Part shown: positions 1 to 59,236 of the stretch, one piece after another
How positions within the stretch are numbered: position 1 is the first letter of the stretch
Layout: every line of letters begins with the position of its first letter
NCBI GenBank assembly: GCA_001798855.1
Contig: MGQQ01000069.1
Coordinates: 1 to 59,236, forward strand
Length of the DNA stretch: 59,236 nucleotides
Source: Deltaproteobacteria bacterium RBG_16_49_23
GTDB taxonomy: Bacteria; Desulfobacterota; BSN033; UBA1163
Direction of reading: 5' to 3'
Notes under the pieces: model-generated
What the model was told of the DNA's origin: nothing
Databases searched by the model: none
Seen by the model: only the letters and a program-made list of their open reading frames with translations
Position numbers and translations under genes: made by a program

Positions 1-274
1 CCTGTTTATCGCATTTCCGGCACTGGATATTCCGGAATGCTTTGAGGGTGTGATTGGGATGCTTAATGGCTGCTATGGATGGAAACTGACGGCGGATGAT
101 GTGGCCGCCCTCGGGAAAAAGATCCTTAAGGTAGAGAGGGATTTTAATGAGCGAGCAGGGTTTTCCAATGTGGACGACCGGCTGCCGGAGTTTTTTAAAG
201 AGGAGAAACTCCCTCCCCATAATCTAACCTTTTTAGTTCCCGATGTTGACCTGGACAAGGTCTTTAAGTTTTAG
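1..274 (+). CDS. Aldehyde:ferredoxin oxidoreductase, C-terminal end (partial)
   Basis: The gene is open at the left edge of the window; about 91 C-terminal residues are visible, read from base 2. They include DIPECFEGVIGML and KKILKVERDFNERAG followed by DDRLPEFF and LPPHN, a tail typical of tungsten-pterin aldehyde:ferredoxin oxidoreductases, which oxidise aldehydes to acids with ferredoxin in the cytoplasm. The tungstopterin and Fe-S ligands lie upstream and cannot be checked. Two MoaD-like genes and a rubredoxin domain follow on the same strand, which fits an AOR gene cluster. Confidence 0.85.
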   Translation, partial: LFIAFPALDIPECFEGVIGMLNGCYGWKLTADDVAALGKKILKVERDFNERAGFSNVDDRLPEFFKEEKLPPHNLTFLVPDVDLDKVFKF

Positions 275-288
275 GTTTGCCCCCCATT

Positions 289-363
289 ATTCCCCTCTCC
301 CCTGGCGCCTGCCTGCACGAAGCGTTTCGGCGAAGGCAGGGGAGAGGGCGGGGTGAGGGGGAA
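289..363. repeat. Palindromic repeat, CCCTCTCCCC/GGGGAGAGGG family
   Basis: The arms CCCCTCTCCCC and GGGGAGAGGGCGGGGTGAGG enclose an inner palindrome of CCTGCCTGC / GCAGGCAGG type. It lies just behind the AOR stop codon. The same arms recur at about 1985, 17396, 18493, 24343 and inside the YfhO-like gene. Confidence 0.8.
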
Positions 364-407
364 CATAGAATATTCACCTCTGCTTGCCTTATCTCAAAGA
401 GGTTTGG

Positions 408-689
408 ATGCAGGTTACTGTCAAATTACATGCCTCTCTCAGACCGTATGGAAGGAGCGATTCCAACGATGGTCTCTTTTCGCTGGAGATGGTGGAGAAA
501 GCAACCCTTCGTGAGGTCATACGGGAACTGGGAATTCCTCCTGAAAAAGTGAGGATGATTTTACTCAATGGGAGGGGTGTTGATTCTGATAGCATTTTAT
601 CCAACGGCGACCGGATTGCTCTTTTTCCACCGGAGATGGCATTTAATATGTATGTCGCCATCTCCTTCCGGAGGGATTTAAATCATTGA
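408..689 (+). CDS. MoaD/ThiS-like ubiquitin-fold protein
   Basis: The 93-residue protein starts MQVTVKLHASLRPYG. The central LREVIRELGIPPEKV and NGDRIALFPP segments are typical of beta-grasp sulfur carriers of the MoaD/ThiS superfamily. An AAAGAGG ribosome site four bases upstream favours the ATG at 408 over one at 384. Such proteins often sit beside AOR genes and are presumed to serve tungstopterin synthesis. The C-terminus is odd: after FPPEMAF it runs on for about 15 residues and has no Gly-Gly, the group that carries sulfur in true MoaD. A structural or chaperone role is therefore possible. Confidence 0.75.
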   Translation: MQVTVKLHASLRPYGRSDSNDGLFSLEMVEKATLREVIRELGIPPEKVRMILLNGRGVDSDSILSNGDRIALFPPEMAFNMYVAISFRRDLNH

Positions 690-743
690 GACCCAAGTTG
701 AGTAGTTTTTTTTATACGGTTCCTCCGGCTTTTGTGTGGGTAT

Positions 744-860
744 ATTCCCCTCTTAAAAGTAAGAGGGGGGGAGGGGGAGTTATTTTAGACTTTTACTGTC
801 CGACGATGGAAGTAACCCGTAACCCCTCCTCACCTCCCCTTTAGTAAAGGGGGGGAATAA
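744..860. repeat. Two palindromic repeats in a row
   Basis: The gap between the two MoaD-like genes holds a CCCCTCTTAAAAGTAAGAGGGG hairpin-type palindrome and then a second one (CACCTCCCCTTTAGTAAAGG). Nothing codes here on either strand. Confidence 0.65.
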
Positions 861-908
861 AGAAAGGACCCATAAAAACCGGAAGAAACAAATTTTAAGT
901 GAGGCGAA

Positions 909-1370
909 TTGATAACGGTTTATGTTAAGTTGATGGGAAGTCTTCTCCCTTATGGTTCTCCAGAACAGCCAGGGCTCATTGAAATTACCCTTAAGAATGG
1001 AGCCACGGTCCAGGAGGCCATTCAAGCGTTGGGGATACCCAAGGAAAGAGTCAAGCTGATCTTTGTTAATCACACGGGGGCCTTTTTAGATCAGCCGCTC
1101 AAAGAGGGAGACAGGATTTCTCTTTTTCCGGCAGAATATCCGGTTTTCACTGACTGGGAGGGATCTATTCTTAGTAAAGGATCCGGCGATGAGAGGATCA
1201 GGGAGGGAGAAATGAAAAAGTGGAAATGTTCAATTTGCGGCTATATCTATGATCCATCAAAAGGAGATCCTGAGAACGGGGTCAAGCCTGGAACAGCCTT
1301 TGAGGAAATCCCCGAAGACTGGGTTTGTCCCACGTGTGGAGCTACAAAGGATATTTTTGAATTGGATTAA
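909..1370 (+). CDS. MoaD-like domain fused to rubredoxin
   Basis: One 153-residue frame carries a MoaD-like domain (about 1-80: [12 protein letters not shown], then [13 protein letters not shown]), a linker of about 20 residues, and a complete rubredoxin (102-153) with iron ligands Cys107, Cys110, Cys140 and Cys143 in CSICGY and CPTCGA. The start is a TTG preceded by GTGAGG. An ATG at 1212 (residue 102) sits behind its own strong GGGAGGGAG, so a free rubredoxin of 52 residues could also be made. The MoaD part lacks a terminal Gly-Gly. Rubredoxin is a one-electron carrier, so the protein may link AOR or its cofactor assembly to electron transfer; that is inference. Confidence 0.8.
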
Positions 1371-1391
1371 AGCGTGGAAAAGGAGGAGAAG

Positions 1392-1937
1392 ATGGATTTG
1401 ATGGATGCGATTAAAGGGAGGCGGAGTATTCGGAAATATAAACCTGATCCTGTTCCGGAAGAAGTATTGAAGACCATCCTGGAGGCGGTGAGGTGGTCTC
1501 CCTCGTGGGCGAATACACAATGCTGGGAAGTGATCCTTGTAAAAGATCAAAAAATGAAGTCAGAGCTGGCAACTGTCCTCTCTAAAGGAAACCCGGCTCT
1601 CTCCTCAATAACCGATGCGCCTGTCGTGGCCGTCCTGTGCGGAAAAAAAGGAGTCTCCGGCTTTTACAAAGGACAGGCCGTAACGGTGAAAGGAGACTGG
1701 TTGATGTTCGATACGGGCCTTGCCATGCAGAGCCTCTGTCTGGCTGCCCATGGGTTGGGTCTGGGGACGGTGGTTGTGGGGTTGTTCGACCATAAAAAGG
1801 CAGAGGAGATATTGGGGGTTCCGCAGGATAGAGAAGTCGTTGCCATGACACCTCTTGGATACCCCGCAGCCCAAGGGGTGATACCCAAAAGGAAAGAAAT
1901 TTCTGAATTTGTGTTTTATGATGGGTATAAGAAATAG
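1392..1937 (+). CDS. Nitroreductase-family flavoprotein
   Basis: The 181-residue protein begins MDLMDAIKGRRSIRKYKPDP, the FMN-binding N-terminus of the nitroreductase family, and later has WSPSWANTQCWEV and HGLGLGTVVVG, both expected in the fold. The ATG at 1392 is chosen because AGGAGG lies seven bases upstream. These enzymes are usually NAD(P)H- and FMN-dependent; the substrate cannot be told. It follows the rubredoxin fusion by 21 bases and probably shares its transcript. Confidence 0.85.
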   Translation: MDLMDAIKGRRSIRKYKPDPVPEEVLKTILEAVRWSPSWANTQCWEVILVKDQKMKSELATVLSKGNPALSSITDAPVVAVLCGKKGVSGFYKGQAVTVKGDWLMFDTGLAMQSLCLAAHGLGLGTVVVGLFDHKKAEEILGVPQDREVVAMTPLGYPAAQGVIPKRKEISEFVFYDGYKK

Positions 1938-1984
1938 AATAACCAATAATCAAATCCCAATAATTAAATAATGACCAAAATTAT

Positions 1985-2042
1985 CAGCCCCTTACCCCAT
2001 CCCTCTCCCCTCAGGGGAGAGGAGAAAGGTGAGGGGGAAGTT
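1985..2042. repeat. Palindromic repeat, CCCTCTCCCC family
   Basis: The arms CCCCATCCCTCTCCCC and GGGGAGAGGAGAAAGGTGAG form a strong stem between the nitroreductase and apgM genes. Confidence 0.75.
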
Positions 2043-2066
2043 CATTTGTAGAGGATATGCAGGGAG

Positions 2067-3275
2067 ATGATGACCAAGGAACAAGTTCTCCATTCGCTTG
2101 CCGTTCAAACAGAGTCAAAGTTGCTGATGGTGGTCATCGATGGGCTTGGGGGTCTGCCTGTGAGAGGTAAAACCGAGCTGGAAGCGGCCAAGATTTCGAA
2201 TCTTGACCGATTGGCTTCGAAATCGATCTGCGGATTGATCGACCCCATTTCCTATGGAATCACACCCGGAAGTGGACCCTCCCACTTAGCCCTTTTCGGA
2301 TACGATCCGGTTCGATATGAGATTGGGAGAGGGGTGATGGAGGCGCTGGGGATTGGCTTAAGTCTGACAAAGGATGACCTGACTGCAAGAGGTAATTTCG
2401 CCACGATCGACGGAAACGGGATCATCGTGGATCGCAGGGCAGGGAGGATATCGACCGAAAAAAATAATGAAGTCTGCCAATTTCTTCAGAGTAAAATCAG
2501 GGAAGTCAATGGAATTAAAGTTGCTATTTATCCCGGGAAAGAGCACCGCTTTGTGATTGTATTTCAGGGTGAGGGATTGAAAGATGATCTCACGGATGCC
2601 GATCCCCAGAAGGATGGAAAGAGGGCTAAGGAGACCGAGAATCTTACTGAAGAAGCTCAAAGAACAGCGGAGATTGTGAACGAGTATTTGAGAAGGGCGA
2701 CGGAGGCGCTCAAACCATTCCATCCGGCCAATGCTGTCCTTCTCAGGGGATTTTCGAAGATTCCGGATATTTCATCGATGTCAGCGCGATTTAAACTCAA
2801 ACCCGCAGCGATTGCGACCTATCCGATGTACAGGGGGCTGGCGAGACTGGTCGGGATGGAGATATTAGAGACAGGAGAGACCCTCCGGGATGAAGTGGAA
2901 ACCCTGAAAAAATATTATGACCGATATGACTTCTTTTATATCCATTTTAAAAAGACCGATTCCGCAGGGGAGGATGGTCATTTTAAGATGAAGGTGAAGG
3001 CTCTGGAGGAGATCGACCGGGTTATCCCATCCCTCCTTAAATTGAAACCAGATGTGCTCGTCGTGACAGGGGACCATTCTACCCCGGCTCTTTTAAAGGG
3101 CCATAGCTGGCATCCCAATCCGATCCTTCTTAACTCAAAGTATGAACGGTTGGATAGGCTTCGACGCTTCACAGAAAGGGAATGTCAGAAGGGGCAATTA
3201 GGGAGATTTCCCGCATCAGAGGTTCTTCCCCTGATGCTGGCAAGCGGATTGAAGTTGAAGAAATTTGGAGCCTAA
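2067..3275 (+). CDS. apgM: Cofactor-independent phosphoglycerate mutase, archaeal type
   Basis: The 402-residue protein matches the ApgM branch of the alkaline phosphatase superfamily, which interconverts 2- and 3-phosphoglycerate in glycolysis and gluconeogenesis. The metal-binding start VVIDGLGGLP, the catalytic-serine segment ITPGSGPSHLALFGYDP, and the C-terminal TGDHSTP and HSWHPNP metal ligands are all present. The length is normal (about 400). AGGGAG precedes the paired ATG ATG at 2067/2070. Bacterial copies of this type are common in anaerobes. Confidence 0.9.
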   Translation: MMTKEQVLHSLAVQTESKLLMVVIDGLGGLPVRGKTELEAAKISNLDRLASKSICGLIDPISYGITPGSGPSHLALFGYDPVRYEIGRGVMEALGIGLSLTKDDLTARGNFATIDGNGIIVDRRAGRISTEKNNEVCQFLQSKIREVNGIKVAIYPGKEHRFVIVFQGEGLKDDLTDADPQKDGKRAKETENLTEEAQRTAEIVNEYLRRATEALKPFHPANAVLLRGFSKIPDISSMSARFKLKPAAIATYPMYRGLARLVGMEILETGETLRDEVETLKKYYDRYDFFYIHFKKTDSAGEDGHFKMKVKALEEIDRVIPSLLKLKPDVLVVTGDHSTPALLKGHSWHPNPILLNSKYERLDRLRRFTERECQKGQLGRFPASEVLPLMLASGLKLKKFGA

Positions 3276-3304
3276 ACGCTCGAAAAGCGCATAGCGAATG
3301 GGAA

Positions 3305-4252
3305 ATGGAAAAATTTCATCATCTCTACGGTCCTGTTCCCTCCAGGCGTTTGGGAAGGTCCCTCGGGATCGATCTCGTCCCCCACAAGATCTGCACCTAC
3401 GATTGCATCTACTGTCAGATTGGAAAGACAAGCCAGAGGACGCTTGATAGAAGAGAGTATGTTCCTGTTAAGGAAATTTTGGAAGAGGCCGAGCGCTTTC
3501 TAAAAGAAGAGACTTTTTCCATTGACTATCTCTCCCTCTCTGGGTCCGGAGAACCAACCCTCCACTCTAAAATAAGGTCAATCATAGAAGGTTTGAAAAG
3601 GATCACTTCGATTCCAATTGCGGTCATCACCAACGGTTCCCTCCTCTCCATGGAGGAAGTGAGGAAGGACCTGATCGATGCGGATGTGGTTCTTCCTTCT
3701 TTGGATGCCGTCTCATCAGAGGTCTTCCGGAAGATCAACCGCCCTGACGAGGGGTTCTCGGCAGAGAGAATGGTCGAAGGTTTGATTCAATTCAGAAAGA
3801 TTTACAAAGGCCAGATCTGGCTGGAGATTCTTTTTTGCCGAGGGGTAAATGATAGTCAGAGTGAGCTGACACTGATGAAAGAAGCGATCAACCGGATCCA
3901 GCCGGACAAGATTCATCTCAACACAGTTGTCCGGCCTCCTTCTGAGAAGTGGGTCCTTCCCCTGGATGAAATAGAGATGGAAAGGATCAGGGATGTTTTT
4001 GGTGAAAAGGCTGAAATCATCTCCGAATTCGATCGTCATCCACCACCGATCTTGGAGAGGGATATCAAGGAGGAGATTTTAGAGATTCTGAAACGAAGAC
4101 CCCTTTCTCGCTCTGATCTTTCAAAAGGGATGGGAATTCCTCAGAATGAACTGGATAAATACCTCCCCCCCCTGATTGAAGAAGGAAAGATTCAGGCCAG
4201 AATTTTTGGTGAGTCGGTTTACTATGAAATAGGTGAAAATCGCAGAGAGTAA
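3305..4252 (+). CDS. Radical SAM protein of the COG0731 type with C-terminal winged helix
   Basis: The 315-residue protein has the [4Fe-4S]/SAM motif Cys30-x3-Cys34-x2-Cys37 after YGPVPSRRLGRSLG, the usual N-terminus of the COG0731 Fe-S oxidoreductases. About 60 C-terminal residues (EILKRRPLSRSDLSKG onward) look like a winged helix. The frame is open further upstream into the end of apgM, but homology-like sequence begins at MEKFHHLYG, so the ATG at 3305 is preferred; its ribosome site is weak. The reaction is unknown. Confidence 0.8.
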   Translation: MEKFHHLYGPVPSRRLGRSLGIDLVPHKICTYDCIYCQIGKTSQRTLDRREYVPVKEILEEAERFLKEETFSIDYLSLSGSGEPTLHSKIRSIIEGLKRITSIPIAVITNGSLLSMEEVRKDLIDADVVLPSLDAVSSEVFRKINRPDEGFSAERMVEGLIQFRKIYKGQIWLEILFCRGVNDSQSELTLMKEAINRIQPDKIHLNTVVRPPSEKWVLPLDEIEMERIRDVFGEKAEIISEFDRHPPPILERDIKEEILEILKRRPLSRSDLSKGMGIPQNELDKYLPPLIEEGKIQARIFGESVYYEIGENRRE

Positions 4253-4253
4253 A

Positions 4254-4293
4254 TCCCGTTAGAAATTCCAACGAGGCATTATTTCTAACAGGG
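4254..4293. repeat. Palindromic repeat, CCCGTTAGAAATTCC family
   Basis: The arms CCCGTTAGAAAT and ATTTCTAACAGGG form a stem a few bases behind the radical SAM stop codon. The same palindrome lies in frame inside sdhA at 14127-14167, where it encodes NPVRNS...ISNGV. Confidence 0.8.
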
Positions 4294-4337
4294 TAAATAT
4301 CCCTGAGTGTTGATTTAATGCCATTGGGTCCTTAAGA

Positions 4338-4530
4338 ATCCCCGAAGATTGCTTCCTGAAGTCATCAATGTGGAGGATTTGTCCTTACATCACCTTTATC
4401 GGGCCATGGCGTTTTTGGGGAATGAAATCGAAGATCAGGGGGACAAGATTCGAGAAATATCATGACGAACCATAGATCTTTCAAAGAGCCAACTGTGGTG
4501 CTAAGAACCTTTTAGGGCACCTCTATCTAA
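4338..4530 (+). pseudogene. Degenerate transposase fragment
   Basis: Bases 4338-4463 translate as PRRLLPEVINVEDLSLHHLY followed by RAMAFLGNEIEDQ, resembling the middle of IS1634/IS4-type transposases. A stop interrupts it and a shifted frame continues as RTIDLSKSQL, which resembles the next conserved stretch of the same proteins. No start, no complete catalytic triad and no terminal repeats are visible. The rest of the gap 4253-4624 shows no gene. Confidence 0.5.
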
Positions 4531-4624
4531 TTGGAATTACACAATATTATTTTTGCAGTTGTAGAAGATGAGCTAAATTGATACAAATTTTTGACTTTGG
4601 AATAACGAAGGAGTTTTCTGAAGG

Positions 4625-6601
4625 TTAGCTCTTGGCGTGATTTCGGGTGTAGTTTAATAGACCTCCGGCAAGGAGAATCTCCTTCTCCCTGGAATTCAGC
4701 CCATGGAAAACTTCGAATGGCCTCTGTTGGGTGAGGTTTTCGATCCTGAGAAGGCCGCCTTCCTGAAGTCCGATCCGCAGGTTCGTGATTCGGAGTTGAT
4801 CCCCCTGCTCAATCCTGAGATATTCATCGGAGCTTTCAAATACAAGAGGGAGGATTCCAAAATTGATCAGATTGGAACGATGAATGCGGGCATAGGACTT
4901 TGCGAGGATGGCTTTGATCCCCAGGTACATCGGAGCCAGAGCCGCATGCTCCCGGCTCGACCCCTGTCCATAATTTTCGCCTCCTACCACAAATCCGCCT
5001 CCAAGCTCTTTTGCCTTCTTAAAAAATTCAGGATCCAGTCTTTCAAAGAGGTGTTTTGAAATAGCAGGGATATTGGATCGCAGGGGGAGAACCCTCGCTC
5101 CAGCAGGAAGGATGTGATCTGTTGTGATATGATCTCCCACCTTTAAAATCACTGAACCTTCTATGGAATCCTCCAGAGGGCCCCGGATGGGAAGAGGTTT
5201 AATATTGGGTCCCCGTTCAATCGCCACTTTTTCCGGGGTTGAGGAGGGAGGCAGAATGAGACTGTCGTCAATTAAAAATTTTTTCGGCATGGGGACAGGA
5301 GGAGGTTTTGGACCCAATGTTCTGGGATCTGTGATCGACCCTTCCAAGGCGCAGGCAGCGGCCACATAGGGACTGGCCAGGTAGACCTGATCCTCAGGTG
5401 TCCCGCTTCGGCCGGGAAAGTTCCGGTTCATCGTCCGAATCGAAATGGCGCCAGAGGGAGGAGCGAGGCCCATTCCAATGCAAGGACCACAGGCTGACTC
5501 CAGAATGCGGGCGCCAGAGCTGATGAGGTCGCCCAGGGCGCCGTTCCGGGCAATCATCTCAAAGACCTGCTTCGATCCCGGGGTGATAGTGAGGCTCACC
5601 TCCGGATGAATCTTCTTTCCTTTCAGGATTCTTGCCACACTCATCAGATCCAGATAAGAGGAATTGTTGCAACTGCCGATGCAGACCTGCTTCACCTCTC
5701 TTCCTGCCGCCTCTGTCACCGTAGTGACTCTGTCCGGGCTGGAAGGTTGAGCAATGAGGGGCTCTAACTCACGGAGGTCGATTTCGACCACCTGGTGATA
5801 TTCCGCATCGGAATCAGGCTGAAGGGAAATCCAGTCTTTCTCCCTTTCCTGTGCCTTCAGAAACTCGTGAGTCTTCTCATCGCTTGGGAAAATCGTGGTG
5901 GTGGCTCCCAGCTCTGCTCCCAGATTAGCAATCGTTGCTCTCTCCGGGACGGAGAGCGTCCTGGCTCCGGAACCTCCAAATTCGAAGATCTTCCCCACGC
6001 CTCCTTTCACGGTTAAACGCCTGAGAAGCTCGAGGAGTATGTCCTTGGAGGAGACCCATGGATGGGGCCTTCCTTTCAATTTTACCAGGACGATCTCCGG
6101 CATCTTAAGATAGTAAGGCCCGCCTCCCATGGCAATGGCTACATCGAGACCTCCTGCGCCGATGGCGATCATCCCCATTGCTCCTGCATTGGGCGTATGG
6201 CTATCAGAGCCTAAAAGAGTCTCTCCGGGTTTTGCAAACCGCTCCAGATGAACCTGGTGGCAGATGCCGTTTCCAGGTCTTGAGAAGAGGATTCCGTACT
6301 TTGCCGCAAAGGTCTGCAGAAACCGGTGATCATCCGCATTCTCAAAACTCGTCTGGAGCATATTGTGATCGACATAACTGACAGAGAGCCTGGTCTTTAC
6401 CCGCGGAATTTCCAGGGCTTCAAATTGAAGATAAGTCATCGTGCCGGTGGCATCCTGGGTAAGGGTCTGGTCTATGGAAATGGCAATATCCTCCTGGGGG
6501 TCTAATCTTCCGTTGACCAGGTGAGATTCAAATATTTTTTGAACGAGATTCTTACCCATGGGGGGAAATGATAATGGATGATTCTTCCATTTGTCAACCA
6601 A
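4625..6601 (-). CDS. Aconitate hydratase, Aquifex-type
   Basis: The protein (up to 658 residues) interconverts citrate and isocitrate in the cytoplasm. The [4Fe-4S] ligands appear in VCIGSCNNSSYLD and ESACGPCIGMGLAPP, substrate-site sequence in GSDSHTPNAGAMGM, and the swivelling domain in DHITTDHILPAG and GGENYGQGSSREHAA. The length fits the short putative-aconitase subfamily rather than the 890-residue AcnA. The start is unclear: a TTG at 6601 lies one base behind GGAGG, and the ATG at 6559 has no ribosome site. With the SDH/FRD genes it points to citric acid cycle reactions. Confidence 0.9.
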   Translation of the reverse strand: MVDKWKNHPLSFPPMGKNLVQKIFESHLVNGRLDPQEDIAISIDQTLTQDATGTMTYLQFEALEIPRVKTRLSVSYVDHNMLQTSFENADDHRFLQTFAAKYGILFSRPGNGICHQVHLERFAKPGETLLGSDSHTPNAGAMGMIAIGAGGLDVAIAMGGGPYYLKMPEIVLVKLKGRPHPWVSSKDILLELLRRLTVKGGVGKIFEFGGSGARTLSVPERATIANLGAELGATTTIFPSDEKTHEFLKAQEREKDWISLQPDSDAEYHQVVEIDLRELEPLIAQPSSPDRVTTVTEAAGREVKQVCIGSCNNSSYLDLMSVARILKGKKIHPEVSLTITPGSKQVFEMIARNGALGDLISSGARILESACGPCIGMGLAPPSGAISIRTMNRNFPGRSGTPEDQVYLASPYVAAACALEGSITDPRTLGPKPPPVPMPKKFLIDDSLILPPSSTPEKVAIERGPNIKPLPIRGPLEDSIEGSVILKVGDHITTDHILPAGARVLPLRSNIPAISKHLFERLDPEFFKKAKELGGGFVVGGENYGQGSSREHAALAPMYLGIKAILAKSYARIHRSNLINFGILPLVFESSDEYLRIEQGDQLRITNLRIGLQEGGLLRIENLTQQRPFEVFHGLNSREKEILLAGGLLNYTRNHAKS

Positions 6602-6688
6602 ACCTCCTTCAATTACCCAAATGAATAAAAGCGTCCCTATCGACTGGCTTGAGCCAATCAGGGTATATGTTTATTGTTTGTATCATTC

Positions 6689-6747
6689 GTAGCGCCCCCA
6701 TTTCATGGGGGCGAATTCTATCGTCCCGAATAAATCGGGACGCTACA
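6689..6747. repeat. Double-hairpin repeat, GTAGCGCCC...GGGACGCTAC
   Basis: Outer arms GTAGCGcCCCCAT / GGGACGCTAC enclose two inner hairpins (CCCCCATTTCATGGGGG and GTCCCGAATAAATCGGGAC). A second copy lies at 25534-25588. It sits between the divergent aconitase and ferredoxin genes, so it is not just a terminator. Confidence 0.75.
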
Positions 6748-6856
6748 TTTAATTCATCTTTTAACAACCGTCCCGGAGTCCTACTCTTAACGGAATTCAG
6801 GGCAAGGTCCTGGAAAAGGTTTAGGCTCTTCGATTTCTTATTGAGGAGCTTTAAAG

Positions 6857-7063
6857 ATGGCGTTTCGAGTGACCGTAGAAAGTGAGAAATGCAAGAACTG
6901 CGAGGAATGTCTGGATGTCTGCACGGTCAATGTATTTACGATGAAGGACGGCAAATCGGTGGTTGTTCGCGAGCAGGAATGTCCCGGCTGCAAAAGTTGT
7001 GTTGATGTTATCAAGAGTGAGCCATTACGGTTGAGGAATTACAGCCTGAAATGTCCGAGATAG
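6857..7063 (+). CDS. Small 4Fe-4S ferredoxin-like protein with one altered cluster site
   Basis: The 68-residue protein has a complete first cluster motif (Cys12, Cys15, Cys18, Cys22 in CKNCEECLDVC). The second motif has Cys42, Cys45 and Cys48, but position 52, where the fourth cysteine belongs, is isoleucine (CVDVIKSEP). A late Cys66 might stand in. It is probably a cytoplasmic electron carrier with one 4Fe-4S cluster and possibly a 3Fe-4S cluster. GAGG precedes the ATG by about ten bases. No partner enzyme adjoins it. Confidence 0.75.
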   Translation: MAFRVTVESEKCKNCEECLDVCTVNVFTMKDGKSVVVREQECPGCKSCVDVIKSEPLRLRNYSLKCPR

Positions 7064-7129
7064 CCCGGATGCTTTTGAGGGATATCTTGTAATATTTGAT
7101 CGGAACATTAAGTCATTGGGCGAAGGTGA

Positions 7130-7240
7130 GGATGCCCGTTTCGTCTTTGGGTAACGGTAAGGTAATAAATCATTAACCTTAACACGTTGACCTTACACCA
7201 AACTGGCCTCATAACCTTAACCCCTTAACCTTGCCTAAAA
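7130..7240. repeat. AACCTTAACC-rich repeat, left of the DUF169 gene
   Basis: The stretch contains GGTAACGGTAAGG, TTACACCAAACTGGCCTC and runs of AACCTTAACC. A diverged copy of the ACACCAAACTGGC core, also next to AACCTTAGCC, lies on the other side of the DUF169 gene at 8095-8225 in the same direction. Confidence 0.55.
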
Positions 7241-7242
7241 AG

Positions 7243-7983
7243 TCATTTTTCTATCCTCCCCCGGACCTTCTTCCAGCTTTCGGTTTCGAGAAAACTGCCC
7301 GAAACATTTTCCAGGAGTCTTAAAAAGAGGAAATAGGGCATGGCCAGAGTGAGGACATCCTTCTCGACCGTGGGTCTTGCCGAGACATCGAACATTCCGA
7401 GAACGGCGCGGGGTTGTTCCCTTACCGTTTCCTTCAGAGGGTAGGTCAGAATGGCTCCACAGCCGGAGCCAAAGGGCGCATAAACAGCGTCTGTTCGTTC
7501 AAGGGCGTAATTCGTCAAAGTGAAAAGGCCGGAAAGGATATCCGGTGGAATGAAGAAAACAACTACCTCTGGCTCCATATCCGTCTTGAATTGGTCAATG
7601 GGCTTGAAGACACAATAGGCTGCCGGCGCTCGCCTCGGTATCATTCTGGCAAAGTATTCTCTCGCCCGCTCCGGTGTCTTAATGTAGCGCTCCCCTTCCA
7701 TCTCGCCGGGAATTCCGCAGGAGAGGAAGTATTCGATGTTGGGCCTGGGTGATTCAAAAAAACCCATGTAGTATGCACCCCCGGGACACCCAAAATGGGT
7801 CTTGTCGAAGTAGACGGTCTTTCCCTTCTTTCGTGCATTTTGGAGCAGACCGAACATGCACACATGAATTCCCTCTTTGGGCGCGACCCCTTCCGGTTTA
7901 TCATTCGTATAATAGATGCCTAATGGAGACTCCTTTAACCCCAAAGCCTCGTGAAATCGGTTGTATAATTCAAAATCGATCAT
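7243..7983 (-). CDS. DUF169 family protein
   Basis: The 246-residue protein matches the DUF169 family: LGLKESPLGIYYT at the start, HVCMFGLLQNARKKGKTVYF, then HFGCPGGAYYMGF and CGIPGE, and a cysteine in GSGCGAI. The conserved cysteines suggest metal or cluster binding, but no activity is established. The family is common in anaerobic bacteria and archaea. AAAGGAG stands ten bases before the ATG. The gene is alone on its strand and flanked by similar AT-rich repeats. Confidence 0.8.
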   Translation of the reverse strand: MIDFELYNRFHEALGLKESPLGIYYTNDKPEGVAPKEGIHVCMFGLLQNARKKGKTVYFDKTHFGCPGGAYYMGFFESPRPNIEYFLSCGIPGEMEGERYIKTPERAREYFARMIPRRAPAAYCVFKPIDQFKTDMEPEVVVFFIPPDILSGLFTLTNYALERTDAVYAPFGSGCGAILTYPLKETVREQPRAVLGMFDVSARPTVEKDVLTLAMPYFLFLRLLENVSGSFLETESWKKVRGRIEK

Positions 7984-8094
7984 CCTCTGCTCCTTTCTTC
8001 CTCTTTATACCATTAAAATAGGATTTTAGAAATAGTAACACTTTAGCCTTTTGAAACGGAGCAGACCCTCGATAAATGGAAATGATCTCCTGGG

Positions 8095-8225
8095 CTATGT
8101 TGAGGGGTTAAGGCTACGAAGCCCGTCTGCTGAAAGGTCGATGGGTTAGGGTTAATAATTTAAACCCTTGCCATTACCTATACACCAAACTGGCATCCTT
8201 ACCCTAACCTTAGCCTAATGCTTCT
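8095..8225. repeat. AACCTTAACC-rich repeat, right of the DUF169 gene
   Basis: A diverged direct copy of the 7130-7240 repeat, sharing ACACCAAACTGGCATC and flanking TAACC motifs. It fills part of the 410-base gap 7984-8393, in which I see no gene; the remaining bases are AT-rich and may hold the promoter of the kinase gene. Confidence 0.5.
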
Positions 8226-8393
8226 TCAAAACGGGATGCCGAACCCATTTAACCTCAAACCTTGAAATTTAAAGGAATGTGTTGAATAATTCCGACAACA
8301 TGCATCTACAACAGAAAAGAGTCAATGGTTGAGGCGGGCTTAACCCCTTTGAATGATCATTAGGTTTTATTTTTTAGCAAAGAAAGGATTCCT

Positions 8394-11300
8394 ATGTCGC
8401 TTCGGACCAAGACCTCCCTTCTTCTTGCGTTCCTCATCATCGTGATCTCAAGTTTCGTCGCCTTCCGCTTCCTCCGTTTTCTTGAAGACTCTCTTAGAAA
8501 ATCAGTTTTTGACGGCTTGAAAAGCGTTTCCAGCGTCTCCTCGGAATCGGTCTCAAGAATTTTGGACGACACCCTGAATGACGCGGAGGCCATCGCTTCC
8601 TCTCTATCCAAAGAAGCGCTCGAGAAGAAAAATACCTCCGTCATTGAGGGACAGCTTAAGAAGATAGCAGAAATCTATCCAAAATTCGAAAATGGAATGT
8701 TCATCCACGACATGAAAGGGAACCTCTGGGCAGATTATCCTCCCCACCCCGAAACCAGAGGGGAAAACTTCGCCTTTCTTGAATATTTCAAAATAACCAT
8801 GGAGAAGCAGCAAGGCATTATCGGAGTTCCCTATCGATCGGCAAGAAACGCAGAACCGGTTTTGACCTTTACCGCCTTGTTGCGAGGATCTTCGAATCAG
8901 ATTCTGGGACTTCTGAGATGTTCTGCCCAGCTTCTCCATCCCGATGTTTTAGGCGGAATACGGAAGACGAAGATCGGCCAAACAGGGTATATTTATATTT
9001 TTGATAAAACCCGGCTGATGATTCTTCATCCGGAGGACAAAAGGATCTTACAAAGAGATATTCCCTCCGGCGCCAATAAATTACTGGATGCAGCCATAGA
9101 AGGATTTGAGGGAGTCGGTGAGACCGTGAATACAAGAGGCGTTCCCATGCTCCTCTCGTTAAAGAGTATTCGGGGGACCGACTGGATTCTCGGGGCCCAG
9201 GAGCCCAGAATTGAGGCGTTTGCCCCTATCAAAAAGGCGCGTACCCGGATGATGTGGGGCACGATGGCTGCTCTTCTGATCGCTGTTGGGATAGGAGCAT
9301 TGGCTGTCAGGAGACTGACCGAACCATTGGTGAAGCTTCGGAAAGTAGCCATGGGAATGGGTCAAGAGAGAGAAATCAAGGGAGATGAGTTTCGGAAGCA
9401 AAAGAAAGACCTGCAGGAGGAACTGAAAACAATGCAATCCTCCGATGAGATTGGCAATCTTGCAAAAGCTTTTAGCCAGATGTACGACAGATTGGATCAG
9501 GCATTCATGTCTCTTCAGGGGTCGCTAAGGGATTGGGAACGGACATTTGATTCTGTCGCAGACCCAATCTTTATCCTTGACAGAAATAATCGTATTTTGC
9601 GCCTAAATCATGCAGCAGCGCATCTCCTTAAAAAGAAACCTCAGGAAGTCCTGGGAGAGACATGTTATAGATTAATTCATGGAACCGAAGCGCCGCCTGA
9701 TTTCTGCCCTCATGAGATCACTCTCAAAACAGGAAAACCTGCCAAGGCAGAGGTGGAAGAGCCCTATTTGGGAGGTATTTTTGAAATAGCGACGACGCCC
9801 ATTGTTGATGAGGCAGGCCAGGTTATTGGCTCTGTTCATGTGACCAGAGATATTACAGAACGAAAAAGGGCTGAGATTAAGCTCCAGGAGAGTGAAGAAC
9901 GGTACCGGATATTGGCGGAAACAGCACACGATATGATCTTCATCATCGATCGTAAAGGTTATGTGCAATATGTAAATCATTTTGCGGCCAGCCAGTTTCG
10001 CACCCTTCCGGAGCAGATCATCGGAAAGTTACAGGAAGAATTGTTTCCACATGAAATTGCCAAACGACAAAAAGCGAATCTTCAGAAAGTTTTTGAGACC
10101 GGGAAGCCTTTCTATGGTGAGAATAAAATCCAGTTTCCGAACGGGGAAGTATGGCTGGGGACCTGGTTAACCCCCATTGCGAAGGAGTCCGAAGACGTGG
10201 GGGCTGTTCTGGGCATATCACGCGATATCACCGAACGGAAGCGAATGGAGGAAGCCCTTCAGTTATCGGAAGAGAAGTACCGTTCCGTGGTAGCTAATGC
10301 GAACGATGCCATCTTCATTGCCCAGGATGGAATGATCAAATTCCCAAATCCGAGCGCCCTCGATATAACCGGGATCTCCGCCGAGGAATACGCCACCACC
10401 CCCTTCATCAATCTAATCCATCCTGAGGATAGGGAGATGGTGATCGAGAGGCATAAACAGAGGCTCAATGGGGAGGAAGTTCAAAATAACTATTCTTTCC
10501 GAATACTCAATAAAGCCGGTGAAGAATTATGGGTCCAACTCAATGCGGTTCTTATCAAATGGGAAGAGAGACCCGCTGTCCTCTGTTTCATGAGGGATAT
10601 CACTCCCCAGAGAAGGCTGGAGGCCCAATTTCAGCAGGCGCAGAAGATGGAGGCCGTGGGCACCCTCGCCGGCGGCATTGCTCATGATTTTAATAATCTC
10701 CTTCAGACAGTTTTGGGCTACGCCGAAATTCTGCTTCATGAGGAAGTGGGAAAATCCATCTCCCAGGAGCTCCAGCAAATCAAACGTGCAGCCCAGAGAG
10801 GGGCTGAGCTGACTCAGCAGATCCTCACCTTCGGCCGGAAGGTTCAGAGCAAGTTGAGACCGGTGGATCTGAACATAGAGGTGAGACAGGTTCAGAAGCT
10901 TCTTCAGAGAACCATTCCTAAAATGATTCATGTTGAGCTCCGGCTGACAGACGACTTAGGGGTGATCAACGCCGATCCGGCTCAAATGGAACAAATCCTC
11001 ATGAACCTGTCTGTCAATGCAAAGGATGCCATGCCAGAGGGGGGTAAATTAATCATCGGTACAAAAAATATTTTTCTGGATGAATCCTATTGCAGCGGGA
11101 ACCTGGAAGCCCATCCCGGGGAGCATGTCCTTTTAACCGTTTCTGACACCGGCCATGGCATGAAAAAAGAAACACTCGAGCATATCTTTGAACCCTTCTA
11201 CACCACCAAAGGAGTTGGAAAAGGAACGGGGCTTGGTCTTGCCATGGTCTATGGGATTGTGAAGAGCCATGGAGGGCACATCCAGTGCTTCAGTCAACCG

Positions 11301-11759
11301 GGCAAAGGCACGACCTTTTCGGTCTACTTCCCTGTCATTGAAGACAGAATTACGATAGAGGGTCCAGTAGAAGAAAAAATACTGGTGGGAGGGAAGGAGA
11401 CGATTTTATTAGTGGACGATGAAAAGCCGATTCAGGAATTGGGTGAGCGAATCCTTCTCAGATCGGGCTATACCGTGCTTAAGGCTTCTGATGGGGAGAG
11501 CGCCCTGGAGATTTACCGGAGAGGGGATGAAAGGATAGATTTAGTCATTTTAGATTTGATCATGCCAGGGATGGGCGGAAAGAAGTGTCTGGAAAAAATC
11601 CTTGAGATTAATCCGAAGGCAAAGGTCGTGATTGCCAGCGGTTACTCCCCTGATGTCACTTCAGACAATCCGATTGAAACAGGAGCAAAGGCATTTGTTC
11701 CTAAACCTTTTAATATCAACCAGATGCTCCAGGTGGTCCGGAAAGTGCTGGATGAGTGA
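8394..11759 (+). CDS. Hybrid PAS sensor histidine kinase with receiver domain
   Basis: The 1121-residue inner-membrane protein has, in order, a transmembrane helix (about 9-28), an extracytoplasmic dCache-like sensor (30-285), a second helix (289-308), a HAMP segment, three PAS domains (about 385-500, 500-625, 625-745), a phosphoacceptor region with His764 in GGIAHDFNNLL, an ATPase domain (DTGHGM, TTKGVGKGTGLGLA) and a C-terminal receiver with Asp1054 in VILDLIMPGMGG. The first PAS has an unusual CPH insertion (PDFCPHEITLKTG). No response regulator gene adjoins, so the output partner is unknown. Confidence 0.9.
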   Translation: MSLRTKTSLLLAFLIIVISSFVAFRFLRFLEDSLRKSVFDGLKSVSSVSSESVSRILDDTLNDAEAIASSLSKEALEKKNTSVIEGQLKKIAEIYPKFENGMFIHDMKGNLWADYPPHPETRGENFAFLEYFKITMEKQQGIIGVPYRSARNAEPVLTFTALLRGSSNQILGLLRCSAQLLHPDVLGGIRKTKIGQTGYIYIFDKTRLMILHPEDKRILQRDIPSGANKLLDAAIEGFEGVGETVNTRGVPMLLSLKSIRGTDWILGAQEPRIEAFAPIKKARTRMMWGTMAALLIAVGIGALAVRRLTEPLVKLRKVAMGMGQEREIKGDEFRKQKKDLQEELKTMQSSDEIGNLAKAFSQMYDRLDQAFMSLQGSLRDWERTFDSVADPIFILDRNNRILRLNHAAAHLLKKKPQEVLGETCYRLIHGTEAPPDFCPHEITLKTGKPAKAEVEEPYLGGIFEIATTPIVDEAGQVIGSVHVTRDITERKRAEIKLQESEERYRILAETAHDMIFIIDRKGYVQYVNHFAASQFRTLPEQIIGKLQEELFPHEIAKRQKANLQKVFETGKPFYGENKIQFPNGEVWLGTWLTPIAKESEDVGAVLGISRDITERKRMEEALQLSEEKYRSVVANANDAIFIAQDGMIKFPNPSALDITGISAEEYATTPFINLIHPEDREMVIERHKQRLNGEEVQNNYSFRILNKAGEELWVQLNAVLIKWEERPAVLCFMRDITPQRRLEAQFQQAQKMEAVGTLAGGIAHDFNNLLQTVLGYAEILLHEEVGKSISQELQQIKRAAQRGAELTQQILTFGRKVQSKLRPVDLNIEVRQVQKLLQRTIPKMIHVELRLTDDLGVINADPAQMEQILMNLSVNAKDAMPEGGKLIIGTKNIFLDESYCSGNLEAHPGEHVLLTVSDTGHGMKKETLEHIFEPFYTTKGVGKGTGLGLAMVYGIVKSHGGHIQCFSQPGKGTTFSVYFPVIEDRITIEGPVEEKILVGGKETILLVDDEKPIQELGERILLRSGYTVLKASDGESALEIYRRGDERIDLVILDLIMPGMGGKKCLEKILEINPKAKVVIASGYSPDVTSDNPIETGAKAFVPKPFNINQMLQVVRKVLDE

Positions 11760-11931
11760 TCGTCTATCTATAATCCGAAGGATCGCCTTTCAATTCTCAA
11801 AATAACTGAAGCCGCCGATAATCCCACAGTTTTTGGTTCAAATAATATAAATGTATCCTTATACCCCTCTTTGGAAAAGAAGGGCAAGGAGAGATTTTCT
11901 CAACCCAATTTTAAAATCCCCCTTTATCCCC

Positions 11932-12230
11932 TTTGCCAAACTGATCCTTACCCATAAATAGGGGCGCTGGACACAAGGGGCACCCTGATAGATTCCCCCT
12001 CCCCCTCCTGACCTCCCCCTTGAAGGGGGAGGAACGTGGGGATTACCTTCCCTTTCATTAGGAGGAGCATAGCGATTACCCTCCCCTTCAGGGGGAGGGT
12101 TGGCCTGCCTGCCGGAGCCTCGGCGCAGGCAGGGGTGGGGGTGGGGTATGCCAAAACCTCAATTGCACCAGTCGTACGTTCCCTCCTTGTGTCCAGCCCC
12201 CCGACTTATGGGACACGGTTAGTTTGCAAA
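11932..12230. repeat. 299-bp inverted-repeat element (family B), copy 1
   Basis: The ends are inverted: TTTGCCAAACTGATCC with CCCATAA on the left, and CTTATGGGACACGG with AGTTTGCAAA on the right, followed inward by CGCTGGACACAAGG / CCTTGTGTCCAGCCCC. The core carries CCTCCCCCTTGAAGGGGGAG palindromes and a GCAGGCAGG motif. It looks inserted into another palindrome, since CCCCTTTATCCCC and AGGGGATAAAA flank it. Copies lie at 20298 and, within a gene, at 39940. No gene is inside. The rest of the gap 11760-12474 shows nothing codable. Confidence 0.75.
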
Positions 12231-12474
12231 AGGGGATAAAACCACCAATAACTGAGGGGGGATAGCCGCCGATAAATCCATATTGACCTTTTAGCTTCCA
12301 TTCCACATAATGACAAAAAAATGGCGAGCTTGATGAAGTCAACTCAAACGCAACTGCATCTACCCATCTCTGCATTCTGCGCTAATTCTCTGGTGTGAGG
12401 TGCGAAGCGCAGGGGGTGAGGTGAAACTAAAGCCTGGCACAGGTTAAAAAGGCTCAGGCCCTCCGCACAAGAAG

Positions 12475-12720
12475 GTGTCTATTCAAGACATGATCGCTGG
12501 GATTCGCGCCAAGTTCGACATCAGTGATGAGGAAGCGCTCTATATTAAACAGGTCACCGAGGAGAAGGCTGCCGATCCCGTTATCCGCAGCACCGTCCAC
12601 GCCCGTCGCGAGGACCTCGTTTACCTTTGTTGTTGGACCACATCATCTTCAATCGGAACAACTACTTCAGCTTCCTCGAAGCGGGACGCCTGTAATCATA
12701 CGTATTAAAGAGTTTCGGGG
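12475..12720 (+). pseudogene. Frameshifted gene remnant, possibly a restriction-type protein
   Basis: From a GTG at 12475 the frame reads SIQDMIAGIRAKFDISDEEA and VTEEKAADPVIRSTV, which looks like genuine protein, then turns to low-complexity sequence. Near 12630 another frame continues with protein-like LLLDHIIFNRNNYFSFLEAG before a stop. I read this as a decayed fragment, perhaps of a type I restriction subunit; the family call is weak. Confidence 0.35.
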
Positions 12721-12835
12721 TAAAACCTTCAAAATTCGATTAGGTACAAAGAGGTAGTAATCTACATATAAAGTTGGCCCTGTATTTTTTACATGGGATG
12801 GCGAGATAGGGTGATAAGGGATCAGGAGAAGAAAC

Positions 12836-13594
12836 TCATTTCGATGAACTTCGGCATAATGACGAAAATCGTGAGAAGAAAGAGACGAGTCGGTATTTCA
12901 AAATGTTTCTTCTCATTTTGACGATGGCGTGGGTAGGCGGAACTTCCTTCGGACAGACCTTCACACATTGGAAAACCGTATTGCATCCCCAAACCCCCTG
13001 ATGATGATTGACTGATTCAAGGATTTCCTTGTCCCTCCTGTCCCTTGGATCAAGCAAAAAACGGAAAGCCTTCGCCAAGATGGCCGGCCCAAAAAATAGG
13101 GCCTCCCTATTGAAGGCAGGGCAAACCCCAAAACAGATTCCGCAGAGGATACACTGAATATAAGGATCAACCGCTTTCCGTTCTTCCTCGGTCATGATAT
13201 GTTCGCGCTCGGGCATCACAGGCTTTCCATGAAGATAGGGCTCAATCTTCCTGAAGTGCTCAAAGAGGGGAGACATATCCACAATGAGATCCCGGATCAC
13301 AGGGAAGAAGGGAAGGGGTTCAATCAGTGTTGTTTCTTCTAACAGCCCCTCCACCGGAGTCCGGCAGGCCAGCGCCAGTTTACCATTGACCTTCATCCCG
13401 CAGGAGCCGCAGACCGCCCCCCGGCAGGAATAGCGGAAGAATAGCGTTGGATCCTGTTCATCCTGAATCTGCAGTAATGCCTCCAGGAGATTCATTCCTT
13501 TTTTCGTATCAACGTTGAAGGTTTCCGTCCAACGGGGCGGGTCCTTCTCAGGATTGTAACGTTTGATTTTCAATATTAAGGCGGATGTTTCCAT
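12836..13594 (-). CDS. sdhB: Succinate dehydrogenase/fumarate reductase iron-sulfur subunit
   Basis: The 252-residue protein has the [2Fe-2S] motif CRGAVCGSCGM with a later Cys (LACRTP), the [4Fe-4S] motif CILCGICFGVCP, and a second cysteine group GCNTVFQCVKVCP for the [3Fe-4S] and remaining ligands. It passes electrons between the flavoprotein and the membrane quinone site. It lies 36 bases behind sdhA in the order anchor-A-B. Whether the complex works as succinate dehydrogenase or fumarate reductase cannot be told from sequence. Confidence 0.9.
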   Translation of the reverse strand: METSALILKIKRYNPEKDPPRWTETFNVDTKKGMNLLEALLQIQDEQDPTLFFRYSCRGAVCGSCGMKVNGKLALACRTPVEGLLEETTLIEPLPFFPVIRDLIVDMSPLFEHFRKIEPYLHGKPVMPEREHIMTEEERKAVDPYIQCILCGICFGVCPAFNREALFFGPAILAKAFRFLLDPRDRRDKEILESVNHHQGVWGCNTVFQCVKVCPKEVPPTHAIVKMRRNILKYRLVSFFSRFSSLCRSSSK

Positions 13595-13630
13595 AATGAT
13601 TCGCTTCAGCCCTAAGCTTAACCATTCACT

Positions 13631-15376
13631 TTAATAGGTCCTTTCCTTCGGAGGATAGGTCGTAATCTTCACCTCTTTGTATTCGAGCCTGGCTCCCGCT
13701 GGTGTCTTGTAGGCAAAGGTGTGGCGAAGCCAATGCTCGTCATCCCGTTCCGGATAATCGGTTCGAAAATGGGAACCCCGGCTCTCTTTTCGGGCCAACG
13801 CGCCCTCCGTAATGACCTCTGCCACATGAAGCATCCCTTCCAGTTCAAGATACTGGATCCATTCATTATTAAAGGCGAGTCTTTTCTGTTTGATACCGAT
13901 CCTTCCAAACCTTTCCTTCAACTCTCTGATCTTTTCCTTTGCTGAGAGGAGATCTGATTCCCTCCGGAAAATTCCTACCTGATCGGTCATCAGGGCTTTC
14001 AACTCGTCTCTCAGGCGAAAACAGGGTTCCCCCTCTTTTCTTGAAGAGAGGTCATGAAGACCGGATTGAAATGCCGCGGATTGGTTTTGAAAGGCCAATG
14101 GATTGAAATCTCCTTTTTCCCCCTTTACCCCGTTAGAAATCATGCCCCTGGAATTTCTAACGGGGTTTACATTGGAAGCAGCCTTCCTTCCGGCCCTCGC
14201 CCCGAAGACCAGAGTTTCCAGAAGAGAATTTCCACCCAGGCGATTAGCCCCATGAACGCTGACGCAGGCGCATTCCCCGGCTGCATAAAGACCCGGGAGA
14301 GGAGTTTCTCCATCAACATTTGTTGGAATTCCTCCCATGGAGTAGTGCTGTGCAGGCTGAATCGGAATAGGGTTCAGGATGGGATCAATTCCTGCGAAAT
14401 CCATGGCGATCTGGCGAATTCCAGGAAGGCGATCCAATATTTTTTCCCTTCCTAAATGTCTGAGATCGAGATGGACATATTGACCTTCGAACCCTCCGCC
14501 TTCGTCAATCTCCCGCTGGGTTGCCCTGGCAACAATATCTCTGGGCCCGAGCTCCATCAGATGAGGAGCATAGCGTTCCATATAACGCTCACCCTTCACA
14601 TTGACCAGATATCCCCCCTCTCCCCTGGCTCCCTCTGTAATCAAAATATTCGTTCCAAATAGACTGGTGGGATGAAACTGGACGAATTCCATGTCTTCAA
14701 GAGGGAGGCCTGCCTGGTATGCCAGATAACAGCCCCTCCCCGTATTAATGATCGCATTGGTTGACCTGAGATAGATCCGGCCATATCCTCCGGTTGCAAG
14801 AATCGTCGCCTCTGCCTGAATGGGAACGGTCCTCTCCTCAAAGAGAGGAAAGGCAAGAATTCCAATACACCGGCCTTCGGCTACAACCAAAGAGAGGGCA
14901 TGCCATTCTTCATAAACAGGGATTCGAAGGCCTGTGACCTGTTCATAAAGGACATGAAGGAGATTATGACCGGTGCGATCGGCGGCATAGCAAGTCCGTG
15001 GAAAACCGGCGCCGCCAAAGGGCCTCTGAGCAATCTTTCCATCCTCTGTCCGGGAGAACAGGGTGCCCCAGCGTTCCATTTCAATGACCCGTTCCAGGCC
15101 CTCCCTGCACATGATCTCCACAACATCCTGGTCAGCGAGATAGTCACTCCCTTTAATCGTATCAAAGGAATGATTTTCCCAGGAATCGTTTACGGGGGCA
15201 GGGACATTGTCAAAAGCCGCATTGATCCCGCCCTGAGCAGCGACGGAGTGGGAACGGAGAGGGTGAACCTTAGAGAGAATAGCGACATCTCTGCCGGCCT
15301 TTTGGGCTTCGATGGCCGCCCTCAACCCTGCAAGCCCCCCGCCAATGATTAAAATGTCATGTGAGAGAATTTCCAC
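13631..15376 (-). CDS. sdhA: Succinate dehydrogenase/fumarate reductase flavoprotein subunit, with an in-frame repeat
   Basis: The 581-residue protein has the FAD-binding GGGLAGLRAAIEA, the flavin-linking HSVAAQGGINAA, the active-site region HPTSLFGTNILITEGARGEG, and GANRLGGNSLLE near the end of the FAD domain. Residues about 404-417 read NPVRNSRGMISNGV and are encoded by a palindromic repeat that also occurs outside genes at 4254. The insertion falls in the variable linker after GARAGRKAASN, just before the helical domain, and keeps the frame. Catalytic motifs are otherwise complete. Confidence 0.92.
   Translation of the reverse strand: MEILSHDILIIGGGLAGLRAAIEAQKAGRDVAILSKVHPLRSHSVAAQGGINAAFDNVPAPVNDSWENHSFDTIKGSDYLADQDVVEIMCREGLERVIEMERWGTLFSRTEDGKIAQRPFGGAGFPRTCYAADRTGHNLLHVLYEQVTGLRIPVYEEWHALSLVVAEGRCIGILAFPLFEERTVPIQAEATILATGGYGRIYLRSTNAIINTGRGCYLAYQAGLPLEDMEFVQFHPTSLFGTNILITEGARGEGGYLVNVKGERYMERYAPHLMELGPRDIVARATQREIDEGGGFEGQYVHLDLRHLGREKILDRLPGIRQIAMDFAGIDPILNPIPIQPAQHYSMGGIPTNVDGETPLPGLYAAGECACVSVHGANRLGGNSLLETLVFGARAGRKAASNVNPVRNSRGMISNGVKGEKGDFNPLAFQNQSAAFQSGLHDLSSRKEGEPCFRLRDELKALMTDQVGIFRRESDLLSAKEKIRELKERFGRIGIKQKRLAFNNEWIQYLELEGMLHVAEVITEGALARKESRGSHFRTDYPERDDEHWLRHTFAYKTPAGARLEYKEVKITTYPPKERTY
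14127..14167. repeat. CCCCGTTAGAAAT palindrome inside sdhA
   Basis: The arms CCCCGTTAGAAAT and ATTTCTAACGGGG lie within the coding frame of sdhA without stop or frameshift. The same repeat is intergenic at 4254-4293. Confidence 0.85.
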
Positions 15377-15451
15377 GTAATCCTTTAGAAGGATCCCTTC
15401 CTTGCGATGATAATCCCCAGTTACGAAGGATAAATACTTTACCGAATATGT

Positions 15452-15502
15452 AACTCAGGGCTTTAGCCCTGAAATATCAGCCCTGAAGGGCTGAGCTACG
15501 AA
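15452..15502. repeat. Double palindrome, CAGGGCTTTAGCCCTG
   Basis: Two adjacent hairpins (CAGGGCTTTAGCCCTG and CAGCCCTGAAGGGCTG) are bounded by GTAACTCAG and CTGAGCTAC. They sit between the membrane-anchor gene and sdhA, where a second anchor gene is normally found. Confidence 0.7.
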
Positions 15503-15552
15503 TTATAGCACACTCAAACAAATCATAACCGAGGGGATACGTTGAATGTTCG

Positions 15553-15852
15553 TCAAAAAAAGTAAAAGTATGAGATAGCAAACAACCCGACGCCCATTAT
15601 GGTAAAGACCCAGAAGAGGAGGTTTTCCTTTTTCACCATTCCTAAGTCGATTAAAAAGAGCCGAAGCCCGTAAAAGGCGTGAAAGATAACGAGAAAGAGG
15701 AGAAAAAAATCGAAGGTTTGATTTACGTGAAGAGCGGAGAGCCAGGATGGTCCGCCAATCTTTCCTGTGGCGGCATAACCGGAGAGGATTTTAAATCCCA
15801 CCAGGATAAGGAGCAATGGGCCGCTAAAACGGATGAAATAGTAAGGAAACAT
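15553..15852 (-). CDS. Short succinate dehydrogenase/fumarate reductase membrane anchor
   Basis: The 99-residue protein has three predicted membrane helices (about 5-27, 46-70, 79-98). RFSGPLLLI near the start and HAFYGLRLFLIDLG in the second helix match the SdhC/SdhD cytochrome b anchor, with His as a possible haem ligand. A stop codon lies two codons upstream, so it cannot begin earlier. Most SDH complexes have two such anchors or one five-helix anchor; no second gene is visible here. No clear ribosome site was found. Confidence 0.75.
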   Translation of the reverse strand: MFPYYFIRFSGPLLLILVGFKILSGYAATGKIGGPSWLSALHVNQTFDFFLLFLVIFHAFYGLRLFLIDLGMVKKENLLFWVFTIMGVGLFAISYFYFF

Positions 15853-15963
15853 AGCTTAAAAACCAATGAACATTTATCAATGGTCAATGACCAAGGCGCA
15901 ATGGAAAAAAGTAATATGAAATGCTAATTGGAAATTGATAATTGACCATTGTCCATTGATCTT

Positions 15964-16434
15964 TTATTTACCGAGTGTGGCTTTTTGGCGGAGTGGCTTC
16001 AATAAGAAGTCAAGGGCATCAAGGATATTTGTCACCACAAGGTCAGCCCTCCTGAGGGCTTCTCCTGCCGCCGCCTCTTTGCCAATAATGCAGATACCGA
16101 GACCTGCCTCTTCAATCATCACCGCATCATCCGCACCGTTGCCGATGGAAACCGTTTTGCCGGGGCCAAGTTGACGCAATAGATCGAGCTTCTGCCGGGA
16201 GGCCTCACTTTCAGCTACATAGACGATTTCCGCATTAACCTTTCTCAATCTTTCTTCTACCAACGTTTTCTCTCCGGTTGTAAAAACGAATAGTTTTGTC
16301 CGTTTGGAGAGGAGGTTGATCTTGTCTTTTGCCTTTGGATGGACTCGTCCATCCAAAGCGAGTGTCCCTTCAAAATCAATAAGGATAAATTCAATTTTCA
16401 GGGGAGCCTGCCCGGGTCTCAGAATTGTGATCAT
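15964..16434 (-). CDS. Small HAD-superfamily protein
   Basis: The 156-residue protein has HAD motif I as DFEGTLA, motif III with lysine near EERLRKVNAEIV, and motif IV as GNGADD. In motif I the usual second Asp of DxDxT is Glu. It lacks a cap domain. It resembles short soluble HAD proteins likened to the P-domain of P-type ATPases; the substrate is unknown. It is followed on the same strand by nothing obviously related. Confidence 0.7.
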   Translation of the reverse strand: MITILRPGQAPLKIEFILIDFEGTLALDGRVHPKAKDKINLLSKRTKLFVFTTGEKTLVEERLRKVNAEIVYVAESEASRQKLDLLRQLGPGKTVSIGNGADDAVMIEEAGLGICIIGKEAAAGEALRRADLVVTNILDALDFLLKPLRQKATLGK

Positions 16435-16440
16435 TTTATA

Positions 16441-16625
16441 TTATCCAAATCCCCCATCCCCCTCTCTCCGAGCCAGAGGCTCTCCAAGCCGGCGGCCTGA
16501 CCTCCCCCTTGAAGGGGGAGGAATCATGCAAAGCGCATGGCTATTTCCCTCCCCTTCAGCCTGCCTGCGCGAAGCCGCTTCGGCGAAGGCAGGGGGGAGG
16601 GGAGGGGTGGGGGTGGGGTATGCTA
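16441..16625. repeat. Palindromic repeat cluster, family B core without ends
   Basis: The stretch carries CCTCCCCCTTGAAGGGGGAG, the GCCTGCCTGCGCGAAGC / CTTCGGCGAAGGCAGG palindrome and GGGGTGGGGGTGGGG, as in the element at 20298, but lacks the TTTGGCAAACT termini. Confidence 0.7.
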
Positions 16626-16649
16626 AAGCCTCAACCTACACCCTTGAGG

Positions 16650-17393
16650 CTATTTATGAAAAGCACGTTGCCGCATCACTTCATAAAGAATCATTCCTCC
16701 TGAGACGGAGGCATTGAAGGAAGATACAGGACCCTTCATCGGGATCGAGAAGAGGCGATCGCACTTCTTCTTGACCAGAGGCCTGATCCCTTTTCCCTCG
16801 GCGCCGATGACGATCGCGAGATCGATATTGAGATCGAGATCGTAGATCAGATCCTTTCCCTCCCCCGAAGAGCCGTAGACCCAGATTCCCTCTTTTTTCA
16901 GGCGGTCGATTGTCATCGCAATATTGACAACCCGGACAACGGGCATATGGGCAGCCGCTCCTGCAGAGGCTTTGATCACGACAGGAGTGATCCCAACCGC
17001 CCTGTCTTTTGGGATGATGATCCCCTGGACTCCGCATCCCAGGGCAGTGCGGATAAGGGATCCGAAGTTTTGCGGATCCTGAATCCCATCGAGGATGAGA
17101 AAGAGGGCTTTTGTCTCTTCTTTTTTGGGCCGGACGAGCATCTCTTCCAAACCCGCATAGAAAGTTTCCTCGACAATTCCGATGATGTTCTGATGGAGAC
17201 CTCCTCCGGCCATCTTTCCAAGGGCTTCCTTATCCGTAAAGGTTAGAGGAATATTCCTTTTCTGAGCGAGGTCGAGAATGGATTGAAGGGAAGGGGAGGG
17301 ATTCCGGGCAGAAACCAAAATCTTCTGAAAGCGGAGGGAAGGTGATGTTAATGCCTCCCTGACAGGATGGATGCCGTAAATGATCTGAGACAT
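16650..17393 (-). CDS. rlmB: 23S rRNA (guanosine-2'-O)-methyltransferase RlmB
   Basis: The 247-residue SpoU-family enzyme starts IIYGIHPVREAL, the substrate-binding domain, and ends in the knotted SAM domain with LDGIQDPQNFGSLIRTA, IGAEGKGI and IPMKGPVSSFNASVSGG, the three SpoU motifs. It 2'-O-methylates a conserved G of 23S rRNA. Length and motifs are normal. It lies between repeat clusters and 58 bases downstream of pyrF. Confidence 0.92.
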   Translation of the reverse strand: MSQIIYGIHPVREALTSPSLRFQKILVSARNPSPSLQSILDLAQKRNIPLTFTDKEALGKMAGGGLHQNIIGIVEETFYAGLEEMLVRPKKEETKALFLILDGIQDPQNFGSLIRTALGCGVQGIIIPKDRAVGITPVVIKASAGAAAHMPVVRVVNIAMTIDRLKKEGIWVYGSSGEGKDLIYDLDLNIDLAIVIGAEGKGIRPLVKKKCDRLFSIPMKGPVSSFNASVSGGMILYEVMRQRAFHK

Positions 17394-17395
17394 TC

Positions 17396-17450
17396 CCCCT
17401 CACCCTTCCCCTCTCCCCATCGGGGAGAGGGATGGGGTGAGGGGGATTCG
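17396..17450. repeat. Palindromic repeat, CCCTCACCC...GGGTGAGGG
   Basis: The arms CCCCTCACCCTTCCCCTCTC and GAGAGGGATGGGGTGAGGG form a long stem between pyrF and rlmB. Confidence 0.8.
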
Positions 17451-17451
17451 A

Positions 17452-18180
17452 TTACGAAATATCTTCTACTATTTTCTGGACAGCCTCAATGGGGTCTTTT
17501 GCTTCCTTGATCGGTCGGCCGATCACGAGATAATCGGCTCCGGCTTCAATGGCTTCTCTCGGAGTTAATGTTCTCTTCTGGTCATCTTTTTTATCAGAAG
17601 GGTGACGAATGCCCGGCGTGACGATCAAAAACTTCTCTCCGCACCGCTGACGGATGATCCCTATCTCTTGAGGGGAGGCAACCACTCCATCCACTCCCGC
17701 CTTTTGCGAGAGGAGGGCAAGTCGTCCCACCTCCTCGATCAGAGGGCCCGGTATCCCCACCTCCTGCAAACTCTCTTCATCCATACTGGTGAGAATCGTG
17801 ACGGCGAGGATGATCGGCCGGGGAAGGTTAAGGCTTTTCGAAATCGCCTTTGAAGCCTCAACCGTCTTTTTCATCATCTCGAAGCCTCCAAGGGCATGGA
17901 GGTTGAACACGGCCACCTGATGTTTCGTGGCCTCCTCTCCAGCCTTAGCCACGGTATTGGGGATATCATGATATTTGAGGTCGAGAAAGACCTTTTGCCC
18001 CTTCTGGCAGATCATGTCGATCACTTTTGGCCCGGAGTGAGTGAAGAGCTGTTTTCCCACTTTAAAGATGCCCACACGGTCCTTTAAAAGTGTGACCCAT
18101 TGCCGGGCCTCTGTAAAATGTTCGACATCGAGGGCGAAGATGATCCTGTCTTTAGGGCTGGTTGGGGTCATTGGATCCAT
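17452..18180 (-). CDS. pyrF: Orotidine 5'-phosphate decarboxylase
   Basis: The 242-residue protein converts OMP to UMP in pyrimidine synthesis. It has IFALDVEHFTEA at the start, the catalytic KVFLDLKYHDIPNTV, LTSMDEESL, and the phosphate-binding VTPGIRH and GADYLVIGRPI. Length matches the bacterial family. The gene diverges from a small unknown gene starting at 18264; both promoters must lie in the 83 bases between. Confidence 0.95.
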   Translation of the reverse strand: MDPMTPTSPKDRIIFALDVEHFTEARQWVTLLKDRVGIFKVGKQLFTHSGPKVIDMICQKGQKVFLDLKYHDIPNTVAKAGEEATKHQVAVFNLHALGGFEMMKKTVEASKAISKSLNLPRPIILAVTILTSMDEESLQEVGIPGPLIEEVGRLALLSQKAGVDGVVASPQEIGIIRQRCGEKFLIVTPGIRHPSDKKDDQKRTLTPREAIEAGADYLVIGRPIKEAKDPIEAVQKIVEDIS

Positions 18181-18263
18181 CTCATGCTTCCTTATATTCG
18201 GGAATCTATCACATTCAGTTTTTCTTTACAAGCAGTTCCTTCCCTGTTATAAATAACTGAGAA

Positions 18264-18575
18264 ATGGAAAATCAGGAAATCAAAGAAGAAAATCGAAGGA
18301 TTCGATTTTTAAGATTTCTGGTTGATCTCTCCCTCCGGTCTATCCAGCAGGACGACCTTCCACTCGATGAGGCATTCGGATTAGTCGAAGAGGTGAAAAG
18401 GGCGGCGTTGAATCTTTTTCCAGAAAAAGAAGTTGCCTTTGAACTGATCTACCGGCCCCGCTTTCAGAGGGCCACCGAGGCAAGATTCGGAATACCCCTC
18501 ACCCCGCCCTCTCCCCTCAGGGGAGAGGGGAAGGGTGAGGGGCCATCTCCATCCGTATCATCTCCTGAATCTTAG
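18264..18575 (+). CDS. Small unknown protein with a repeat-encoded tail
   Basis: The 103-residue protein is charged, with a core of about 76 residues (IRFLRFLVDLSLRSIQQDDL, then EAFGLVEEVKRAALNLFP). From residue 77 on it is encoded by a CCCTCTCCCC-family palindrome (PLTPPSPLRGEGKGEG). The natural end was probably near the palindrome. It overlaps the 3' end of proS on the other strand, so both genes finish inside the same repeat. I do not recognise the family. Confidence 0.55.
   Translation: MENQEIKEENRRIRFLRFLVDLSLRSIQQDDLPLDEAFGLVEEVKRAALNLFPEKEVAFELIYRPRFQRATEARFGIPLTPPSPLRGEGKGEGPSPSVSSPES
18493..18545. repeat. Palindromic repeat shared by two convergent gene ends
   Basis: The arms CCCCTCACCCCGCCCTCTCC and GGAGAGGGGAAGGGTGAGGG supply the C-terminal codons of the 18264 gene on one strand and of proS (HPSPLP) on the other. 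Confidence 0.8.
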
Positions 18576-20259
18576 AGACCGCCTCCTCTTTCTTCACCAG
18601 AAGGATTTCCCCTGTCTTCCTTTTCTTGATCTCGATCAACCCTTTCTTCAAATTCTTCTCCCCCAGCGTCAATCTCAGGGGGGTTCCGATGAGGTCGGCA
18701 TCTTTGAACTTCACTCCAGGGCTTTCTTCGCGGTCATCAAAGAGGACTTCAACCCCTTCCTCAAGAAGCGCTTGATAGATTTCTTCGGCCGCCTTTCTGA
18801 GAGAATCAATCTTCATATTCACAGGCAGGATCAGGACCTGGAAGGGAGCGATGGGCATGGGGAAGATGATTCCATTCTCATCATAGGACTGCTCGATTGC
18901 GGCAGCCACCGTTCTCCCCACACCGATGCCGTAACATCCCATGACGATCTCTTTCTCCATTCCCTTATCATCCAGATAGGTGGCGCCCAATACCTTGCTA
19001 TATTTGGTGCCGAGTTTGAAAGTGTGCCCCACTTCAATGCCCTTATCCAGTCTTGTCTCTCCTCCACAGTGGGGGCAAAGGTCCCCAGGAGCAAATTTTC
19101 GTATATCGGCAAACCCGGAGACTTTAAAATCCCGGCCTGTATTGACATGGCTGAGATGATGGTCCTTTTCGTTGGCGCCGGTCACAAAGTTAGCCATGGT
19201 CTGAATGTCCAGATCAGCGAAGATGGGAACGGAGAGACCCATGGGGCCGGCAAACCCTTTGGGAGAATGGGAGACCTTCTCCACTGTTCCCTCGTCGGCC
19301 AATTGGAGATCATCCGTTCCAAGAATGATTTTAAGCTTCTTCTCGCTGATCTCATGATCACCCCGGACCAGAGCGGCCACCCAACCTTTATCCGATACAA
19401 AGATGAGCGTTTTGACCAGGTCCCTGGCCGAAACATTAAGAAATTGAGTCACCTCCTCCACGGTTCGCTGATCGGGGGTCAACACTTTCTGGAGGGGTTC
19501 AAATATTTTCGGATCGGGGGGAGAGGCTCCTGTTTCCGATCTTCTAAAATTAGCCTTTTCAATATTTGCCGCGTAAGAACAGCGGGTGCAGCTCACAATC
19601 GTCTCTTCGCCGGTCTCGGCCAGGACCATAAATTCATGAGAATAGGTCCCTCCGATCAGCCCGGACTCGGCTTCCACCGCTCTGAATTTCAAACCACACC
19701 GCGTAAATATTCGACTATAGGCATCGACCATGTTACGGTAGCTCGCCTCTTCGCCCTTCGCATCCATATCAAAACTGTAGGCATCTTTCATGATGAACTC
19801 ACGGGCGCGCATCACCCCGAAACGGGGCCGGATTTCATCCCTGAACTTGGTCTGGATCTGGTAGAGATTGACGGGCATCTGTCGGTAGGACCTTATTTCC
19901 CTGCGCGCGACATCCGTGATGACCTCCTCATGAGTCGGCCCGAGACAGCAGTCCCGATTGTGGCGGTCCTTAAATCTGGCCAGTTCTTTCCCATACTCTT
20001 CCCAGCGGCGGCTTTCCTGCCAGAGTTCGGCCGGCTGGACAAAGGGAAGCAGAACCTCGATGGCTCCGGCCCGATTCATCTCTTCACGGATGATGGCCTC
20101 CACTTTTCGTATGGATCGCAGGCCCAAAGGCAGGTAGGAATAGATGCCGGATGTCAGTTTTCGGATCATTCCTGCCCGAAGCATCAACTGGTGGCTTGGG
20201 ACTTCTGCCTCGGATGGGAGTTCCTTCAATGTGGGAAGGAAATATCTCGAATACCGCAT
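18517..20259 (-). CDS. proS: Prolyl-tRNA synthetase
   Basis: The 580-residue class II synthetase attaches proline to tRNA-Pro. It has motif 1 in GMIRKLTSGIYSYLPLG, motif 2 as FRDEIRPRFGVMRAREFIMK, the bacterial INS editing insertion in the middle, and motif 3 in GIGVGRTVAAAIEQ. The last residues (MAPHPSPLP) are encoded by a palindromic repeat and replace the usual C-terminus, which appears only slightly altered. The ATG is preceded by GAGGC. Confidence 0.95.
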   Translation of the reverse strand: MRYSRYFLPTLKELPSEAEVPSHQLMLRAGMIRKLTSGIYSYLPLGLRSIRKVEAIIREEMNRAGAIEVLLPFVQPAELWQESRRWEEYGKELARFKDRHNRDCCLGPTHEEVITDVARREIRSYRQMPVNLYQIQTKFRDEIRPRFGVMRAREFIMKDAYSFDMDAKGEEASYRNMVDAYSRIFTRCGLKFRAVEAESGLIGGTYSHEFMVLAETGEETIVSCTRCSYAANIEKANFRRSETGASPPDPKIFEPLQKVLTPDQRTVEEVTQFLNVSARDLVKTLIFVSDKGWVAALVRGDHEISEKKLKIILGTDDLQLADEGTVEKVSHSPKGFAGPMGLSVPIFADLDIQTMANFVTGANEKDHHLSHVNTGRDFKVSGFADIRKFAPGDLCPHCGGETRLDKGIEVGHTFKLGTKYSKVLGATYLDDKGMEKEIVMGCYGIGVGRTVAAAIEQSYDENGIIFPMPIAPFQVLILPVNMKIDSLRKAAEEIYQALLEEGVEVLFDDREESPGVKFKDADLIGTPLRLTLGEKNLKKGLIEIKKRKTGEILLVKKEEAVSKIQEMIRMEMAPHPSPLP

Positions 20260-20297
20260 CTGAATGCCTCCTCAAAAAATGTTATTAATTACCCCTC

Positions 20298-20566
20298 TTT
20301 GGCAAACTGATCCTTACCCATAAATAGGGGCGCTGGACACAAGGGGCGCCCTGATAGATTCCCCATCCCCCTCCTGACCTCCCCCTTGAAGGGGGAGGAA
20401 TCACGCGAAGCGCGTGACGATTACCCTCCCCTTCAGCCTGCCTGCGCGAAGCCGCTTCGGCGCAGGCAGGGGTGGGGGTGGGGTATGCCAAAACCTCAAT
20501 TGCACCAGTCGTACGTTCCCTCCTTGTGTCCAGCCCCCGACTTATGGGACACGGTTAGTTTGGCAA
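20298..20566. repeat. 269-bp inverted-repeat element (family B), copy 2
   Basis: Its ends are TTTGGCAAACTGATCC on the left and CACGGTTAGTTTGGCAA on the right, followed inward by CCCATAA / TTATGGG and GCTGGACACAAGG / CCTTGTGTCCAGC. The core matches copy 1 at 11932. No gene is inside. In the 676-base gap 20260-20935 only this element and the repeats behind it are seen. Confidence 0.8.
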
Positions 20567-20614
20567 CCAGGGGTGGGGGGAGTCCCGCGTTTCGCGGGAT
20601 TCCAAACATAATTT

Positions 20615-20865
20615 TAAAATCCCCCTTTATCCCCCTTTGCCCTCCGGGTCAGTGACCGCTCTGGGTCGGAGACCAAAGGGGGATAAAAAAACATAACTGA
20701 GAGGTTACTCAAAAAACACTCCCAAATCCCGACATAGAAATTTACCGTCCACCGTAAATCCCCTCCCCTTGCGGGAGGGGACTAAGGGGAGGGGTAACCA
20801 TTCTGGTGATTTATCACCTTCACCCTAACCCTCTCCCGTCAAGGGAGAGGGGAATGATGGAGAAT
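20615..20865. repeat. Cluster of three palindromic repeats
   Basis: First comes a CCCCCTTTATCCCCCTTTGC / CAAAGGGGGATAAAA palindrome holding GGTCAGTGACCGCTCTGGGT; then CCCCTCCCC / GGGGAGGGG; then a CCTCTCCCGTCAAGGGAGAGG hairpin. Confidence 0.7.
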
Positions 20866-20935
20866 TCCTACCTCTGTTTTTGGGGTACTCAATGTTCTTG
20901 ATCTTTTAATCGATTTAGGGTATAGAACTTTTTCC

Positions 20936-21793
20936 ATGAAACGAATTGCTTCTACTGAAGGGCTGACCCTTTTCTTCGTTATTGGCCTCTCTCTTCTGGT
21001 TTTTTTCTTCCGGGGACAGATCCCTCTCTGGCGGTCCCAGCTCCTCTTTTACGGCCTGCTGTTCGGCCTTCTTTGGGCATTGAAGGTATCCTCTGATCGA
21101 AAAAGATGGGGAGGGGTCGGAGGGTTGTTGAACGACTTCTCCCCCATTGCCTTCATCATCCTCATCTACCAATCTCTCGGCAATATGATTCAATATCTTC
21201 AGCCTGATATCGATCCCTATTTGATCCGCATTGACTTTCTTCTATTCGGCGTTCATCCCACCGTCTGGATGGAACGATGGATTAATCCCTGGTTCACGGA
21301 TCTCATGTCCCTGGCTTATATCAGTTACTATTTTCTTCCGGTCATTCTCGTTGTCACCCTCTATCTGAAGGGTCGAAAAGAGGAATTTCATCAGACCCTA
21401 TTTATCCTTTCCTTTGGGTACTATATTTCATTCATCGGATATGTCCTCTTTCCTGCCATTGGCCCCCGATTTACCCTTTCCCATCTCCAAACCGTCCCGC
21501 TGGAAGGAGCCTTCTTGAGCGACCTTGTCAGGGATCTCTTGAATGCCATAGAACATAACAAACGGGATTGTATGCCCAGCGGACATACTCAGATCGCCCT
21601 CATGGTTTTATTCCTGGCAAAGCGCCATGAAAAAACCATCTTTACCATCTTTTTCCCCATCGTCTGCGGCCTCGTTCTCTCTACGGTCTATCTGCGATAC
21701 CACTATGTCATCGATCTTATCGCCGGAGCTGTATTGGCCGCGGGGTGTATTCTCATTGCGCCCGGGCTTTATCGATGGTGGAAACGGAATTAA
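20936..21793 (+). CDS. PAP2-superfamily membrane enzyme, candidate inositolphosphotransferase
   Basis: The 285-residue protein has about six or seven membrane helices. The PAP2 catalytic residues are seen in PSGH (Ser215-His217) and in RYHYVID (His256, Asp260), with FPAIGPRF at 172-179, as in the AUR1/inositol phosphorylceramide synthase branch. It could move a phospho-headgroup onto ceramide or act as a lipid phosphatase. It is convergent with the adjacent ceramide-type genes, and that context is what suggests a sphingolipid role. The ATG has no strong ribosome site. Confidence 0.7.
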   Translation: MKRIASTEGLTLFFVIGLSLLVFFFRGQIPLWRSQLLFYGLLFGLLWALKVSSDRKRWGGVGGLLNDFSPIAFIILIYQSLGNMIQYLQPDIDPYLIRIDFLLFGVHPTVWMERWINPWFTDLMSLAYISYYFLPVILVVTLYLKGRKEEFHQTLFILSFGYYISFIGYVLFPAIGPRFTLSHLQTVPLEGAFLSDLVRDLLNAIEHNKRDCMPSGHTQIALMVLFLAKRHEKTIFTIFFPIVCGLVLSTVYLRYHYVIDLIAGAVLAAGCILIAPGLYRWWKRN

Positions 21794-21830
21794 TAAGGAG
21801 TCCATAATTGAGAAGACATACTCTTCTGAA

Positions 21831-21903
21831 AATCTCCCCTCGCCCCTCTTTTCCAAAGAGGGGTAATTCCTCCCTTTGGCAAAGGGAGGGAAGGAGGGAT
21901 TTA
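21831..21903. repeat. Palindromic repeat, CTTTTCCAAAG / CTTTGGCAAAG
   Basis: Two hairpins (CCCCTCTTTTCCAAAGAGGGG and CCTCCCTTTGGCAAAGGGAGG minus their outer bases) sit inside outer arms AATCTCCCCTC / GAGGGATTTAT. Near-identical units occur at 33898, 34862 and 48661. Confidence 0.75.
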
Positions 21904-21963
21904 TCTTAAGTGTCTATACAATTATGGACTGACTAATAACACAAACGATTCAATGTGTATGTA

Positions 21964-23088
21964 TCAGATCCGTGTTTCATAGATCCGGTAAGTTTTGTAT
22001 CTTTTCCCTCCCATCGCCTCGATGCCATGCTGCATCAGGAGGTTATTCTCAAGAATCCAGGAACATTCTCCCTGCGGATAACCCTTTCGGGTCCCTCTCT
22101 TAAAGGTTTCGATATAGAGGAGGCCTTCCACGCCCCTTTTCTGAAAGGAGTGTTTCACCCCCAGAAGCATGATCCGGACGGTCTTGATCTTCCTTGCAAA
22201 GTAGAGAAACTTGATCGACCCCAGAAGCCCGAGCTTTCCATCGAGATGTTTGAGGACAACATTATAGTCCGGAAGGGCAGCCGAAAAGCCAATGGGCGTC
22301 TCTCCCCAGTAGGCAAAGAGGACAATCTCGGGAACGATGATCGGCTTAAGGTTTTTTGCCAGATCGTCGATCTCCTCTTCGGTCATGGGAACAAACCCCC
22401 AGTTTTTACTCCAGGAGTTATTGTAAATGTCCTTGATGGTCTTTAACTCTTCGTCGAAACGGCGAAGGTTTAACGGCCGCACAGAAAGCTCGGGCTCTCT
22501 TTTCAAAATCCGGCCTGTAATGCGTTCGAGGCGGTCATAGTTAAAAACGGTTTTTTCAAGCCAGTAAGCGTAGAGGTCCATTACCTTATGGAGACCCCAA
22601 TCCTCGAGCAGGGCAGGGTAGTAAGGAGGGTTATAGGGCATCATGAGACAGGGAGAGGAATCGAAGGCATCGATCAGAAGACCGCACTCATCATTGGTTG
22701 ATGGATTCATGGGGCCTGCCATCTTCTCCATTCCCCGTTCCCTGAGCCAGGCGGCGACAGATGAGAGAAGCAAGCGGGCTACATCAGCATCTTCCATCGA
22801 TTCAAAGAATCCAAAAAACCCCACCTTCTCCTGATGAAACTGAATATAGTGATGATCAATGATGCCTGCGATTCTCCCCACCGTCTCTCCTCCCCGGCGG
22901 GCGAGGAAAAGGGCCATCTCCCCATGGGAGAGGAAGGGGGATTGCGGGCTGAATTTCTGGATCTGGTCTTTAATGAGAGGCGGGACCCAATAAGGATTCC
23001 CCTGATAAACCTTCCAGGGGAATTGAATGAAGGTCATGAGATCGTGCCGGTTTTTAACCTCCTGAAGGGTGAGCTCCTGCGCTGTCAT
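21964..23088 (-). CDS. GNAT-fold acyltransferase, candidate bacterial ceramide synthase
   Basis: The 374-residue protein opens with FIQFPWKVYQGNPYWVPPLI and continues ARRGGETVGRIAGIIDHHYI, GFFGFFE and MAGPMNPSTNDECG, typical of the large GNAT-like family that includes Caulobacter bCerS, which N-acylates a sphingoid base. A second GNAT-like half follows. It starts 14 bases after the serine palmitoyltransferase stop and is surely co-transcribed. The substrate is inferred from the neighbours and from that family. Confidence 0.7.
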   Translation of the reverse strand: MTAQELTLQEVKNRHDLMTFIQFPWKVYQGNPYWVPPLIKDQIQKFSPQSPFLSHGEMALFLARRGGETVGRIAGIIDHHYIQFHQEKVGFFGFFESMEDADVARLLLSSVAAWLRERGMEKMAGPMNPSTNDECGLLIDAFDSSPCLMMPYNPPYYPALLEDWGLHKVMDLYAYWLEKTVFNYDRLERITGRILKREPELSVRPLNLRRFDEELKTIKDIYNNSWSKNWGFVPMTEEEIDDLAKNLKPIIVPEIVLFAYWGETPIGFSAALPDYNVVLKHLDGKLGLLGSIKFLYFARKIKTVRIMLLGVKHSFQKRGVEGLLYIETFKRGTRKGYPQGECSWILENNLLMQHGIEAMGGKRYKTYRIYETRI

Positions 23089-23102
23089 TCCGTTGGCTTC
23101 CG

Positions 23103-24284
23103 TCAGATCAGGCCCATCTGTTTCCCGACCTTTTTAAAGGCCTCCAGGACTCTATCCAACTGTTCCTCCGTATGGGTTGCCATATAACTCGTTCTGAGAA
23201 GTTCTCTTCCGGGAGGGACTGCGGGACTCGCCACCGGATTGACAAAGACACCATTCTCAAAGAGAAGTTTGCACATTCCAAAGACCTTCAGGGTGTCACC
23301 GATGATAATCGGGACGATGGGCGTCTCACTCGTTCCGGTATCAAAACCCAGATCCTTATAGCCCTGAAGCATCTTCCTTGTGTTTATCCAGAGTTGTGTG
23401 ATGAGCTGAGGCTGTTCTTCAATAATGTCCAGGGCCGTGCTTACAGAGGCAACCAGCGCAGGCGGAAGGCTGGCGCTGAAGATCATGGAGCGGGCTGTGT
23501 GTTTGATGTAATTGATGACCTCCCAGGATCCAGCGACAAATCCTCCGATGGCGGCAAGCGATTTGCTGTAGGTGCCCATGATCAGATCGACTTCATTCTC
23601 CAATCCAAAATGTTCCGCCGCGCCCCTTCCTCCTGCTCCCAGGACCCCGACGCCATGGGCATCGTCGACCATGACTCTGGCGCCATAAACCCTGGCCAGT
23701 TTGACGATTGGCGGAAGGTCGGCAATATCGCCCTCCATGCTGAAGACACCATCCACAATGATCAATTTCCCCTTATCCTTCGCCCCTTCAAGGACCCTTT
23801 CGAGATCTTTCATGTCATTGTGGCGGAACTTCTTCACCTTTCCGAAAGAGAGGCGGCAGCCGTCAATAATACTGGCATGATCATATTTGTCGATGATAGC
23901 AACATCATTCCGGCCCACGAGCGCGGAGATGGCTCCGAGGTTGGTCTGATAGCCCGTGGCAAAAACAAGGGCGGCTTCTTTCCGGAAGAAACGGGCCAGC
24001 TTTTTCTCCAATTCCTCATGGATCTCAAGGTTTCCGTTGAGAAAGCGTGAACCTGCACAGCCGCTTCCGAACTTTTCGATGGCTTTGATGGCGGCTTCCT
24101 TCACCCTCGGGTGATTGGTCAAACCGAGGTAGTTGTTGGAACCGGCCATGATCACCCGTCTTCCGTTGACCATGACCTCGGAATCCTGGGCGGATTCGAT
24201 CTTGCGAAAGAAAAAGTAGTTGCCACTGTCATAGACCTCTCGAACCTGTTCATTTACCTTCGCACATTTTTCAAAGACATCCAT
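23103..24284 (-). CDS. spt: Serine palmitoyltransferase-type alpha-oxoamine synthase
   Basis: The 393-residue PLP enzyme has NYFFFRKIESAQDSEVMVNG and MAGSNNYLGLTNHP, both typical of bacterial serine palmitoyltransferase rather than BioF or Kbl. The Schiff-base lysine is Lys241 in GTYSKSLAAIGGF, and DDAHGVGVLG is the cofactor Asp/His region. The reaction would join an acyl thioester with serine to give 3-ketosphinganine. Placed between a GNAT acyltransferase and an extended SDR, it forms the expected ceramide trio. Confidence 0.85.
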   Translation of the reverse strand: MDVFEKCAKVNEQVREVYDSGNYFFFRKIESAQDSEVMVNGRRVIMAGSNNYLGLTNHPRVKEAAIKAIEKFGSGCAGSRFLNGNLEIHEELEKKLARFFRKEAALVFATGYQTNLGAISALVGRNDVAIIDKYDHASIIDGCRLSFGKVKKFRHNDMKDLERVLEGAKDKGKLIIVDGVFSMEGDIADLPPIVKLARVYGARVMVDDAHGVGVLGAGGRGAAEHFGLENEVDLIMGTYSKSLAAIGGFVAGSWEVINYIKHTARSMIFSASLPPALVASVSTALDIIEEQPQLITQLWINTRKMLQGYKDLGFDTGTSETPIVPIIIGDTLKVFGMCKLLFENGVFVNPVASPAVPPGRELLRTSYMATHTEEQLDRVLEAFKKVGKQMGLI

Positions 24285-24342
24285 AACCCACCCCTTTTAA
24301 TTCTTACATGCTTAACCCTGAGAAATTTCTTCTAATATTTCG

Positions 24343-24433
24343 GCCCCTCACCCCACCACCCGCTCCGCCAAGAGTTACCCATTAACCTCATTACAACACA
24401 ATCTCGCCGGGGAGAGGGATGGGGTGAGGGAGA
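24343..24433. repeat. Palindromic repeat with foreign bases in the loop
   Basis: The arms CCCCTCACCCCACC and CGGGGAGAGGGATGGGGTGAG belong to the CCCTCTCCC family, but about 35 unrelated AT-rich bases (near AGTTACCCATTAACC) occupy the loop, which is only a few bases in other copies. Confidence 0.65.
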
Positions 24434-24435
24434 TA

Positions 24436-25416
24436 TTATAGCCAATTTTCTTTTCGATACCATTCATAAGTGATTTTTAAACCTTCTGCAAGAGAGAACC
24501 GTGGTTCAAAACCCAGAAGGGTCTTCGCTTTTGTGATGTCACAGAGCCAATTCTTCTGCACCATCTCCTCCACCTTGCCCTTATTGATCAGGGGAGGCTT
24601 TCCTGAGAACTTCGAAAGAAATTCCGAGAAGGAGGCGATTCCAGAAACCACCCACCCTGGAATAGGAATTCGATAGGCATGGATATCCATCGCCTCTTCA
24701 AATAGATCGCCGATTTTATCAAGCCGGTAATCATGCCCATCCGAGAGAAAGAAGATCTCACCCGCGGACTCTTTGGCATCGGAGGCCAGAAGAGCGGCCT
24801 GGATGACGTCATGGACATAGCAGAGACTGATATGCTGTTCCTGAAGCGAGAAACTAGGCTTGATCTTTTTGGAGAGGATCTTAAAGAAGGCATAGATATC
24901 CCTGTCCCTTGGCCCATAGACCGCAGAGGGACGGAGGATGACGCAAGGAATCTCATGACTGTGTTCGAGGCAAAACTCCTCTCCTCGCCGCTTGCTCCGG
25001 CCGTAGGAAGAAACAGGTTCACAATAATCGGACTCCTTCTTTCTTCCTCCATTTTGACAGGGACCTGCGGCAGCCTGGCTTGAAAGATAGATGAATTTCC
25101 TGAGATTGGGATTCTCTTCAAGACAGGCATGGATCAGGTTTTCTGTTCCCTTCGCATTTACCTCAAAGTAGGTTTTCTCATCGATCGCCTTGGTGACACC
25201 AGCGGAATGAAAGGCCTGATCAACGCCTTTTACCGCATCCCCTAAGGAAGCCCTCTCCGTACAGTCACCCTCCACCAATTCAACAGGAAGGTTTTTCAAC
25301 CATTTGAGCTCACTTTTCTTCCGGACGAGGCACCGGACTTCATCCCCCCTCTGGAGAAGGGCCTCGACGAGATGACTTCCGATGAATCCTGTTCCTCCTG
25401 TAACCAGGGTTTTCAG
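24436..25416 (-). CDS. NAD(P)-dependent epimerase/reductase, candidate CerR
   Basis: The extended SDR has the nucleotide-binding LVTGGTGFIGSHLVE at its N-terminus and the catalytic YGRSKRRGEE (Tyr, Lys region). The first ATG (25299) would remove the nucleotide-binding motif, yet the frame is open upstream only as far as a TAA, with no ATG, GTG or TTG; CTG at 25416 or ATT at 25422 must start it if the gene works. It is about 326 residues. In Caulobacter a similar protein (CerR) reduces the keto group of ceramide; it lies 151 bases upstream of spt here. Confidence 0.7.
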   Translation of the reverse strand: MKTLVTGGTGFIGSHLVEALLQRGDEVRCLVRKKSELKWLKNLPVELVEGDCTERASLGDAVKGVDQAFHSAGVTKAIDEKTYFEVNAKGTENLIHACLEENPNLRKFIYLSSQAAAGPCQNGGRKKESDYCEPVSSYGRSKRRGEEFCLEHSHEIPCVILRPSAVYGPRDRDIYAFFKILSKKIKPSFSLQEQHISLCYVHDVIQAALLASDAKESAGEIFFLSDGHDYRLDKIGDLFEEAMDIHAYRIPIPGWVVSGIASFSEFLSKFSGKPPLINKGKVEEMVQKNWLCDITKAKTLLGFEPRFSLAEGLKITYEWYRKENWL

Positions 25417-25533
25417 AGGAATTAACCCCGCGAATTAAATTCTTTGAATTCTATCCATTTTGACGGAATTGTCAAGGAAATTGAAAAGTTACATGTAATC
25501 CCTCAGTTATGGGGAGAGATTTTTATAATATAT

Positions 25534-25588
25534 GTAGCGCCCTCATTTATTGGGGGCGGAGTCCGTCCCGACTAAATCGGGACGCTAC
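25534..25588. repeat. Double-hairpin repeat, GTAGCGCCC...GGGACGCTAC, copy 2
   Basis: It matches 6689-6747 with the same outer arms and the inner GTCCCGACTAAATCGGGAC hairpin; a few bases differ. Confidence 0.8.
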
Positions 25589-25647
25589 GAGAAAAAGGGA
25601 TAACTCCATAACCAATAATTCCCCACAACTGAGGAATTACAGTTACA

Positions 25648-27732
25648 TTAAAAGGGATTCGATTTATTAATGCGGCAGGGGATGGCTCGAAGGGGGATGG
25701 AGCCAATTGCCGGTTCATAAGGGGGATTGTTATCTGTCAGAACATTGAGGTTCGATTCTTTCCAACCGCAAAGTTCGAGGTCTTTTCTCTCTGGAAACCA
25801 CCAGCCAAAGCTGAGGACAATGGTCCGTGGGTCAATCTCATGATCCAGTTTCGCTTTCTGACGAATCGACCCCCTTTGGGTTTCGACGGCGACCCAATCG
25901 CCCTCCTTAATTCCTGTTTGAAAGGCAGTGTCAGGATGAATCAAAAGAATAGGATCCGGAGAGAGTTTTCGAAGAGACGGTATATTACGGTAGGCCGAAT
26001 GAAAATAGAAGGGGTCTTTGGCAGAGGTGAAGATGAGTGGATACTCTTTGAGAGATTCTTCCACAGATGGCGATAAATCAATGTACGATGGGAGTGGATC
26101 GTATCCCCATGCTTTCAACTTTTCAGAGTAGATTTCAATCTTTCCTGAAGGGGTTGAAAACCCCTTCTTTTGATAGGAGTGATATTCCCACTTCCCTTTT
26201 AATATCCCGATCGTCTTGAAATCGTCATAAGTCATCCCTGCCGGCTTGAGGATTTCATCAAGACATTCTCCCACGTCATTCCAGAAGTGTTGACCGAGGC
26301 CAAGATGCTTGCCCAGCTCGTTTAATATCTTTGAGTCAGACCAGCATTCTCCCGGCGGCTCGACGATTCCGGGCCGGGCGAGGATAAACCCGTGGGGAAG
26401 ACCGAAATGGCCAATATCATCGAATTCAAAATTGGTTGCCGCGGGGAGGACAAGGTCTGCTAACTGAGCGGTTGGGGTTAAAAATATTTCGGAGACAGCG
26501 AGAAAGTCGAGTTTTTTCAAAGCCTCAAAGGTCTCTTTGGCATTGGCATAACTTAAAAGGGGGTTTCCACCCTGTATATACATCATACGTATCGGATTGG
26601 GCTTTCCAGTGAGAATCGCTTTAACGATTAATTGAGAAGGGACAAAGCCCATCATCGTTGCCAGACGGAATTCCGGGCTGAGAATCCTCTCCGCCTTGTC
26701 AGGGAATTTTTTGATCTGGACCAGCTCGCCGGGCCTCATGACAGGAGGACCCACCCGGTTCACATTTCCTCCGGGCACGTCGAGGTTATCGGTGATCGCC
26801 ATGAGGATGAGCAGCGCTCTTGAGCACTGGAAGCTGTTGATATTATGCTCGATGGCATTTCCCCACTGGATGCAGGCCGGTTTGGTCTGAGAGAAGAGTT
26901 GAGCCAGGCGGATGATTTGATCTTTTGAGACCCAGGTCATCTCTGAAACGTTATCAAGAGAATACTGCCGGAGATGGTCTGTCAATTCCGGAAATCCTTC
27001 TGTCCAGTTTTCTACGAAAACCCTGTCATAAAGCTCCTCATCAACGATGACCCTGAGCGCTCCCAATGCCAGGGCCAGGTCAGCGCCCGGTTTGGGTTGA
27101 ATCCAGAGGTCCGCCCTGGAAGCCACGGCTGTTTTTCTTGGATCGATCACAATCAATTTTGCCCCACGATCCAGAGCTCTTTTCAACTGAGAACCGATGA
27201 CGCCTTCCTCGTTTGTCTGGAAGAGGTTGCTCCCCCAGACAACCACACAGGCCGGAGGATGATCGTAATCCGGGATGGGAAAGAACCCGCAGGTGAGCGT
27301 GGATGCGGTCTCCCTCGGCATGTGACAGATATTTCCGGGTGTTGAAACATTTGGGGCCTGTAATAGATTTGCGAGCCTGAGGAGTAGAAAGAGCTCCAAT
27401 CCCTTGGGAGTTCCCTGGCCTAATGAGATGGCTTGGGGGCCATCTTGCCGTATCGTTTCTTTGAACTTTTCTGAAATCGTCTCCAGCGCTTCATCCCAGG
27501 AGATGCGAGCCCACTTTCCCTCTCCTCTTTCACCTTTCCTCTTCATTGGATAGGTGAGGCGGTCAGGGTGGTTGAGTCTTTCAACCTGGGCGAGGCCTTT
27601 GGCGCAGAGGGTACCCCGGTTTAAGGAGCAGTCCGGGTCGCCCTCAATCTTTTTTATTCTTCCATCCTCCACATGGACCAACATCCCGCAACCCCCGTGG
27701 TCCATCCTGGCACAAAAGGTTTTGACGATCAT
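25648..27732 (-). CDS. Molybdopterin-dependent oxidoreductase, orphan catalytic subunit
   Basis: The 694-residue protein belongs to the DMSO reductase superfamily: an N-terminal Fe-S motif (CARMDHGGCG with later CSLNRGTLCAKG), ARISWDEALETI, VVWGSNLFQTNEEG, VIDPRKTAVASRADLW, and a C-terminal cofactor domain (IHPDTAFQTGIKEGDWV). NICHMPRE places Cys at the Mo/W ligand position used in formate dehydrogenases. The Fe-S motif has Asp where the second Cys is usual. No electron-transfer subunit adjoins, so substrate and partner are unknown. Confidence 0.8.
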   Translation of the reverse strand: MIVKTFCARMDHGGCGMLVHVEDGRIKKIEGDPDCSLNRGTLCAKGLAQVERLNHPDRLTYPMKRKGERGEGKWARISWDEALETISEKFKETIRQDGPQAISLGQGTPKGLELFLLLRLANLLQAPNVSTPGNICHMPRETASTLTCGFFPIPDYDHPPACVVVWGSNLFQTNEEGVIGSQLKRALDRGAKLIVIDPRKTAVASRADLWIQPKPGADLALALGALRVIVDEELYDRVFVENWTEGFPELTDHLRQYSLDNVSEMTWVSKDQIIRLAQLFSQTKPACIQWGNAIEHNINSFQCSRALLILMAITDNLDVPGGNVNRVGPPVMRPGELVQIKKFPDKAERILSPEFRLATMMGFVPSQLIVKAILTGKPNPIRMMYIQGGNPLLSYANAKETFEALKKLDFLAVSEIFLTPTAQLADLVLPAATNFEFDDIGHFGLPHGFILARPGIVEPPGECWSDSKILNELGKHLGLGQHFWNDVGECLDEILKPAGMTYDDFKTIGILKGKWEYHSYQKKGFSTPSGKIEIYSEKLKAWGYDPLPSYIDLSPSVEESLKEYPLIFTSAKDPFYFHSAYRNIPSLRKLSPDPILLIHPDTAFQTGIKEGDWVAVETQRGSIRQKAKLDHEIDPRTIVLSFGWWFPERKDLELCGWKESNLNVLTDNNPPYEPAIGSIPLRAIPCRINKSNPF

Positions 27733-27825
27733 CTTTTACTCCTTTAAGATTCTTTTAACATGATGAAAGGTTATTGACAAGCTTAACTTTTCCAACATTT
27801 GATGGTGATGGGGTTAAAATTTTGC

Positions 27826-27854
27826 TTGTCTTATAGTAGGTTCAGTGTTATAAA
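27826..27854 (+). promoter_or_regulatory. Sigma-70-like promoter for bacterioferritin
   Basis: TTGTCT, 17 bases, then TATAAA, 34 bases before the bacterioferritin ATG. No regulator box was recognised. Confidence 0.5.
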
Positions 27855-27888
27855 ATAGAAAAACATTTAGCGTTAGAAAGGAGGGCAT

Positions 27889-28347
27889 ATGAACAAGAAG
27901 GTGATTGATCTGTTGAATGCGGCGCGGTCAAGAGAGCTGACCGCCATTTTGCAGTATATGGCCCAGCACTATGAACTGGAAGACCAGGATTTCGGCAAGC
28001 TGGCCCATAAGATCAAGGAGATCGCAATTGCGGAGATGAAACATGCGGAGAAATTGGCGGAGAGAATTCTCTTTCTGGAGGGAGAACCCACCTCCAAGCC
28101 CGATGGCGTTCCCAAGAAAGGGGAAGGTTTCGTAGAAATGCTGAAGACGAATATGGGCCTTGAGACAACAGCCATGAAGATGTATAACGAAGCCTCGGTC
28201 GTCTGTGCCGCGGAAAAGGACCAGATCTCAAAAGAGATCTTCGAAGAGCTTCTCAAAGATGAGGAAGAACATTTCAACTACTTTGAGAATGTGAAAGACC
28301 ATATTGAAAAACTTGGCGCTGCTTATATAGCCACCCTTGCCGGCTAA
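27889..28347 (+). CDS. bfr: Bacterioferritin-like protein
   Basis: The 152-residue four-helix protein has ferroxidase ligands in RSRELTAILQY, AEMKHAEKL, LETTAMKMYNEA and LLKDEEEHFNYFE, as in bacterioferritin. It stores or detoxifies iron in the cytoplasm. A Met in EIAIAEMKHAE fits the haem-ligand position. AAAGGAGG stands six bases before the ATG. It is transcribed alone, facing the YeeE/YedE pair. Confidence 0.85.
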   Translation: MNKKVIDLLNAARSRELTAILQYMAQHYELEDQDFGKLAHKIKEIAIAEMKHAEKLAERILFLEGEPTSKPDGVPKKGEGFVEMLKTNMGLETTAMKMYNEASVVCAAEKDQISKEIFEELLKDEEEHFNYFENVKDHIEKLGAAYIATLAG

Positions 28348-28372
28348 CCAGCGCTCCTATATTTAAGGGAAT

Positions 28373-28405
28373 GGGCTTCTCCGTTTGTTGACACCGGGGA
28401 AGCCC
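28373..28405 (+). terminator. Hairpin terminator between convergent genes
   Basis: An 11-base stem GGGCTTCTCCG / CGGGGAAGCCC with one G-T pair and an 11-base loop, then an AT-rich tract with TTTCTTTTT. It lies between bfr and the convergent transporter gene and may serve both. Confidence 0.6.
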
Positions 28406-28413
28406 CGATATAT

Positions 28414-28944
28414 TTAAAGTTTCTTTTTCTCCATGACGATCAAAATGGAGACCATCATCACCCAGACGAGAACGATTACGATCCAGTGATTAATCCCAAG
28501 TAGCGCAGGAATACTCAGTTTCCCATAATCTCCCCACTTTAGAAAACTATCTTTAAGGGAGGGATAGACCTCGGCATAGATTCCTGCCCCAACAAGCATT
28601 CCGAGAACACCACCCCAAAAAGCGTCCCATCTCCCTTCTCCGATCGCTCCCACTGCGGTTCCAGGACAGAATCCTAACATACCCCAGCCCAGCCCAAAGA
28701 TCAGCCCTCCGATGATGTTGGCGCCCAGAACGACAGGCTTCAGGCTCAGTTTTCCCCAACCCATATCTACAAAGAAGTAGATTCCAACCATTCCGACCAG
28801 AATAGCAGTGACCATCAACTTCAGGATGGTGAAGTCTTTGAGCCTGAGCATGCCTACCTGTCTGTCATATCTTAATGCCTGTCCCTTCTGGAGGAAGAAT
28901 CCGAAAAATATTCCAGTTATTAAACCCAATATGAGAGTTACCAT
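28414..28944 (-). CDS. YeeE/YedE family transporter, second half
   Basis: The 176-residue membrane protein has GLGWGMLGFCPGTAVGAIGE, the second conserved cysteine motif of YeeE/YedE (Sulf_transp) proteins, and four or five helices. The ATG at 28944 follows AAGGGAGGTG and lies two bases behind the stop of the first half; the two are translationally coupled. The family moves thiosulfate-like sulfur or is implicated in selenium handling. In many relatives the two halves form one chain. Confidence 0.85.
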   Translation of the reverse strand: MVTLILGLITGIFFGFFLQKGQALRYDRQVGMLRLKDFTILKLMVTAILVGMVGIYFFVDMGWGKLSLKPVVLGANIIGGLIFGLGWGMLGFCPGTAVGAIGEGRWDAFWGGVLGMLVGAGIYAEVYPSLKDSFLKWGDYGKLSIPALLGINHWIVIVLVWVMMVSILIVMEKKKL

Positions 28945-28945
28945 C

Positions 28946-29467
28946 CTATTCACCTCCCTTTCCGTAAAGGAGGCGAACCATAACGATACCACCGATGAAG
29001 AAACAGAAGAGGGAGATCCAGCCACTGACAGCTAATTGCAGCGAACCGCTGATCCCGTGGCCACTCGGTCAGCCATCGGCCATCCGGGCCCCAAACATCA
29101 GAATGATTCCCCCGAGGAAGGCGACAAACCATCGCTTAAACCGATCGGGCCCGAATCGTTTCTCCCACATAGGGGGAACGAACCTGCTTTTGAAATCTCC
29201 TGAAAGCTTGGCAGCGATAAAGGCGCCGATCAATATCCCCAGAACCTCCATCCACTGCCAGTCGATGACCGGTTTTTCTTTGACGAAATAGGGCAGGGCG
29301 GCCGTACGCTCAAGAGCAAAGAGGCTTTCGATCATGCCCGCTGTCCGGACAAAAGTGGTGGAAACCCCCAGATATTTCCCGGCGGTGAGAACGGCAAACC
29401 AGCTTACCATTCCAATCAGAGCACCTGCCACATAGGGCGACCACTGCGACCTTTTGAAGATGTTCAT
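28946..29467 (-). CDS. YeeE/YedE family transporter, first half, probable selenoprotein
   Basis: From the ATG at 29467 (AAAGGAGG upstream) the frame reads 132 residues to FGARMADG, meets TGA at 29071-29069, and continues PSGHGISGSLQLAVSG to a TAG at 28948-28946. Relatives have a conserved GGCTSGHGISG here, with Cys exactly where the TGA stands. Read as selenocysteine, the protein is 173 residues with Sec133 and normal C-terminal helices, ending two bases before its partner. Without readthrough the last helix and the motif are lost. Selenium maturation genes (33034-34790) lie about 4 kb away. Confidence 0.75.
29039..29071 (-). promoter_or_regulatory. TGA codon with candidate bacterial SECIS hairpin
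   Basis: After the TGA (29071-29069) and 17 bases, CAGCG GTT CGCTG forms a five-base-pair stem with a short G-starting loop. Position and the G in the loop fit bacterial SECIS elements, which lie inside the coding region right behind the UGA. The stem is short, so this is suggestive only. Confidence 0.4.
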
Positions 29468-29487
29468 AGGAAGCGCCTCCTTTCATC

Positions 29488-29660
29488 CCCTCACTCCTTC
29501 GGCAAGCTCAGGACAGGCCTGCCCTTCTCTCCTGGAGACCGTATCGTAAGTCCGTTCATGGTTCGATCCCGCGCTGCGCGGGATTCGTCCCTTCGAGAGC
29601 CTCAGGGCGAACGGTGAGTCGAAGGGCGGACGGCTATTTGCGACACAGCCTCTTGTGGGA
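29488..29660. repeat. Solo palindromes of the CCCTTCGAGAGCCTCAGGGC type
   Basis: The stretch has CCTTCGGCAAGCTCAGGACA, a CCCGCGCTGCGCGGG hairpin and CCCTTCGAGAGCCTCAGGGC with GAACGGTGAG. The last is the same terminal repeat that bounds two GIY-YIG genes at 46133 and 50497, but no gene is inside here. Confidence 0.75.
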
Positions 29661-29679
29661 GAGGGATGGGGTGAGGAGT

Positions 29680-29985
29680 TTATTTCTTAAAGACACCAAA
29701 CAACTTATCCAGTCCCGTCTTCTCGAGTTTCGATACCGCTTCAAGCTCTCCCGGGTCGAGCCAGATCCCCTCGCAACCGGAACATTTATCCACCTTGATA
29801 TTTTTATAATCGATTTCGATCAAATCCATGCCGCACTTGGGACATTTCTTGTAATGGAGGACTTTCAGTTTTTCTTTCTCCTCTCTGGCAAGTCTCTCCT
29901 GTTTTTCCCCCTCAATCTTCTTTCTCTTCTCAAACTCCAATCTCGCAAAATACTCCTCTTCCTGTTCACTCGGTTTCTTCAACAT
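29680..29985 (-). CDS. TFIIB-type zinc-ribbon protein
   Basis: The 101-residue protein has a charged helical N-terminus (about 1-45, EEKEKLKVLH) and one zinc ribbon, CPKCGMDLIEI with KCSGCEGIWLDPGEL, typical of the zf-TFIIB family. Such proteins are widespread and mostly uncharacterised. CTCCTCC on the plus strand (GGAGGAG for the gene) precedes the ATG. Confidence 0.8.
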   Translation of the reverse strand: MLKKPSEQEEEYFARLEFEKRKKIEGEKQERLAREEKEKLKVLHYKKCPKCGMDLIEIDYKNIKVDKCSGCEGIWLDPGELEAVSKLEKTGLDKLFGVFKK

Positions 29986-30095
29986 GATCTCCTCCTCCTT
30001 GAATTTTCTCTAACCTTAAGCCCTTATTCATATCCGATAGCCTTCCTTTGGTCTTTTCATCAGTAGAGTCCATCTCTCCATCTGCTTTATCGGTC

Positions 30096-32018
30096 CTACA
30101 CCTCTTTCTTCAACTCCTCATAGACCTTCTTCACCTCTTCTATGGAGGATTCGTCTTCAAGGGTGGTGAGATCGCCGATGCTGGCGCTTGTGGCAACCGC
30201 CTTCAAAATTCGTCTCATGATCTTTCCACTTCGTGTTTTTGGAAGTTTGGAAACAAAATAGACCTGTTCCGGAGAGGCAATCGGACCAATCGACTTTCGA
30301 ATCAAGTCTTTAATCTCAGCCTTAATAGCGGGAGAAGGCGAGAAACCTTCTTTTAAGATGACAAAGATCACAATCGCTTCTCCTTTGATTGGGTCCGGAA
30401 TGCTTGCGACCCCTGCCTCGGCAACGGCAGGATGAGAGACGGCGGCGTCTTCAATCTCCACCGTTCCGATTCTATGGCCGGCAATTTTGAGCACTTCGTC
30501 CGCCCTGCCTAAAATCCAGTAGTAACCATCCTTGTCCTTGATTGCATAGTCCCCGGTGTAGTAAATGCCGGGGAATTTTGACCAGTAGCTTTCCACATAC
30601 CGTTTGGGATCGCCATAAACTCCCAGGAAGATTCCTGGCCAGGGCGCTTTGATCACCAGAATTCCCCTCTCTTCGGGCGGCATGCTTTCCCCTTTCTCAT
30701 CCACCACATCGGCCAGGATTCCAGGAAGGGGGAAGGTGGCGGAACCCGGTTTGAGCGGAGGGCATTCGATGGCCGGAGCCGGGGAGATCATAATCCCGCC
30801 TGTCTCTGTCTGCCACCAGGTGTCCACAACAGGACACTTTTCTTTCCCGATATGTTTATAATACCAGGCCCATGCCTCAGGATTGATGGGTTCCCCCACG
30901 CTTCCAAGGAGTTCGAGACTGCTCAAATCATGTTTCTCAATCTCCTGCTCTCCATATCTCATCAACATCCGGATGGCTGTGGGAGAGGTATAGAAGATGG
31001 TGACGCCATACTTCTCAATAATATCCCACCAGCGATCGATCGATGGATAGTCCGGCGCCCCTTCGTAAAGGACGATGGCGGCTCCGTGCATGAGCGGGGC
31101 ATAGACAATCGAGCTGTGTCCGGTTACCCATCCCACATCTGCGGTGCACCAGTAGACCGACTCCTCTTTAATATCAAAGACCCATTTATAGACCGAATGG
31201 TTGAAGGTGAGGTAACCCCCTGTTCCATGAACGATTCCTTTCGGCTTGCCCGTCGTCCCTGAAGTATAGAGGATGTAAAGGGGATGGAGCGAATCCATCG
31301 GGTCCGGGTTGACAAAGAGGCTGGCCTGGTCCATCAGCTCATGCAGCCAGACATCCCTTCCGGGCGTCATCACCACGGGGATATTTGCTCTCCGCACGAC
31401 GAGCATCTTTTCGACCGAAGGGGTGATCTCAAGCGCTTCGTCGGCAATCCGCTTTAATGCCACGGGTTTTCCCCTCCTGAAGCCCGCATCCGCCGTGATC
31501 AGGAGTCTCGCACCGGTGTCATTCACCCTGTCCGCCAATGCCTGAGCGCTGAAGCCCGAGAAGATGACCGTATGGGTGGCGCCGATCCTCGCACAGGCCA
31601 ACATCGCAATCGGAAGTTCCGGGATCATTGGAAGATAGAGGGCGATCCGGTCCCCTTTTTTCATCCCGAGATTGAGAAGGACGGAGGCAAATTTGTTCAC
31701 CTCCCGGTAAAGGGTTGAGTAACTGAGGACACGCGTGTCTCCGGGTTCTCCTTCCCAGTAGATGGCCACTTTGCTTCTTCGCCATGTTTTGACATGGCGG
31801 TCCACACAGAGGTAGGAGGCGTTGAGTGTTCCTCCTACAAACCATTTCGCATAAGGGGGTTGCCAATCCAGGACTTTATCCCAGGTCTTGAACCATTCCA
31901 ATTTTCTGGCCTCTTCAGCCCAGAAAGCTTCCGGGTCTTTGATGGAGCGGTTATAGACTCCGAAATACTTTTTGAAGGGCCAGTAGGTCGAACCGGAAGT
32001 TAATGTTGTTTGCGGCAT
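30096..32018 (-). CDS. acs: Acetyl-CoA synthetase, AMP-forming
   Basis: The 640-residue enzyme makes acetyl-CoA from acetate, ATP and CoA. Motifs: YTSGTTGKPKGIVHG (P-loop), WWQTETGGIM, YYTGDYAIKDKDGYYWILGR, and the C-terminal KTRSGKIMRRILK whose lysine is the usual acetylation site. The length is normal. AGGAGAC precedes the ATG. It fits acetate use, or carboxylate activation linked to the AOR. Confidence 0.93.
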   Translation of the reverse strand: MPQTTLTSGSTYWPFKKYFGVYNRSIKDPEAFWAEEARKLEWFKTWDKVLDWQPPYAKWFVGGTLNASYLCVDRHVKTWRRSKVAIYWEGEPGDTRVLSYSTLYREVNKFASVLLNLGMKKGDRIALYLPMIPELPIAMLACARIGATHTVIFSGFSAQALADRVNDTGARLLITADAGFRRGKPVALKRIADEALEITPSVEKMLVVRRANIPVVMTPGRDVWLHELMDQASLFVNPDPMDSLHPLYILYTSGTTGKPKGIVHGTGGYLTFNHSVYKWVFDIKEESVYWCTADVGWVTGHSSIVYAPLMHGAAIVLYEGAPDYPSIDRWWDIIEKYGVTIFYTSPTAIRMLMRYGEQEIEKHDLSSLELLGSVGEPINPEAWAWYYKHIGKEKCPVVDTWWQTETGGIMISPAPAIECPPLKPGSATFPLPGILADVVDEKGESMPPEERGILVIKAPWPGIFLGVYGDPKRYVESYWSKFPGIYYTGDYAIKDKDGYYWILGRADEVLKIAGHRIGTVEIEDAAVSHPAVAEAGVASIPDPIKGEAIVIFVILKEGFSPSPAIKAEIKDLIRKSIGPIASPEQVYFVSKLPKTRSGKIMRRILKAVATSASIGDLTTLEDESSIEEVKKVYEELKKEV

Positions 32019-32106
32019 TGCTGTCTCCTTTCGTGCTCATAAACCTTGACATGAATCGAATATCCAGATTAAATTTACCTTGTTATTTTAGTTCGTTGAA
32101 AAAGGT

Positions 32107-32350
32107 TATCTAATCCCCCTTCATCCCCCTTTGGTCTCCGACCCAGCCTCCGGCTCAGAAGAGCCTCTGGCTCGGAGAGAGCGGTCTCTGACCCGGTGGG
32201 CAAAAGGGGAAAATATTTTCTCCTCCCTTTGGTCTCCGACCCAGTGCGGTCTCTGACCCGGAGGGCAAAAGGGAGGTGGCCTGCCTGCGCGAAGCCCCGC
32301 CTCCAGAAGCCTTGCGGAGGGCAGGCGCTTCGGCGAAGGCAGGGGAGGGA
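32107..32350. repeat. Composite repeat with GGTCTCCGACCCAG units
   Basis: Several nested palindromes: CCCCTTTGGTCTCCGACCCA units, two GGTCTCTGACCCGG units, and a GCCTGCCTGCGCGAAGC / GCTTCGGCGAAGGCAGG hairpin. It fills most of the 402-base gap 32019-32420, in which no gene is seen. Confidence 0.75.
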
Positions 32351-32420
32351 TTTTAAAAGATTTGTTTCAAACCGCTAAATATATAGGTACAATTTATCAA
32401 AGTTCTACCGGAAATGGAAG

Positions 32421-33014
32421 ATGTTAAATATCTCTGCGATTCTTCTGGGGGCAGGCGAATCAAAAAGGATGGGCAAAGAGAAACTTTCCCTTCCCTGGGG
32501 GAAGAAGACGATATTTGAACACTGCCTTCGAACCCTTCTTCGCTCAAGGGCAGGGGAGGTCGTCGTGGTCCTCAAGGGTCCAATGGAGGAGATGACTCTT
32601 CGCATGAGGAAAAAGAAGGTTAAAGTGGTGTTCAATCGTGATTATAAAAAGGGAATGAGCGCCTCAATTCGAAGGGGAATCCGCGCTTTGGATTCAAAAA
32701 GCAATGGGATCCTCATTGGGCTTGGAGACCAGCCTTTTGTCAAGACACAAACGATTAATGCTTTAATCGGGGCATTTAAAAAAGGGAAGGGAGGGATCAT
32801 TGTCCCATCGTTCAAGGGAAGGAGAGGTCATCCGGTCATCTTCCATCGAAGATACGAGAAGGAACTTTTAAGATTGAGAGGGGATACAGGAGCAAGACGG
32901 ATCATGGATAGGTATCCCCACGATGTTTGGGAGGTTCCTGTTAAGTCAGAGGGCGTCATTAAAGACATTGATACCTGGGAGGATTACAGAAAAGAATTAA
33001 AAATAAAGAGGTGA
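32421..33014 (+). CDS. MobA-like nucleotidyltransferase (MocA type)
   Basis: The 197-residue protein starts ISAILLGAGESKRMGKEKLS, the CTP/GTP-binding motif of the MobA/MocA family, with GDQPFVKTQTINAL and RGHPVIF as in molybdenum cofactor cytidylyltransferases. It would add CMP to the pterin for a molybdenum hydroxylase. It leads a run containing yqeB, yqeC and xdhC. GGAAATGGAAG precedes the ATG. Confidence 0.8.
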   Translation: MLNISAILLGAGESKRMGKEKLSLPWGKKTIFEHCLRTLLRSRAGEVVVVLKGPMEEMTLRMRKKKVKVVFNRDYKKGMSASIRRGIRALDSKSNGILIGLGDQPFVKTQTINALIGAFKKGKGGIIVPSFKGRRGHPVIFHRRYEKELLRLRGDTGARRIMDRYPHDVWEVPVKSEGVIKDIDTWEDYRKELKIKR

Positions 33015-33033
33015 GGGGTTGGAGGGGTTTTAA

Positions 33034-33849
33034 ATGAGATCGGGGAAAAAAATATCTGAACTTGTTGTCTTAATCCGGGGGGCAGGGGAGATGGCGAGTG
33101 GTGTTGCGCATCGCCTTTACCAATCCCATTTCACGCTTTGCATGACCGAAGTTTCGCATCCCCTGGCCGTGAGAAGGGAGGTCTCTTTCTGTGAGGCTGT
33201 TTACGAAGGAGAGAAGAAGGTGGAGGGTGTGCGGGCGATGCTCATCTCCTCACCCAAGGAGATCGAATCCGGATGGAAGAAGGGATTTATTCCTATCCTT
33301 GTCGATCCCGAGGCTAAATTGACAAAAGATTTTTTAAAACCCGATATCCTCATCGACGCCATTATGGCAAAGAAGAATCTGGGGACCCGGATCGATGATG
33401 CCCCCCTGGTCATCGGTCTTGGCCCCGGGTTTATCGCAGGAAAAGACGCCCACATCGTCATCGAAACGAACCGGGGCCATCATCTGGGGAAGATGATCCT
33501 GAAGGGTGAGGCAGAACCTGACACAGGCATTCCGGGAGAGGTAGGGGGATATACGGCTGAAAGGCTCCTTCGGACGATGAAGAAGGGAATCTTCCATTCC
33601 CATAAATCGATAGGCGATAAGGTGACCAAAGGTTCAGTGGTCGCCGTGGTCGATGATTATCCTGTCATCGCCCAGGTCAGCGGTGTGCTCAGAGGACTTC
33701 TACGGGAGGGAATCGAAGTAAAGAAAGGAACGAAGGTTGGCGATATTGACCCAAGAGGGAAGCAAGAGGCCTGTTTCACCATTTCCGAGAAGGCAAGGGC
33801 TATTGGCGGGGGAGTGCTTGAGGCGATTCTTTATTGGTTTAATAAATAA
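33034..33849 (+). CDS. yqeB: Selenium-dependent molybdenum hydroxylase protein YqeB
   Basis: The 271-residue protein has VVLIRGAGEMASGVAHRLYQ, VEVSHPLAVRREVSF-like sequence, PLVIGLGPGFIAGKDAHIVI and HHLGKMILKGEAEPDTGIPG, all typical of YqeB (EF2563 family). This gene marks genomes with selenium-dependent molybdenum hydroxylases and is thought to act in maturation of their labile selenium cofactor. It follows mocA by 19 bases and yqeC comes next. Confidence 0.9.
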   Translation: MRSGKKISELVVLIRGAGEMASGVAHRLYQSHFTLCMTEVSHPLAVRREVSFCEAVYEGEKKVEGVRAMLISSPKEIESGWKKGFIPILVDPEAKLTKDFLKPDILIDAIMAKKNLGTRIDDAPLVIGLGPGFIAGKDAHIVIETNRGHHLGKMILKGEAEPDTGIPGEVGGYTAERLLRTMKKGIFHSHKSIGDKVTKGSVVAVVDDYPVIAQVSGVLRGLLREGIEVKKGTKVGDIDPRGKQEACFTISEKARAIGGGVLEAILYWFNK

Positions 33850-33897
33850 CGATGAACAAGAGGTATTAAGATTCTCATAATTCAATGGGCATGCGCC

Positions 33898-33974
33898 AAA
33901 AAAATCTCCCCTCGCCCCTCTTTTCCAAAGAGGGGTAAATCCTCCCTTTGGCAAAGGGAGGTAAGGAGGGATTT
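33898..33974. repeat. Palindromic repeat, CTTTTCCAAAG / CTTTGGCAAAG
   Basis: It matches the unit at 21831 base for base over most of its length and lies between yqeB and yqeC. GGAGGTAAGGAGGG at its right edge resembles a ribosome site but precedes an ATG that is closed after three codons. Confidence 0.75.
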
Positions 33975-33995
33975 TATTATGATTATATAAATTTT

Positions 33996-34790
33996 ATGAG
34001 AATGTTAATAAGTAATAAGGGCTCACTTTCAGAGACTTTAGGCCTTCGGGCAAGGGAGATGATCAGTCTGACCGGAGCAGGCGGAAAGACGACCCTGATG
34101 TTCCGGCTTGCCCGCGAGTTATTCCTTGAAGGGAAGAAGGTGATCACCACCACAACAACGAAAATATTGGAGCCCGATGAGGGTGAAACCTCTCACCTTT
34201 TTGTATCCGGAGATGAAGGGAAGATAAGAGATTTTGTGGACTGCTACCTCAATGAATACGGCCATATCACCCTTGCCAAAGAAAGAATCGAGACCGGGAA
34301 GTTGAGAGGGATTTCACCGGAACTTGCAGATAGCCTCTGGAATTTATATGATATGGATGCTTTGATCATAGAAGCCGATGGAGCCGCGGGCCGTCCTGTA
34401 AAAGCTCCCCGGGAAGGAGAGCCTGTCATTCCATCGGGAACAACACTGGTGGTCGCTTTATTGGGAGTGGATGGTGTGGAGAAAGAGCTGAATGAAAAGT
34501 ATGTCTTTCAGGCAGAACGGATATCGAAAATAACAGGAATCTCACCAGGGCGGAAGATGACGGAGGAGGGGATGGCCCTTTTGATGACCCATCCCGAAGG
34601 TCTCTTTAAGGGAGCCCCTGCTTCTGCAAGACGGGTTGCTTTTCTCAATAAGGTGGATATTCCGGATGGATTAAACAGAGCGATAGGGATAGCCCGAATC
34701 ATCCTTGAAAAAGGTGATTCTGGAATTGAAAGGGTGATCTCAGGACAGTTAAAAAGCGAGCCGCCCGTGGTAGAGGTCATCTTTCCGTAA
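33996..34790 (+). CDS. yqeC: Selenium cofactor biosynthesis protein YqeC
   Basis: The protein (264 residues from the ATG at 33996) has a P-loop, ISLTGAGGKTTLMFRLA, then VITTTTTKIL, LIIEADGAAGRPVKAP and GVDGVEKEL, all typical of YqeC. It belongs to the selenium-dependent molybdenum hydroxylase system with YqeB. The start is unsure: the frame is open into the repeat upstream, and the ATGs at 33996 and 34002 lack a good ribosome site. Confidence 0.85.
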   Translation: MRMLISNKGSLSETLGLRAREMISLTGAGGKTTLMFRLARELFLEGKKVITTTTTKILEPDEGETSHLFVSGDEGKIRDFVDCYLNEYGHITLAKERIETGKLRGISPELADSLWNLYDMDALIIEADGAAGRPVKAPREGEPVIPSGTTLVVALLGVDGVEKELNEKYVFQAERISKITGISPGRKMTEEGMALLMTHPEGLFKGAPASARRVAFLNKVDIPDGLNRAIGIARIILEKGDSGIERVISGQLKSEPPVVEVIFP

Positions 34791-34815
34791 GTTCATGGGA
34801 GGGGGGAAGAAGAGA

Positions 34816-35541
34816 ATGGAATATCGTATTAACAGCCTCATAATAATAACGGCATTGTTTATAAAATCCCTCCTCACCTCCCTTTTCCAAAGGGAGAGAA
34901 AATATCCCTCTTTGGCAAAGAGGGGCAAGGGGAGATTTTGTGGAACATGTCAATTCAATTTTGAGACTCTTAATAAGATCATAGCAGCGGGATTTCTGAT
35001 ATTTTTAGGTCTGATTTCTTTTGCTTTTGCAGAGGATTATTCTCTTCAGTACTTTTTAACCAGAGTTACCTCAAAACCGGACGCCCTCTCTAAAAAGGAG
35101 AGATCAGAATTGCTGAATCAGATAGGCAGGCTGCTTGAACAAGCCCTGCAGGCCCATGAGAAAATAACCTGTGACATTCAGACCGGAGAGATCGATATCC
35201 GGTATCAGGAGGGGGATTTCTGGATTTCGAAACTGAAAGAGGATCAAAAATCAATCGAAGCCGGAAGGGAGCAGGTTAAATCATTGAAAGAGAAGCCCGG
35301 CAACATGATGGCATCGATCAAACTCTATAAATCCCTTAAAGACCTCTCTGTCAATTTTAACAGTTACAATAATATGCCTTCGTTTTGCGCCTCTGTGGGC
35401 GACCTGGCCCCCGAATTGGAGTTATGGGCGGACCCGGTTTTTTTCCAGCTCTACGTGCTTCCTCTTGCCCGTTTAAAAGATGTGGAAAGGGGTCCTCCCC
35501 AGAAGGAGAAGACGCCGGCGCCAAAAGGGAAAAAACCTTAA
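34816..35541 (+). CDS. Exported unknown protein with a repeat in its N-terminus
   Basis: The 241-residue protein starts after GGGAGGGGGG. A hydrophobic start (INSLIIITALFI) is followed by about 30 residues encoded by a palindromic repeat (SLFQRERKYPSLAKRGKG), then a clear signal-type segment IIAAGFLIFLGLISFAFA with likely cleavage before EDYS. The mature part of about 160 residues is helical, with cysteines in KITCDI and SFCASV, and ends in a Pro/Lys tail. I do not recognise the family. Confidence 0.65.
   Translation: MEYRINSLIIITALFIKSLLTSLFQRERKYPSLAKRGKGRFCGTCQFNFETLNKIIAAGFLIFLGLISFAFAEDYSLQYFLTRVTSKPDALSKKERSELLNQIGRLLEQALQAHEKITCDIQTGEIDIRYQEGDFWISKLKEDQKSIEAGREQVKSLKEKPGNMMASIKLYKSLKDLSVNFNSYNNMPSFCASVGDLAPELELWADPVFFQLYVLPLARLKDVERGPPQKEKTPAPKGKKP
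34862..34945. repeat. CTTTTCCAAAG / CTTTGGCAAAG repeat within a coding frame
   Basis: It is the same unit as at 21831 and 33898, here read in frame near the N-terminus of the exported protein. It carries no stop in that frame. Confidence 0.75.
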
Positions 35542-35552
35542 TGTCCCCAATT

Positions 35553-35578
35553 GTCATACTCGCGAAAGCGGGTATCCG
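35553..35578. repeat. Half of a TGTCAT...GCGAAAGCGGG repeat
   Basis: TTGTCATACTCGCGAAAGCG with GGTATCC directly abuts the ATG of the next gene. Full copies lie at 40874 and 51405. Confidence 0.6.
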
Positions 35579-37174
35579 ATGAATATTAAGCTGGAAAGCT
35601 TCCTACGCTATTCTCAATCCTCCTTCACATCTGTCGCCCTGGTCGCCATCTTATCGCTCACCTTTTATCTTCGTCTCCTCTTTTTCGGACAGATGATCGA
35701 CGCCGATGTTGGAAACATCGCTTACATGGGGTGGCGAATGGCCGAAGGAGAAGTGTTGATCGACCTGGAGGGTCCGGGAAAGCCTCCTCTCTATGCTATG
35801 TTTTACGCACTCTATGTTTGGTTCTTCGGCCCCTCTGTTCCGGGGCTAAAGATGTTTGGAGCCATTTTTGTTCTCATGGCGGTCATCGCAATCTATTGGG
35901 TGGCAAAGGTGGCCTATGGGGAAAAGGCGGGGCTTCTGGCCGCGCTGCTCTTCGGAGTCTTTTCATCCGGGCCGATGGTGGAAGGTGGGACGGTCAACCT
36001 CGAAACGGTCTTACACTTCCCCTCTATTCTTGCCGTCGGATTTTTTCTGAAAGCTTCAGCAACAGGCCGGTCAAAATGGTACTTCCTTGCCGGTCTGTGT
36101 GCGGCAACGGCAGCGCTCATCAAACAGGTAGGCGGGGTGATCTTCTTTGTTTTTATCTGCATCGGCCTTTATGAGAATTGGAGGAAAAAGGAGTGGTTTT
36201 TTCGTTATGGAATTCTGGGGGCAGGGGCCCTGGCGCCGATCATTACGCTTCTCGTCTTCTATTCTTTACATGGTTATGCCCTGAACGAATTATATGACTC
36301 CATGGTGGGAAGCAACCTCCGCTATCTTGAGAGAGGGTTCGAATACCGGAGTCTATTCGCCTATTTTTTTTCAAGTCTGAAGTTTATCCTCCTCGAAAAC
36401 AGCCTTCTCTGGATCGGTTCTCTTTTTTCCGTCATTCACCTTTTCAGGCAAATGCGGCATGGGCAGGGAGAGAGGGCTGACCAGATACTGCTCTGGTGGG
36501 CTTTCTGGTCTTTTGGGGTTCTATGGGTTTCAGGAACTTTCTATGCCCATTATTTTCTTCAAATCATAGGACCTTTTGCCGTGCTGGCTGCCTATGGGAC
36601 ATTGGAAGCCTGGAAACTGGCAAAATCTTATACTCCTCCGCTGAGGTTTGTCGCTCAGGGGTTATGGGCGCTTGTATTGACGATCATGGTCATTCTTTTC
36701 GTTAAGACGGACTATAGACATTTCTTCTCGTATAACCCTGTCGAGGAGACGGTCTTCCAGTATAAAGGGTTGAATGGCATCATCGATCAGTACGGATATG
36801 GAATATATAACGTCATGCAATATGAAATCGCTTCCCATATCCGCGATCACACCGGTCCGGCTGATACGATCTATGTTTGGGGAGTTTCTCCGCAGCTCTA
36901 CTATTTAACCCAGCGAAGAGCCGCAACCCGGTACCGCAATAACTTTAATATCAGTTTGAATGTCACGAGTAACCCCGGAGAAGCGCTTCGTGATTATGGA
37001 CCGGTGGCCATGGAGGAGATAAAAAAATCTTTCCCTATCTATATTGTCCAGGTATTTCGTCTCGAGAATTTTCCAGATTTACAGAGTTTTGTCCGGGATC
37101 ATTATCTATTAGAGATGAATGTGGATGTCCCCGGAACTCCCTTCAGAATAAATCTTTATCGGAGGAAGATATGA
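35579..37174 (+). CDS. Glycosyltransferase family 39-like membrane protein
   Basis: The 531-residue protein has about ten membrane helices. DADVGNIAYMGWRMAEGEVL in the first loop has the acidic residues of GT39/ArnT-type transferases, and PGKPPLYAMFYAL follows. Such enzymes transfer sugars from polyprenyl phosphate on the outer face of the inner membrane. The start at 35579 lies directly behind a repeat half; longer upstream reading would only translate the preceding gene in another frame. Confidence 0.75.
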   Translation: MNIKLESFLRYSQSSFTSVALVAILSLTFYLRLLFFGQMIDADVGNIAYMGWRMAEGEVLIDLEGPGKPPLYAMFYALYVWFFGPSVPGLKMFGAIFVLMAVIAIYWVAKVAYGEKAGLLAALLFGVFSSGPMVEGGTVNLETVLHFPSILAVGFFLKASATGRSKWYFLAGLCAATAALIKQVGGVIFFVFICIGLYENWRKKEWFFRYGILGAGALAPIITLLVFYSLHGYALNELYDSMVGSNLRYLERGFEYRSLFAYFFSSLKFILLENSLLWIGSLFSVIHLFRQMRHGQGERADQILLWWAFWSFGVLWVSGTFYAHYFLQIIGPFAVLAAYGTLEAWKLAKSYTPPLRFVAQGLWALVLTIMVILFVKTDYRHFFSYNPVEETVFQYKGLNGIIDQYGYGIYNVMQYEIASHIRDHTGPADTIYVWGVSPQLYYLTQRRAATRYRNNFNISLNVTSNPGEALRDYGPVAMEEIKKSFPIYIVQVFRLENFPDLQSFVRDHYLLEMNVDVPGTPFRINLYRRKI

Positions 37175-37265
37175 TGCCTGGTTTGATCCATCTTAAAGGG
37201 TGTAAGGTTTACAAATCAAAGATGAAAGTTTAAAATATGTATCATTGAAAAGGAGTTTGGGATCT

Positions 37266-38345
37266 ATGAAAGATATCTATACCGAAATAGTCAATGTGCT
37301 TGAGGCAAAGGAACAGTTAGCGGTGGCCACCATCATCAATCGCGTAGGTTCCGCCCCGAGGGAAGCGGGTGCGAAATACCTGGTTAAGAAGGATGGAACT
37401 GCAGTCGGCTCAATCGGAGGAGGATGTGTTGAGGCCGATGTATGGCAGGAAGCCAGGAAGGTGATAGAAAAAGGAGAAGGGAGTATTCTCCATTTTAAAT
37501 TGACATCCGAGCAACTGGCAAATGGGGGACTCATCTGCGGTGGGAATATTGATATCTTTTTGGAACCTCTCAGAGAGGACTCCTTAAATATCTATCAAGA
37601 GGTGTTAAAGGTGAGACAACAGGGAGGTTTGGGCATCCTTACAACTGTGATCTCTGTAGATGGCGCTTCTCCAAAGGGGAAGGATGTCAAGGCGTTAATA
37701 AAGCCATCCGGGGAAAAGACCGGTTCACTTTTTATGGGAGAGGAGTTGGAAGGAAGGATTTTGGGAGAGGCAGAGAGGCTTTTAAGAGAGAGGAAGCCAG
37801 AGGTATTAGTCATCCATTCAGAGGAGGTGAGTCATGCCTGGAAGAGACTGGAGGTCCTTCTGGAGCCTATCTATTCCGAACCGACGGTATACATCTTTGG
37901 GGCAGGCCATATTTCCCAACAACTGGTTCCCCTTGTCAAAAAGGTCGATTTCAAAGCGGTGGTCATCGATGACCGGGAGATGTTTGCAAACCGGGATCGA
38001 TTTCCCGAGGCGGATGAGGTCATCGTCTCAGAATTTGAGAATTCTTTCGAAAGAATCACCATTGATCATTCAAGTTATATCGTCATTGTGACACGGGGGC
38101 ACATCTACGATGGGCTTATTCTGGGAAAAGCAGTCAAAACGGATGCCCATTATATCGGAATGATCGGCTCTAAGAAGAAGATTCGGGTTTTATACCAAAA
38201 TTTGGCCAAAGAAGGGATTCCAGAGGAGGTTTTGAGAAGAGTCCATGCCCCTATTGGAATCGACATTCACTCTGAAACACCTGAAGAGATTGCTGTAAGT
38301 ATAGTAGCTCAACTTATTATGAAAAGAAGAGAAAGATTGGCATAA
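37266..38345 (+). CDS. XdhC-family molybdenum hydroxylase maturation protein
   Basis: The 359-residue protein has the XdhC/CoxI domain (ATIINRVGSAPREAGAKYLV, GSIGGGCVEADVWQEA) and a C-terminal Rossmann domain (VYIFGAGHISQQLVPL, ATHAYIGMIGSKKK-like HYIGMIGSKKKIRVL). XdhC binds the cofactor and supports its sulfuration before insertion in xanthine dehydrogenase-like enzymes; in selenium systems a selenium ligand is presumed. AAGGAG stands 11 bases before the ATG. The hydroxylase itself is not in the window. Confidence 0.85.
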   Translation: MKDIYTEIVNVLEAKEQLAVATIINRVGSAPREAGAKYLVKKDGTAVGSIGGGCVEADVWQEARKVIEKGEGSILHFKLTSEQLANGGLICGGNIDIFLEPLREDSLNIYQEVLKVRQQGGLGILTTVISVDGASPKGKDVKALIKPSGEKTGSLFMGEELEGRILGEAERLLRERKPEVLVIHSEEVSHAWKRLEVLLEPIYSEPTVYIFGAGHISQQLVPLVKKVDFKAVVIDDREMFANRDRFPEADEVIVSEFENSFERITIDHSSYIVIVTRGHIYDGLILGKAVKTDAHYIGMIGSKKKIRVLYQNLAKEGIPEEVLRRVHAPIGIDIHSETPEEIAVSIVAQLIMKRRERLA

Positions 38346-38378
38346 ATATTGCTTTATATAAAGAAATTAATAAAAACC

Positions 38379-38407
38379 TTGACAAAAATGTTCCACTTTT
38401 GTAAAGA
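38379..38407 (+). promoter_or_regulatory. Sigma-70-like promoter for the pilin pair
   Basis: TTGACA, 17 bases, then TAAAGA, about 40 bases before the first pilin ATG, which follows GGAGG. Confidence 0.6.
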
Positions 38408-38446
38408 TACATCAAAATTTGATCAGTCCAAAATGGAGGTAAAGAG

Positions 38447-38830
38447 ATGTTGAGGAATCAGAGGGGTTTTACATTGATTGAATTGATTATTATCATTGTT
38501 ATTATTGGAATCCTGGCAGCCGTGGCCATCCCGAGATATATCGATTTAACCCAGGATGCAGCAAATGCCACTGCAAGAGGGGTATTGGGCAGTTTGAGAA
38601 GCGCAAATTCGATTGTATTTGCGGAACGCCTGATAAGAGGGACAGTCGCAGCCTATACAATGGACCAGATTGTTAATAATGCGAATATTCAAGGAGTAAG
38701 CTTTACTTTTGATGCAACGAATGTAACGGTGACGGCAGGGGGATATAGTTATCTTTTTACCCTTGCCCCTACAGTTCTCCAGGCGCCTACAACGGTTGGG
38801 ACAATTGCGGGACCTGTTGGAACCTGGTAA
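38447..38830 (+). CDS. Type IV pilin, tandem copy 1
   Basis: The 127-residue prepilin has a seven-residue leader (MLRNQRG) cleaved before FTLIEL, the conserved Glu5, and a hydrophobic helix (IIIIVIIGILAAVAIP). The globular part has no cysteine pair and ends in a Gly/Pro-rich tail with a final Trp. Bases 38660-38747 are identical to part of the next gene although the rest differs. It probably forms the fibre of the MSHA-type pilus encoded about 6 kb away. Confidence 0.88.
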   Translation: MLRNQRGFTLIELIIIIVIIGILAAVAIPRYIDLTQDAANATARGVLGSLRSANSIVFAERLIRGTVAAYTMDQIVNNANIQGVSFTFDATNVTVTAGGYSYLFTLAPTVLQAPTTVGTIAGPVGTW

Positions 38831-38865
38831 AGTGCCTATATTTAAATAAAAATCAGGAGGGAAAG

Positions 38866-39258
38866 ATGATGAAAAATCAGAGAGGTTTTACTCTCATTGA
38901 ACTGATCGTTATCATTGTCATCATTGGAATATTGGCTGCCGTTGCCATTCCGACATATCTCGATTTGACACGAGATGCCGCCAATGGCACAGCGAGAGGT
39001 GTACTTGGAGGTTTGAGGAGCGCTAACGCTCTCGTATTTGCCGACCGCCTGTTAAAAGGAACAATTGCCTCCTACACGATGGACCAGATTGTTAATAATG
39101 CGAATATTCAAGGAGTAAGCTTTACTTTTGATGCAACGAATGTAACGGTGACGGCAGGGGGATATACCTATCTCTTTACCCTTGCCCCGACACAACTCCA
39201 AGCGCCAACGACCTTCGGAACATATACGGCTGGCGCGGGTACGTTTGCTACTTGGTAA
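38866..39258 (+). CDS. Type IV pilin, tandem copy 2
   Basis: The 130-residue prepilin is a paralogue of the preceding gene: leader MMKNQRG, then FTLIELIVIIVIIGILAAVA. AGGAGGG precedes the ATG, and 35 bases separate the two genes. An 88-base block is identical to copy 1. A strong intrinsic terminator follows at 39313, within the start of the next gene. Confidence 0.88.
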   Translation: MMKNQRGFTLIELIVIIVIIGILAAVAIPTYLDLTRDAANGTARGVLGGLRSANALVFADRLLKGTIASYTMDQIVNNANIQGVSFTFDATNVTVTAGGYTYLFTLAPTQLQAPTTFGTYTAGAGTFATW

Positions 39259-39304
39259 TAGGAGGCTAAATTTACTATTTGTGACCGGTAAAATTAAAGA
39301 GAGG

Positions 39305-42265
39305 ATGAGATGGGTCAGACCAACCGAAATTTTGGTTGGTTTGACCTTTTTTTTTGCCACCCTTCTCTTTTTTTACGACCTTCTGGATGACAGATTTCTT
39401 CTCACAGAAAGGGATCTTGCTCCTTACTTTATTCCGCCAAGGTTCTTCTGGATTGAAAGCCTGAAGCAGGGCGATTTTCCCTTATGGAATCCTTACCAAT
39501 TTTCAGGCCATCCTTTTTTTGCCAACCCCCAGAATGCCGCCCTTTATCCTTTAAATGGTCTCTTCTTTTGCTTTCCCTTCGATATCGCCTTCAATGCCAT
39601 CATTCTTCTCCATTTCTTTTTAGCCGGGTTATTTACCTATCTCTTTCTTAGAGACCTGAAGGTGGGGCCAACCGGGTCTCTCATATCAGGTCTCATATGG
39701 ATGCTCGGGGGATACCTGCTCTCTGTCCACAGTCTTCTCACTATCCTCCTCTCAGTCGCCTGGACTCCCCTGGTGATGCTCTTTTTCAGAAGGGCGATCG
39801 AGCGGCCCGGAATTAAAAATGAGATACTGACTGCAATCTTTATGACCATCTCTTTCCTTGGGGGCGGGATTGAAATAGTGTATGGAAATTTTTTCGTTCT
39901 TTTAATCATGATGATTTTTCCTCTTCAACAATCAAATCCCCCCTCACTCCCCTTTCCTAAATTAACCGTGTCCCATAAGTCGGGGGCTGGATACAAGGAG
40001 CACTCGGACAGATCCCCCATCCCCCTCCTGACCTCCCCCTTGAAGGGGGAGGAATCACCCGAAGCGCGTGACGATTACCCTCCCCTTCAGGGGGAGGGTC
40101 GGGGTGGGGCTATACAAGAGTCTCAATTGCACCAGTCGTACATTCCCCTCTTGTGTCCAAGGGGGTTAAGGGGATTATGGGACGGACGGATAAAAGTTCT
40201 ACTGTATCGTTTTAAAAGCTTCCTCGTCATCTCCACTATTTTTTTAGTTCTCTCAGCCATTCAACTGGTTCCTTTTCTCGAACTCTGGATCCATTCTATC
40301 CGGGGGCAGGGGATCTCCTATCAGGAGGCTACGATCTGGAGTTTGGCTCCGAAAGATTTCCTCCTTTTCTTTTTACCGGATGTTTATGGATACTTTCTGG
40401 ATATGAAGAAGTACTGGGTGACCCAGTGCTGGCTCAAAACCATGTATACCGGCGGGTTGCCTTTTATATTGAGCTTGATATTCTTTCTTATCCCTCACCC
40501 TGTCCCTCTCCCAGAGGGAGAGGGAGTGAGAGGAAACCCTCTCCCAGAGAGAGAGGGGGCAAGAGGAAACCCCCTCGCAGGGGAGGAGGGTTCAAGGAGA
40601 AATCCTCTCCCCTATGGGGGAGAGAGGAGAGTGAGGGGGATTGGGAGAAGCCGAATGCTCTTCCTCTCTTTAATGTTCTTCTCCCTTTTTTTATCTCTCG
40701 GGCAATATAATCCGCTATACCCGCTTGTCTTTAAGTATCTCCCTTTCTTTAACGGGATCAGGTATCCTGTCAAATTCCTCTATCTTTTCATTCTTGCCCT
40801 CGCTATTACTGCAGGCCTGGGTTTTGAAAGACTGGTTCAGTTTTCTAACAGGGTGAGGGAAAATAACGACCCGGTGTCACTCCCGCGAAAGCGGGAGTCC
40901 AGAAATGTCCGAAAAAGCTGGATTCCTGCTGGAGTTTATCCCGCACTCCAATGCGGGGCAGGAATGACATTTCAAATGATAAAAAGACTTTTTCAACAAC
41001 CTGCCAAAAAGAGTGATGGAAAATGGCTAAAGCATCTCTTCATCTTCTTCTCCCTTATCTCAGGACTTTTCCTCTTATTTTTAATCCAGGGACATCAGGA
41101 AATTGAACAATTCCTTAAGTTGAAGGAGATTGATTTCCCGCATTTCAATCACCTCTCTGCTAACCTCTACCACATCAAGAGATTCTTCTTCTATCTTACC
41201 GTCTTTTTTCTCATTCTCAGGGTTGGCTACGAGGTGAGATGGAAAGGATGGATAAAGTTCTTACTTCTCTTTTTTCTTGCAGCGGACCTCTTCGGGAATA
41301 TGGGATTCTACGGGAAAGAAAAATCTCACGACTATTTCAAAAAAACCAGAGTCTTGGAAATCATCACTTCGGATAAAGAACCACTACGGGCCTTCTCGAC
41401 GGGGAAGACGGTCGGACTGGACAGCCCCATTCTCATCGGGAATGGCTCTCCCTTTGACCTCATTAAGGAGAAACATCTTCCTTCATTGAATATGATCTAT
41501 CAGGTTCATGATATCTGGGGACTTGATGTGGTCCGGTTAAAAAGGAGCAACGACCTTTATAAAAAGTTTATAAGCCTACCGTCCATCTCTTCAAGCCATC
41601 TCGTTGACCTTTATGGAGTAAAATATGTCATCTCCATCACTCCGATTGAAGAGGAGGCCGGTTTTGAACTGCTCTATGCCAGACTGGAAGGCCTCGAAGG
41701 CAACCAGAAGGACCTTCTCAAACAGAATACCATCAAATTATACAGAAACAGGAACCACCTTCAAAGGGCATGGCTTGTGAAAGACTTCAAGGTGATGGAT
41801 TCAAAAGAGATGCTTTCAACGATCGCTCAAAAGAATTTTGATCCAAGAAAGGAAGTGCTTCTCGAAGAGAGACCCCCTCACCCCGACCCTCTCCCAGAGG
41901 GAGAGGGAAATAGAAGAAGCCCTCTCCCTATCGGGGAGGGGGGTAGAGTGAGGGGAAGCGGGGCCGTTGACCTGGTCGCTGAAAGGAAAAATGGATTGAT
42001 CCTCCAGGTTGAGGTCCATGATGAGTCCATCCTGGTTTTGAGCGATACCTACTATCCTGGGTGGAAGGTATTTGTGAATGGGAAGAAAGAAAAGATCCTT
42101 TGCGCCAATTATAATTTCCGGGCAGTGGTTCTCCCTAAAGGGTCAAACCGGGTGGAGTTCGTTTATTCGCCCATCAGCTTTAAACTGGGCGCAGTCATTA
42201 CTTTTATAGGGATATTGGGTTGTTTGGCAGGATGGGTGGTCCAACGTAATCCCCGGAATCCGTAA
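39305..42265 (+). CDS. YfhO-like membrane protein with four in-frame repeats
   Basis: The frame from 39305 gives 986 residues; about 740 remain if the repeats are removed, a normal size for YfhO-type membrane proteins. GDFPLWNPYQFSGHPFFANP, then ALYPLNG, is the family signature; a dozen helices and a C-terminal soluble domain (VLSDTYYPGWKVFVNGK) follow. Four repeats of three families are translated in frame (about residues 212-293, 396-446, 524-555, 857-885). The N-terminal codons overlap a terminator. A role in envelope glycan or lipid assembly is inferred from the family and the neighbouring GT2 gene. Confidence 0.75.
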   Translation: MRWVRPTEILVGLTFFFATLLFFYDLLDDRFLLTERDLAPYFIPPRFFWIESLKQGDFPLWNPYQFSGHPFFANPQNAALYPLNGLFFCFPFDIAFNAIILLHFFLAGLFTYLFLRDLKVGPTGSLISGLIWMLGGYLLSVHSLLTILLSVAWTPLVMLFFRRAIERPGIKNEILTAIFMTISFLGGGIEIVYGNFFVLLIMMIFPLQQSNPPSLPFPKLTVSHKSGAGYKEHSDRSPIPLLTSPLKGEESPEARDDYPPLQGEGRGGAIQESQLHQSYIPLLCPRGLRGLWDGRIKVLLYRFKSFLVISTIFLVLSAIQLVPFLELWIHSIRGQGISYQEATIWSLAPKDFLLFFLPDVYGYFLDMKKYWVTQCWLKTMYTGGLPFILSLIFFLIPHPVPLPEGEGVRGNPLPEREGARGNPLAGEEGSRRNPLPYGGERRVRGIGRSRMLFLSLMFFSLFLSLGQYNPLYPLVFKYLPFFNGIRYPVKFLYLFILALAITAGLGFERLVQFSNRVRENNDPVSLPRKRESRNVRKSWIPAGVYPALQCGAGMTFQMIKRLFQQPAKKSDGKWLKHLFIFFSLISGLFLLFLIQGHQEIEQFLKLKEIDFPHFNHLSANLYHIKRFFFYLTVFFLILRVGYEVRWKGWIKFLLLFFLAADLFGNMGFYGKEKSHDYFKKTRVLEIITSDKEPLRAFSTGKTVGLDSPILIGNGSPFDLIKEKHLPSLNMIYQVHDIWGLDVVRLKRSNDLYKKFISLPSISSSHLVDLYGVKYVISITPIEEEAGFELLYARLEGLEGNQKDLLKQNTIKLYRNRNHLQRAWLVKDFKVMDSKEMLSTIAQKNFDPRKEVLLEERPPHPDPLPEGEGNRRSPLPIGEGGRVRGSGAVDLVAERKNGLILQVEVHDESILVLSDTYYPGWKVFVNGKKEKILCANYNFRAVVLPKGSNRVEFVYSPISFKLGAVITFIGILGCLAGWVVQRNPRNP
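39313..39355 (+). terminator. Strong intrinsic terminator behind the pilin genes
   Basis: A 13-base stem, GGTCAGACCAACC / GGTTGGTTTGACC (one G-T pair), with an eight-base loop is followed at once by nine T. It lies 55 bases behind the second pilin stop and inside codons 3-17 of the YfhO-like frame, where it also encodes the start of its first helix. Confidence 0.85.
39940..40183. repeat. Family B element inside the YfhO-like gene
   Basis: CCGTGTCCCATAAGTCGGGG on the left and CTCTTGTGTCCAAGGGGG on the right, with CCTCCCCCTTGAAGGGGGAG and AATTGCACCAGTCGTAC in the core, match the elements at 11932 and 20298. It is translated as about 80 foreign residues (SHKSGAGYKEHSDRSPIPLL and on) between two membrane segments. 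Confidence 0.8.
40491..40641. repeat. Tandem CCCTCTCCC repeats inside the YfhO-like gene
   Basis: CCCTCACCCTGTCCCTCTCC opens and GAGAGGAGAGTGAGGGGG closes a stretch with several GAGGAAACCC-spaced units, translated as PHPVPLPEGEGVRGNPLP and two more imperfect copies of the motif. Confidence 0.8.
40874..40969. repeat. TGTCAC...GGAATGACA repeat inside the YfhO-like gene
   Basis: A 96-base unit, exactly 32 codons, with GTGTCACTCCCGCGAAAGCG and GGGGCAGGAATGACA ends. It is translated as SLPRKRESRNVRKSWIPAG and onward. Confidence 0.85.
41873..41957. repeat. CCCTCTCCC repeat in the soluble domain of the YfhO-like gene
   Basis: CCCCCTCACCCCGACCCTCT and GGGGGGTAGAGTGAGGGG bound the unit, translated as PPHPDPLPEGEGNRRSPLP, just before the C-terminal VDLVAERKNGLIL. 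Confidence 0.8.
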
Positions 42266-42291
42266 CAGTTTAGGTGTTTGAAATATCCTTT

Positions 42292-42458
42292 ATTAAATCC
42301 CTCCCTACCTCCCTTTGCCCTCCGGGTCAGAGACCCCGCCTACCGGCAGGCAGGCGCTCTGGGTCGGAGACCAAAGGGAGGTCAATTACCCCTCTTTGGC
42401 CTCCGGCCCAGAGGGCCTCTGGTCCGGAGGGCAAAGAGGGGCTAGGGGAGATTTTGTG
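42292..42458. repeat. Nested repeat with GGGTCAGAGACC and GGGTCGGAGACC
   Basis: CCCTCCGGGTCAGAGACC and GCTCTGGGTCGGAGACC flank an inserted CCGCCTACCGGCAGGCAGG hairpin; a second palindrome (CCTCTTTGGCCTCCGGCCCA / GGAGGGCAAAGAGGGG) follows. Confidence 0.75.
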
Positions 42459-42508
42459 ATGGAGTTCAATTCAAGTTCTAGAACCTTAATAGGACCTAAT
42501 CGAACGGG

Positions 42509-43213
42509 ATGATGGAGACTGAAAGAACAAATACCTTAACCCTTCTCCTGCTGGAAGAAGCCGCTTCTTATCACCAGTGGATCTTTGAGCAGATGAAACC
42601 TTTTCTGAGAGGGAACATCCTGGAGGTGGGATGTGGCATTGGAAATCTAACAGAGTGGCTCCTTCAACGGGGAAAAGTGCTGGCAACGGATGTCAACGAG
42701 GACTACCTTGATATCATCCGAGAGAAATATCAGAGCCATCCAAACCTGATAGGCGCTCAGATATGGGATATTCGGAAAAATCCTGCGGAGACATTTCATC
42801 ACATTTTTGATACCATCGTCTGCTCCAATGTTCTGGAGCATATAGAAGATGATGATATGGTTTTAAGGCATTATTATGAATTACTTCCCCCGGGTGGACG
42901 ACTCATCCTTCTTGTCCCGGCGTTGAAACTCATTTACAATCATCTGGACAGAGGGCTTGGCCACTTCAGGCGCTATGGACGCGAGGAATTAATGCAGAAA
43001 CTGACCCGCAGGGGCTTCAAAATATTTGAGTTAAAGTATTTTAACTTTTTTGGTATATTGGGATGGTTTGTAAATGGCACCCTTTTAAGGAGACAGCTTT
43101 TACCGGCAGGTCAGGTCCGAATTTTCAACAGGATGGTCCCTCTTTTTATGAAAATAGAGAAGATCATTCCGAAATGGGTGGGTCAATCTTTAATTGCCGT
43201 GGGAGAGAAATGA
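42509..43213 (+). CDS. Class I SAM-dependent methyltransferase
   Basis: The 234-residue protein has motif I in LEVGCGIGNLTEWLL, the acidic motif II in VLATDVNEDYLDII, and DTIVCSNVLEHIEDD. The acceptor is unknown. Its stop codon overlaps the ATG of the next gene (ATGATGA), so the two are coupled; with the GT2 partner it probably belongs to envelope glycan or lipid modification. Confidence 0.85.
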   Translation: MMETERTNTLTLLLLEEAASYHQWIFEQMKPFLRGNILEVGCGIGNLTEWLLQRGKVLATDVNEDYLDIIREKYQSHPNLIGAQIWDIRKNPAETFHHIFDTIVCSNVLEHIEDDDMVLRHYYELLPPGGRLILLVPALKLIYNHLDRGLGHFRRYGREELMQKLTRRGFKIFELKYFNFFGILGWFVNGTLLRRQLLPAGQVRIFNRMVPLFMKIEKIIPKWVGQSLIAVGEK

Positions 43214-43890
43214 TGAAGCTTTCGGTGATCATTCCAGTCTATAACGAAGCAAAGACGATCCTTGAAATCATCAGACGGGTGAAGGAGGCTCCTTTTGAGA
43301 AGGAGATTATTGTGGTGGACGACGGTTCCTCAGATGGAACGGCGGACCTCCTCAAAGAGAACGGGGAAGGGATGGTTGTTCTCTTACAGAAGGAGAATCA
43401 GGGGAAGGGAGCGGCCATTCGGACAGCTATTCCCCAAATTACCGGAGAGATCGCCATTATTCAGGATGCAGACCTGGAATATCATCCCTCTGAATATTCC
43501 CGTTTGATTGCTCCCATCGTTGATGGTGTGGCGGATGTGGTCTATGGTTCACGATTCCAGGGAGGAACGCATCGGGTGCTCTATTTCTGGCATGCCGTAG
43601 GGAATCAGATGATAACCACTCTATCCAATATGCTCACCGATCTCAATCTGTCGGATATGGAAACTGGCTATAAGGTCTTTCGCTCGGTAATTCTGAAGAA
43701 GGTTAAGATTGAAAGCAATCGTTTTGGTTTTGAGCCGGAGATCACCGCGAAAATTTCCAAAATGGGCTGCCGGGTCTATGAGGTTCCCATCTCTTACTGG
43801 GGAAGGGATTATTCGGAAGGAAAGAAGATCAACTGGAAGGACGGACTAGCAGCCATATACTGGATCATCAAGTTCAATATTTTCCGGTAG
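43210..43890 (+). CDS. Glycosyltransferase family 2, DPM1-like
   Basis: The 226-residue protein has LSVIIPVYNEAKTILEIIRR, VVDDGSSDGTADLL and the metal-binding DADLEYHP, typical of dolichyl/polyprenyl-phosphate sugar synthases. There is no C-terminal membrane domain. GGGAGAG precedes the ATG, which lies within the stop of the methyltransferase gene. It may make the polyprenyl-phosphate sugar used by the GT39-like or YfhO-like proteins. Confidence 0.88.
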   Translation: MMKLSVIIPVYNEAKTILEIIRRVKEAPFEKEIIVVDDGSSDGTADLLKENGEGMVVLLQKENQGKGAAIRTAIPQITGEIAIIQDADLEYHPSEYSRLIAPIVDGVADVVYGSRFQGGTHRVLYFWHAVGNQMITTLSNMLTDLNLSDMETGYKVFRSVILKKVKIESNRFGFEPEITAKISKMGCRVYEVPISYWGRDYSEGKKINWKDGLAAIYWIIKFNIFR

Positions 43891-44270
43891 GAAGAAGATT
43901 GAACACAAATTACAAACGCATAAATATTTTACCAATATTGGCCACTTGCCCTTAAACACTCCCCTCGGTGGGTATTACCCTTAATTTAAGAAGAAGGGAA
44001 GTTTTAGAAAAAATCCCGATAGGGATAATCGATAATAGACCGGCGATTTATCGCTGGTGATGTGAATGAAAAAAGGAGTCCCATGGGGACGAATGAAAAA
44101 GGGGTCTGAAAATGGCTAATTCTTACATCAGGGGTAGGATTCAATCGTCCCGATGGGACTGTTATATTATCTTTTCTCCCCAGCGATGAATCGCTGGGAT
44201 ATTGTCATGCAAGCCCCTCCGGGGCATCAAATTAATTAAGTTAGCGCTTGCATTCGTTGCCCTGTGCTTC
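43891..44270. other. 380-base intergenic stretch with small palindromes
   Basis: No gene is seen. It holds CGGCGATTTATCGCTGG (about 44041), CCCAGCGATGAATCGCTGGG (44179-44198) and GCCCCTCCGGGGC (about 44213), between convergent genes. The hairpins could end transcription from both sides, though no T-run follows them. Confidence 0.6.
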
Positions 44271-46016
44271 TTAGGCTTGAAAAGACATCTCGTAAGCTAC
44301 CCGGTCCACTTCGTCCCGTGTCGTCACTCCCTTCAGAACCTTTGTCAATCCATCCTCCCTGAGAGATTTTAATCCTGTTGTTTCACGGGCGACCTCCCGG
44401 ATCACCTGGGCGGAGGCCTTTTCTGAAATCAGCCGTTTGATCTTCTCATTCAGAACGAGGAGTTCATAGATTCCTATCCTGCCCAGATAGCCTGATTGTT
44501 TACACTGCCTACACCCTTTGCCGTGATAGAAAGCCGGTGGCTCTTTCGATTTTGGAATATTTTCTCCGAGCTCTTTCAGCGTTTCATCATCGACCGGTGA
44601 GAGTGTTTTGCAATGAGGGCAAATGGTCCTGACAAGACGCTGTGCAAGCACGCCAATGACGGAAGAGGAGATGAGATAAGGCTCCACGCCAATGTCGAGG
44701 AGGCGGGTAATGGCTTCCGTTGCGTCGTTCGTATGGAGGGTGCTGAGCACCAGGTGGCCTGTGAGGGCTGCCTGGATGGCTACTTGTGAGGTGTCCAAAT
44801 CCCTGATCTCACCTACCATGATCACATCCGGGTCCTGCCGCAGAATGGACCTCAATCCCGTGGCAAAGGTGATTCCTGCCTTGGGATTGACCTGGGTCTG
44901 GCGGATTAAGGAGAGACGGTATTCCACAGGGTCTTCGATGGTGATGATATTCTTATCCACGGAGTTGATCATATTGAGGGAGGCGTAAAGCGTGGTCGTC
45001 TTTCCACTGCCCGTGGGTCCGGTGACCAGAAGGATGCCGGTTGTCTTCCGTATGAGCTGTCTGAACTGGGCGAGCATCTCCTCTGAAAACCCAAGATCCT
45101 CCAGCGTAAGAAGAGGACTGGATTGATCGAGGATACGGAGGACGACATTTTCTCCATAAATCGTTGGAAAGGTCGAGACCCTGATTTCGAAACCCCTGTT
45201 TTCCATCCTGATATTGAAGTTGCCATCCTGAGGCAGTCTTGTCTCTGTGATATCCATCTCTGCCAGTATTTTAGTCCGGGCTGTAATGGCCGGATGGGCT
45301 GCTTTGGGTAAGGTCAGGGTTTCAAAAAGGAAGCCATCAATCCGAAACCGAATCCGCAGGTATTTTTCATCGGGCTCGAAGTGAATATCACTGGCGCGGT
45401 CCCGAATGGCCTGCATCATGACGATGTCGAACATTCTTGCAGCCGGAGCCGCTTCCACAGGACCTGCAAGAGGTTCTTTCACCTGGAGATCGTAGGCCTT
45501 TCTGTAGTCCGAAGGCTCCGGGGAGGATTCAACCGTATTTTGCATGGCGACCTGACGGAGTGTATTTTCGAATATCATCGCTCCGGCGCTGTAATACTGG
45601 TCGATCGCCTTTTTAATCTTTTTTTCGGTGCTGATCGTAATTTCCACATCGGTCTTTGCCTTGTTTCGCACCTCATCGAGAGCAAGGAGGTTGAGCGGAT
45701 TATCCATCGCCACCGTTAATATGCTTCCGATTTTAAAGAGGGGAATCAGGACATGACGGCGCGCCAATTCCTCGGGGATGATCTTGACGATCGGGTCATC
45801 GATCAAATAGGTGTCGAGATCGACATAGGGAAGATTAAAATAATCGGCCAGACACTGGTAGGCGAGTTCTTCCTTAAGATAGCCTTTCCGGATCAGGGTC
45901 TGTTCCAGCCTTTCTCCCCCCTGTTTCAGTTCCTGAGCGGCCTTTTTCAATTGATCAGGAGTGAGGACACCCGTTTCGATCAGGAATTCCCCAAAACTCT
46001 TCTTGCCATTCGTCAT
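44271..46016 (-). CDS. mshE: MSHA/type IV pilus assembly ATPase (GspE/PilB family)
   Basis: The 581-residue protein has an N-terminal MshEN-like domain (FGEFLIETGVLTPDQLKKAA) of the type that can bind cyclic di-GMP, the Walker A GPTGSGKTTTLYASLN, Asp box IEDPVEY, and the zinc-binding CPHC...CRQC pair. It drives pilus extension at the inner membrane. The ATG at 46016, behind GGGAGG, is preferred to one nine codons upstream. It is last in the minus-strand pilus operon, separated from mshN by a GIY-YIG cassette. Confidence 0.88.
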   Translation of the reverse strand: MTNGKKSFGEFLIETGVLTPDQLKKAAQELKQGGERLEQTLIRKGYLKEELAYQCLADYFNLPYVDLDTYLIDDPIVKIIPEELARRHVLIPLFKIGSILTVAMDNPLNLLALDEVRNKAKTDVEITISTEKKIKKAIDQYYSAGAMIFENTLRQVAMQNTVESSPEPSDYRKAYDLQVKEPLAGPVEAAPAARMFDIVMMQAIRDRASDIHFEPDEKYLRIRFRIDGFLFETLTLPKAAHPAITARTKILAEMDITETRLPQDGNFNIRMENRGFEIRVSTFPTIYGENVVLRILDQSSPLLTLEDLGFSEEMLAQFRQLIRKTTGILLVTGPTGSGKTTTLYASLNMINSVDKNIITIEDPVEYRLSLIRQTQVNPKAGITFATGLRSILRQDPDVIMVGEIRDLDTSQVAIQAALTGHLVLSTLHTNDATEAITRLLDIGVEPYLISSSVIGVLAQRLVRTICPHCKTLSPVDDETLKELGENIPKSKEPPAFYHGKGCRQCKQSGYLGRIGIYELLVLNEKIKRLISEKASAQVIREVARETTGLKSLREDGLTKVLKGVTTRDEVDRVAYEMSFQA

Positions 46017-46110
46017 ATTGCCTCCCAAATAACTAAGCAACAATCACCAAACATCAAATCATACCCAATGAACATAAAAAACAGAATCATCTTTAGTAAT
46101 TCTAACAGTC

Positions 46111-46434
46111 TTAGCGCTTACAGCGCTCCCCCGTTCGCCCTGAGGCCCTCGAAGGGTGATATCTGCGAGCCAATCGAGATACCTCCGCCCAATCTCCCCG
46201 CATCATTGCTTCCTTTTTCCTGCGACTCCAACCTTTAATCTGTCGCTCACAGGCCAATGCTTCCTCTCGAGTGGAGAATTCCTCTGAAAACAGCAGGCTA
46301 ACCGGAAGACGAGTCGAAGTATAGCCTTCGATTTCACCGAATTGATGTTTTTCTAAGCGCAACTCAAGATTATCCGTATGACCGGTGTAGTAGGAATTAT
46401 CTGCACAGCGCAAAACGTATACCCAAAAACTCAT
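46111..46434 (-). CDS. GIY-YIG nuclease-domain protein, copy 1
   Basis: The 107-residue protein opens VYVLRCADNSYYTGHTDNLE (the GIY-YIG motif as VYV...YYTG), with Arg in LRLEKH and Glu in REEALACERQIKGW. It is a stand-alone domain without a DNA-binding partner. The last 15 or so residues (YHPSRASGRTGE) are encoded by the left terminal repeat of its cassette and run past it. A near-identical gene is at 50499. Confidence 0.82.
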   Translation of the reverse strand: MSFWVYVLRCADNSYYTGHTDNLELRLEKHQFGEIEGYTSTRLPVSLLFSEEFSTREEALACERQIKGWSRRKKEAMMRGDWAEVSRLARRYHPSRASGRTGERCKR

Positions 46435-46534
46435 ATCCCTATTACCTCTCGCTTCCCTTAGCTTTCCAAATCTCGACTTATGGGCTGCGCAAGAGTAACT
46501 AATCCGCTCACCCTTCGAGAGCCTCAGGGCGAAC
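46133..46534. mobile_element. Inverted-repeat cassette carrying GIY-YIG copy 1
   Basis: The ends are inverted copies of one palindrome: GTTCGCCCTGAGGCCCTCGA with AGGGTGA at 46133-46159, and TCACCCTTCGAGAGCCTCAG with GGCGAAC at 46508-46534. The gene lies between them. The cassette falls between mshN and mshE in the pilus operon. Cassette 2 (50497-50896) has the same structure. Confidence 0.7.
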
Positions 46535-46548
46535 GGTGATTGGAAGGT

Positions 46549-47706
46549 TCAATCCTTTTTCACACCCCTCATTTTTATTAATTGATTGATGTGCCTTCTG
46601 ACCTTTGAAGCCAGGTCCGGATAGGCATTTGAAGAGAGCTGAACGAATTGCTGATAATGTTGAATCGCTGGCTCCCGATTTCCCATCTGTTCATAGAGAA
46701 GCCCAAGGTGATAATGAGTCTCTCCATGAAGAGGGTCAATGGCAAGAGCTTTCCGATACGATTCGATTCCCTTATCGACTTCCCCCCCCTTTTTGTAGAG
46801 GGTCCCGATATGGATATGGCTCTCAATATGATTGGGATTGATGAAGAGGATTTTTTTAAACACCTCCATGGCTTTTTCATTTTCTCCCTTAAGATAGAGG
46901 AGGATCCCGATGTTGTTGAGGCCTTTTTCGTATTGGGGATTGATTTCGATGGTCTTCTGATAGATTTTGAGGGCGCTCTCGGAATCGCCGATTTCCTGGT
47001 AGATAACCCCAAGGTTGTTATAGGCCTCAATATGGTTGGGGTCCATCTCAATGACCTTCTGATAGGCGTGTATCGCTTGGGCAATCTCCCGCTGGTTGTA
47101 GAATGAAACCCCCAAGTTAAATTGCCGGGCAACTTCTATGCTTAGATGACGCTCCCGTACGGCGCCCTGTTCCGATACAAAGGGTTTTGAGACTGTTTCC
47201 TCTTTCTGAGGAGGCGCTGGAAGGGATGGTTTTTCATCCACTACTGCCTTCTCCTGCTTTTTTTCAGCCTTGATCATCTTCTCCTCAGGCACCGGTTTCG
47301 GGAGTATCTCTCCCTCCCTTTTTTTCTGGAGGAGCGGGTCAATTTCTCTCGGAGACAGATCGGGGGTCGCAGGCATAGACACTTTCGATTTATCCTTAGG
47401 TTCTGGTTTTCCCGTCTCTTTTACTTCCTCCTTCGAAAGCTCTGATGAGATTTTTTCATCCACCGGAAGCGAGTTCTTTGTCTCCGGAATCGCCACCGTT
47501 TGCACAGGAGGCGAAGTGATGGGAGATGGGAAAAACCGCCAAAGGACGATCGGAAGAATGAGAAGAGTTACGGAAGTTGCTCCAATGATCCACCACCGTT
47601 TCTTTCGGCTCTTTCTCGGAGATTGATATTTAAAAAATGGACTTCCACTTGACTCCTTTGACCGGAGTTGCTGGGCCTTCTTAAGAGCGTCAATGATGAG
47701 ACTCAT
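46549..47706 (-). CDS. mshN: TPR protein of the pilus operon (MshN/GspB-like)
   Basis: The 385-residue protein starts MSLIIDALKKAQQLR, the usual opening of GspB/MshN-like inner-membrane partners, has one membrane helix (about 38-57), a Pro/Glu/Lys-rich periplasmic linker, and four or five TPR repeats (195-375, e.g. IEAYNNLGVIYQEIGDSESA). It overlaps the preceding ATPase gene by four bases (ATGA). It probably works with the ExeA-like ATPase on secretin assembly. Confidence 0.75.
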   Translation of the reverse strand: MSLIIDALKKAQQLRSKESSGSPFFKYQSPRKSRKKRWWIIGATSVTLLILPIVLWRFFPSPITSPPVQTVAIPETKNSLPVDEKISSELSKEEVKETGKPEPKDKSKVSMPATPDLSPREIDPLLQKKREGEILPKPVPEEKMIKAEKKQEKAVVDEKPSLPAPPQKEETVSKPFVSEQGAVRERHLSIEVARQFNLGVSFYNQREIAQAIHAYQKVIEMDPNHIEAYNNLGVIYQEIGDSESALKIYQKTIEINPQYEKGLNNIGILLYLKGENEKAMEVFKKILFINPNHIESHIHIGTLYKKGGEVDKGIESYRKALAIDPLHGETHYHLGLLYEQMGNREPAIQHYQQFVQLSSNAYPDLASKVRRHINQLIKMRGVKKD

Positions 47707-48656
47707 CGGATACCCTCCAAGAGAGGATATTGGCAGCTATAGAGTATGATCCCAAAGGCCATCAGAAGGATCAGGATGGCGAGAAGGAAGATTCGCAGAG
47801 GAGGGAAATATTTTGAAAAGACCTGTGAGCGGGAGGCAGACCCCGTCCATTCCTCTCCTCTCATCTCTTTTGCCGCTTTCTTAACAATTCCTTTTTCAAT
47901 ATGATTCGTACTTTCAACAAACCCGCCGAGGAGGATGCGATCGCATAAGAGATTGATTAGTCTTGGGATTCCCTTCGAAAATCGGTAAATTTCATTCAAG
48001 GCGGATTTCGAAAAGGTGATGCTTCCATGTGAACCGGCCACGGTGAGGCGCTGGTAGATGTATGATTCGGTCTCCTCCCGGTTGAGGGGAAGGATGTGGT
48101 GGCGGATGGCAATCCGCTGGTTTAATTGTTTCAATTTGTTGGACTGAAATTTCTGGTTCAATTCCAATTGGCCGAACAGGATGATCTGAAGCATCTTCTC
48201 CTTGGTTGTCTCCAGATTGGAAAGCATCCGGATCTGCTCCAGGACCGGGATGGAAAGGTTTTGCGCCTCATCGATAATAAGGATCACATGCCTATTCTGG
48301 GAGAGTTGTTCGAGAAGAAATCGATTCAGGGCGTCAATCCGTTCTGCTTTTGTCCTTCCAATCGAAGTAAATCCAAAATCCTGAAGAATGGCTCTGAGCA
48401 GTTCTCCTTCGGTGAGAAAGGAATTGAAGATGACCGCTGTTTTTATATTTCTATCCAGTTTGTCGAGAAGGGACCGGCAGATGGTCGTTTTCCCAGTTCC
48501 GATATCGCCGGTGACCACCATAAATCCCTCTCTTTGCTGAATCCCGTAAAGGAGGGAATCGATGGCTGTCCGGTGGCTCTCGCTCAGGTAGAGAAACTGC
48601 GGATCCGGCGTCAGGGAAAAGGGTTTTTCTTTTAAGCCATAAAAGTCGAGATACAT
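47703..48656 (-). CDS. mshM: ExeA/MshM-like AAA ATPase
   Basis: The 317-residue protein starts MYLDFYGLKEKPFSLTPDP, as ExeA/GspA proteins do, with Walker A GDIGTGKTT, Walker B VILIIDEAQNL and a single C-terminal membrane helix (about 283-305). In Aeromonas the homologue aids placement of the secretin. Here it lies between the secretin and TPR genes, matching the MSHA order L-M-N. Confidence 0.85.
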   Translation of the reverse strand: MYLDFYGLKEKPFSLTPDPQFLYLSESHRTAIDSLLYGIQQREGFMVVTGDIGTGKTTICRSLLDKLDRNIKTAVIFNSFLTEGELLRAILQDFGFTSIGRTKAERIDALNRFLLEQLSQNRHVILIIDEAQNLSIPVLEQIRMLSNLETTKEKMLQIILFGQLELNQKFQSNKLKQLNQRIAIRHHILPLNREETESYIYQRLTVAGSHGSITFSKSALNEIYRFSKGIPRLINLLCDRILLGGFVESTNHIEKGIVKKAAKEMRGEEWTGSASRSQVFSKYFPPLRIFLLAILILLMAFGIILYSCQYPLLEGIR

Positions 48657-48660
48657 CTTT

Positions 48661-48745
48661 TTCCTTAAATCCCTCCCAACCTCCCTTTTTCAAAGGGAGG
48701 AGCAATCTATCCCCCTTTTGTCAAAGGGGGATGAAGGGGGATTAG
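48661..48745. repeat. CTTTTTCAAAG / CTTTTGTCAAAG repeat
   Basis: It is the unit seen at 21831, 33898 and 34862, here between the secretin and the ATPase gene. The hairpins are CCTCCCTTTTTCAAAGGGAG and CCCCCTTTTGTCAAAGGGGG. Confidence 0.75.
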
Positions 48746-48799
48746 ACATCCTTTTTGAAAAGTGATTATGTGGTAGTAAAATTTAATTATCTTAAGCTG

Positions 48800-50437
48800 T
48801 TACTTCTTAGTAAAATCCTCCACTTTCTTTCCCACTTGAAGGGTGGGGGTGATCATGATCACCAGCTCTGCGATCCTTTTCTTTTCGGTCCTGTAGCGGA
48901 ATAACCCTCCCAGCAACGGGATGGAATGAAGAACGGGAACGCCGATATAAGTCTCCTCGTTCTTCTCCTGCATCAGGCCTGCGATGATGATCGTCTGGCC
49001 ATCCTTCACCCTCACCGTCGTATCGGTCTCTCTCACGCTTAGCAGTGGAAAAGTGGTTTTTCCATCCGGAGTAATCTTCTCTCCTGTCTTCTCCGTGATG
49101 CTGGGGTGGATGTTCATAATAATCGTTCCATCCTCGGCAATCTGCGGCGTGACGTCGAGGATGATTCCCACATCGATCGTCATTGGCTGGATGATCTGAG
49201 TCACCGTTGTCTGGGTTGCAACAGCGCCGGTAATGAAGAAGACGTCCTGGTTTCCCACCCGTATGATCGCCTTCTGGTTGTTGAGAGTGGAGATCGTTGG
49301 GCTTGAGAGGACCTTGATGTCTCCCTGCTCGGCAATGGCCGCCATGATATCCGAGAGGGCGACTTCCGTCCCGATGGCAAGTGTTCCTCCAAAGGGTTTT
49401 ATTTTAAATCCCCCCGGGGTCGTGATGGTGGTTCCGGTGGTGGTATCTGTAAGAGCAAAACCTCCTGATACTCCGGGAAATCCGGTTGTTCCCGCCTTGT
49501 TCGTCAGTCCCCAGGACAGGTTGGCGATTCGTGGAAGGCTTTCGATGACCTTCCAGTTGATGCCCTCCTTATTCTCATCAGAGAGGATGACTTCGAAAAT
49601 CTTGGCCTGTATGGTGACCTGTCTCTGTGAACTTCCCTCGACCGTTTCCAAATAGGAGGCGATCTTGTTCAGGTTCATCGGGTAATCCGTCACCAGTATG
49701 ACACCGGCCGACTTATTGATGATCAATTTTTTCCCTTTTCCATCCACCCGTGTCCAGGCTGTTTTCTCGGCATCTGATGCAGTTTTCTCCTCAACCGAAC
49801 CAAAAACAATGGCTTCCAATCCTTTCTGGATATCTCTCCAGAGGTCCATTTCATCCACACTCACGAGGTCGCTGAATCCTGTTCTGGCGCCGGATGAACC
49901 GGTAGACGCCTGCGTTCCTGGAAGGGCGCCGGTTTGCAGCCCTCCACCTGTGCTCGCATAGATCTCCCTTTTTCCGCTCCGTTTAGTGGCGAGATAATTG
50001 AGCGTGAAAAACCGTGACTCCAGCTGGGGTCGCATGATCTTGATAAATTTTCCTTCGATGCGATAGGTCCATCCCAGTGGAAAGAGAATGGCATCGAGCG
50101 CTTCCTTCAGGGTTACCCGCTTTAGATCGATGGTTACCTTACCGCCCAATTCCGGATCGATGACGATATTGTAATCGCTCTCCTTTGAGAAGGCTAAAAG
50201 GATATCTTGGATATTCGAGTCTCTGGCGAAAAAGGAATAAAGTTTTTCCGGAATCTTTTTCGCTTCCTCCCTCTGGGGAATCACCAGTTCCTTCAATTTT
50301 TCTTCGGGAGGCGGTTGGGGTTTCGAGATCTCTATCTTCTGCTCAGGTAATTGGGTTCGCTCCTTTTTGGGAGGACCCGCACACCCTAAAGCCCATAAGA
50401 GACATAAAAAAGATATAAATAGCATTTTGGCTTTCAT
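48800..50437 (-). CDS. mshL: MshL/PilQ-type secretin
   Basis: The 545-residue outer-membrane secretin has a lipoprotein signal with lipobox Cys19 (WALGCA), an N-terminal STN/N0-type domain (VTIDLKRVTLKEALDAIL), and the secretin core (VLSSPTISTLNNQKAIIRVG, VDVGIILDVTPQI, IIAGLMQEKNEE and PLLGGLFRYR). It forms the pilus exit pore. The length matches MshL rather than the larger PilQ. A GIY-YIG cassette separates it from pilP. Confidence 0.88.
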   Translation of the reverse strand: MKAKMLFISFLCLLWALGCAGPPKKERTQLPEQKIEISKPQPPPEEKLKELVIPQREEAKKIPEKLYSFFARDSNIQDILLAFSKESDYNIVIDPELGGKVTIDLKRVTLKEALDAILFPLGWTYRIEGKFIKIMRPQLESRFFTLNYLATKRSGKREIYASTGGGLQTGALPGTQASTGSSGARTGFSDLVSVDEMDLWRDIQKGLEAIVFGSVEEKTASDAEKTAWTRVDGKGKKLIINKSAGVILVTDYPMNLNKIASYLETVEGSSQRQVTIQAKIFEVILSDENKEGINWKVIESLPRIANLSWGLTNKAGTTGFPGVSGGFALTDTTTGTTITTPGGFKIKPFGGTLAIGTEVALSDIMAAIAEQGDIKVLSSPTISTLNNQKAIIRVGNQDVFFITGAVATQTTVTQIIQPMTIDVGIILDVTPQIAEDGTIIMNIHPSITEKTGEKITPDGKTTFPLLSVRETDTTVRVKDGQTIIIAGLMQEKNEETYIGVPVLHSIPLLGGLFRYRTEKKRIAELVIMITPTLQVGKKVEDFTKK

Positions 50438-50496
50438 ATTTTTTCTCCTTATTTTTAATAAGGTTCAACCGACTTTAGCGGAGGTAATGATAGGCC

Positions 50497-50896
50497 GTTC
50501 ACCCTGAGGCTCTCGAAGGGTGATATCGGCGAGCCAATTGGGATACCTCCGCCCAATCTTCCCGCATCATTGCTTCCTTTTTCCTCCGACTCCAACCTTT
50601 AATCTGTCGCTCACATGATAATGCTTCCTCTCGAGTGGGGAATTCCTCTGAAAACAGCAGTCTAACCGGAAGACGAGTCGAAGTATAGCCTTCGATTTCA
50701 CCAGATTGATGTTTTGCTATGCGCTCCTCAAGATTATCCGTATGACCGGTGTAGAAGGAGTTGTCGGCACAGCACAAAATGTAAACCCAAAAACTCATGT
50801 TCCTATTACCTCTTGCTTCTTTCAGCCATTAATAATATCGATCTACTCGTCCTTTGACCCTCAATAGGTTCACCCTTCGAGAGCCTCAGGGCGAAC
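50497..50896. mobile_element. Inverted-repeat cassette carrying GIY-YIG copy 2
   Basis: GTTCACCCTGAGGCTCTCGA with AGGGTGA at 50497-50523 and the inverted TCACCCTTCGAGAGCCTCAG with GGCGAAC at 50870-50896 enclose the gene. By eye it is about 90 percent identical to cassette 1 over the gene. Behind the right end, a further GGCCTGTCCTGAGGGAAGTC palindrome adjoins. Confidence 0.7.
50499..50798 (-). CDS. GIY-YIG nuclease-domain protein, copy 2
   Basis: The 99-residue protein opens VYILCCADNSFYTGHTDNLE and keeps the Arg and Glu of the fold (EERIAKH, REEALSCERQIKGW). It differs from copy 1 at about ten positions, one of them Arg to Cys in the second motif. Its stop codon is inside the left terminal repeat. 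AAGAGGTAATAGG precedes the ATG. Confidence 0.82.
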   Translation of the reverse strand: MSFWVYILCCADNSFYTGHTDNLEERIAKHQSGEIEGYTSTRLPVRLLFSEEFPTREEALSCERQIKGWSRRKKEAMMREDWAEVSQLARRYHPSRASG

Positions 50897-50950
50897 GGTG
50901 AGTCGAAGGGCCTGTCCTGAGGGAAGTCGAAGGGCTCAGAGGGAATTAGG

Positions 50951-51547
50951 TCATCTTTCCTCAACCGTTAACTTGATCGGGCTCTGATCCAGAGCGAGCG
51001 TCCTCTTTTTGCCTTCCTTTTCCAGAATAACCCGGTCGGACCGGATCTCTAGAACCTTCTCACCGTTAATAAAATCTCCAATAGACACGATCGATCGGTC
51101 AATCGATGCAAGTCGAATATGGTCGCCGATTAAAATAGCCTTTAGCTTTAAAGGGACTTCAACAGGTTTTACTTCTTCCGGGGCTTGTGGAATCTTTGTG
51201 TTCTCCTGAACAGGGATCTCCTTTGAAAGAAGACGGACTCCAGGGGGAAGAGAGAACGGATCCCTTCGGGTTTCCTGGAACAGATAAGGTTTTTTCTTCA
51301 ATTGTGCGTGAACCTCTCCTGTCTCCATCAAAGGGGTCATAGAAAAAAGGAGAGCAATAGTTAGGATGCAAATTATATATAGCGACATAAGCCCTATTCG
51401 GCTTGTCATTCCGTGCTTGACCCAGCCTGCCCCGTACTTGATACGGGGGAATCCAGTGTTTTTCTGGATTCCTGCTTTCGCAGGAATGACGGCCTTTGCC
51501 GTGATTAATTCCGCTGTGTATAGAATGATGTTTTGAGATCGAATCAC
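50951..51547 (-). CDS. mshK: PilP/MshK-like periplasmic protein with a repeat in its N-terminus
   Basis: The 198-residue protein is assigned a GTG start at 51547, seven bases behind AGGAGG; an ATG seven codons earlier would put that ribosome site inside the gene. Residues about 20-48 (VIPAKAGIQKNTGFP onward) are encoded by a repeat. A hydrophobic signal segment LYIICILTIALLFSM follows, then RRDPFSLPPGVRLL and LKAILIGDHIRLASID, typical of PilP/MshK. It overlaps no other gene from this start. Confidence 0.7.
   Translation of the reverse strand: MIRSQNIILYTAELITAKAVIPAKAGIQKNTGFPRIKYGAGWVKHGMTSRIGLMSLYIICILTIALLFSMTPLMETGEVHAQLKKKPYLFQETRRDPFSLPPGVRLLSKEIPVQENTKIPQAPEEVKPVEVPLKLKAILIGDHIRLASIDRSIVSIGDFINGEKVLEIRSDRVILEKEGKKRTLALDQSPIKLTVEER
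51405..51490. repeat. TGTCATTCCG...GGAATGAC repeat in the pilP N-terminus
   Basis: The ends TGTCATTCCGTGCTTGACC and CTGCTTTCGCAGGAATGAC match the repeat in the YfhO-like gene (40874) and the half copy at 35553. It lies between the GTG start and the signal segment of pilP, in frame. Confidence 0.75.
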
Positions 51548-51557
51548 TGAACGCCTC

Positions 51558-52124
51558 CTACAACACAATGATATACATCTTCAGCATTAATGTGACCTTT
51601 AAGAGGGGTTTTATCTCCTCGTTCCTTTCTATCTGAAGGCTATCGATCTGGATTAGAAATGGAAGCTCCTCAATCCCCTTTAAATAAGCCTCTAATTTGG
51701 CAAAGGTGGAATGGAGGATAACCTGAACGGTCACCTTTCTTGAATCCGTGGGGGCTAATCCTTTTTTCTCTTCGAGCGGGGAAATCTTTTCCTCTGAAGG
51801 CGCAAGAGAGATGACCTTCATCTGCAGAGGGTCGCTCTCCCTGGCCAGATGTTTTAAGAAGGCCCTGAACTCTTCCCCCCTGAGCGTCCGCTCACCTAAA
51901 CCTTTGAGCTCTTTCTCCATCTGAGCGATCATAGTTTCTGTTGTTTCGAGACCCTGGGTCAATAGAGAGAGTTCGCTCAGCTTCAAGTCTGCCGCCTTGA
52001 CTTCTCCTTTGAGCCTTAGAACCTTGCGATTCTGAGGTGTGTAATAGAGACGATCGAATAGAAAGATGGCGGCGGCGATGATGACCAGAAAGAATAGTAT
52101 CTTTTCTCTTCTTTTCAGCGCCAT
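51558..52124 (-). CDS. mshJ: PilO/MshJ-like inner-membrane protein
   Basis: The 188-residue protein has an N-terminal helix (ILFFLVIIAAAIFLFDRLYY), a coiled coil (about 30-80), and a PilO-type domain with VTVQVILHSTFAKLEAYLKG and LPFLIQIDSLQIER. It forms the alignment complex with PilM, PilN and PilP. It follows pilMN by 83 bases. Confidence 0.8.
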   Translation of the reverse strand: MALKRREKILFFLVIIAAAIFLFDRLYYTPQNRKVLRLKGEVKAADLKLSELSLLTQGLETTETMIAQMEKELKGLGERTLRGEEFRAFLKHLARESDPLQMKVISLAPSEEKISPLEEKKGLAPTDSRKVTVQVILHSTFAKLEAYLKGIEELPFLIQIDSLQIERNEEIKPLLKVTLMLKMYIIVL

Positions 52125-52207
52125 GGGTTAAGGTTTCTCCTCTTTATCAATTCCCGACCGAAATACCCCCCTTTAGCAAAGGGGGAGACACTAATTCTTC
52201 TCCTCTT

Positions 52208-53920
52208 TCAATCCTTTCCCTTATTGGGAATGTCAATGTCACAAGCAATATCGAATTCAACGGTCAACTGATTATACAGTTTATTTTCATCTGTGGAAAT
52301 TAATTTTACATGGCTGAAGAGAGGAGACCTCTCGAGTCCTTCAATGATCTGGGCGATGGCTGTAAGGCAGTGGATATCATTTCCGAAGGCAAGACCGGTG
52401 AGATGAAGAACCTTCTTCCCATCCTCCCGCAATTCTCCCTCCTGGGGTTTTGAAGCCTGTGGGGTTTTTCCCAAAGCTTTTGCTCCGGACTGAACTTCGA
52501 GGTGTGTCAGGGTGACATTTGCCGGAGTCATTTTGATCACTTCTTTCAATACCTCGCGGTAAGGTCCGGCAGCGATCGTGGAAGATGGGAAGAGAGAAAG
52601 GTCCTGTTTCATCCTTAACTCTTTCTCCTTCAGTGTCGCCAGTCTGGACCGGAGGTCTTCCAGCTTCATTACCTTCGCCATCTTCTCGGCCCGCTCCCTT
52701 TCAAGAGTGGTCACCTGTGAGGTTGTGTGATAGATGATCCCGAGGAAGACGAGGGCGGTGACTGAAAAAGCCGTTATAGAAATCCATTTCTCGTTTTGAA
52801 ATTTATGCCAGAATGGCTCTTTGACTGGAAGGAATTCGATCTGTTTCGGTTCAGAGAGCGCCACGCCAACAGCATTGGTGAACATAGAGCCTGTTTGATC
52901 GAGAACCCGGGCATCTCCCTTTTTTGCGTCATAAAGCATCTCCTTCAGCGGATTGAAAAGTTCTACGGGAAGACGGAGTTCGCCTTGGAGGTAGGAGGCA
53001 AAATTCTTCAAATGGGCGCCTCCTCCGGTAAGAATAATTCTGTCAATCTTTTCCCCGTAGAATTGATTTCGATAATAATCAAGAGATCTCCCTATCTCCC
53101 CTGCCCATCTTTCCAGGACAGGCCTCATCAGAAAGGAGATCTTCGATAGGTCAATCTTTTCATCCAACTCTGTTTCCTTCTGAGAGCCGGAGAGGATTCC
53201 TACCTCTTCTTTCATCCTCTCAGCCTTTTCATAAAGGAGATGGGGATCTTTCTCAAAAGGGATTCCATCCATCATCGCCCGGGTGAGATCATTTCCGGCC
53301 GGCGTCATCTCCCGGCTGAATTGTAAATACTCATCTTTGAAGAGATAGAGACTCATCTTTTCCGCACCCAGATCAATCAGGGCCATGGTCTCTCCGATTT
53401 TTAAACGGCCAAACGGCATCAGCATATTCCAGAGGGCAAAGGCGCTCACATCCAGATGGCTGACCTGCAATCCGGCTCCCTCGATAATCGAGATCGTTCG
53501 TTGAATGAGGTCATTTGGGCAGGCGACTGTGAGGAGGTCAAGTTTTTTGACTTCATCCTCGATAAATTCCCCGAGAATATGAAATTGAATCCGGGCTGTT
53601 TCGACAGGGAAGGGCAGATAGCTCTTGATCTCCCAGGGGAGAGCTTTGATTAATTCCTTTTTAGGAATCGAGGGCATGGTGATCCGTCGAATATGGATTC
53701 CCGAACCGGAAACCGTGAGTCTAACTTTATCCGTTTTAACGCCCATTTCCTCAAACAGGTCTTTGAGGAGGATGGAGATAGAGCTGATATCCTCTCTGTC
53801 AATTCCATGAGGGATTTTCCTCATCCCGAAACAGGTCAGAAAAGGCCCCTTCGGGGTCTTTTTCAGCCCCACCACTTTAATGGAATGAGAACCAATGTCT
53901 AACCCGATGGTTTCTGGCAT
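52208..53920 (-). CDS. mshI: PilM-PilN fusion protein (MshI-like)
   Basis: The 570-residue protein joins an actin-like PilM (about 1-365; GLDIGSHSIKVVGLK, LIDLGAEKMSLYLF, IILTGGGAHLKNF) to a PilN-like part with one membrane helix (379-397), a coiled coil and a periplasmic domain (MTPANVTLTHLEVQSG). In most pili these are separate genes. The fusion would tie the cytoplasmic ring to the inner-membrane complex. Confidence 0.85.
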   Translation of the reverse strand: MPETIGLDIGSHSIKVVGLKKTPKGPFLTCFGMRKIPHGIDREDISSISILLKDLFEEMGVKTDKVRLTVSGSGIHIRRITMPSIPKKELIKALPWEIKSYLPFPVETARIQFHILGEFIEDEVKKLDLLTVACPNDLIQRTISIIEGAGLQVSHLDVSAFALWNMLMPFGRLKIGETMALIDLGAEKMSLYLFKDEYLQFSREMTPAGNDLTRAMMDGIPFEKDPHLLYEKAERMKEEVGILSGSQKETELDEKIDLSKISFLMRPVLERWAGEIGRSLDYYRNQFYGEKIDRIILTGGGAHLKNFASYLQGELRLPVELFNPLKEMLYDAKKGDARVLDQTGSMFTNAVGVALSEPKQIEFLPVKEPFWHKFQNEKWISITAFSVTALVFLGIIYHTTSQVTTLERERAEKMAKVMKLEDLRSRLATLKEKELRMKQDLSLFPSSTIAAGPYREVLKEVIKMTPANVTLTHLEVQSGAKALGKTPQASKPQEGELREDGKKVLHLTGLAFGNDIHCLTAIAQIIEGLERSPLFSHVKLISTDENKLYNQLTVEFDIACDIDIPNKGKD

Positions 53921-53974
53921 ATGTAGCTCCTAAATTTTAAAAGGGCGCTGAAAAAATCCTAAAACTCCAACATG

Positions 53975-55165
53975 TCATATTATTACTGCCTTAAAGGCAA
54001 TGATCAAACGGGCACCGGCATCTCCTCCAAGAGTCGCCTGGTTTTTGCTGACGTTCCCGGAAGCCCCGGCGGTCGCCATGACCTTATAGGCATGGGTTTG
54101 AGATGCATCTGCGCCCGACGTGTTCCGGTATTGAGCCGAACCCGGAGTAGACCACCCACCTGTCAGAGATCCCCAGGTATTGTCATCTGAAGAGGCCCAC
54201 GCTGCAAAGACGAGGGCTCCGTCCGTGATCGTGGTGATCTCCGGAATGGTGACGGTGCGGGGTGCAGGGGGAGCGGCGAAGTTACCGGAAACCTGTGGTA
54301 CGTCTACTTCCCACACACTACTAGTGTTGGAAGGCCGGAAGACGTGCATGACGACTATATGGTTAATGACGCTACCGAAGGAAACGCTTGGATTGGGGAG
54401 AGTCCATGTGCCATTGAACCTACACCAGAAGAGCCTTATCCGGCAGTTGGCCTGGTTTTGCTGAGTCTCCGATGTCCAGCTTTGGCCTCCGGTGGAAGAT
54501 ATGGCGATTGTTGCCGTACTGTCGCGAGCTTGAGCTATCATCAGGACAAGATCGCCCGCCTGCATACTCCCGGGAGGAACTACCGCAGTTGGATTGGCGG
54601 TATTTGTCCCGTTATCGGCAGGAGTAGAGGCTGATCCAAAATAAGTAATTTCCATCAAAAAACTGGTAAAATTGGAGACCCTGATGCTCCTTCTTGCAGT
54701 GCCAACGGGAACTTCCCCGACGGAAGTCAGGGTGTCAAGATTGGGAGAGGTGTTGGTATAAGTCAAGGTGAATCTTCCTGCTCCAAGATTCCTTGTCATA
54801 CCGGTTAATCCGGCAAGCTCGGCTGGCGTTGTCCAACCATTGCCGTTAGCGTACCGGACAGCGAATTCCACTCCAGATTGGGCAATGAAGAAGGCCTGAT
54901 TGGAGCTGATAGTTAGAGAAACGGACTTTTGTTTGGTCGGGATCAGATAAGAGAAGACATAGCCGATGGAAACCATCAACATCATGGCAATGACCAGAAA
55001 GAGGACGGAAAGGCCTCTGGGATTATATAAAATCCCTCCCAACCTCCCTTTGCTCTCCGGGTCAGAGACCGCTCTGGGTCGGAGACCAAAGGGAGGGGAA
55101 ATCATCCCACTTTTACTAAGGGGGGGTGAGGGGGGATTATGTGTCTTTTGAATCATCATTCTCAA
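53975..55165 (-). CDS. PilX/MshP-like minor pilus protein with a large C-terminal domain
   Basis: The 396-residue protein has an N-terminal segment of which about 35 residues (PPSPPLSKSGMISPPFG onward) come from a repeat, then NPRGLSVLFLVIAMMLMVSIG, the PilX-type start, and QAFFIAQSGVEFAVRYA. Residues about 175-390 form a Thr/Ser/Gly-rich domain (DLVLMIAQARDSTATIA, HIVVMHVFRP) that resembles beta-rich surface or phage-fibre domains. It could be the tip adhesin; that is inference. The ATG overlaps the next gene upstream by four bases. Confidence 0.65.
   Translation of the reverse strand: MRMMIQKTHNPPSPPLSKSGMISPPFGLRPRAVSDPESKGRLGGILYNPRGLSVLFLVIAMMLMVSIGYVFSYLIPTKQKSVSLTISSNQAFFIAQSGVEFAVRYANGNGWTTPAELAGLTGMTRNLGAGRFTLTYTNTSPNLDTLTSVGEVPVGTARRSIRVSNFTSFLMEITYFGSASTPADNGTNTANPTAVVPPGSMQAGDLVLMIAQARDSTATIAISSTGGQSWTSETQQNQANCRIRLFWCRFNGTWTLPNPSVSFGSVINHIVVMHVFRPSNTSSVWEVDVPQVSGNFAAPPAPRTVTIPEITTITDGALVFAAWASSDDNTWGSLTGGWSTPGSAQYRNTSGADASQTHAYKVMATAGASGNVSKNQATLGGDAGARLIIAFKAVII
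55029..55140. repeat. GGGTCAGAGACC / GGGTCGGAGACC repeat in the PilX-like leader
   Basis: CCGGGTCAGAGACCGCTCTG with GGTCGGAGACC, inside CCCTCCCAACCTCCCTTTG / CCAAAGGGAGGGG arms, is read in frame ahead of the membrane segment. A CCCACTTTTACTAAGGGGG hairpin adjoins. Confidence 0.8.
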
Positions 55166-55710
55166 CTGCTTGGCTCCTCTCGCCAGTATTGTTTAAAATT
55201 CTTATATGTTGAACTGGTTGGAAGATTCTTTGGATAAACTTTTGTCTGCAAGGTTATATTTTCACCGCTCGCCCGAGAGAGGGTAAGCTGTAATTGAATC
55301 TCGTTTGTCGCATTCGTCACAGTAAACGTGGAGACATAGTCAGCCATTGCAATAAGGTTTTCAGGTGCCCCTCCGGCATTCTTAACCTTTCGTAAAGTGC
55401 TACCGCTAAGATCGAATCTAATGTTTTCATCCGCACTGTCCTGGGCTGTTGCATTGTTTCTTACAAAAGTGATCGAACTGGCTGTGAATGATGTAATGCT
55501 CCTCGCATCTCGAATATCTCTGCACATTCTCTCCAATGCCAACTTCCCTTCGTCGAAAAGGGTCTTCTGATTGACGGTCATTGTATAGATTTTCAGGCTA
55601 TCAATCAAGAATTTAATAGTAATACCTGATACAATGGATAAAATGACAATCACAATGATGATTTCGATGAGGGTGAAACCCCTTTGAAGTTCGGAGTTAT
55701 GCTTCGGCAT
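55162..55710 (-). CDS. Prepilin-like protein (PulJ/MshO-like)
   Basis: The 182-residue protein has the leader MPKHNSELQRG cleaved before FTLIEIIIVIVILSIVSG, and continues with LALERMCRDIRDARSI, typical of PulJ/GspJ-type minor pilins. It is a probable pseudopilin of the pilus tip complex. It overlaps the PilX-like gene by four bases. Confidence 0.78.
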   Translation of the reverse strand: MPKHNSELQRGFTLIEIIIVIVILSIVSGITIKFLIDSLKIYTMTVNQKTLFDEGKLALERMCRDIRDARSITSFTASSITFVRNNATAQDSADENIRFDLSGSTLRKVKNAGGAPENLIAMADYVSTFTVTNATNEIQLQLTLSRASGENITLQTKVYPKNLPTSSTYKNFKQYWREEPSS

Positions 55711-55725
55711 TTGTTATCCTTTCAA

Positions 55726-56223
55726 TTACGGGGAGAACGCAACCACTGAATAAATCTCATAGGTGTCGTTCATCGGATCTTTTACGCGAACGAGAATTCT
55801 TTTATAGCCTCGATGAGTTACGAGATCTGGATTTAAAAAATCACTGTCCACATAAAGCCTTTCCCACTGCCATTGATAGCCAGAAAACCCTGAAATGTCT
55901 GCGTACGAAGTCATCGCAATGGGATTGAGGGCCGAGTCAAGGTACCGATATTTCATGAACTCTTCCATCTTCTGATGGGCGAGATACGTGGCCGTGGCCG
56001 TCATCTCTGGTTTTTGGCTTCCTTTGACGCCTGTTACAAAAGGGACAATGATGACCGGCAGAAGAATCCCTGCCATCACAATCAGAATTATAATCTCGAT
56101 GAGAGTGAAGCCCCTGATTCCAATTGCGGATTTCGGAATGCGGATTGCGGAATGAAAAACCCGAAATCTGCCCCAATTTCGGATTTCGGAATATTTTAAC
56201 CCTGAGATTAAGTTTTTCATCAT
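55726..56223 (-). CDS. Prepilin-like protein (MshD/GspI-like) with a lengthened leader
   Basis: The start is set at the paired ATG at 56223. The 165-residue protein has a 38-residue leader whose second half (FRVFHSAIRIPKSAIGIRG) is encoded by the GCGGATTGCGGAAT type of repeat, then FTLIEIIILIVMAGILLPVI. The body (ATYLAHQKMEEFMKYRYL) fits GspI/MshD. The usual leader is under 25 residues. The frame stays open upstream through further repeats to 56391. Confidence 0.72.
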   Translation of the reverse strand: MMKNLISGLKYSEIRNWGRFRVFHSAIRIPKSAIGIRGFTLIEIIILIVMAGILLPVIIVPFVTGVKGSQKPEMTATATYLAHQKMEEFMKYRYLDSALNPIAMTSYADISGFSGYQWQWERLYVDSDFLNPDLVTHRGYKRILVRVKDPMNDTYEIYSVVAFSP

Positions 56224-56387
56224 ACACGACCCGCGGATTGCTGATTGCGCCTGCCCGCCAAAGCCCCAGCGCAGGCAGGGAATGCGGAATGAAAAAGTCG
56301 AAAAATGCCCCACTTTTGGAATTTCGTTTTTTCTTTCAATTCTCTCTTTTCCATAGCTATCTTTATCCCGCAATCCGAATTCCGAAA

Positions 56388-57056
56388 TCACAGAATATTC
56401 ACCTTTCCTGTATAATTCGTGACGCTGATCGTTTTCGTTCCCCCGCCTCCTGAAACTGTCACCGATGCAGCCCCTGTCGTTGGCTCACCAAGAGAATTGA
56501 AGGTGATCGTGATAGTCGTGCCAATCGTTACTCCGGATGGTAGTCGCCCCGAGGGGTCGAGGTTGCTTGTGGAAGGAACAGTGGCAGGAAATGTGTAAGT
56601 GGATGTGCCCGATACGAAATTGACGCTCTTCGAGACTCGATTGGCCATGGCACATTCCTGTACATATCGGATATCAGAAGCGATCATGTAAGCTGCCCCT
56701 TCAACAGAAGCCCTCGGGGAAATATCGAAGCCTGCCCTCGGTATCACCACAGCCGCCAGTATGGCAATGATGACCAAAACGAGAATGACTTCGATGAGGG
56801 ACATTCCCGATTGCGGAATGCGGAATGCGGAATGCGGAGTTGAAGTTCCGAAATCCCTGCCTGCGCTGGGGCTTCGGCGGGCAGGCGAAATCCCCGCTTG
56901 CCAAAGAACTTGCCTGACTACACCAAGCCCGCCTCCAGAAGCCTTGCGGAAGGCAGGTGTTTCGGCGAAGGCAGGTTCGGCGGGCAGGCGAAATCCGAAA
57001 TAAGTTCCTCTGAATCCTTTGCAATCCCTCAGCATCATTCTTGTCACTGACCTCAT
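56388..57056 (-). CDS. GspH/FimT-like prepilin with a 201-base insertion in its leader
   Basis: The ATG at 57056 overlaps the stop of the GspF-like gene (ATGA). The first 17 residues (MRSVTRMMLRDCKGFRG) look like a normal prepilin leader, but 67 repeat-encoded residues stand before MSLIEVILVLVIIAILAAVV. Removing bases 56805-57005 restores leader-G-MSLIEV. The body has a FimT/GspH-like stretch (IASDIRYVQECAMANRVSKS). Without the insertion the protein would be 155 residues, normal for the family. Whether the long leader is processed is unknown. Confidence 0.72.
   Translation of the reverse strand: MRSVTRMMLRDCKGFRGTYFGFRLPAEPAFAETPAFRKASGGGLGVVRQVLWQAGISPARRSPSAGRDFGTSTPHSAFRIPQSGMSLIEVILVLVIIAILAAVVIPRAGFDISPRASVEGAAYMIASDIRYVQECAMANRVSKSVNFVSGTSTYTFPATVPSTSNLDPSGRLPSGVTIGTTITITFNSLGEPTTGAASVTVSGGGGTKTISVTNYTGKVNIL
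56805..57005. repeat. Composite repeat within the GspH-like leader
   Basis: It contains GCGGAATGCGGAATGCGGAA units, CTGCCTGCGCTGGGGCTTCG, and GAAGCCTTGCGGAAGGCAGG palindromes. At 201 bases it is 67 codons with no stop in the gene's frame. Confidence 0.8.
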
Positions 57057-58270
57057 TTAAAGAGGGAGGCCATATTCCACCACGGGAGAAATACGGCCAG
57101 AGCCAGGAGCAAAACCACTCCACCTAAAACGAGCGTCAGAGCCGGCTCAATATAGGTCGGGAGCTTTTTCATGGCGTTATCGACTTCGATATCATAGTAA
57201 TCCGTAACCCTTGTCAGCATCTCATCCAGGGTTCCGGAAGATTCTCCGATGGAAATCATTTGAATGACAAGGGGAGTGAACCTTCCGCTCTCCTTCAATG
57301 CTTCGGTCAAGCTGCTTCCCCCCCTGACTTTCTGCCGGACACTTTCGATGGATTGGGAAAGCAGGACATTGTCCACCGTAGTTGAAGTGATTTCGAGGGC
57401 CTGTAAAATAGGAATTCCACTTTGGTTCAGCATTCCGAAGGTATTTGAAAATCGGGAAAGCCCGATCTTTAAAAAGAGAGGGCCTAAAACGGGGATCCGG
57501 ATTTTAATTTTATCCCAGAGGTGTCTTCCATTGACTGTTTGAAGATAGCGTTTAGTGAAGATGGAAATCCCCAGAAGTCCCCCCAGGACAAGATACCAAT
57601 AGGTCTGGAATATTTTGTTCATCCCGATCATGACGCGGGTGGGCAGGGGAAGAGGGGCATTGAACTGTGCAAAAGTTGCGGCGAACCTTGGGATGACAAA
57701 AACGATCAGGACCAGGAAGGCAATGGCCACTGAAAAGATGACAATCATTGGATATCGTGTTGCCTCTTTGAGCCTCTGATGGGTTTTCAGCTCCCGGTCT
57801 GCGAGGGTGACAAATCGGTCCAGTGATTCACCCAATTTTCCGGAGGTTTCCCCCGCCCGGATCATATTGATATAGATAGTCGAAAAAACCTTTGGATGCT
57901 TCGCCATGGATGCGAAAAGCGGATTACCTGCTTCAATGTCTCTGCAAACTTCTCCCAGGACTTTTTGCAGGGTTTTATTTTCAATTTGATCCTTTAAATT
58001 GGATAAGCCTGTGAGAAGAGGTAGCCCTGCCTTATATAATGTTGAAATCTGTTGGCTGAGAACAACGACGTCCTCCAAACGCACCTTCTTGAATTGGTTC
58101 ATCCAATCCGAAAGATCGAACAGAGGGGCATTTTCCGCTTTTTCGAGAGAGATGGGAAGATACCCGAGACGGTGGAGTTCGTCTCCGGCTAATTGAAGGG
58201 TAGGGGCCTCAATCTTTCCTTCGATCCCCTTGCCAGTCCTATCTCGCACTCTGTATTTGAAAGTGGGCAT
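57053..58270 (-). CDS. mshG: MSHA/type IV pilus platform protein (GspF/PilC family)
   Basis: The 405-residue protein has GKGIEGKIEAPTLQLAGDEL at the start, two GspF repeats (VLSQQISTLYKAGLPLLTGL and RFSNTFGMLNQSGIPILQAL), IRAGETSGKLGESLDR / ISIGESSGTLDEML, and about three membrane helices ending in LTLVLGGVVLLLALAVFLPWW. It is the inner-membrane platform that the MshE ATPase turns. It leads the visible part of the operon. Confidence 0.9.
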   Translation of the reverse strand: MPTFKYRVRDRTGKGIEGKIEAPTLQLAGDELHRLGYLPISLEKAENAPLFDLSDWMNQFKKVRLEDVVVLSQQISTLYKAGLPLLTGLSNLKDQIENKTLQKVLGEVCRDIEAGNPLFASMAKHPKVFSTIYINMIRAGETSGKLGESLDRFVTLADRELKTHQRLKEATRYPMIVIFSVAIAFLVLIVFVIPRFAATFAQFNAPLPLPTRVMIGMNKIFQTYWYLVLGGLLGISIFTKRYLQTVNGRHLWDKIKIRIPVLGPLFLKIGLSRFSNTFGMLNQSGIPILQALEITSTTVDNVLLSQSIESVRQKVRGGSSLTEALKESGRFTPLVIQMISIGESSGTLDEMLTRVTDYYDIEVDNAMKKLPTYIEPALTLVLGGVVLLLALAVFLPWWNMASLFK

Positions 58271-58310
58271 GTTTAAATCCTAAACAGTTCGTAGTTCAGT
58301 GTTTTAAAAA

Positions 58311-58352
58311 TGGGGTGATGGGGAGATGGGGGGATAGGGAGTCTATCACCCC
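58311..58352. repeat. Left flank of the S23 cassette, GGGGTGATGGGGAGATGGGG
   Basis: GGGGTGATGGGGAGATGGGG with GGATAGGGAG is repeated in inverted form at 59037-59095 on the other side of the S23 gene. GTTCGTAGTTC next to it likewise pairs with GAACCACGAACTCC at about 59108. Confidence 0.65.
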
Positions 58353-58587
58353 AACCTCAAAATTCACCGCCGTTTAGCTCCAGGTAGCAACCATTGCTGA
58401 GGATTATTAATCAAACTCACAATTTTTCCAAGAATATTGTCGTAAGTAATTGATATTTCTTGGAAGATATTTTCACTGAGATAACCACATCTTAAAGCAA
58501 ACTCCAACCAAACTTGAGTTTCAGCGGCCTCCGCTTCTGCGTCGCTCAATTTACTAAGGAAAGCTGCTTCGTAGCGTCTTTTTCGCC

Positions 58588-58854
58588 CCTCCGGGTCAGA
58601 GACCCAAAAATTTGTCCAAAGTTTTTTTCGAATGCTTCAATGAACGTTCTACCCATCTAGCTTCCGAACGTAAAGAATATTTTTTATAAGCGATTATCCG
58701 CCAAGGCAAGCCAGCCTTAGTTGATTTCACATGGCCAGCATTATGTTCTTTTAATCTTTTGTTTAAATCGTTAGTATGTCCTATGTAACGTCTGCCTGTA
58801 AGATCGCTATAAAGGATATATACAAACATTATTCTGCCCCTCTGGGTCGGAGAC
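58588..58854. mobile_element. GIY-YIG cassette inserted in the S23 gene
   Basis: The ends are CCTCCGGGTCAGAGACCC on the left and CCCCTCTGGGTCGGAGAC on the right, which are the two halves of the gene-less repeat seen at 20640, 42320 and 55060. Here a GIY-YIG gene lies between the halves. The insertion point is exact because the host gene can be rebuilt. Confidence 0.8.
58596..58829 (-). CDS. GIY-YIG nuclease-domain protein, third type
   Basis: The 77-residue protein opens MFVYILYSDLTGRRYIGHTN, the GIY-YIG motif (YIL...YIG), with Arg in NKRLKEHN and Glu in RWVERSLKHSKK. It is not a close relative of copies 1 and 2. The ribosome site GAGGGG and the TGA stop both lie in the terminal repeats. It is a stand-alone domain. 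Confidence 0.82.
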   Translation of the reverse strand: MFVYILYSDLTGRRYIGHTNDLNKRLKEHNAGHVKSTKAGLPWRIIAYKKYSLRSEARWVERSLKHSKKTLDKFLGL

Positions 58855-59036
58855 AAGCCTCTGATAGGTTAGCACATACCGATCTTGATGATCGACGCAC
58901 TTGATCTGTGAGTGAATAACGTTCCTCGATCGGAAAGGATCTGCTTTTCTCAAATATCTGCATAGCCGCTTCAAAGGCCATTTTATAAACATCTAAATCT
59001 CGATGAGTCCGAATCAATTTCTTTTCCATTTTCTAT

Positions 59037-59120
59037 CTCCCCATCACCCCATCCCCCTATCTCCCCATCTCCCTACCTCCCCATCTCCCTATCTCTACCA
59101 TACTCCGAACCACGAACTCC
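59037..59120. repeat. Right flank of the S23 cassette
   Basis: CTCCCCATCACCCCATCCCC with several CTCCCCATCTCCCTA units is the inverse of the left flank at 58311; ACCACGAACTCCGAAC follows. Confidence 0.65.
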
Positions 59121-59123
59121 GAA

Positions 59124-59236
59124 CTATTTATTCAGGTATTCCTTCACCTTTTTCATGACCTCATCCATCTCAAAAGGTTTGGTTATATATTCGTTTGCTC
59201 CTGTTTGCAGCCCGGTCGCCTTATCTTTTTCCTGGG
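59124..59236 (-). CDS. Response regulator receiver domain, C-terminal end (partial)
   Basis: The frame is open at the right edge. The visible 36 residues include ATGLQTGANEYITKPFEMDE, with the receiver's conserved Lys-Pro, and KVKEYLNK before the stop. Such single-domain regulators are common beside pilus genes. The phosphoacceptor Asp is outside the window. Confidence 0.8.
   Translation of the reverse strand, partial: QEKDKATGLQTGANEYITKPFEMDEVMKKVKEYLNK

Follow-up and report, generated by a model that had tools for sequence, protein, structure and literature searches.

A hairpin-ended GIY-YIG nuclease gene inserted in an S23 gene, and the recurrence of such cassettes at one S23 point in other bacteria

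What is a small nuclease gene, enclosed by the two halves of a dispersed palindrome, doing in the middle of an S23 gene, and how did it get there? The question arises from a 59,236-nt stretch of DNA (the window), which is one contig of the 3.8-Mb draft genome of Deltaproteobacteria bacterium RBG_16_49_23. A minus-strand S23/IVP gene running from 59029 to 58364 is interrupted there, and both of its pieces match the 23S_rRNA_IVP / four helix bundle profile. The N-terminal piece (58 codons, minus strand, 58856–59029), delimited by the ORF at 58829–59029 and by alignment to an empty site, matches PF05635 with an E of 2.6e-15 and lies over the Pfam cut-off (57 vs. 33.8 bits). The C-terminal piece (74 codons including the stop, minus strand, 58364–58587), delimited by the rejoined frame, was searched as 61 residues; it falls under the Pfam cut-off (PF05635 E 3.8e-6; 27.5 vs. 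33.8 bits) and over that of NCBIfam TIGR02436 (E 3.3e-7; 30.5 vs. 24 bits). Between the pieces, which share a reading frame, lies a cassette of 267 nt (minus strand, 58588–58854, the position being certain to within a base or two). The frame of the N-terminal piece continues into this insert and stops at a TAA (58829–58831). The first two bases of the C-terminal piece finish the codon split by the insert, and the first start candidate listed for that piece is a TTG, 38 bases inside.

The insert is an imperfect hairpin whose loop carries a GIY-YIG nuclease gene, and it holds no second gene. The nuclease gene (77 codons, minus strand, 58596–58829, ATG at 58829) overlaps at its start the stop codon of the N-terminal S23 piece, in the string TAATG. 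Its match to PF01541 (E 3.4e-14, scored on an 86-residue reading from a TTG at 58856) identifies it as an open gene of a homing nuclease family; a copy with 92% identity is found in G002, a sister genome of the same genus. The Y, R, H, and E of the GIY-YIG columns, which we take to be the catalytic residues, are unchanged in three copies of the nuclease. The hairpin arms, CTCCG-GGT-CAGAG on the left (58589–58601, plus strand) and CTCTG-GGT-CGGAG on the right (58840–58852, plus strand), enclose 238 nt. An earlier reading of this DNA, made from its letters alone (the sequence-only reading), placed both the ribosome site and the stop codon of the nuclease gene in these halves. The stop codon (58596–58598) is indeed within the left half; the purine-rich stretch before the nuclease start (58836–58843) merely overlaps the right one. 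The DNA of the whole cassette folds no better than its shuffles (z -0.12).

Did the cassette enter the gene as a unit? Excision of 58588–58854 leaves a 399-nt, 132-codon S23/IVP (PF05635) frame without a stop, just as the sequence-only reading had claimed. Because 1158 of the 4225 start/end pairs that were tried also give an open frame, the restored frame alone is no proof of insertion. The proof is supplied by the sister genome G006, in which the site is empty: the ortholog is whole, and its 399-nt alignment with the rejoined window gene is free of gaps (81% nucleotide identity, 88% protein identity). The S23 ortholog of a further sister genome, G005, is likewise whole (82% protein identity). 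The gene next to S23 in the window is present on both contigs as well, with the order kept, but other DNA (about 3.2 kb in G006, about 3 kb in G005) separates it from S23. The GGGTC 12-mer of the repeat, GGGTCNGAGACC, whose presence in intact relatives was held beforehand to be incompatible with insertion as a unit, is absent from the S23 stretches fetched from G006 and G005. Comparison with G006 reveals neither loss nor duplication of bases where the window gene is split, save for an ambiguity of one or two bases, which exists because C repeats at the boundary. The site is therefore base-exact only to within that ambiguity; the insertion in G002 is at the same base.

A second S23 gene of the window's genome, on contig C103, also contains a cassette, and its intact syntenic ortholog is present in G009. 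At the C103-type insert, up to about five target bases were lost. Target-site duplications were seen neither at the window site (vs. G006) nor at the C103 site (vs. G009). Both sites thus combine a defined insertion point with empty alleles in relatives, as homing elements do.

We then asked how widely S23 genes are split in this way. Using an S23 profile built in this analysis, 148 loci were scanned (146 with a nuclease hit), drawn from the window's own genome, its relatives, and a pattern scan of a species-genome collection (best 80 of 96 relatives). S23 pieces stood on both sides of the nuclease, ordered and on the same strand, in 12 of the 146 loci, or nine after repeated fetches were merged. 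The C103 locus (L005), of which the C side alone passed and the N piece was identified via the G006 ortholog, brings these to ten. With orthologs counted once, eight S23 genes have a GIY-YIG cassette, always on the S23 strand: those of the window, G002:C55 (L069), a Pseudomonadota MAG (L140), C103 together with G006:C63, G245, G022, G054, and G069. All eight are split between columns 55 and 59 of the S23 alignment, where the motif A-N-x-x-E-[GA]-[WYFN] is encoded. The chance of such a shared split point is 2.5e-8, a figure that assumes uniform insertion and disregards the harder detection of splits near gene ends; S23 makes up about 0.1% of a genome in this estimate. All eight pieces tested against Pfam exceeded its cut-off (both pieces of L069, L219, and L221; the N piece of L224 and L140). 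The contig of L140 holds a second nuclease gene as well.

Three loci call for separate mention. A ninth S23 locus, in G169 (L226 = G169:C87), looks decayed; by eye, two gene-less copies of the C103 type are nested in it, one in the nuclease gene and one in the S23 C piece, and six end motifs are present. L057 has weak S23 matches (1e-4 and 0.004) and pieces that look decayed. In L063, a nuclease like those of two other cassettes in the window lies beside an S23 fragment that is broken elsewhere (profile position 31).

The nucleases at the S23 point belong to two groups. One comprises those of the window, L069, and L140 (support 94/87), and the other surrounds C103, where S23 insertions are mixed with insertions outside S23. 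The ends are of at least three kinds: the GGGTC hairpin, CTCCGCCCCGTAGGGCGTAG..CTACGCCCCGGAGG, and CCCTGTTAAATA..TATTTAACAGGG; the ends of L057, CCCCGTTAAATA..TATTTAACGGGG, differ from the last by a matched change on both arms. In the nuclease tree, no fewer than four label changes are forced by the starred branches; the group that contains the window's S23 cassette falls just below a star. Two or more origins at S23 are a reading of the tree rather than a proof, because 86 columns resolve few deep forks.

The two other GIY-YIG cassettes of the window (46111–46434 and 50499–50798) have TTCG-type palindromes, with exact inverted repeats of 16 and 22 nt. Both occur in G006, but the corresponding intergenic stretches of G002 showed neither. 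The S23-cassette nuclease shares 33% identity with theirs and sits on a separate starred branch; it had been called unrelated, which here means a distant branch of the same GIY-YIG superfamily. The accompanying suggestion that each palindrome family has its own GIY-YIG gene agrees with the GGGTC ends of the S23 cassette, the TTCG-type ends of the other two, and the CCCTGTTAAATA ends of another group. The rule is not strict: G005 and G007 have GGGTC sites although no close copy of this nuclease was found in them, and the end motif of the L069 cassette is unrepeated in its genome.

How old are the inserts? Between the window and G002, the insert is identical at 252/267 positions, the two S23 pieces at 163/224 and 156/175, and the neighbouring gene at 926/1186. 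Correspondingly, dS is 0.21 for the nuclease, 0.48 for the S23 N piece, and 1.30 for the neighbour pilC, and it is saturated for the S23 C piece. The C103 insert is identical to that of G006:C63 at all 277 of 277 positions, whereas the S23 pieces around it have dS values of 0.64 and 0.70. In two species pairs, the compared sequences thus show inserts that are younger than their flanks, as expected of homing; the inserts therefore arrived at that point, or were renewed there, once the flanks had already diverged. Judged from these alignments, the age contrast is a mark of homing-like spread, although no clear co-conversion of the flanks shows. In the window–G002 pair, identity drops at both insert borders (23/30 on each side), and no co-conversion tract is visible. 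In the C103 pair, the S23 pieces (152/176 and 172/190) are more alike than the outer flanks (346/417 and 238/289), a difference that coding constraint may explain. The observation made in the sequence-only reading is confirmed and its interpretation supported; because cassettes recur at a single position in S23 and are younger than their flanks, the case is stronger than was stated there.

Which process would account for these features? We think it reasonably probable that the insert is a minimal selfish element of the homing type, made up of a small GIY-YIG gene and hairpin ends, with cutting as its presumed activity. It went into the S23 gene whole, at a conserved position. Its nuclease would cut uninterrupted S23 alleles near the conserved motif, and repair would then copy the element in from a filled copy, as in "intronless" homing endonuclease genes. 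The hairpin CCTCCCTTT..AAAGGGAGG would be another candidate substrate. The nuclease is probably read from the S23 transcript, because it is on the same strand and its start codon overlaps the S23 stop; the cassette would thus live on S23 transcription. S23 genes, which exist in multiple copies and are probably dispensable, would be the family in which it lands. The gene-less hairpins would represent non-autonomous kin that settled in the loops of intergenic palindromes, and this step is the weakest link of the scheme.

The comparison of repeat ends suggested in the sequence-only reading supports it: gene-carrying and gene-less copies share the same arms, which are 4 nt apart in the simple gene-less copies. 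GGGTCNGAGACC occurs 108 times exactly in the genome (reversed control, 5), and the window has 12 sites at no more than one mismatch (shuffles: mean 1.49, largest 6). The 100 listed of these 108 GGGTC places form 56 clusters, including the S23 site of the window, and 33 of the 44 spacings below 300 nt among them are exactly 17. In the nine other genomes of the genus, the number of 12-mer sites ranges from 0 to 15 (reversed controls, 1 to 4). No close copy of the window nuclease was found in G005 (13 sites) or G007 (15 sites).

The halves of the repeat had been described as adjacent at three places in the window. They are four bases apart at 20642–20671 (plus strand, with a mismatch in one arm) and at 55055–55084 (plus strand); at 42320–42369 (plus strand), 24 nt with another palindrome separate them. 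Two more gene-less copies, one with a CTCCG..CGGAG hairpin nested in its loop, lie at 32133–32259 (minus strand). Gene-less hairpins occupy the loops of host palindromes, CCTCCCTTTG..CAAAGGGAGG or CCCCCTTTTG..CAAAGGGGG. The copy at 55055–55084 is in a loop of the former kind; it is also present in G002 and absent from the G006 stretch examined. Host-type palindromes that are unfilled, with loops of 3–4 nt, are also found in the window. Together with the host palindrome, three gene-less copies give folds well beyond those of their shuffles (z -4.39 to -4.65). CTCCG..CGGAG-class hairpins are found nested in one another's loops (window 32133–32259 and 42320–42369; L285 1068–1170), where they occupy the place in which the nuclease gene of the S23 cassette sits.

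Cassettes of the C103 type have gene-less counterparts as well. Their end motif, CCCTGTTAAATA, occurs 46 times in G022 (reversed, 0) and 0 to 6 times in 19 other genomes tested, and the gene-less copies examined that have both ends measure about 40 to 150 nt. The L265 copy (G054) retains both ends intact around 28 nuclease residues (50% identity, E 2.9e-7 within 200 nt). This remnant is the clearest sign that gene-less copies derive from gene-carrying ones, although it belongs to a C103-type element and not to the window's. In G022 (46 sites), L251, L262, L269, and L275, we noted elements of about 95 nt with CCCTGTTAAATA..TTTAACAGGG ends and near-identical insides; many CCCTGTTAAATA sites are at contig ends. 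For the L069 cassette, G002 offers no further exact copy of the 13-nt end motif; three copies are found in the window's genome, as part of another repeat. Exact inverted repeats of at least 12 nt flank the nuclease gene in 18 of 121 usable loci, compared with 2 of 482 mismatched pairings, in a test that passes over imperfect ends such as those of the window cassette itself.

The window's repeat resembles two known kinds of element. Like a miniature inverted-repeat transposable element (MITE), it has terminal inverted repeats common to gene-carrying and gene-less copies, and the L265 copy has the MITE-like form of an internal deletion that keeps both ends; unlike MITEs, these elements have produced no visible target-site duplication. 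Like a REP, it is a short palindrome with many copies that are intergenic, as judged from flanking palindromes rather than annotation. REPs and REPINs with their RAYT are multi-copy short palindromes, mostly intergenic, some in genes, with the enzyme gene beside or between them (PMC3116915, PMC3733652). The present elements share each of these properties; they differ in that a GIY-YIG nuclease takes the place of the Y1 HUH transposase.

Might the hairpins, then, be ordinary REPs or REPINs moved by a Y1 (RAYT-type) transposase, with the GIY-YIG gene a passenger trapped once and the S23 hit a rare REP insertion? We regard this explanation as unlikely, albeit the best of the alternatives. Eight Y1_Tnp matches in the genome exceed the family cut-off, there are about 55 gene-less clusters for the single gene-carrying one, and the 12-mer is present where no close nuclease copy was found. 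The elements, however, are not beside the Y1 genes: within at most 1.5 kb a side (four stretches being shorter), the GGGTC motif is near only one of the eight Y1 loci, with another gene between. Nor does a trapped passenger explain why two nuclease groups with different ends strike the same S23 point. On inspection, neither GTAG nor CGTC, the REP end tags, was at the hairpin ends; CCTC, named as a variant of CGTC (PMC3733652), occurs at the left end. The role of the nuclease in spreading the gene-less GGGTC copies is only associative; genomes without a close nuclease copy hold some of the hairpins.

A somewhat less probable explanation is that insertion was random and that the only survivors fall at the turn linking the two parts of the four-helix bundle, where a bundle encoded by a gene in pieces can reassemble from two chains. 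Constraint does seem to act on the S23 pieces (dN/dS of roughly 0.10 and 0.03 for the C103 pair); this constraint may predate the young insertions. The motif is near the end of helix 2 in a low-confidence single-sequence model of another S23 (mean pLDDT 51.9), and phage split genes that retain function provide a precedent (PMC2988022). On the other hand, the first start listed for the C piece is the internal TTG already mentioned, the pieces of L226 and L057 look decayed, and survival alone would not give identical inserts in two species.

Homing-type insertion is also to be preferred to a swap in which ordinary recombination exchanged the complete interrupted locus among species, with the nuclease uninvolved. 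Sister genomes do show a mosaic over the initial 60 bases of S23 (G005 differs from the window at 2 of 60 positions there, against 77% identity gene-wide), which speaks for such a swap. Only the insert is young, however, and the S23 pieces on either side are clearly older. The swap is thus already disfavoured, and we consider it very improbable. Removal of the insert from RNA, or its bypass by the ribosome, is hardly credible: the arms can pair in principle and the window's S23 pieces are in the same frame, but positions 58300–59100 gave no Rfam match up to E 1, and thus no group I ribozyme core, there is scant room for a ribozyme beside a 77-codon gene, and no matched take-off and landing codons were seen by eye.

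The closest precedents for a homing-type element without an intron come from phages. T4-like phages carry free-standing GIY-YIG seg genes and the gene-splitting mobE in Aeh1 nrdA and mobA in T4 gene 60, and the way in which homing nuclease genes came to lie in nrdA and in gene 60 is transposition-like (PMC2988022). Like seg, mobE, and mobA as portrayed there, the window element is a lone nuclease gene, without an intron, that splits or adjoins a conserved gene and would spread in a site-directed manner; several of the phage genes are, moreover, promoter-less cassettes. The differences are that the window-type element is in bacterial chromosomes, that its protein is small (77 residues in the window), that it has hairpin or inverted-repeat ends and gene-less copies sharing them, and that two nuclease groups have the same target point. 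The nuclease had no match at E 1e-5 in phages or plasmids. IMG/VR yielded one C103-type locus, which lies 77 nt ahead of a tRNA-Lys gene, and none of the window type.

By profile, the nearest solved structures are the UPF0213 proteins 1zg2 (2.4e-8) and 1ywl (2.5e-5) and, weakly, SLX1 (0.017). Neither UPF0213 proteins nor SLX1 are known as parts of mobile elements. SLX1 is a structure-specific nuclease that acts on branched DNA; the window nuclease may similarly act on hairpin or cruciform loops.

Genes other than S23 also host small GIY-YIG nucleases. A tRNA gene is within 250 nt in 70 of 121 usable loci, compared with 32 of 1361 control intervals from the same loci; at some of the 70, the aragorn calls overlap the extended nuclease frame, an overlap that the control ignores. 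At many of the tRNA-adjacent loci, a piece of the tRNA of at least 12 nt recurs across the nuclease gene. Small GIY-YIG genes adjoin or interrupt tRNA genes in L042–L047, L051, L052, L229, L232, L234, and many of L139–L211; in L047 and L052, by eye, a palindrome follows a 5' piece of tRNA-Ser that ends at the anticodon. ORF6N genes hold cassettes of the C103 type, clearly in L218 (PF10543, 4.2e-12) and weakly in L227 (0.011, below the cut-off). The cassettes of L218 (1501–1752), L227/L053, and L223 (the last by eye) are near the 3' ends of ORF6N genes and have inverted-repeat ends of the same kind.

That related cassettes have entered other bacteria at this very S23 position points to a type of mobile DNA about which little is known. 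In the titles and abstract starts of the openly licensed literature searched, a GIY-YIG nuclease combined with dispersed palindromes or with S23 is not described. A broader proposal, which we advance tentatively and would not yet favor over its negation, is that small GIY-YIG nucleases are the mobility enzymes of widespread, undescribed, hairpin-ended elements of about 270–300 bp. These would have clade-specific palindromic ends, target fixed points in S23, tRNA, and ORF6N genes, and leave gene-less palindromes behind as a source of some REP- or MITE-like repeats for which no enzyme is known at present. The proposal joins homing nucleases and dispersed palindromes, which are usually treated apart. 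Should the hairpins be moved by the nuclease, a mobiliser would be at hand for some orphan palindromic repeats of uncultured bacteria, and S23 genes would become a known target. The tRNA-adjacent small nucleases in Bacteroidota, candidate phyla, and others would be an overlooked class of tRNA-gene parasite, and a nuclease of 77 codons whose site is defined would also be a naturally occurring site-directed cutter of very small size. Another RNA gene may be mentioned here: in L050, a GIY-YIG gene lies slightly upstream of an SRP RNA-like gene that we recognised by eye.
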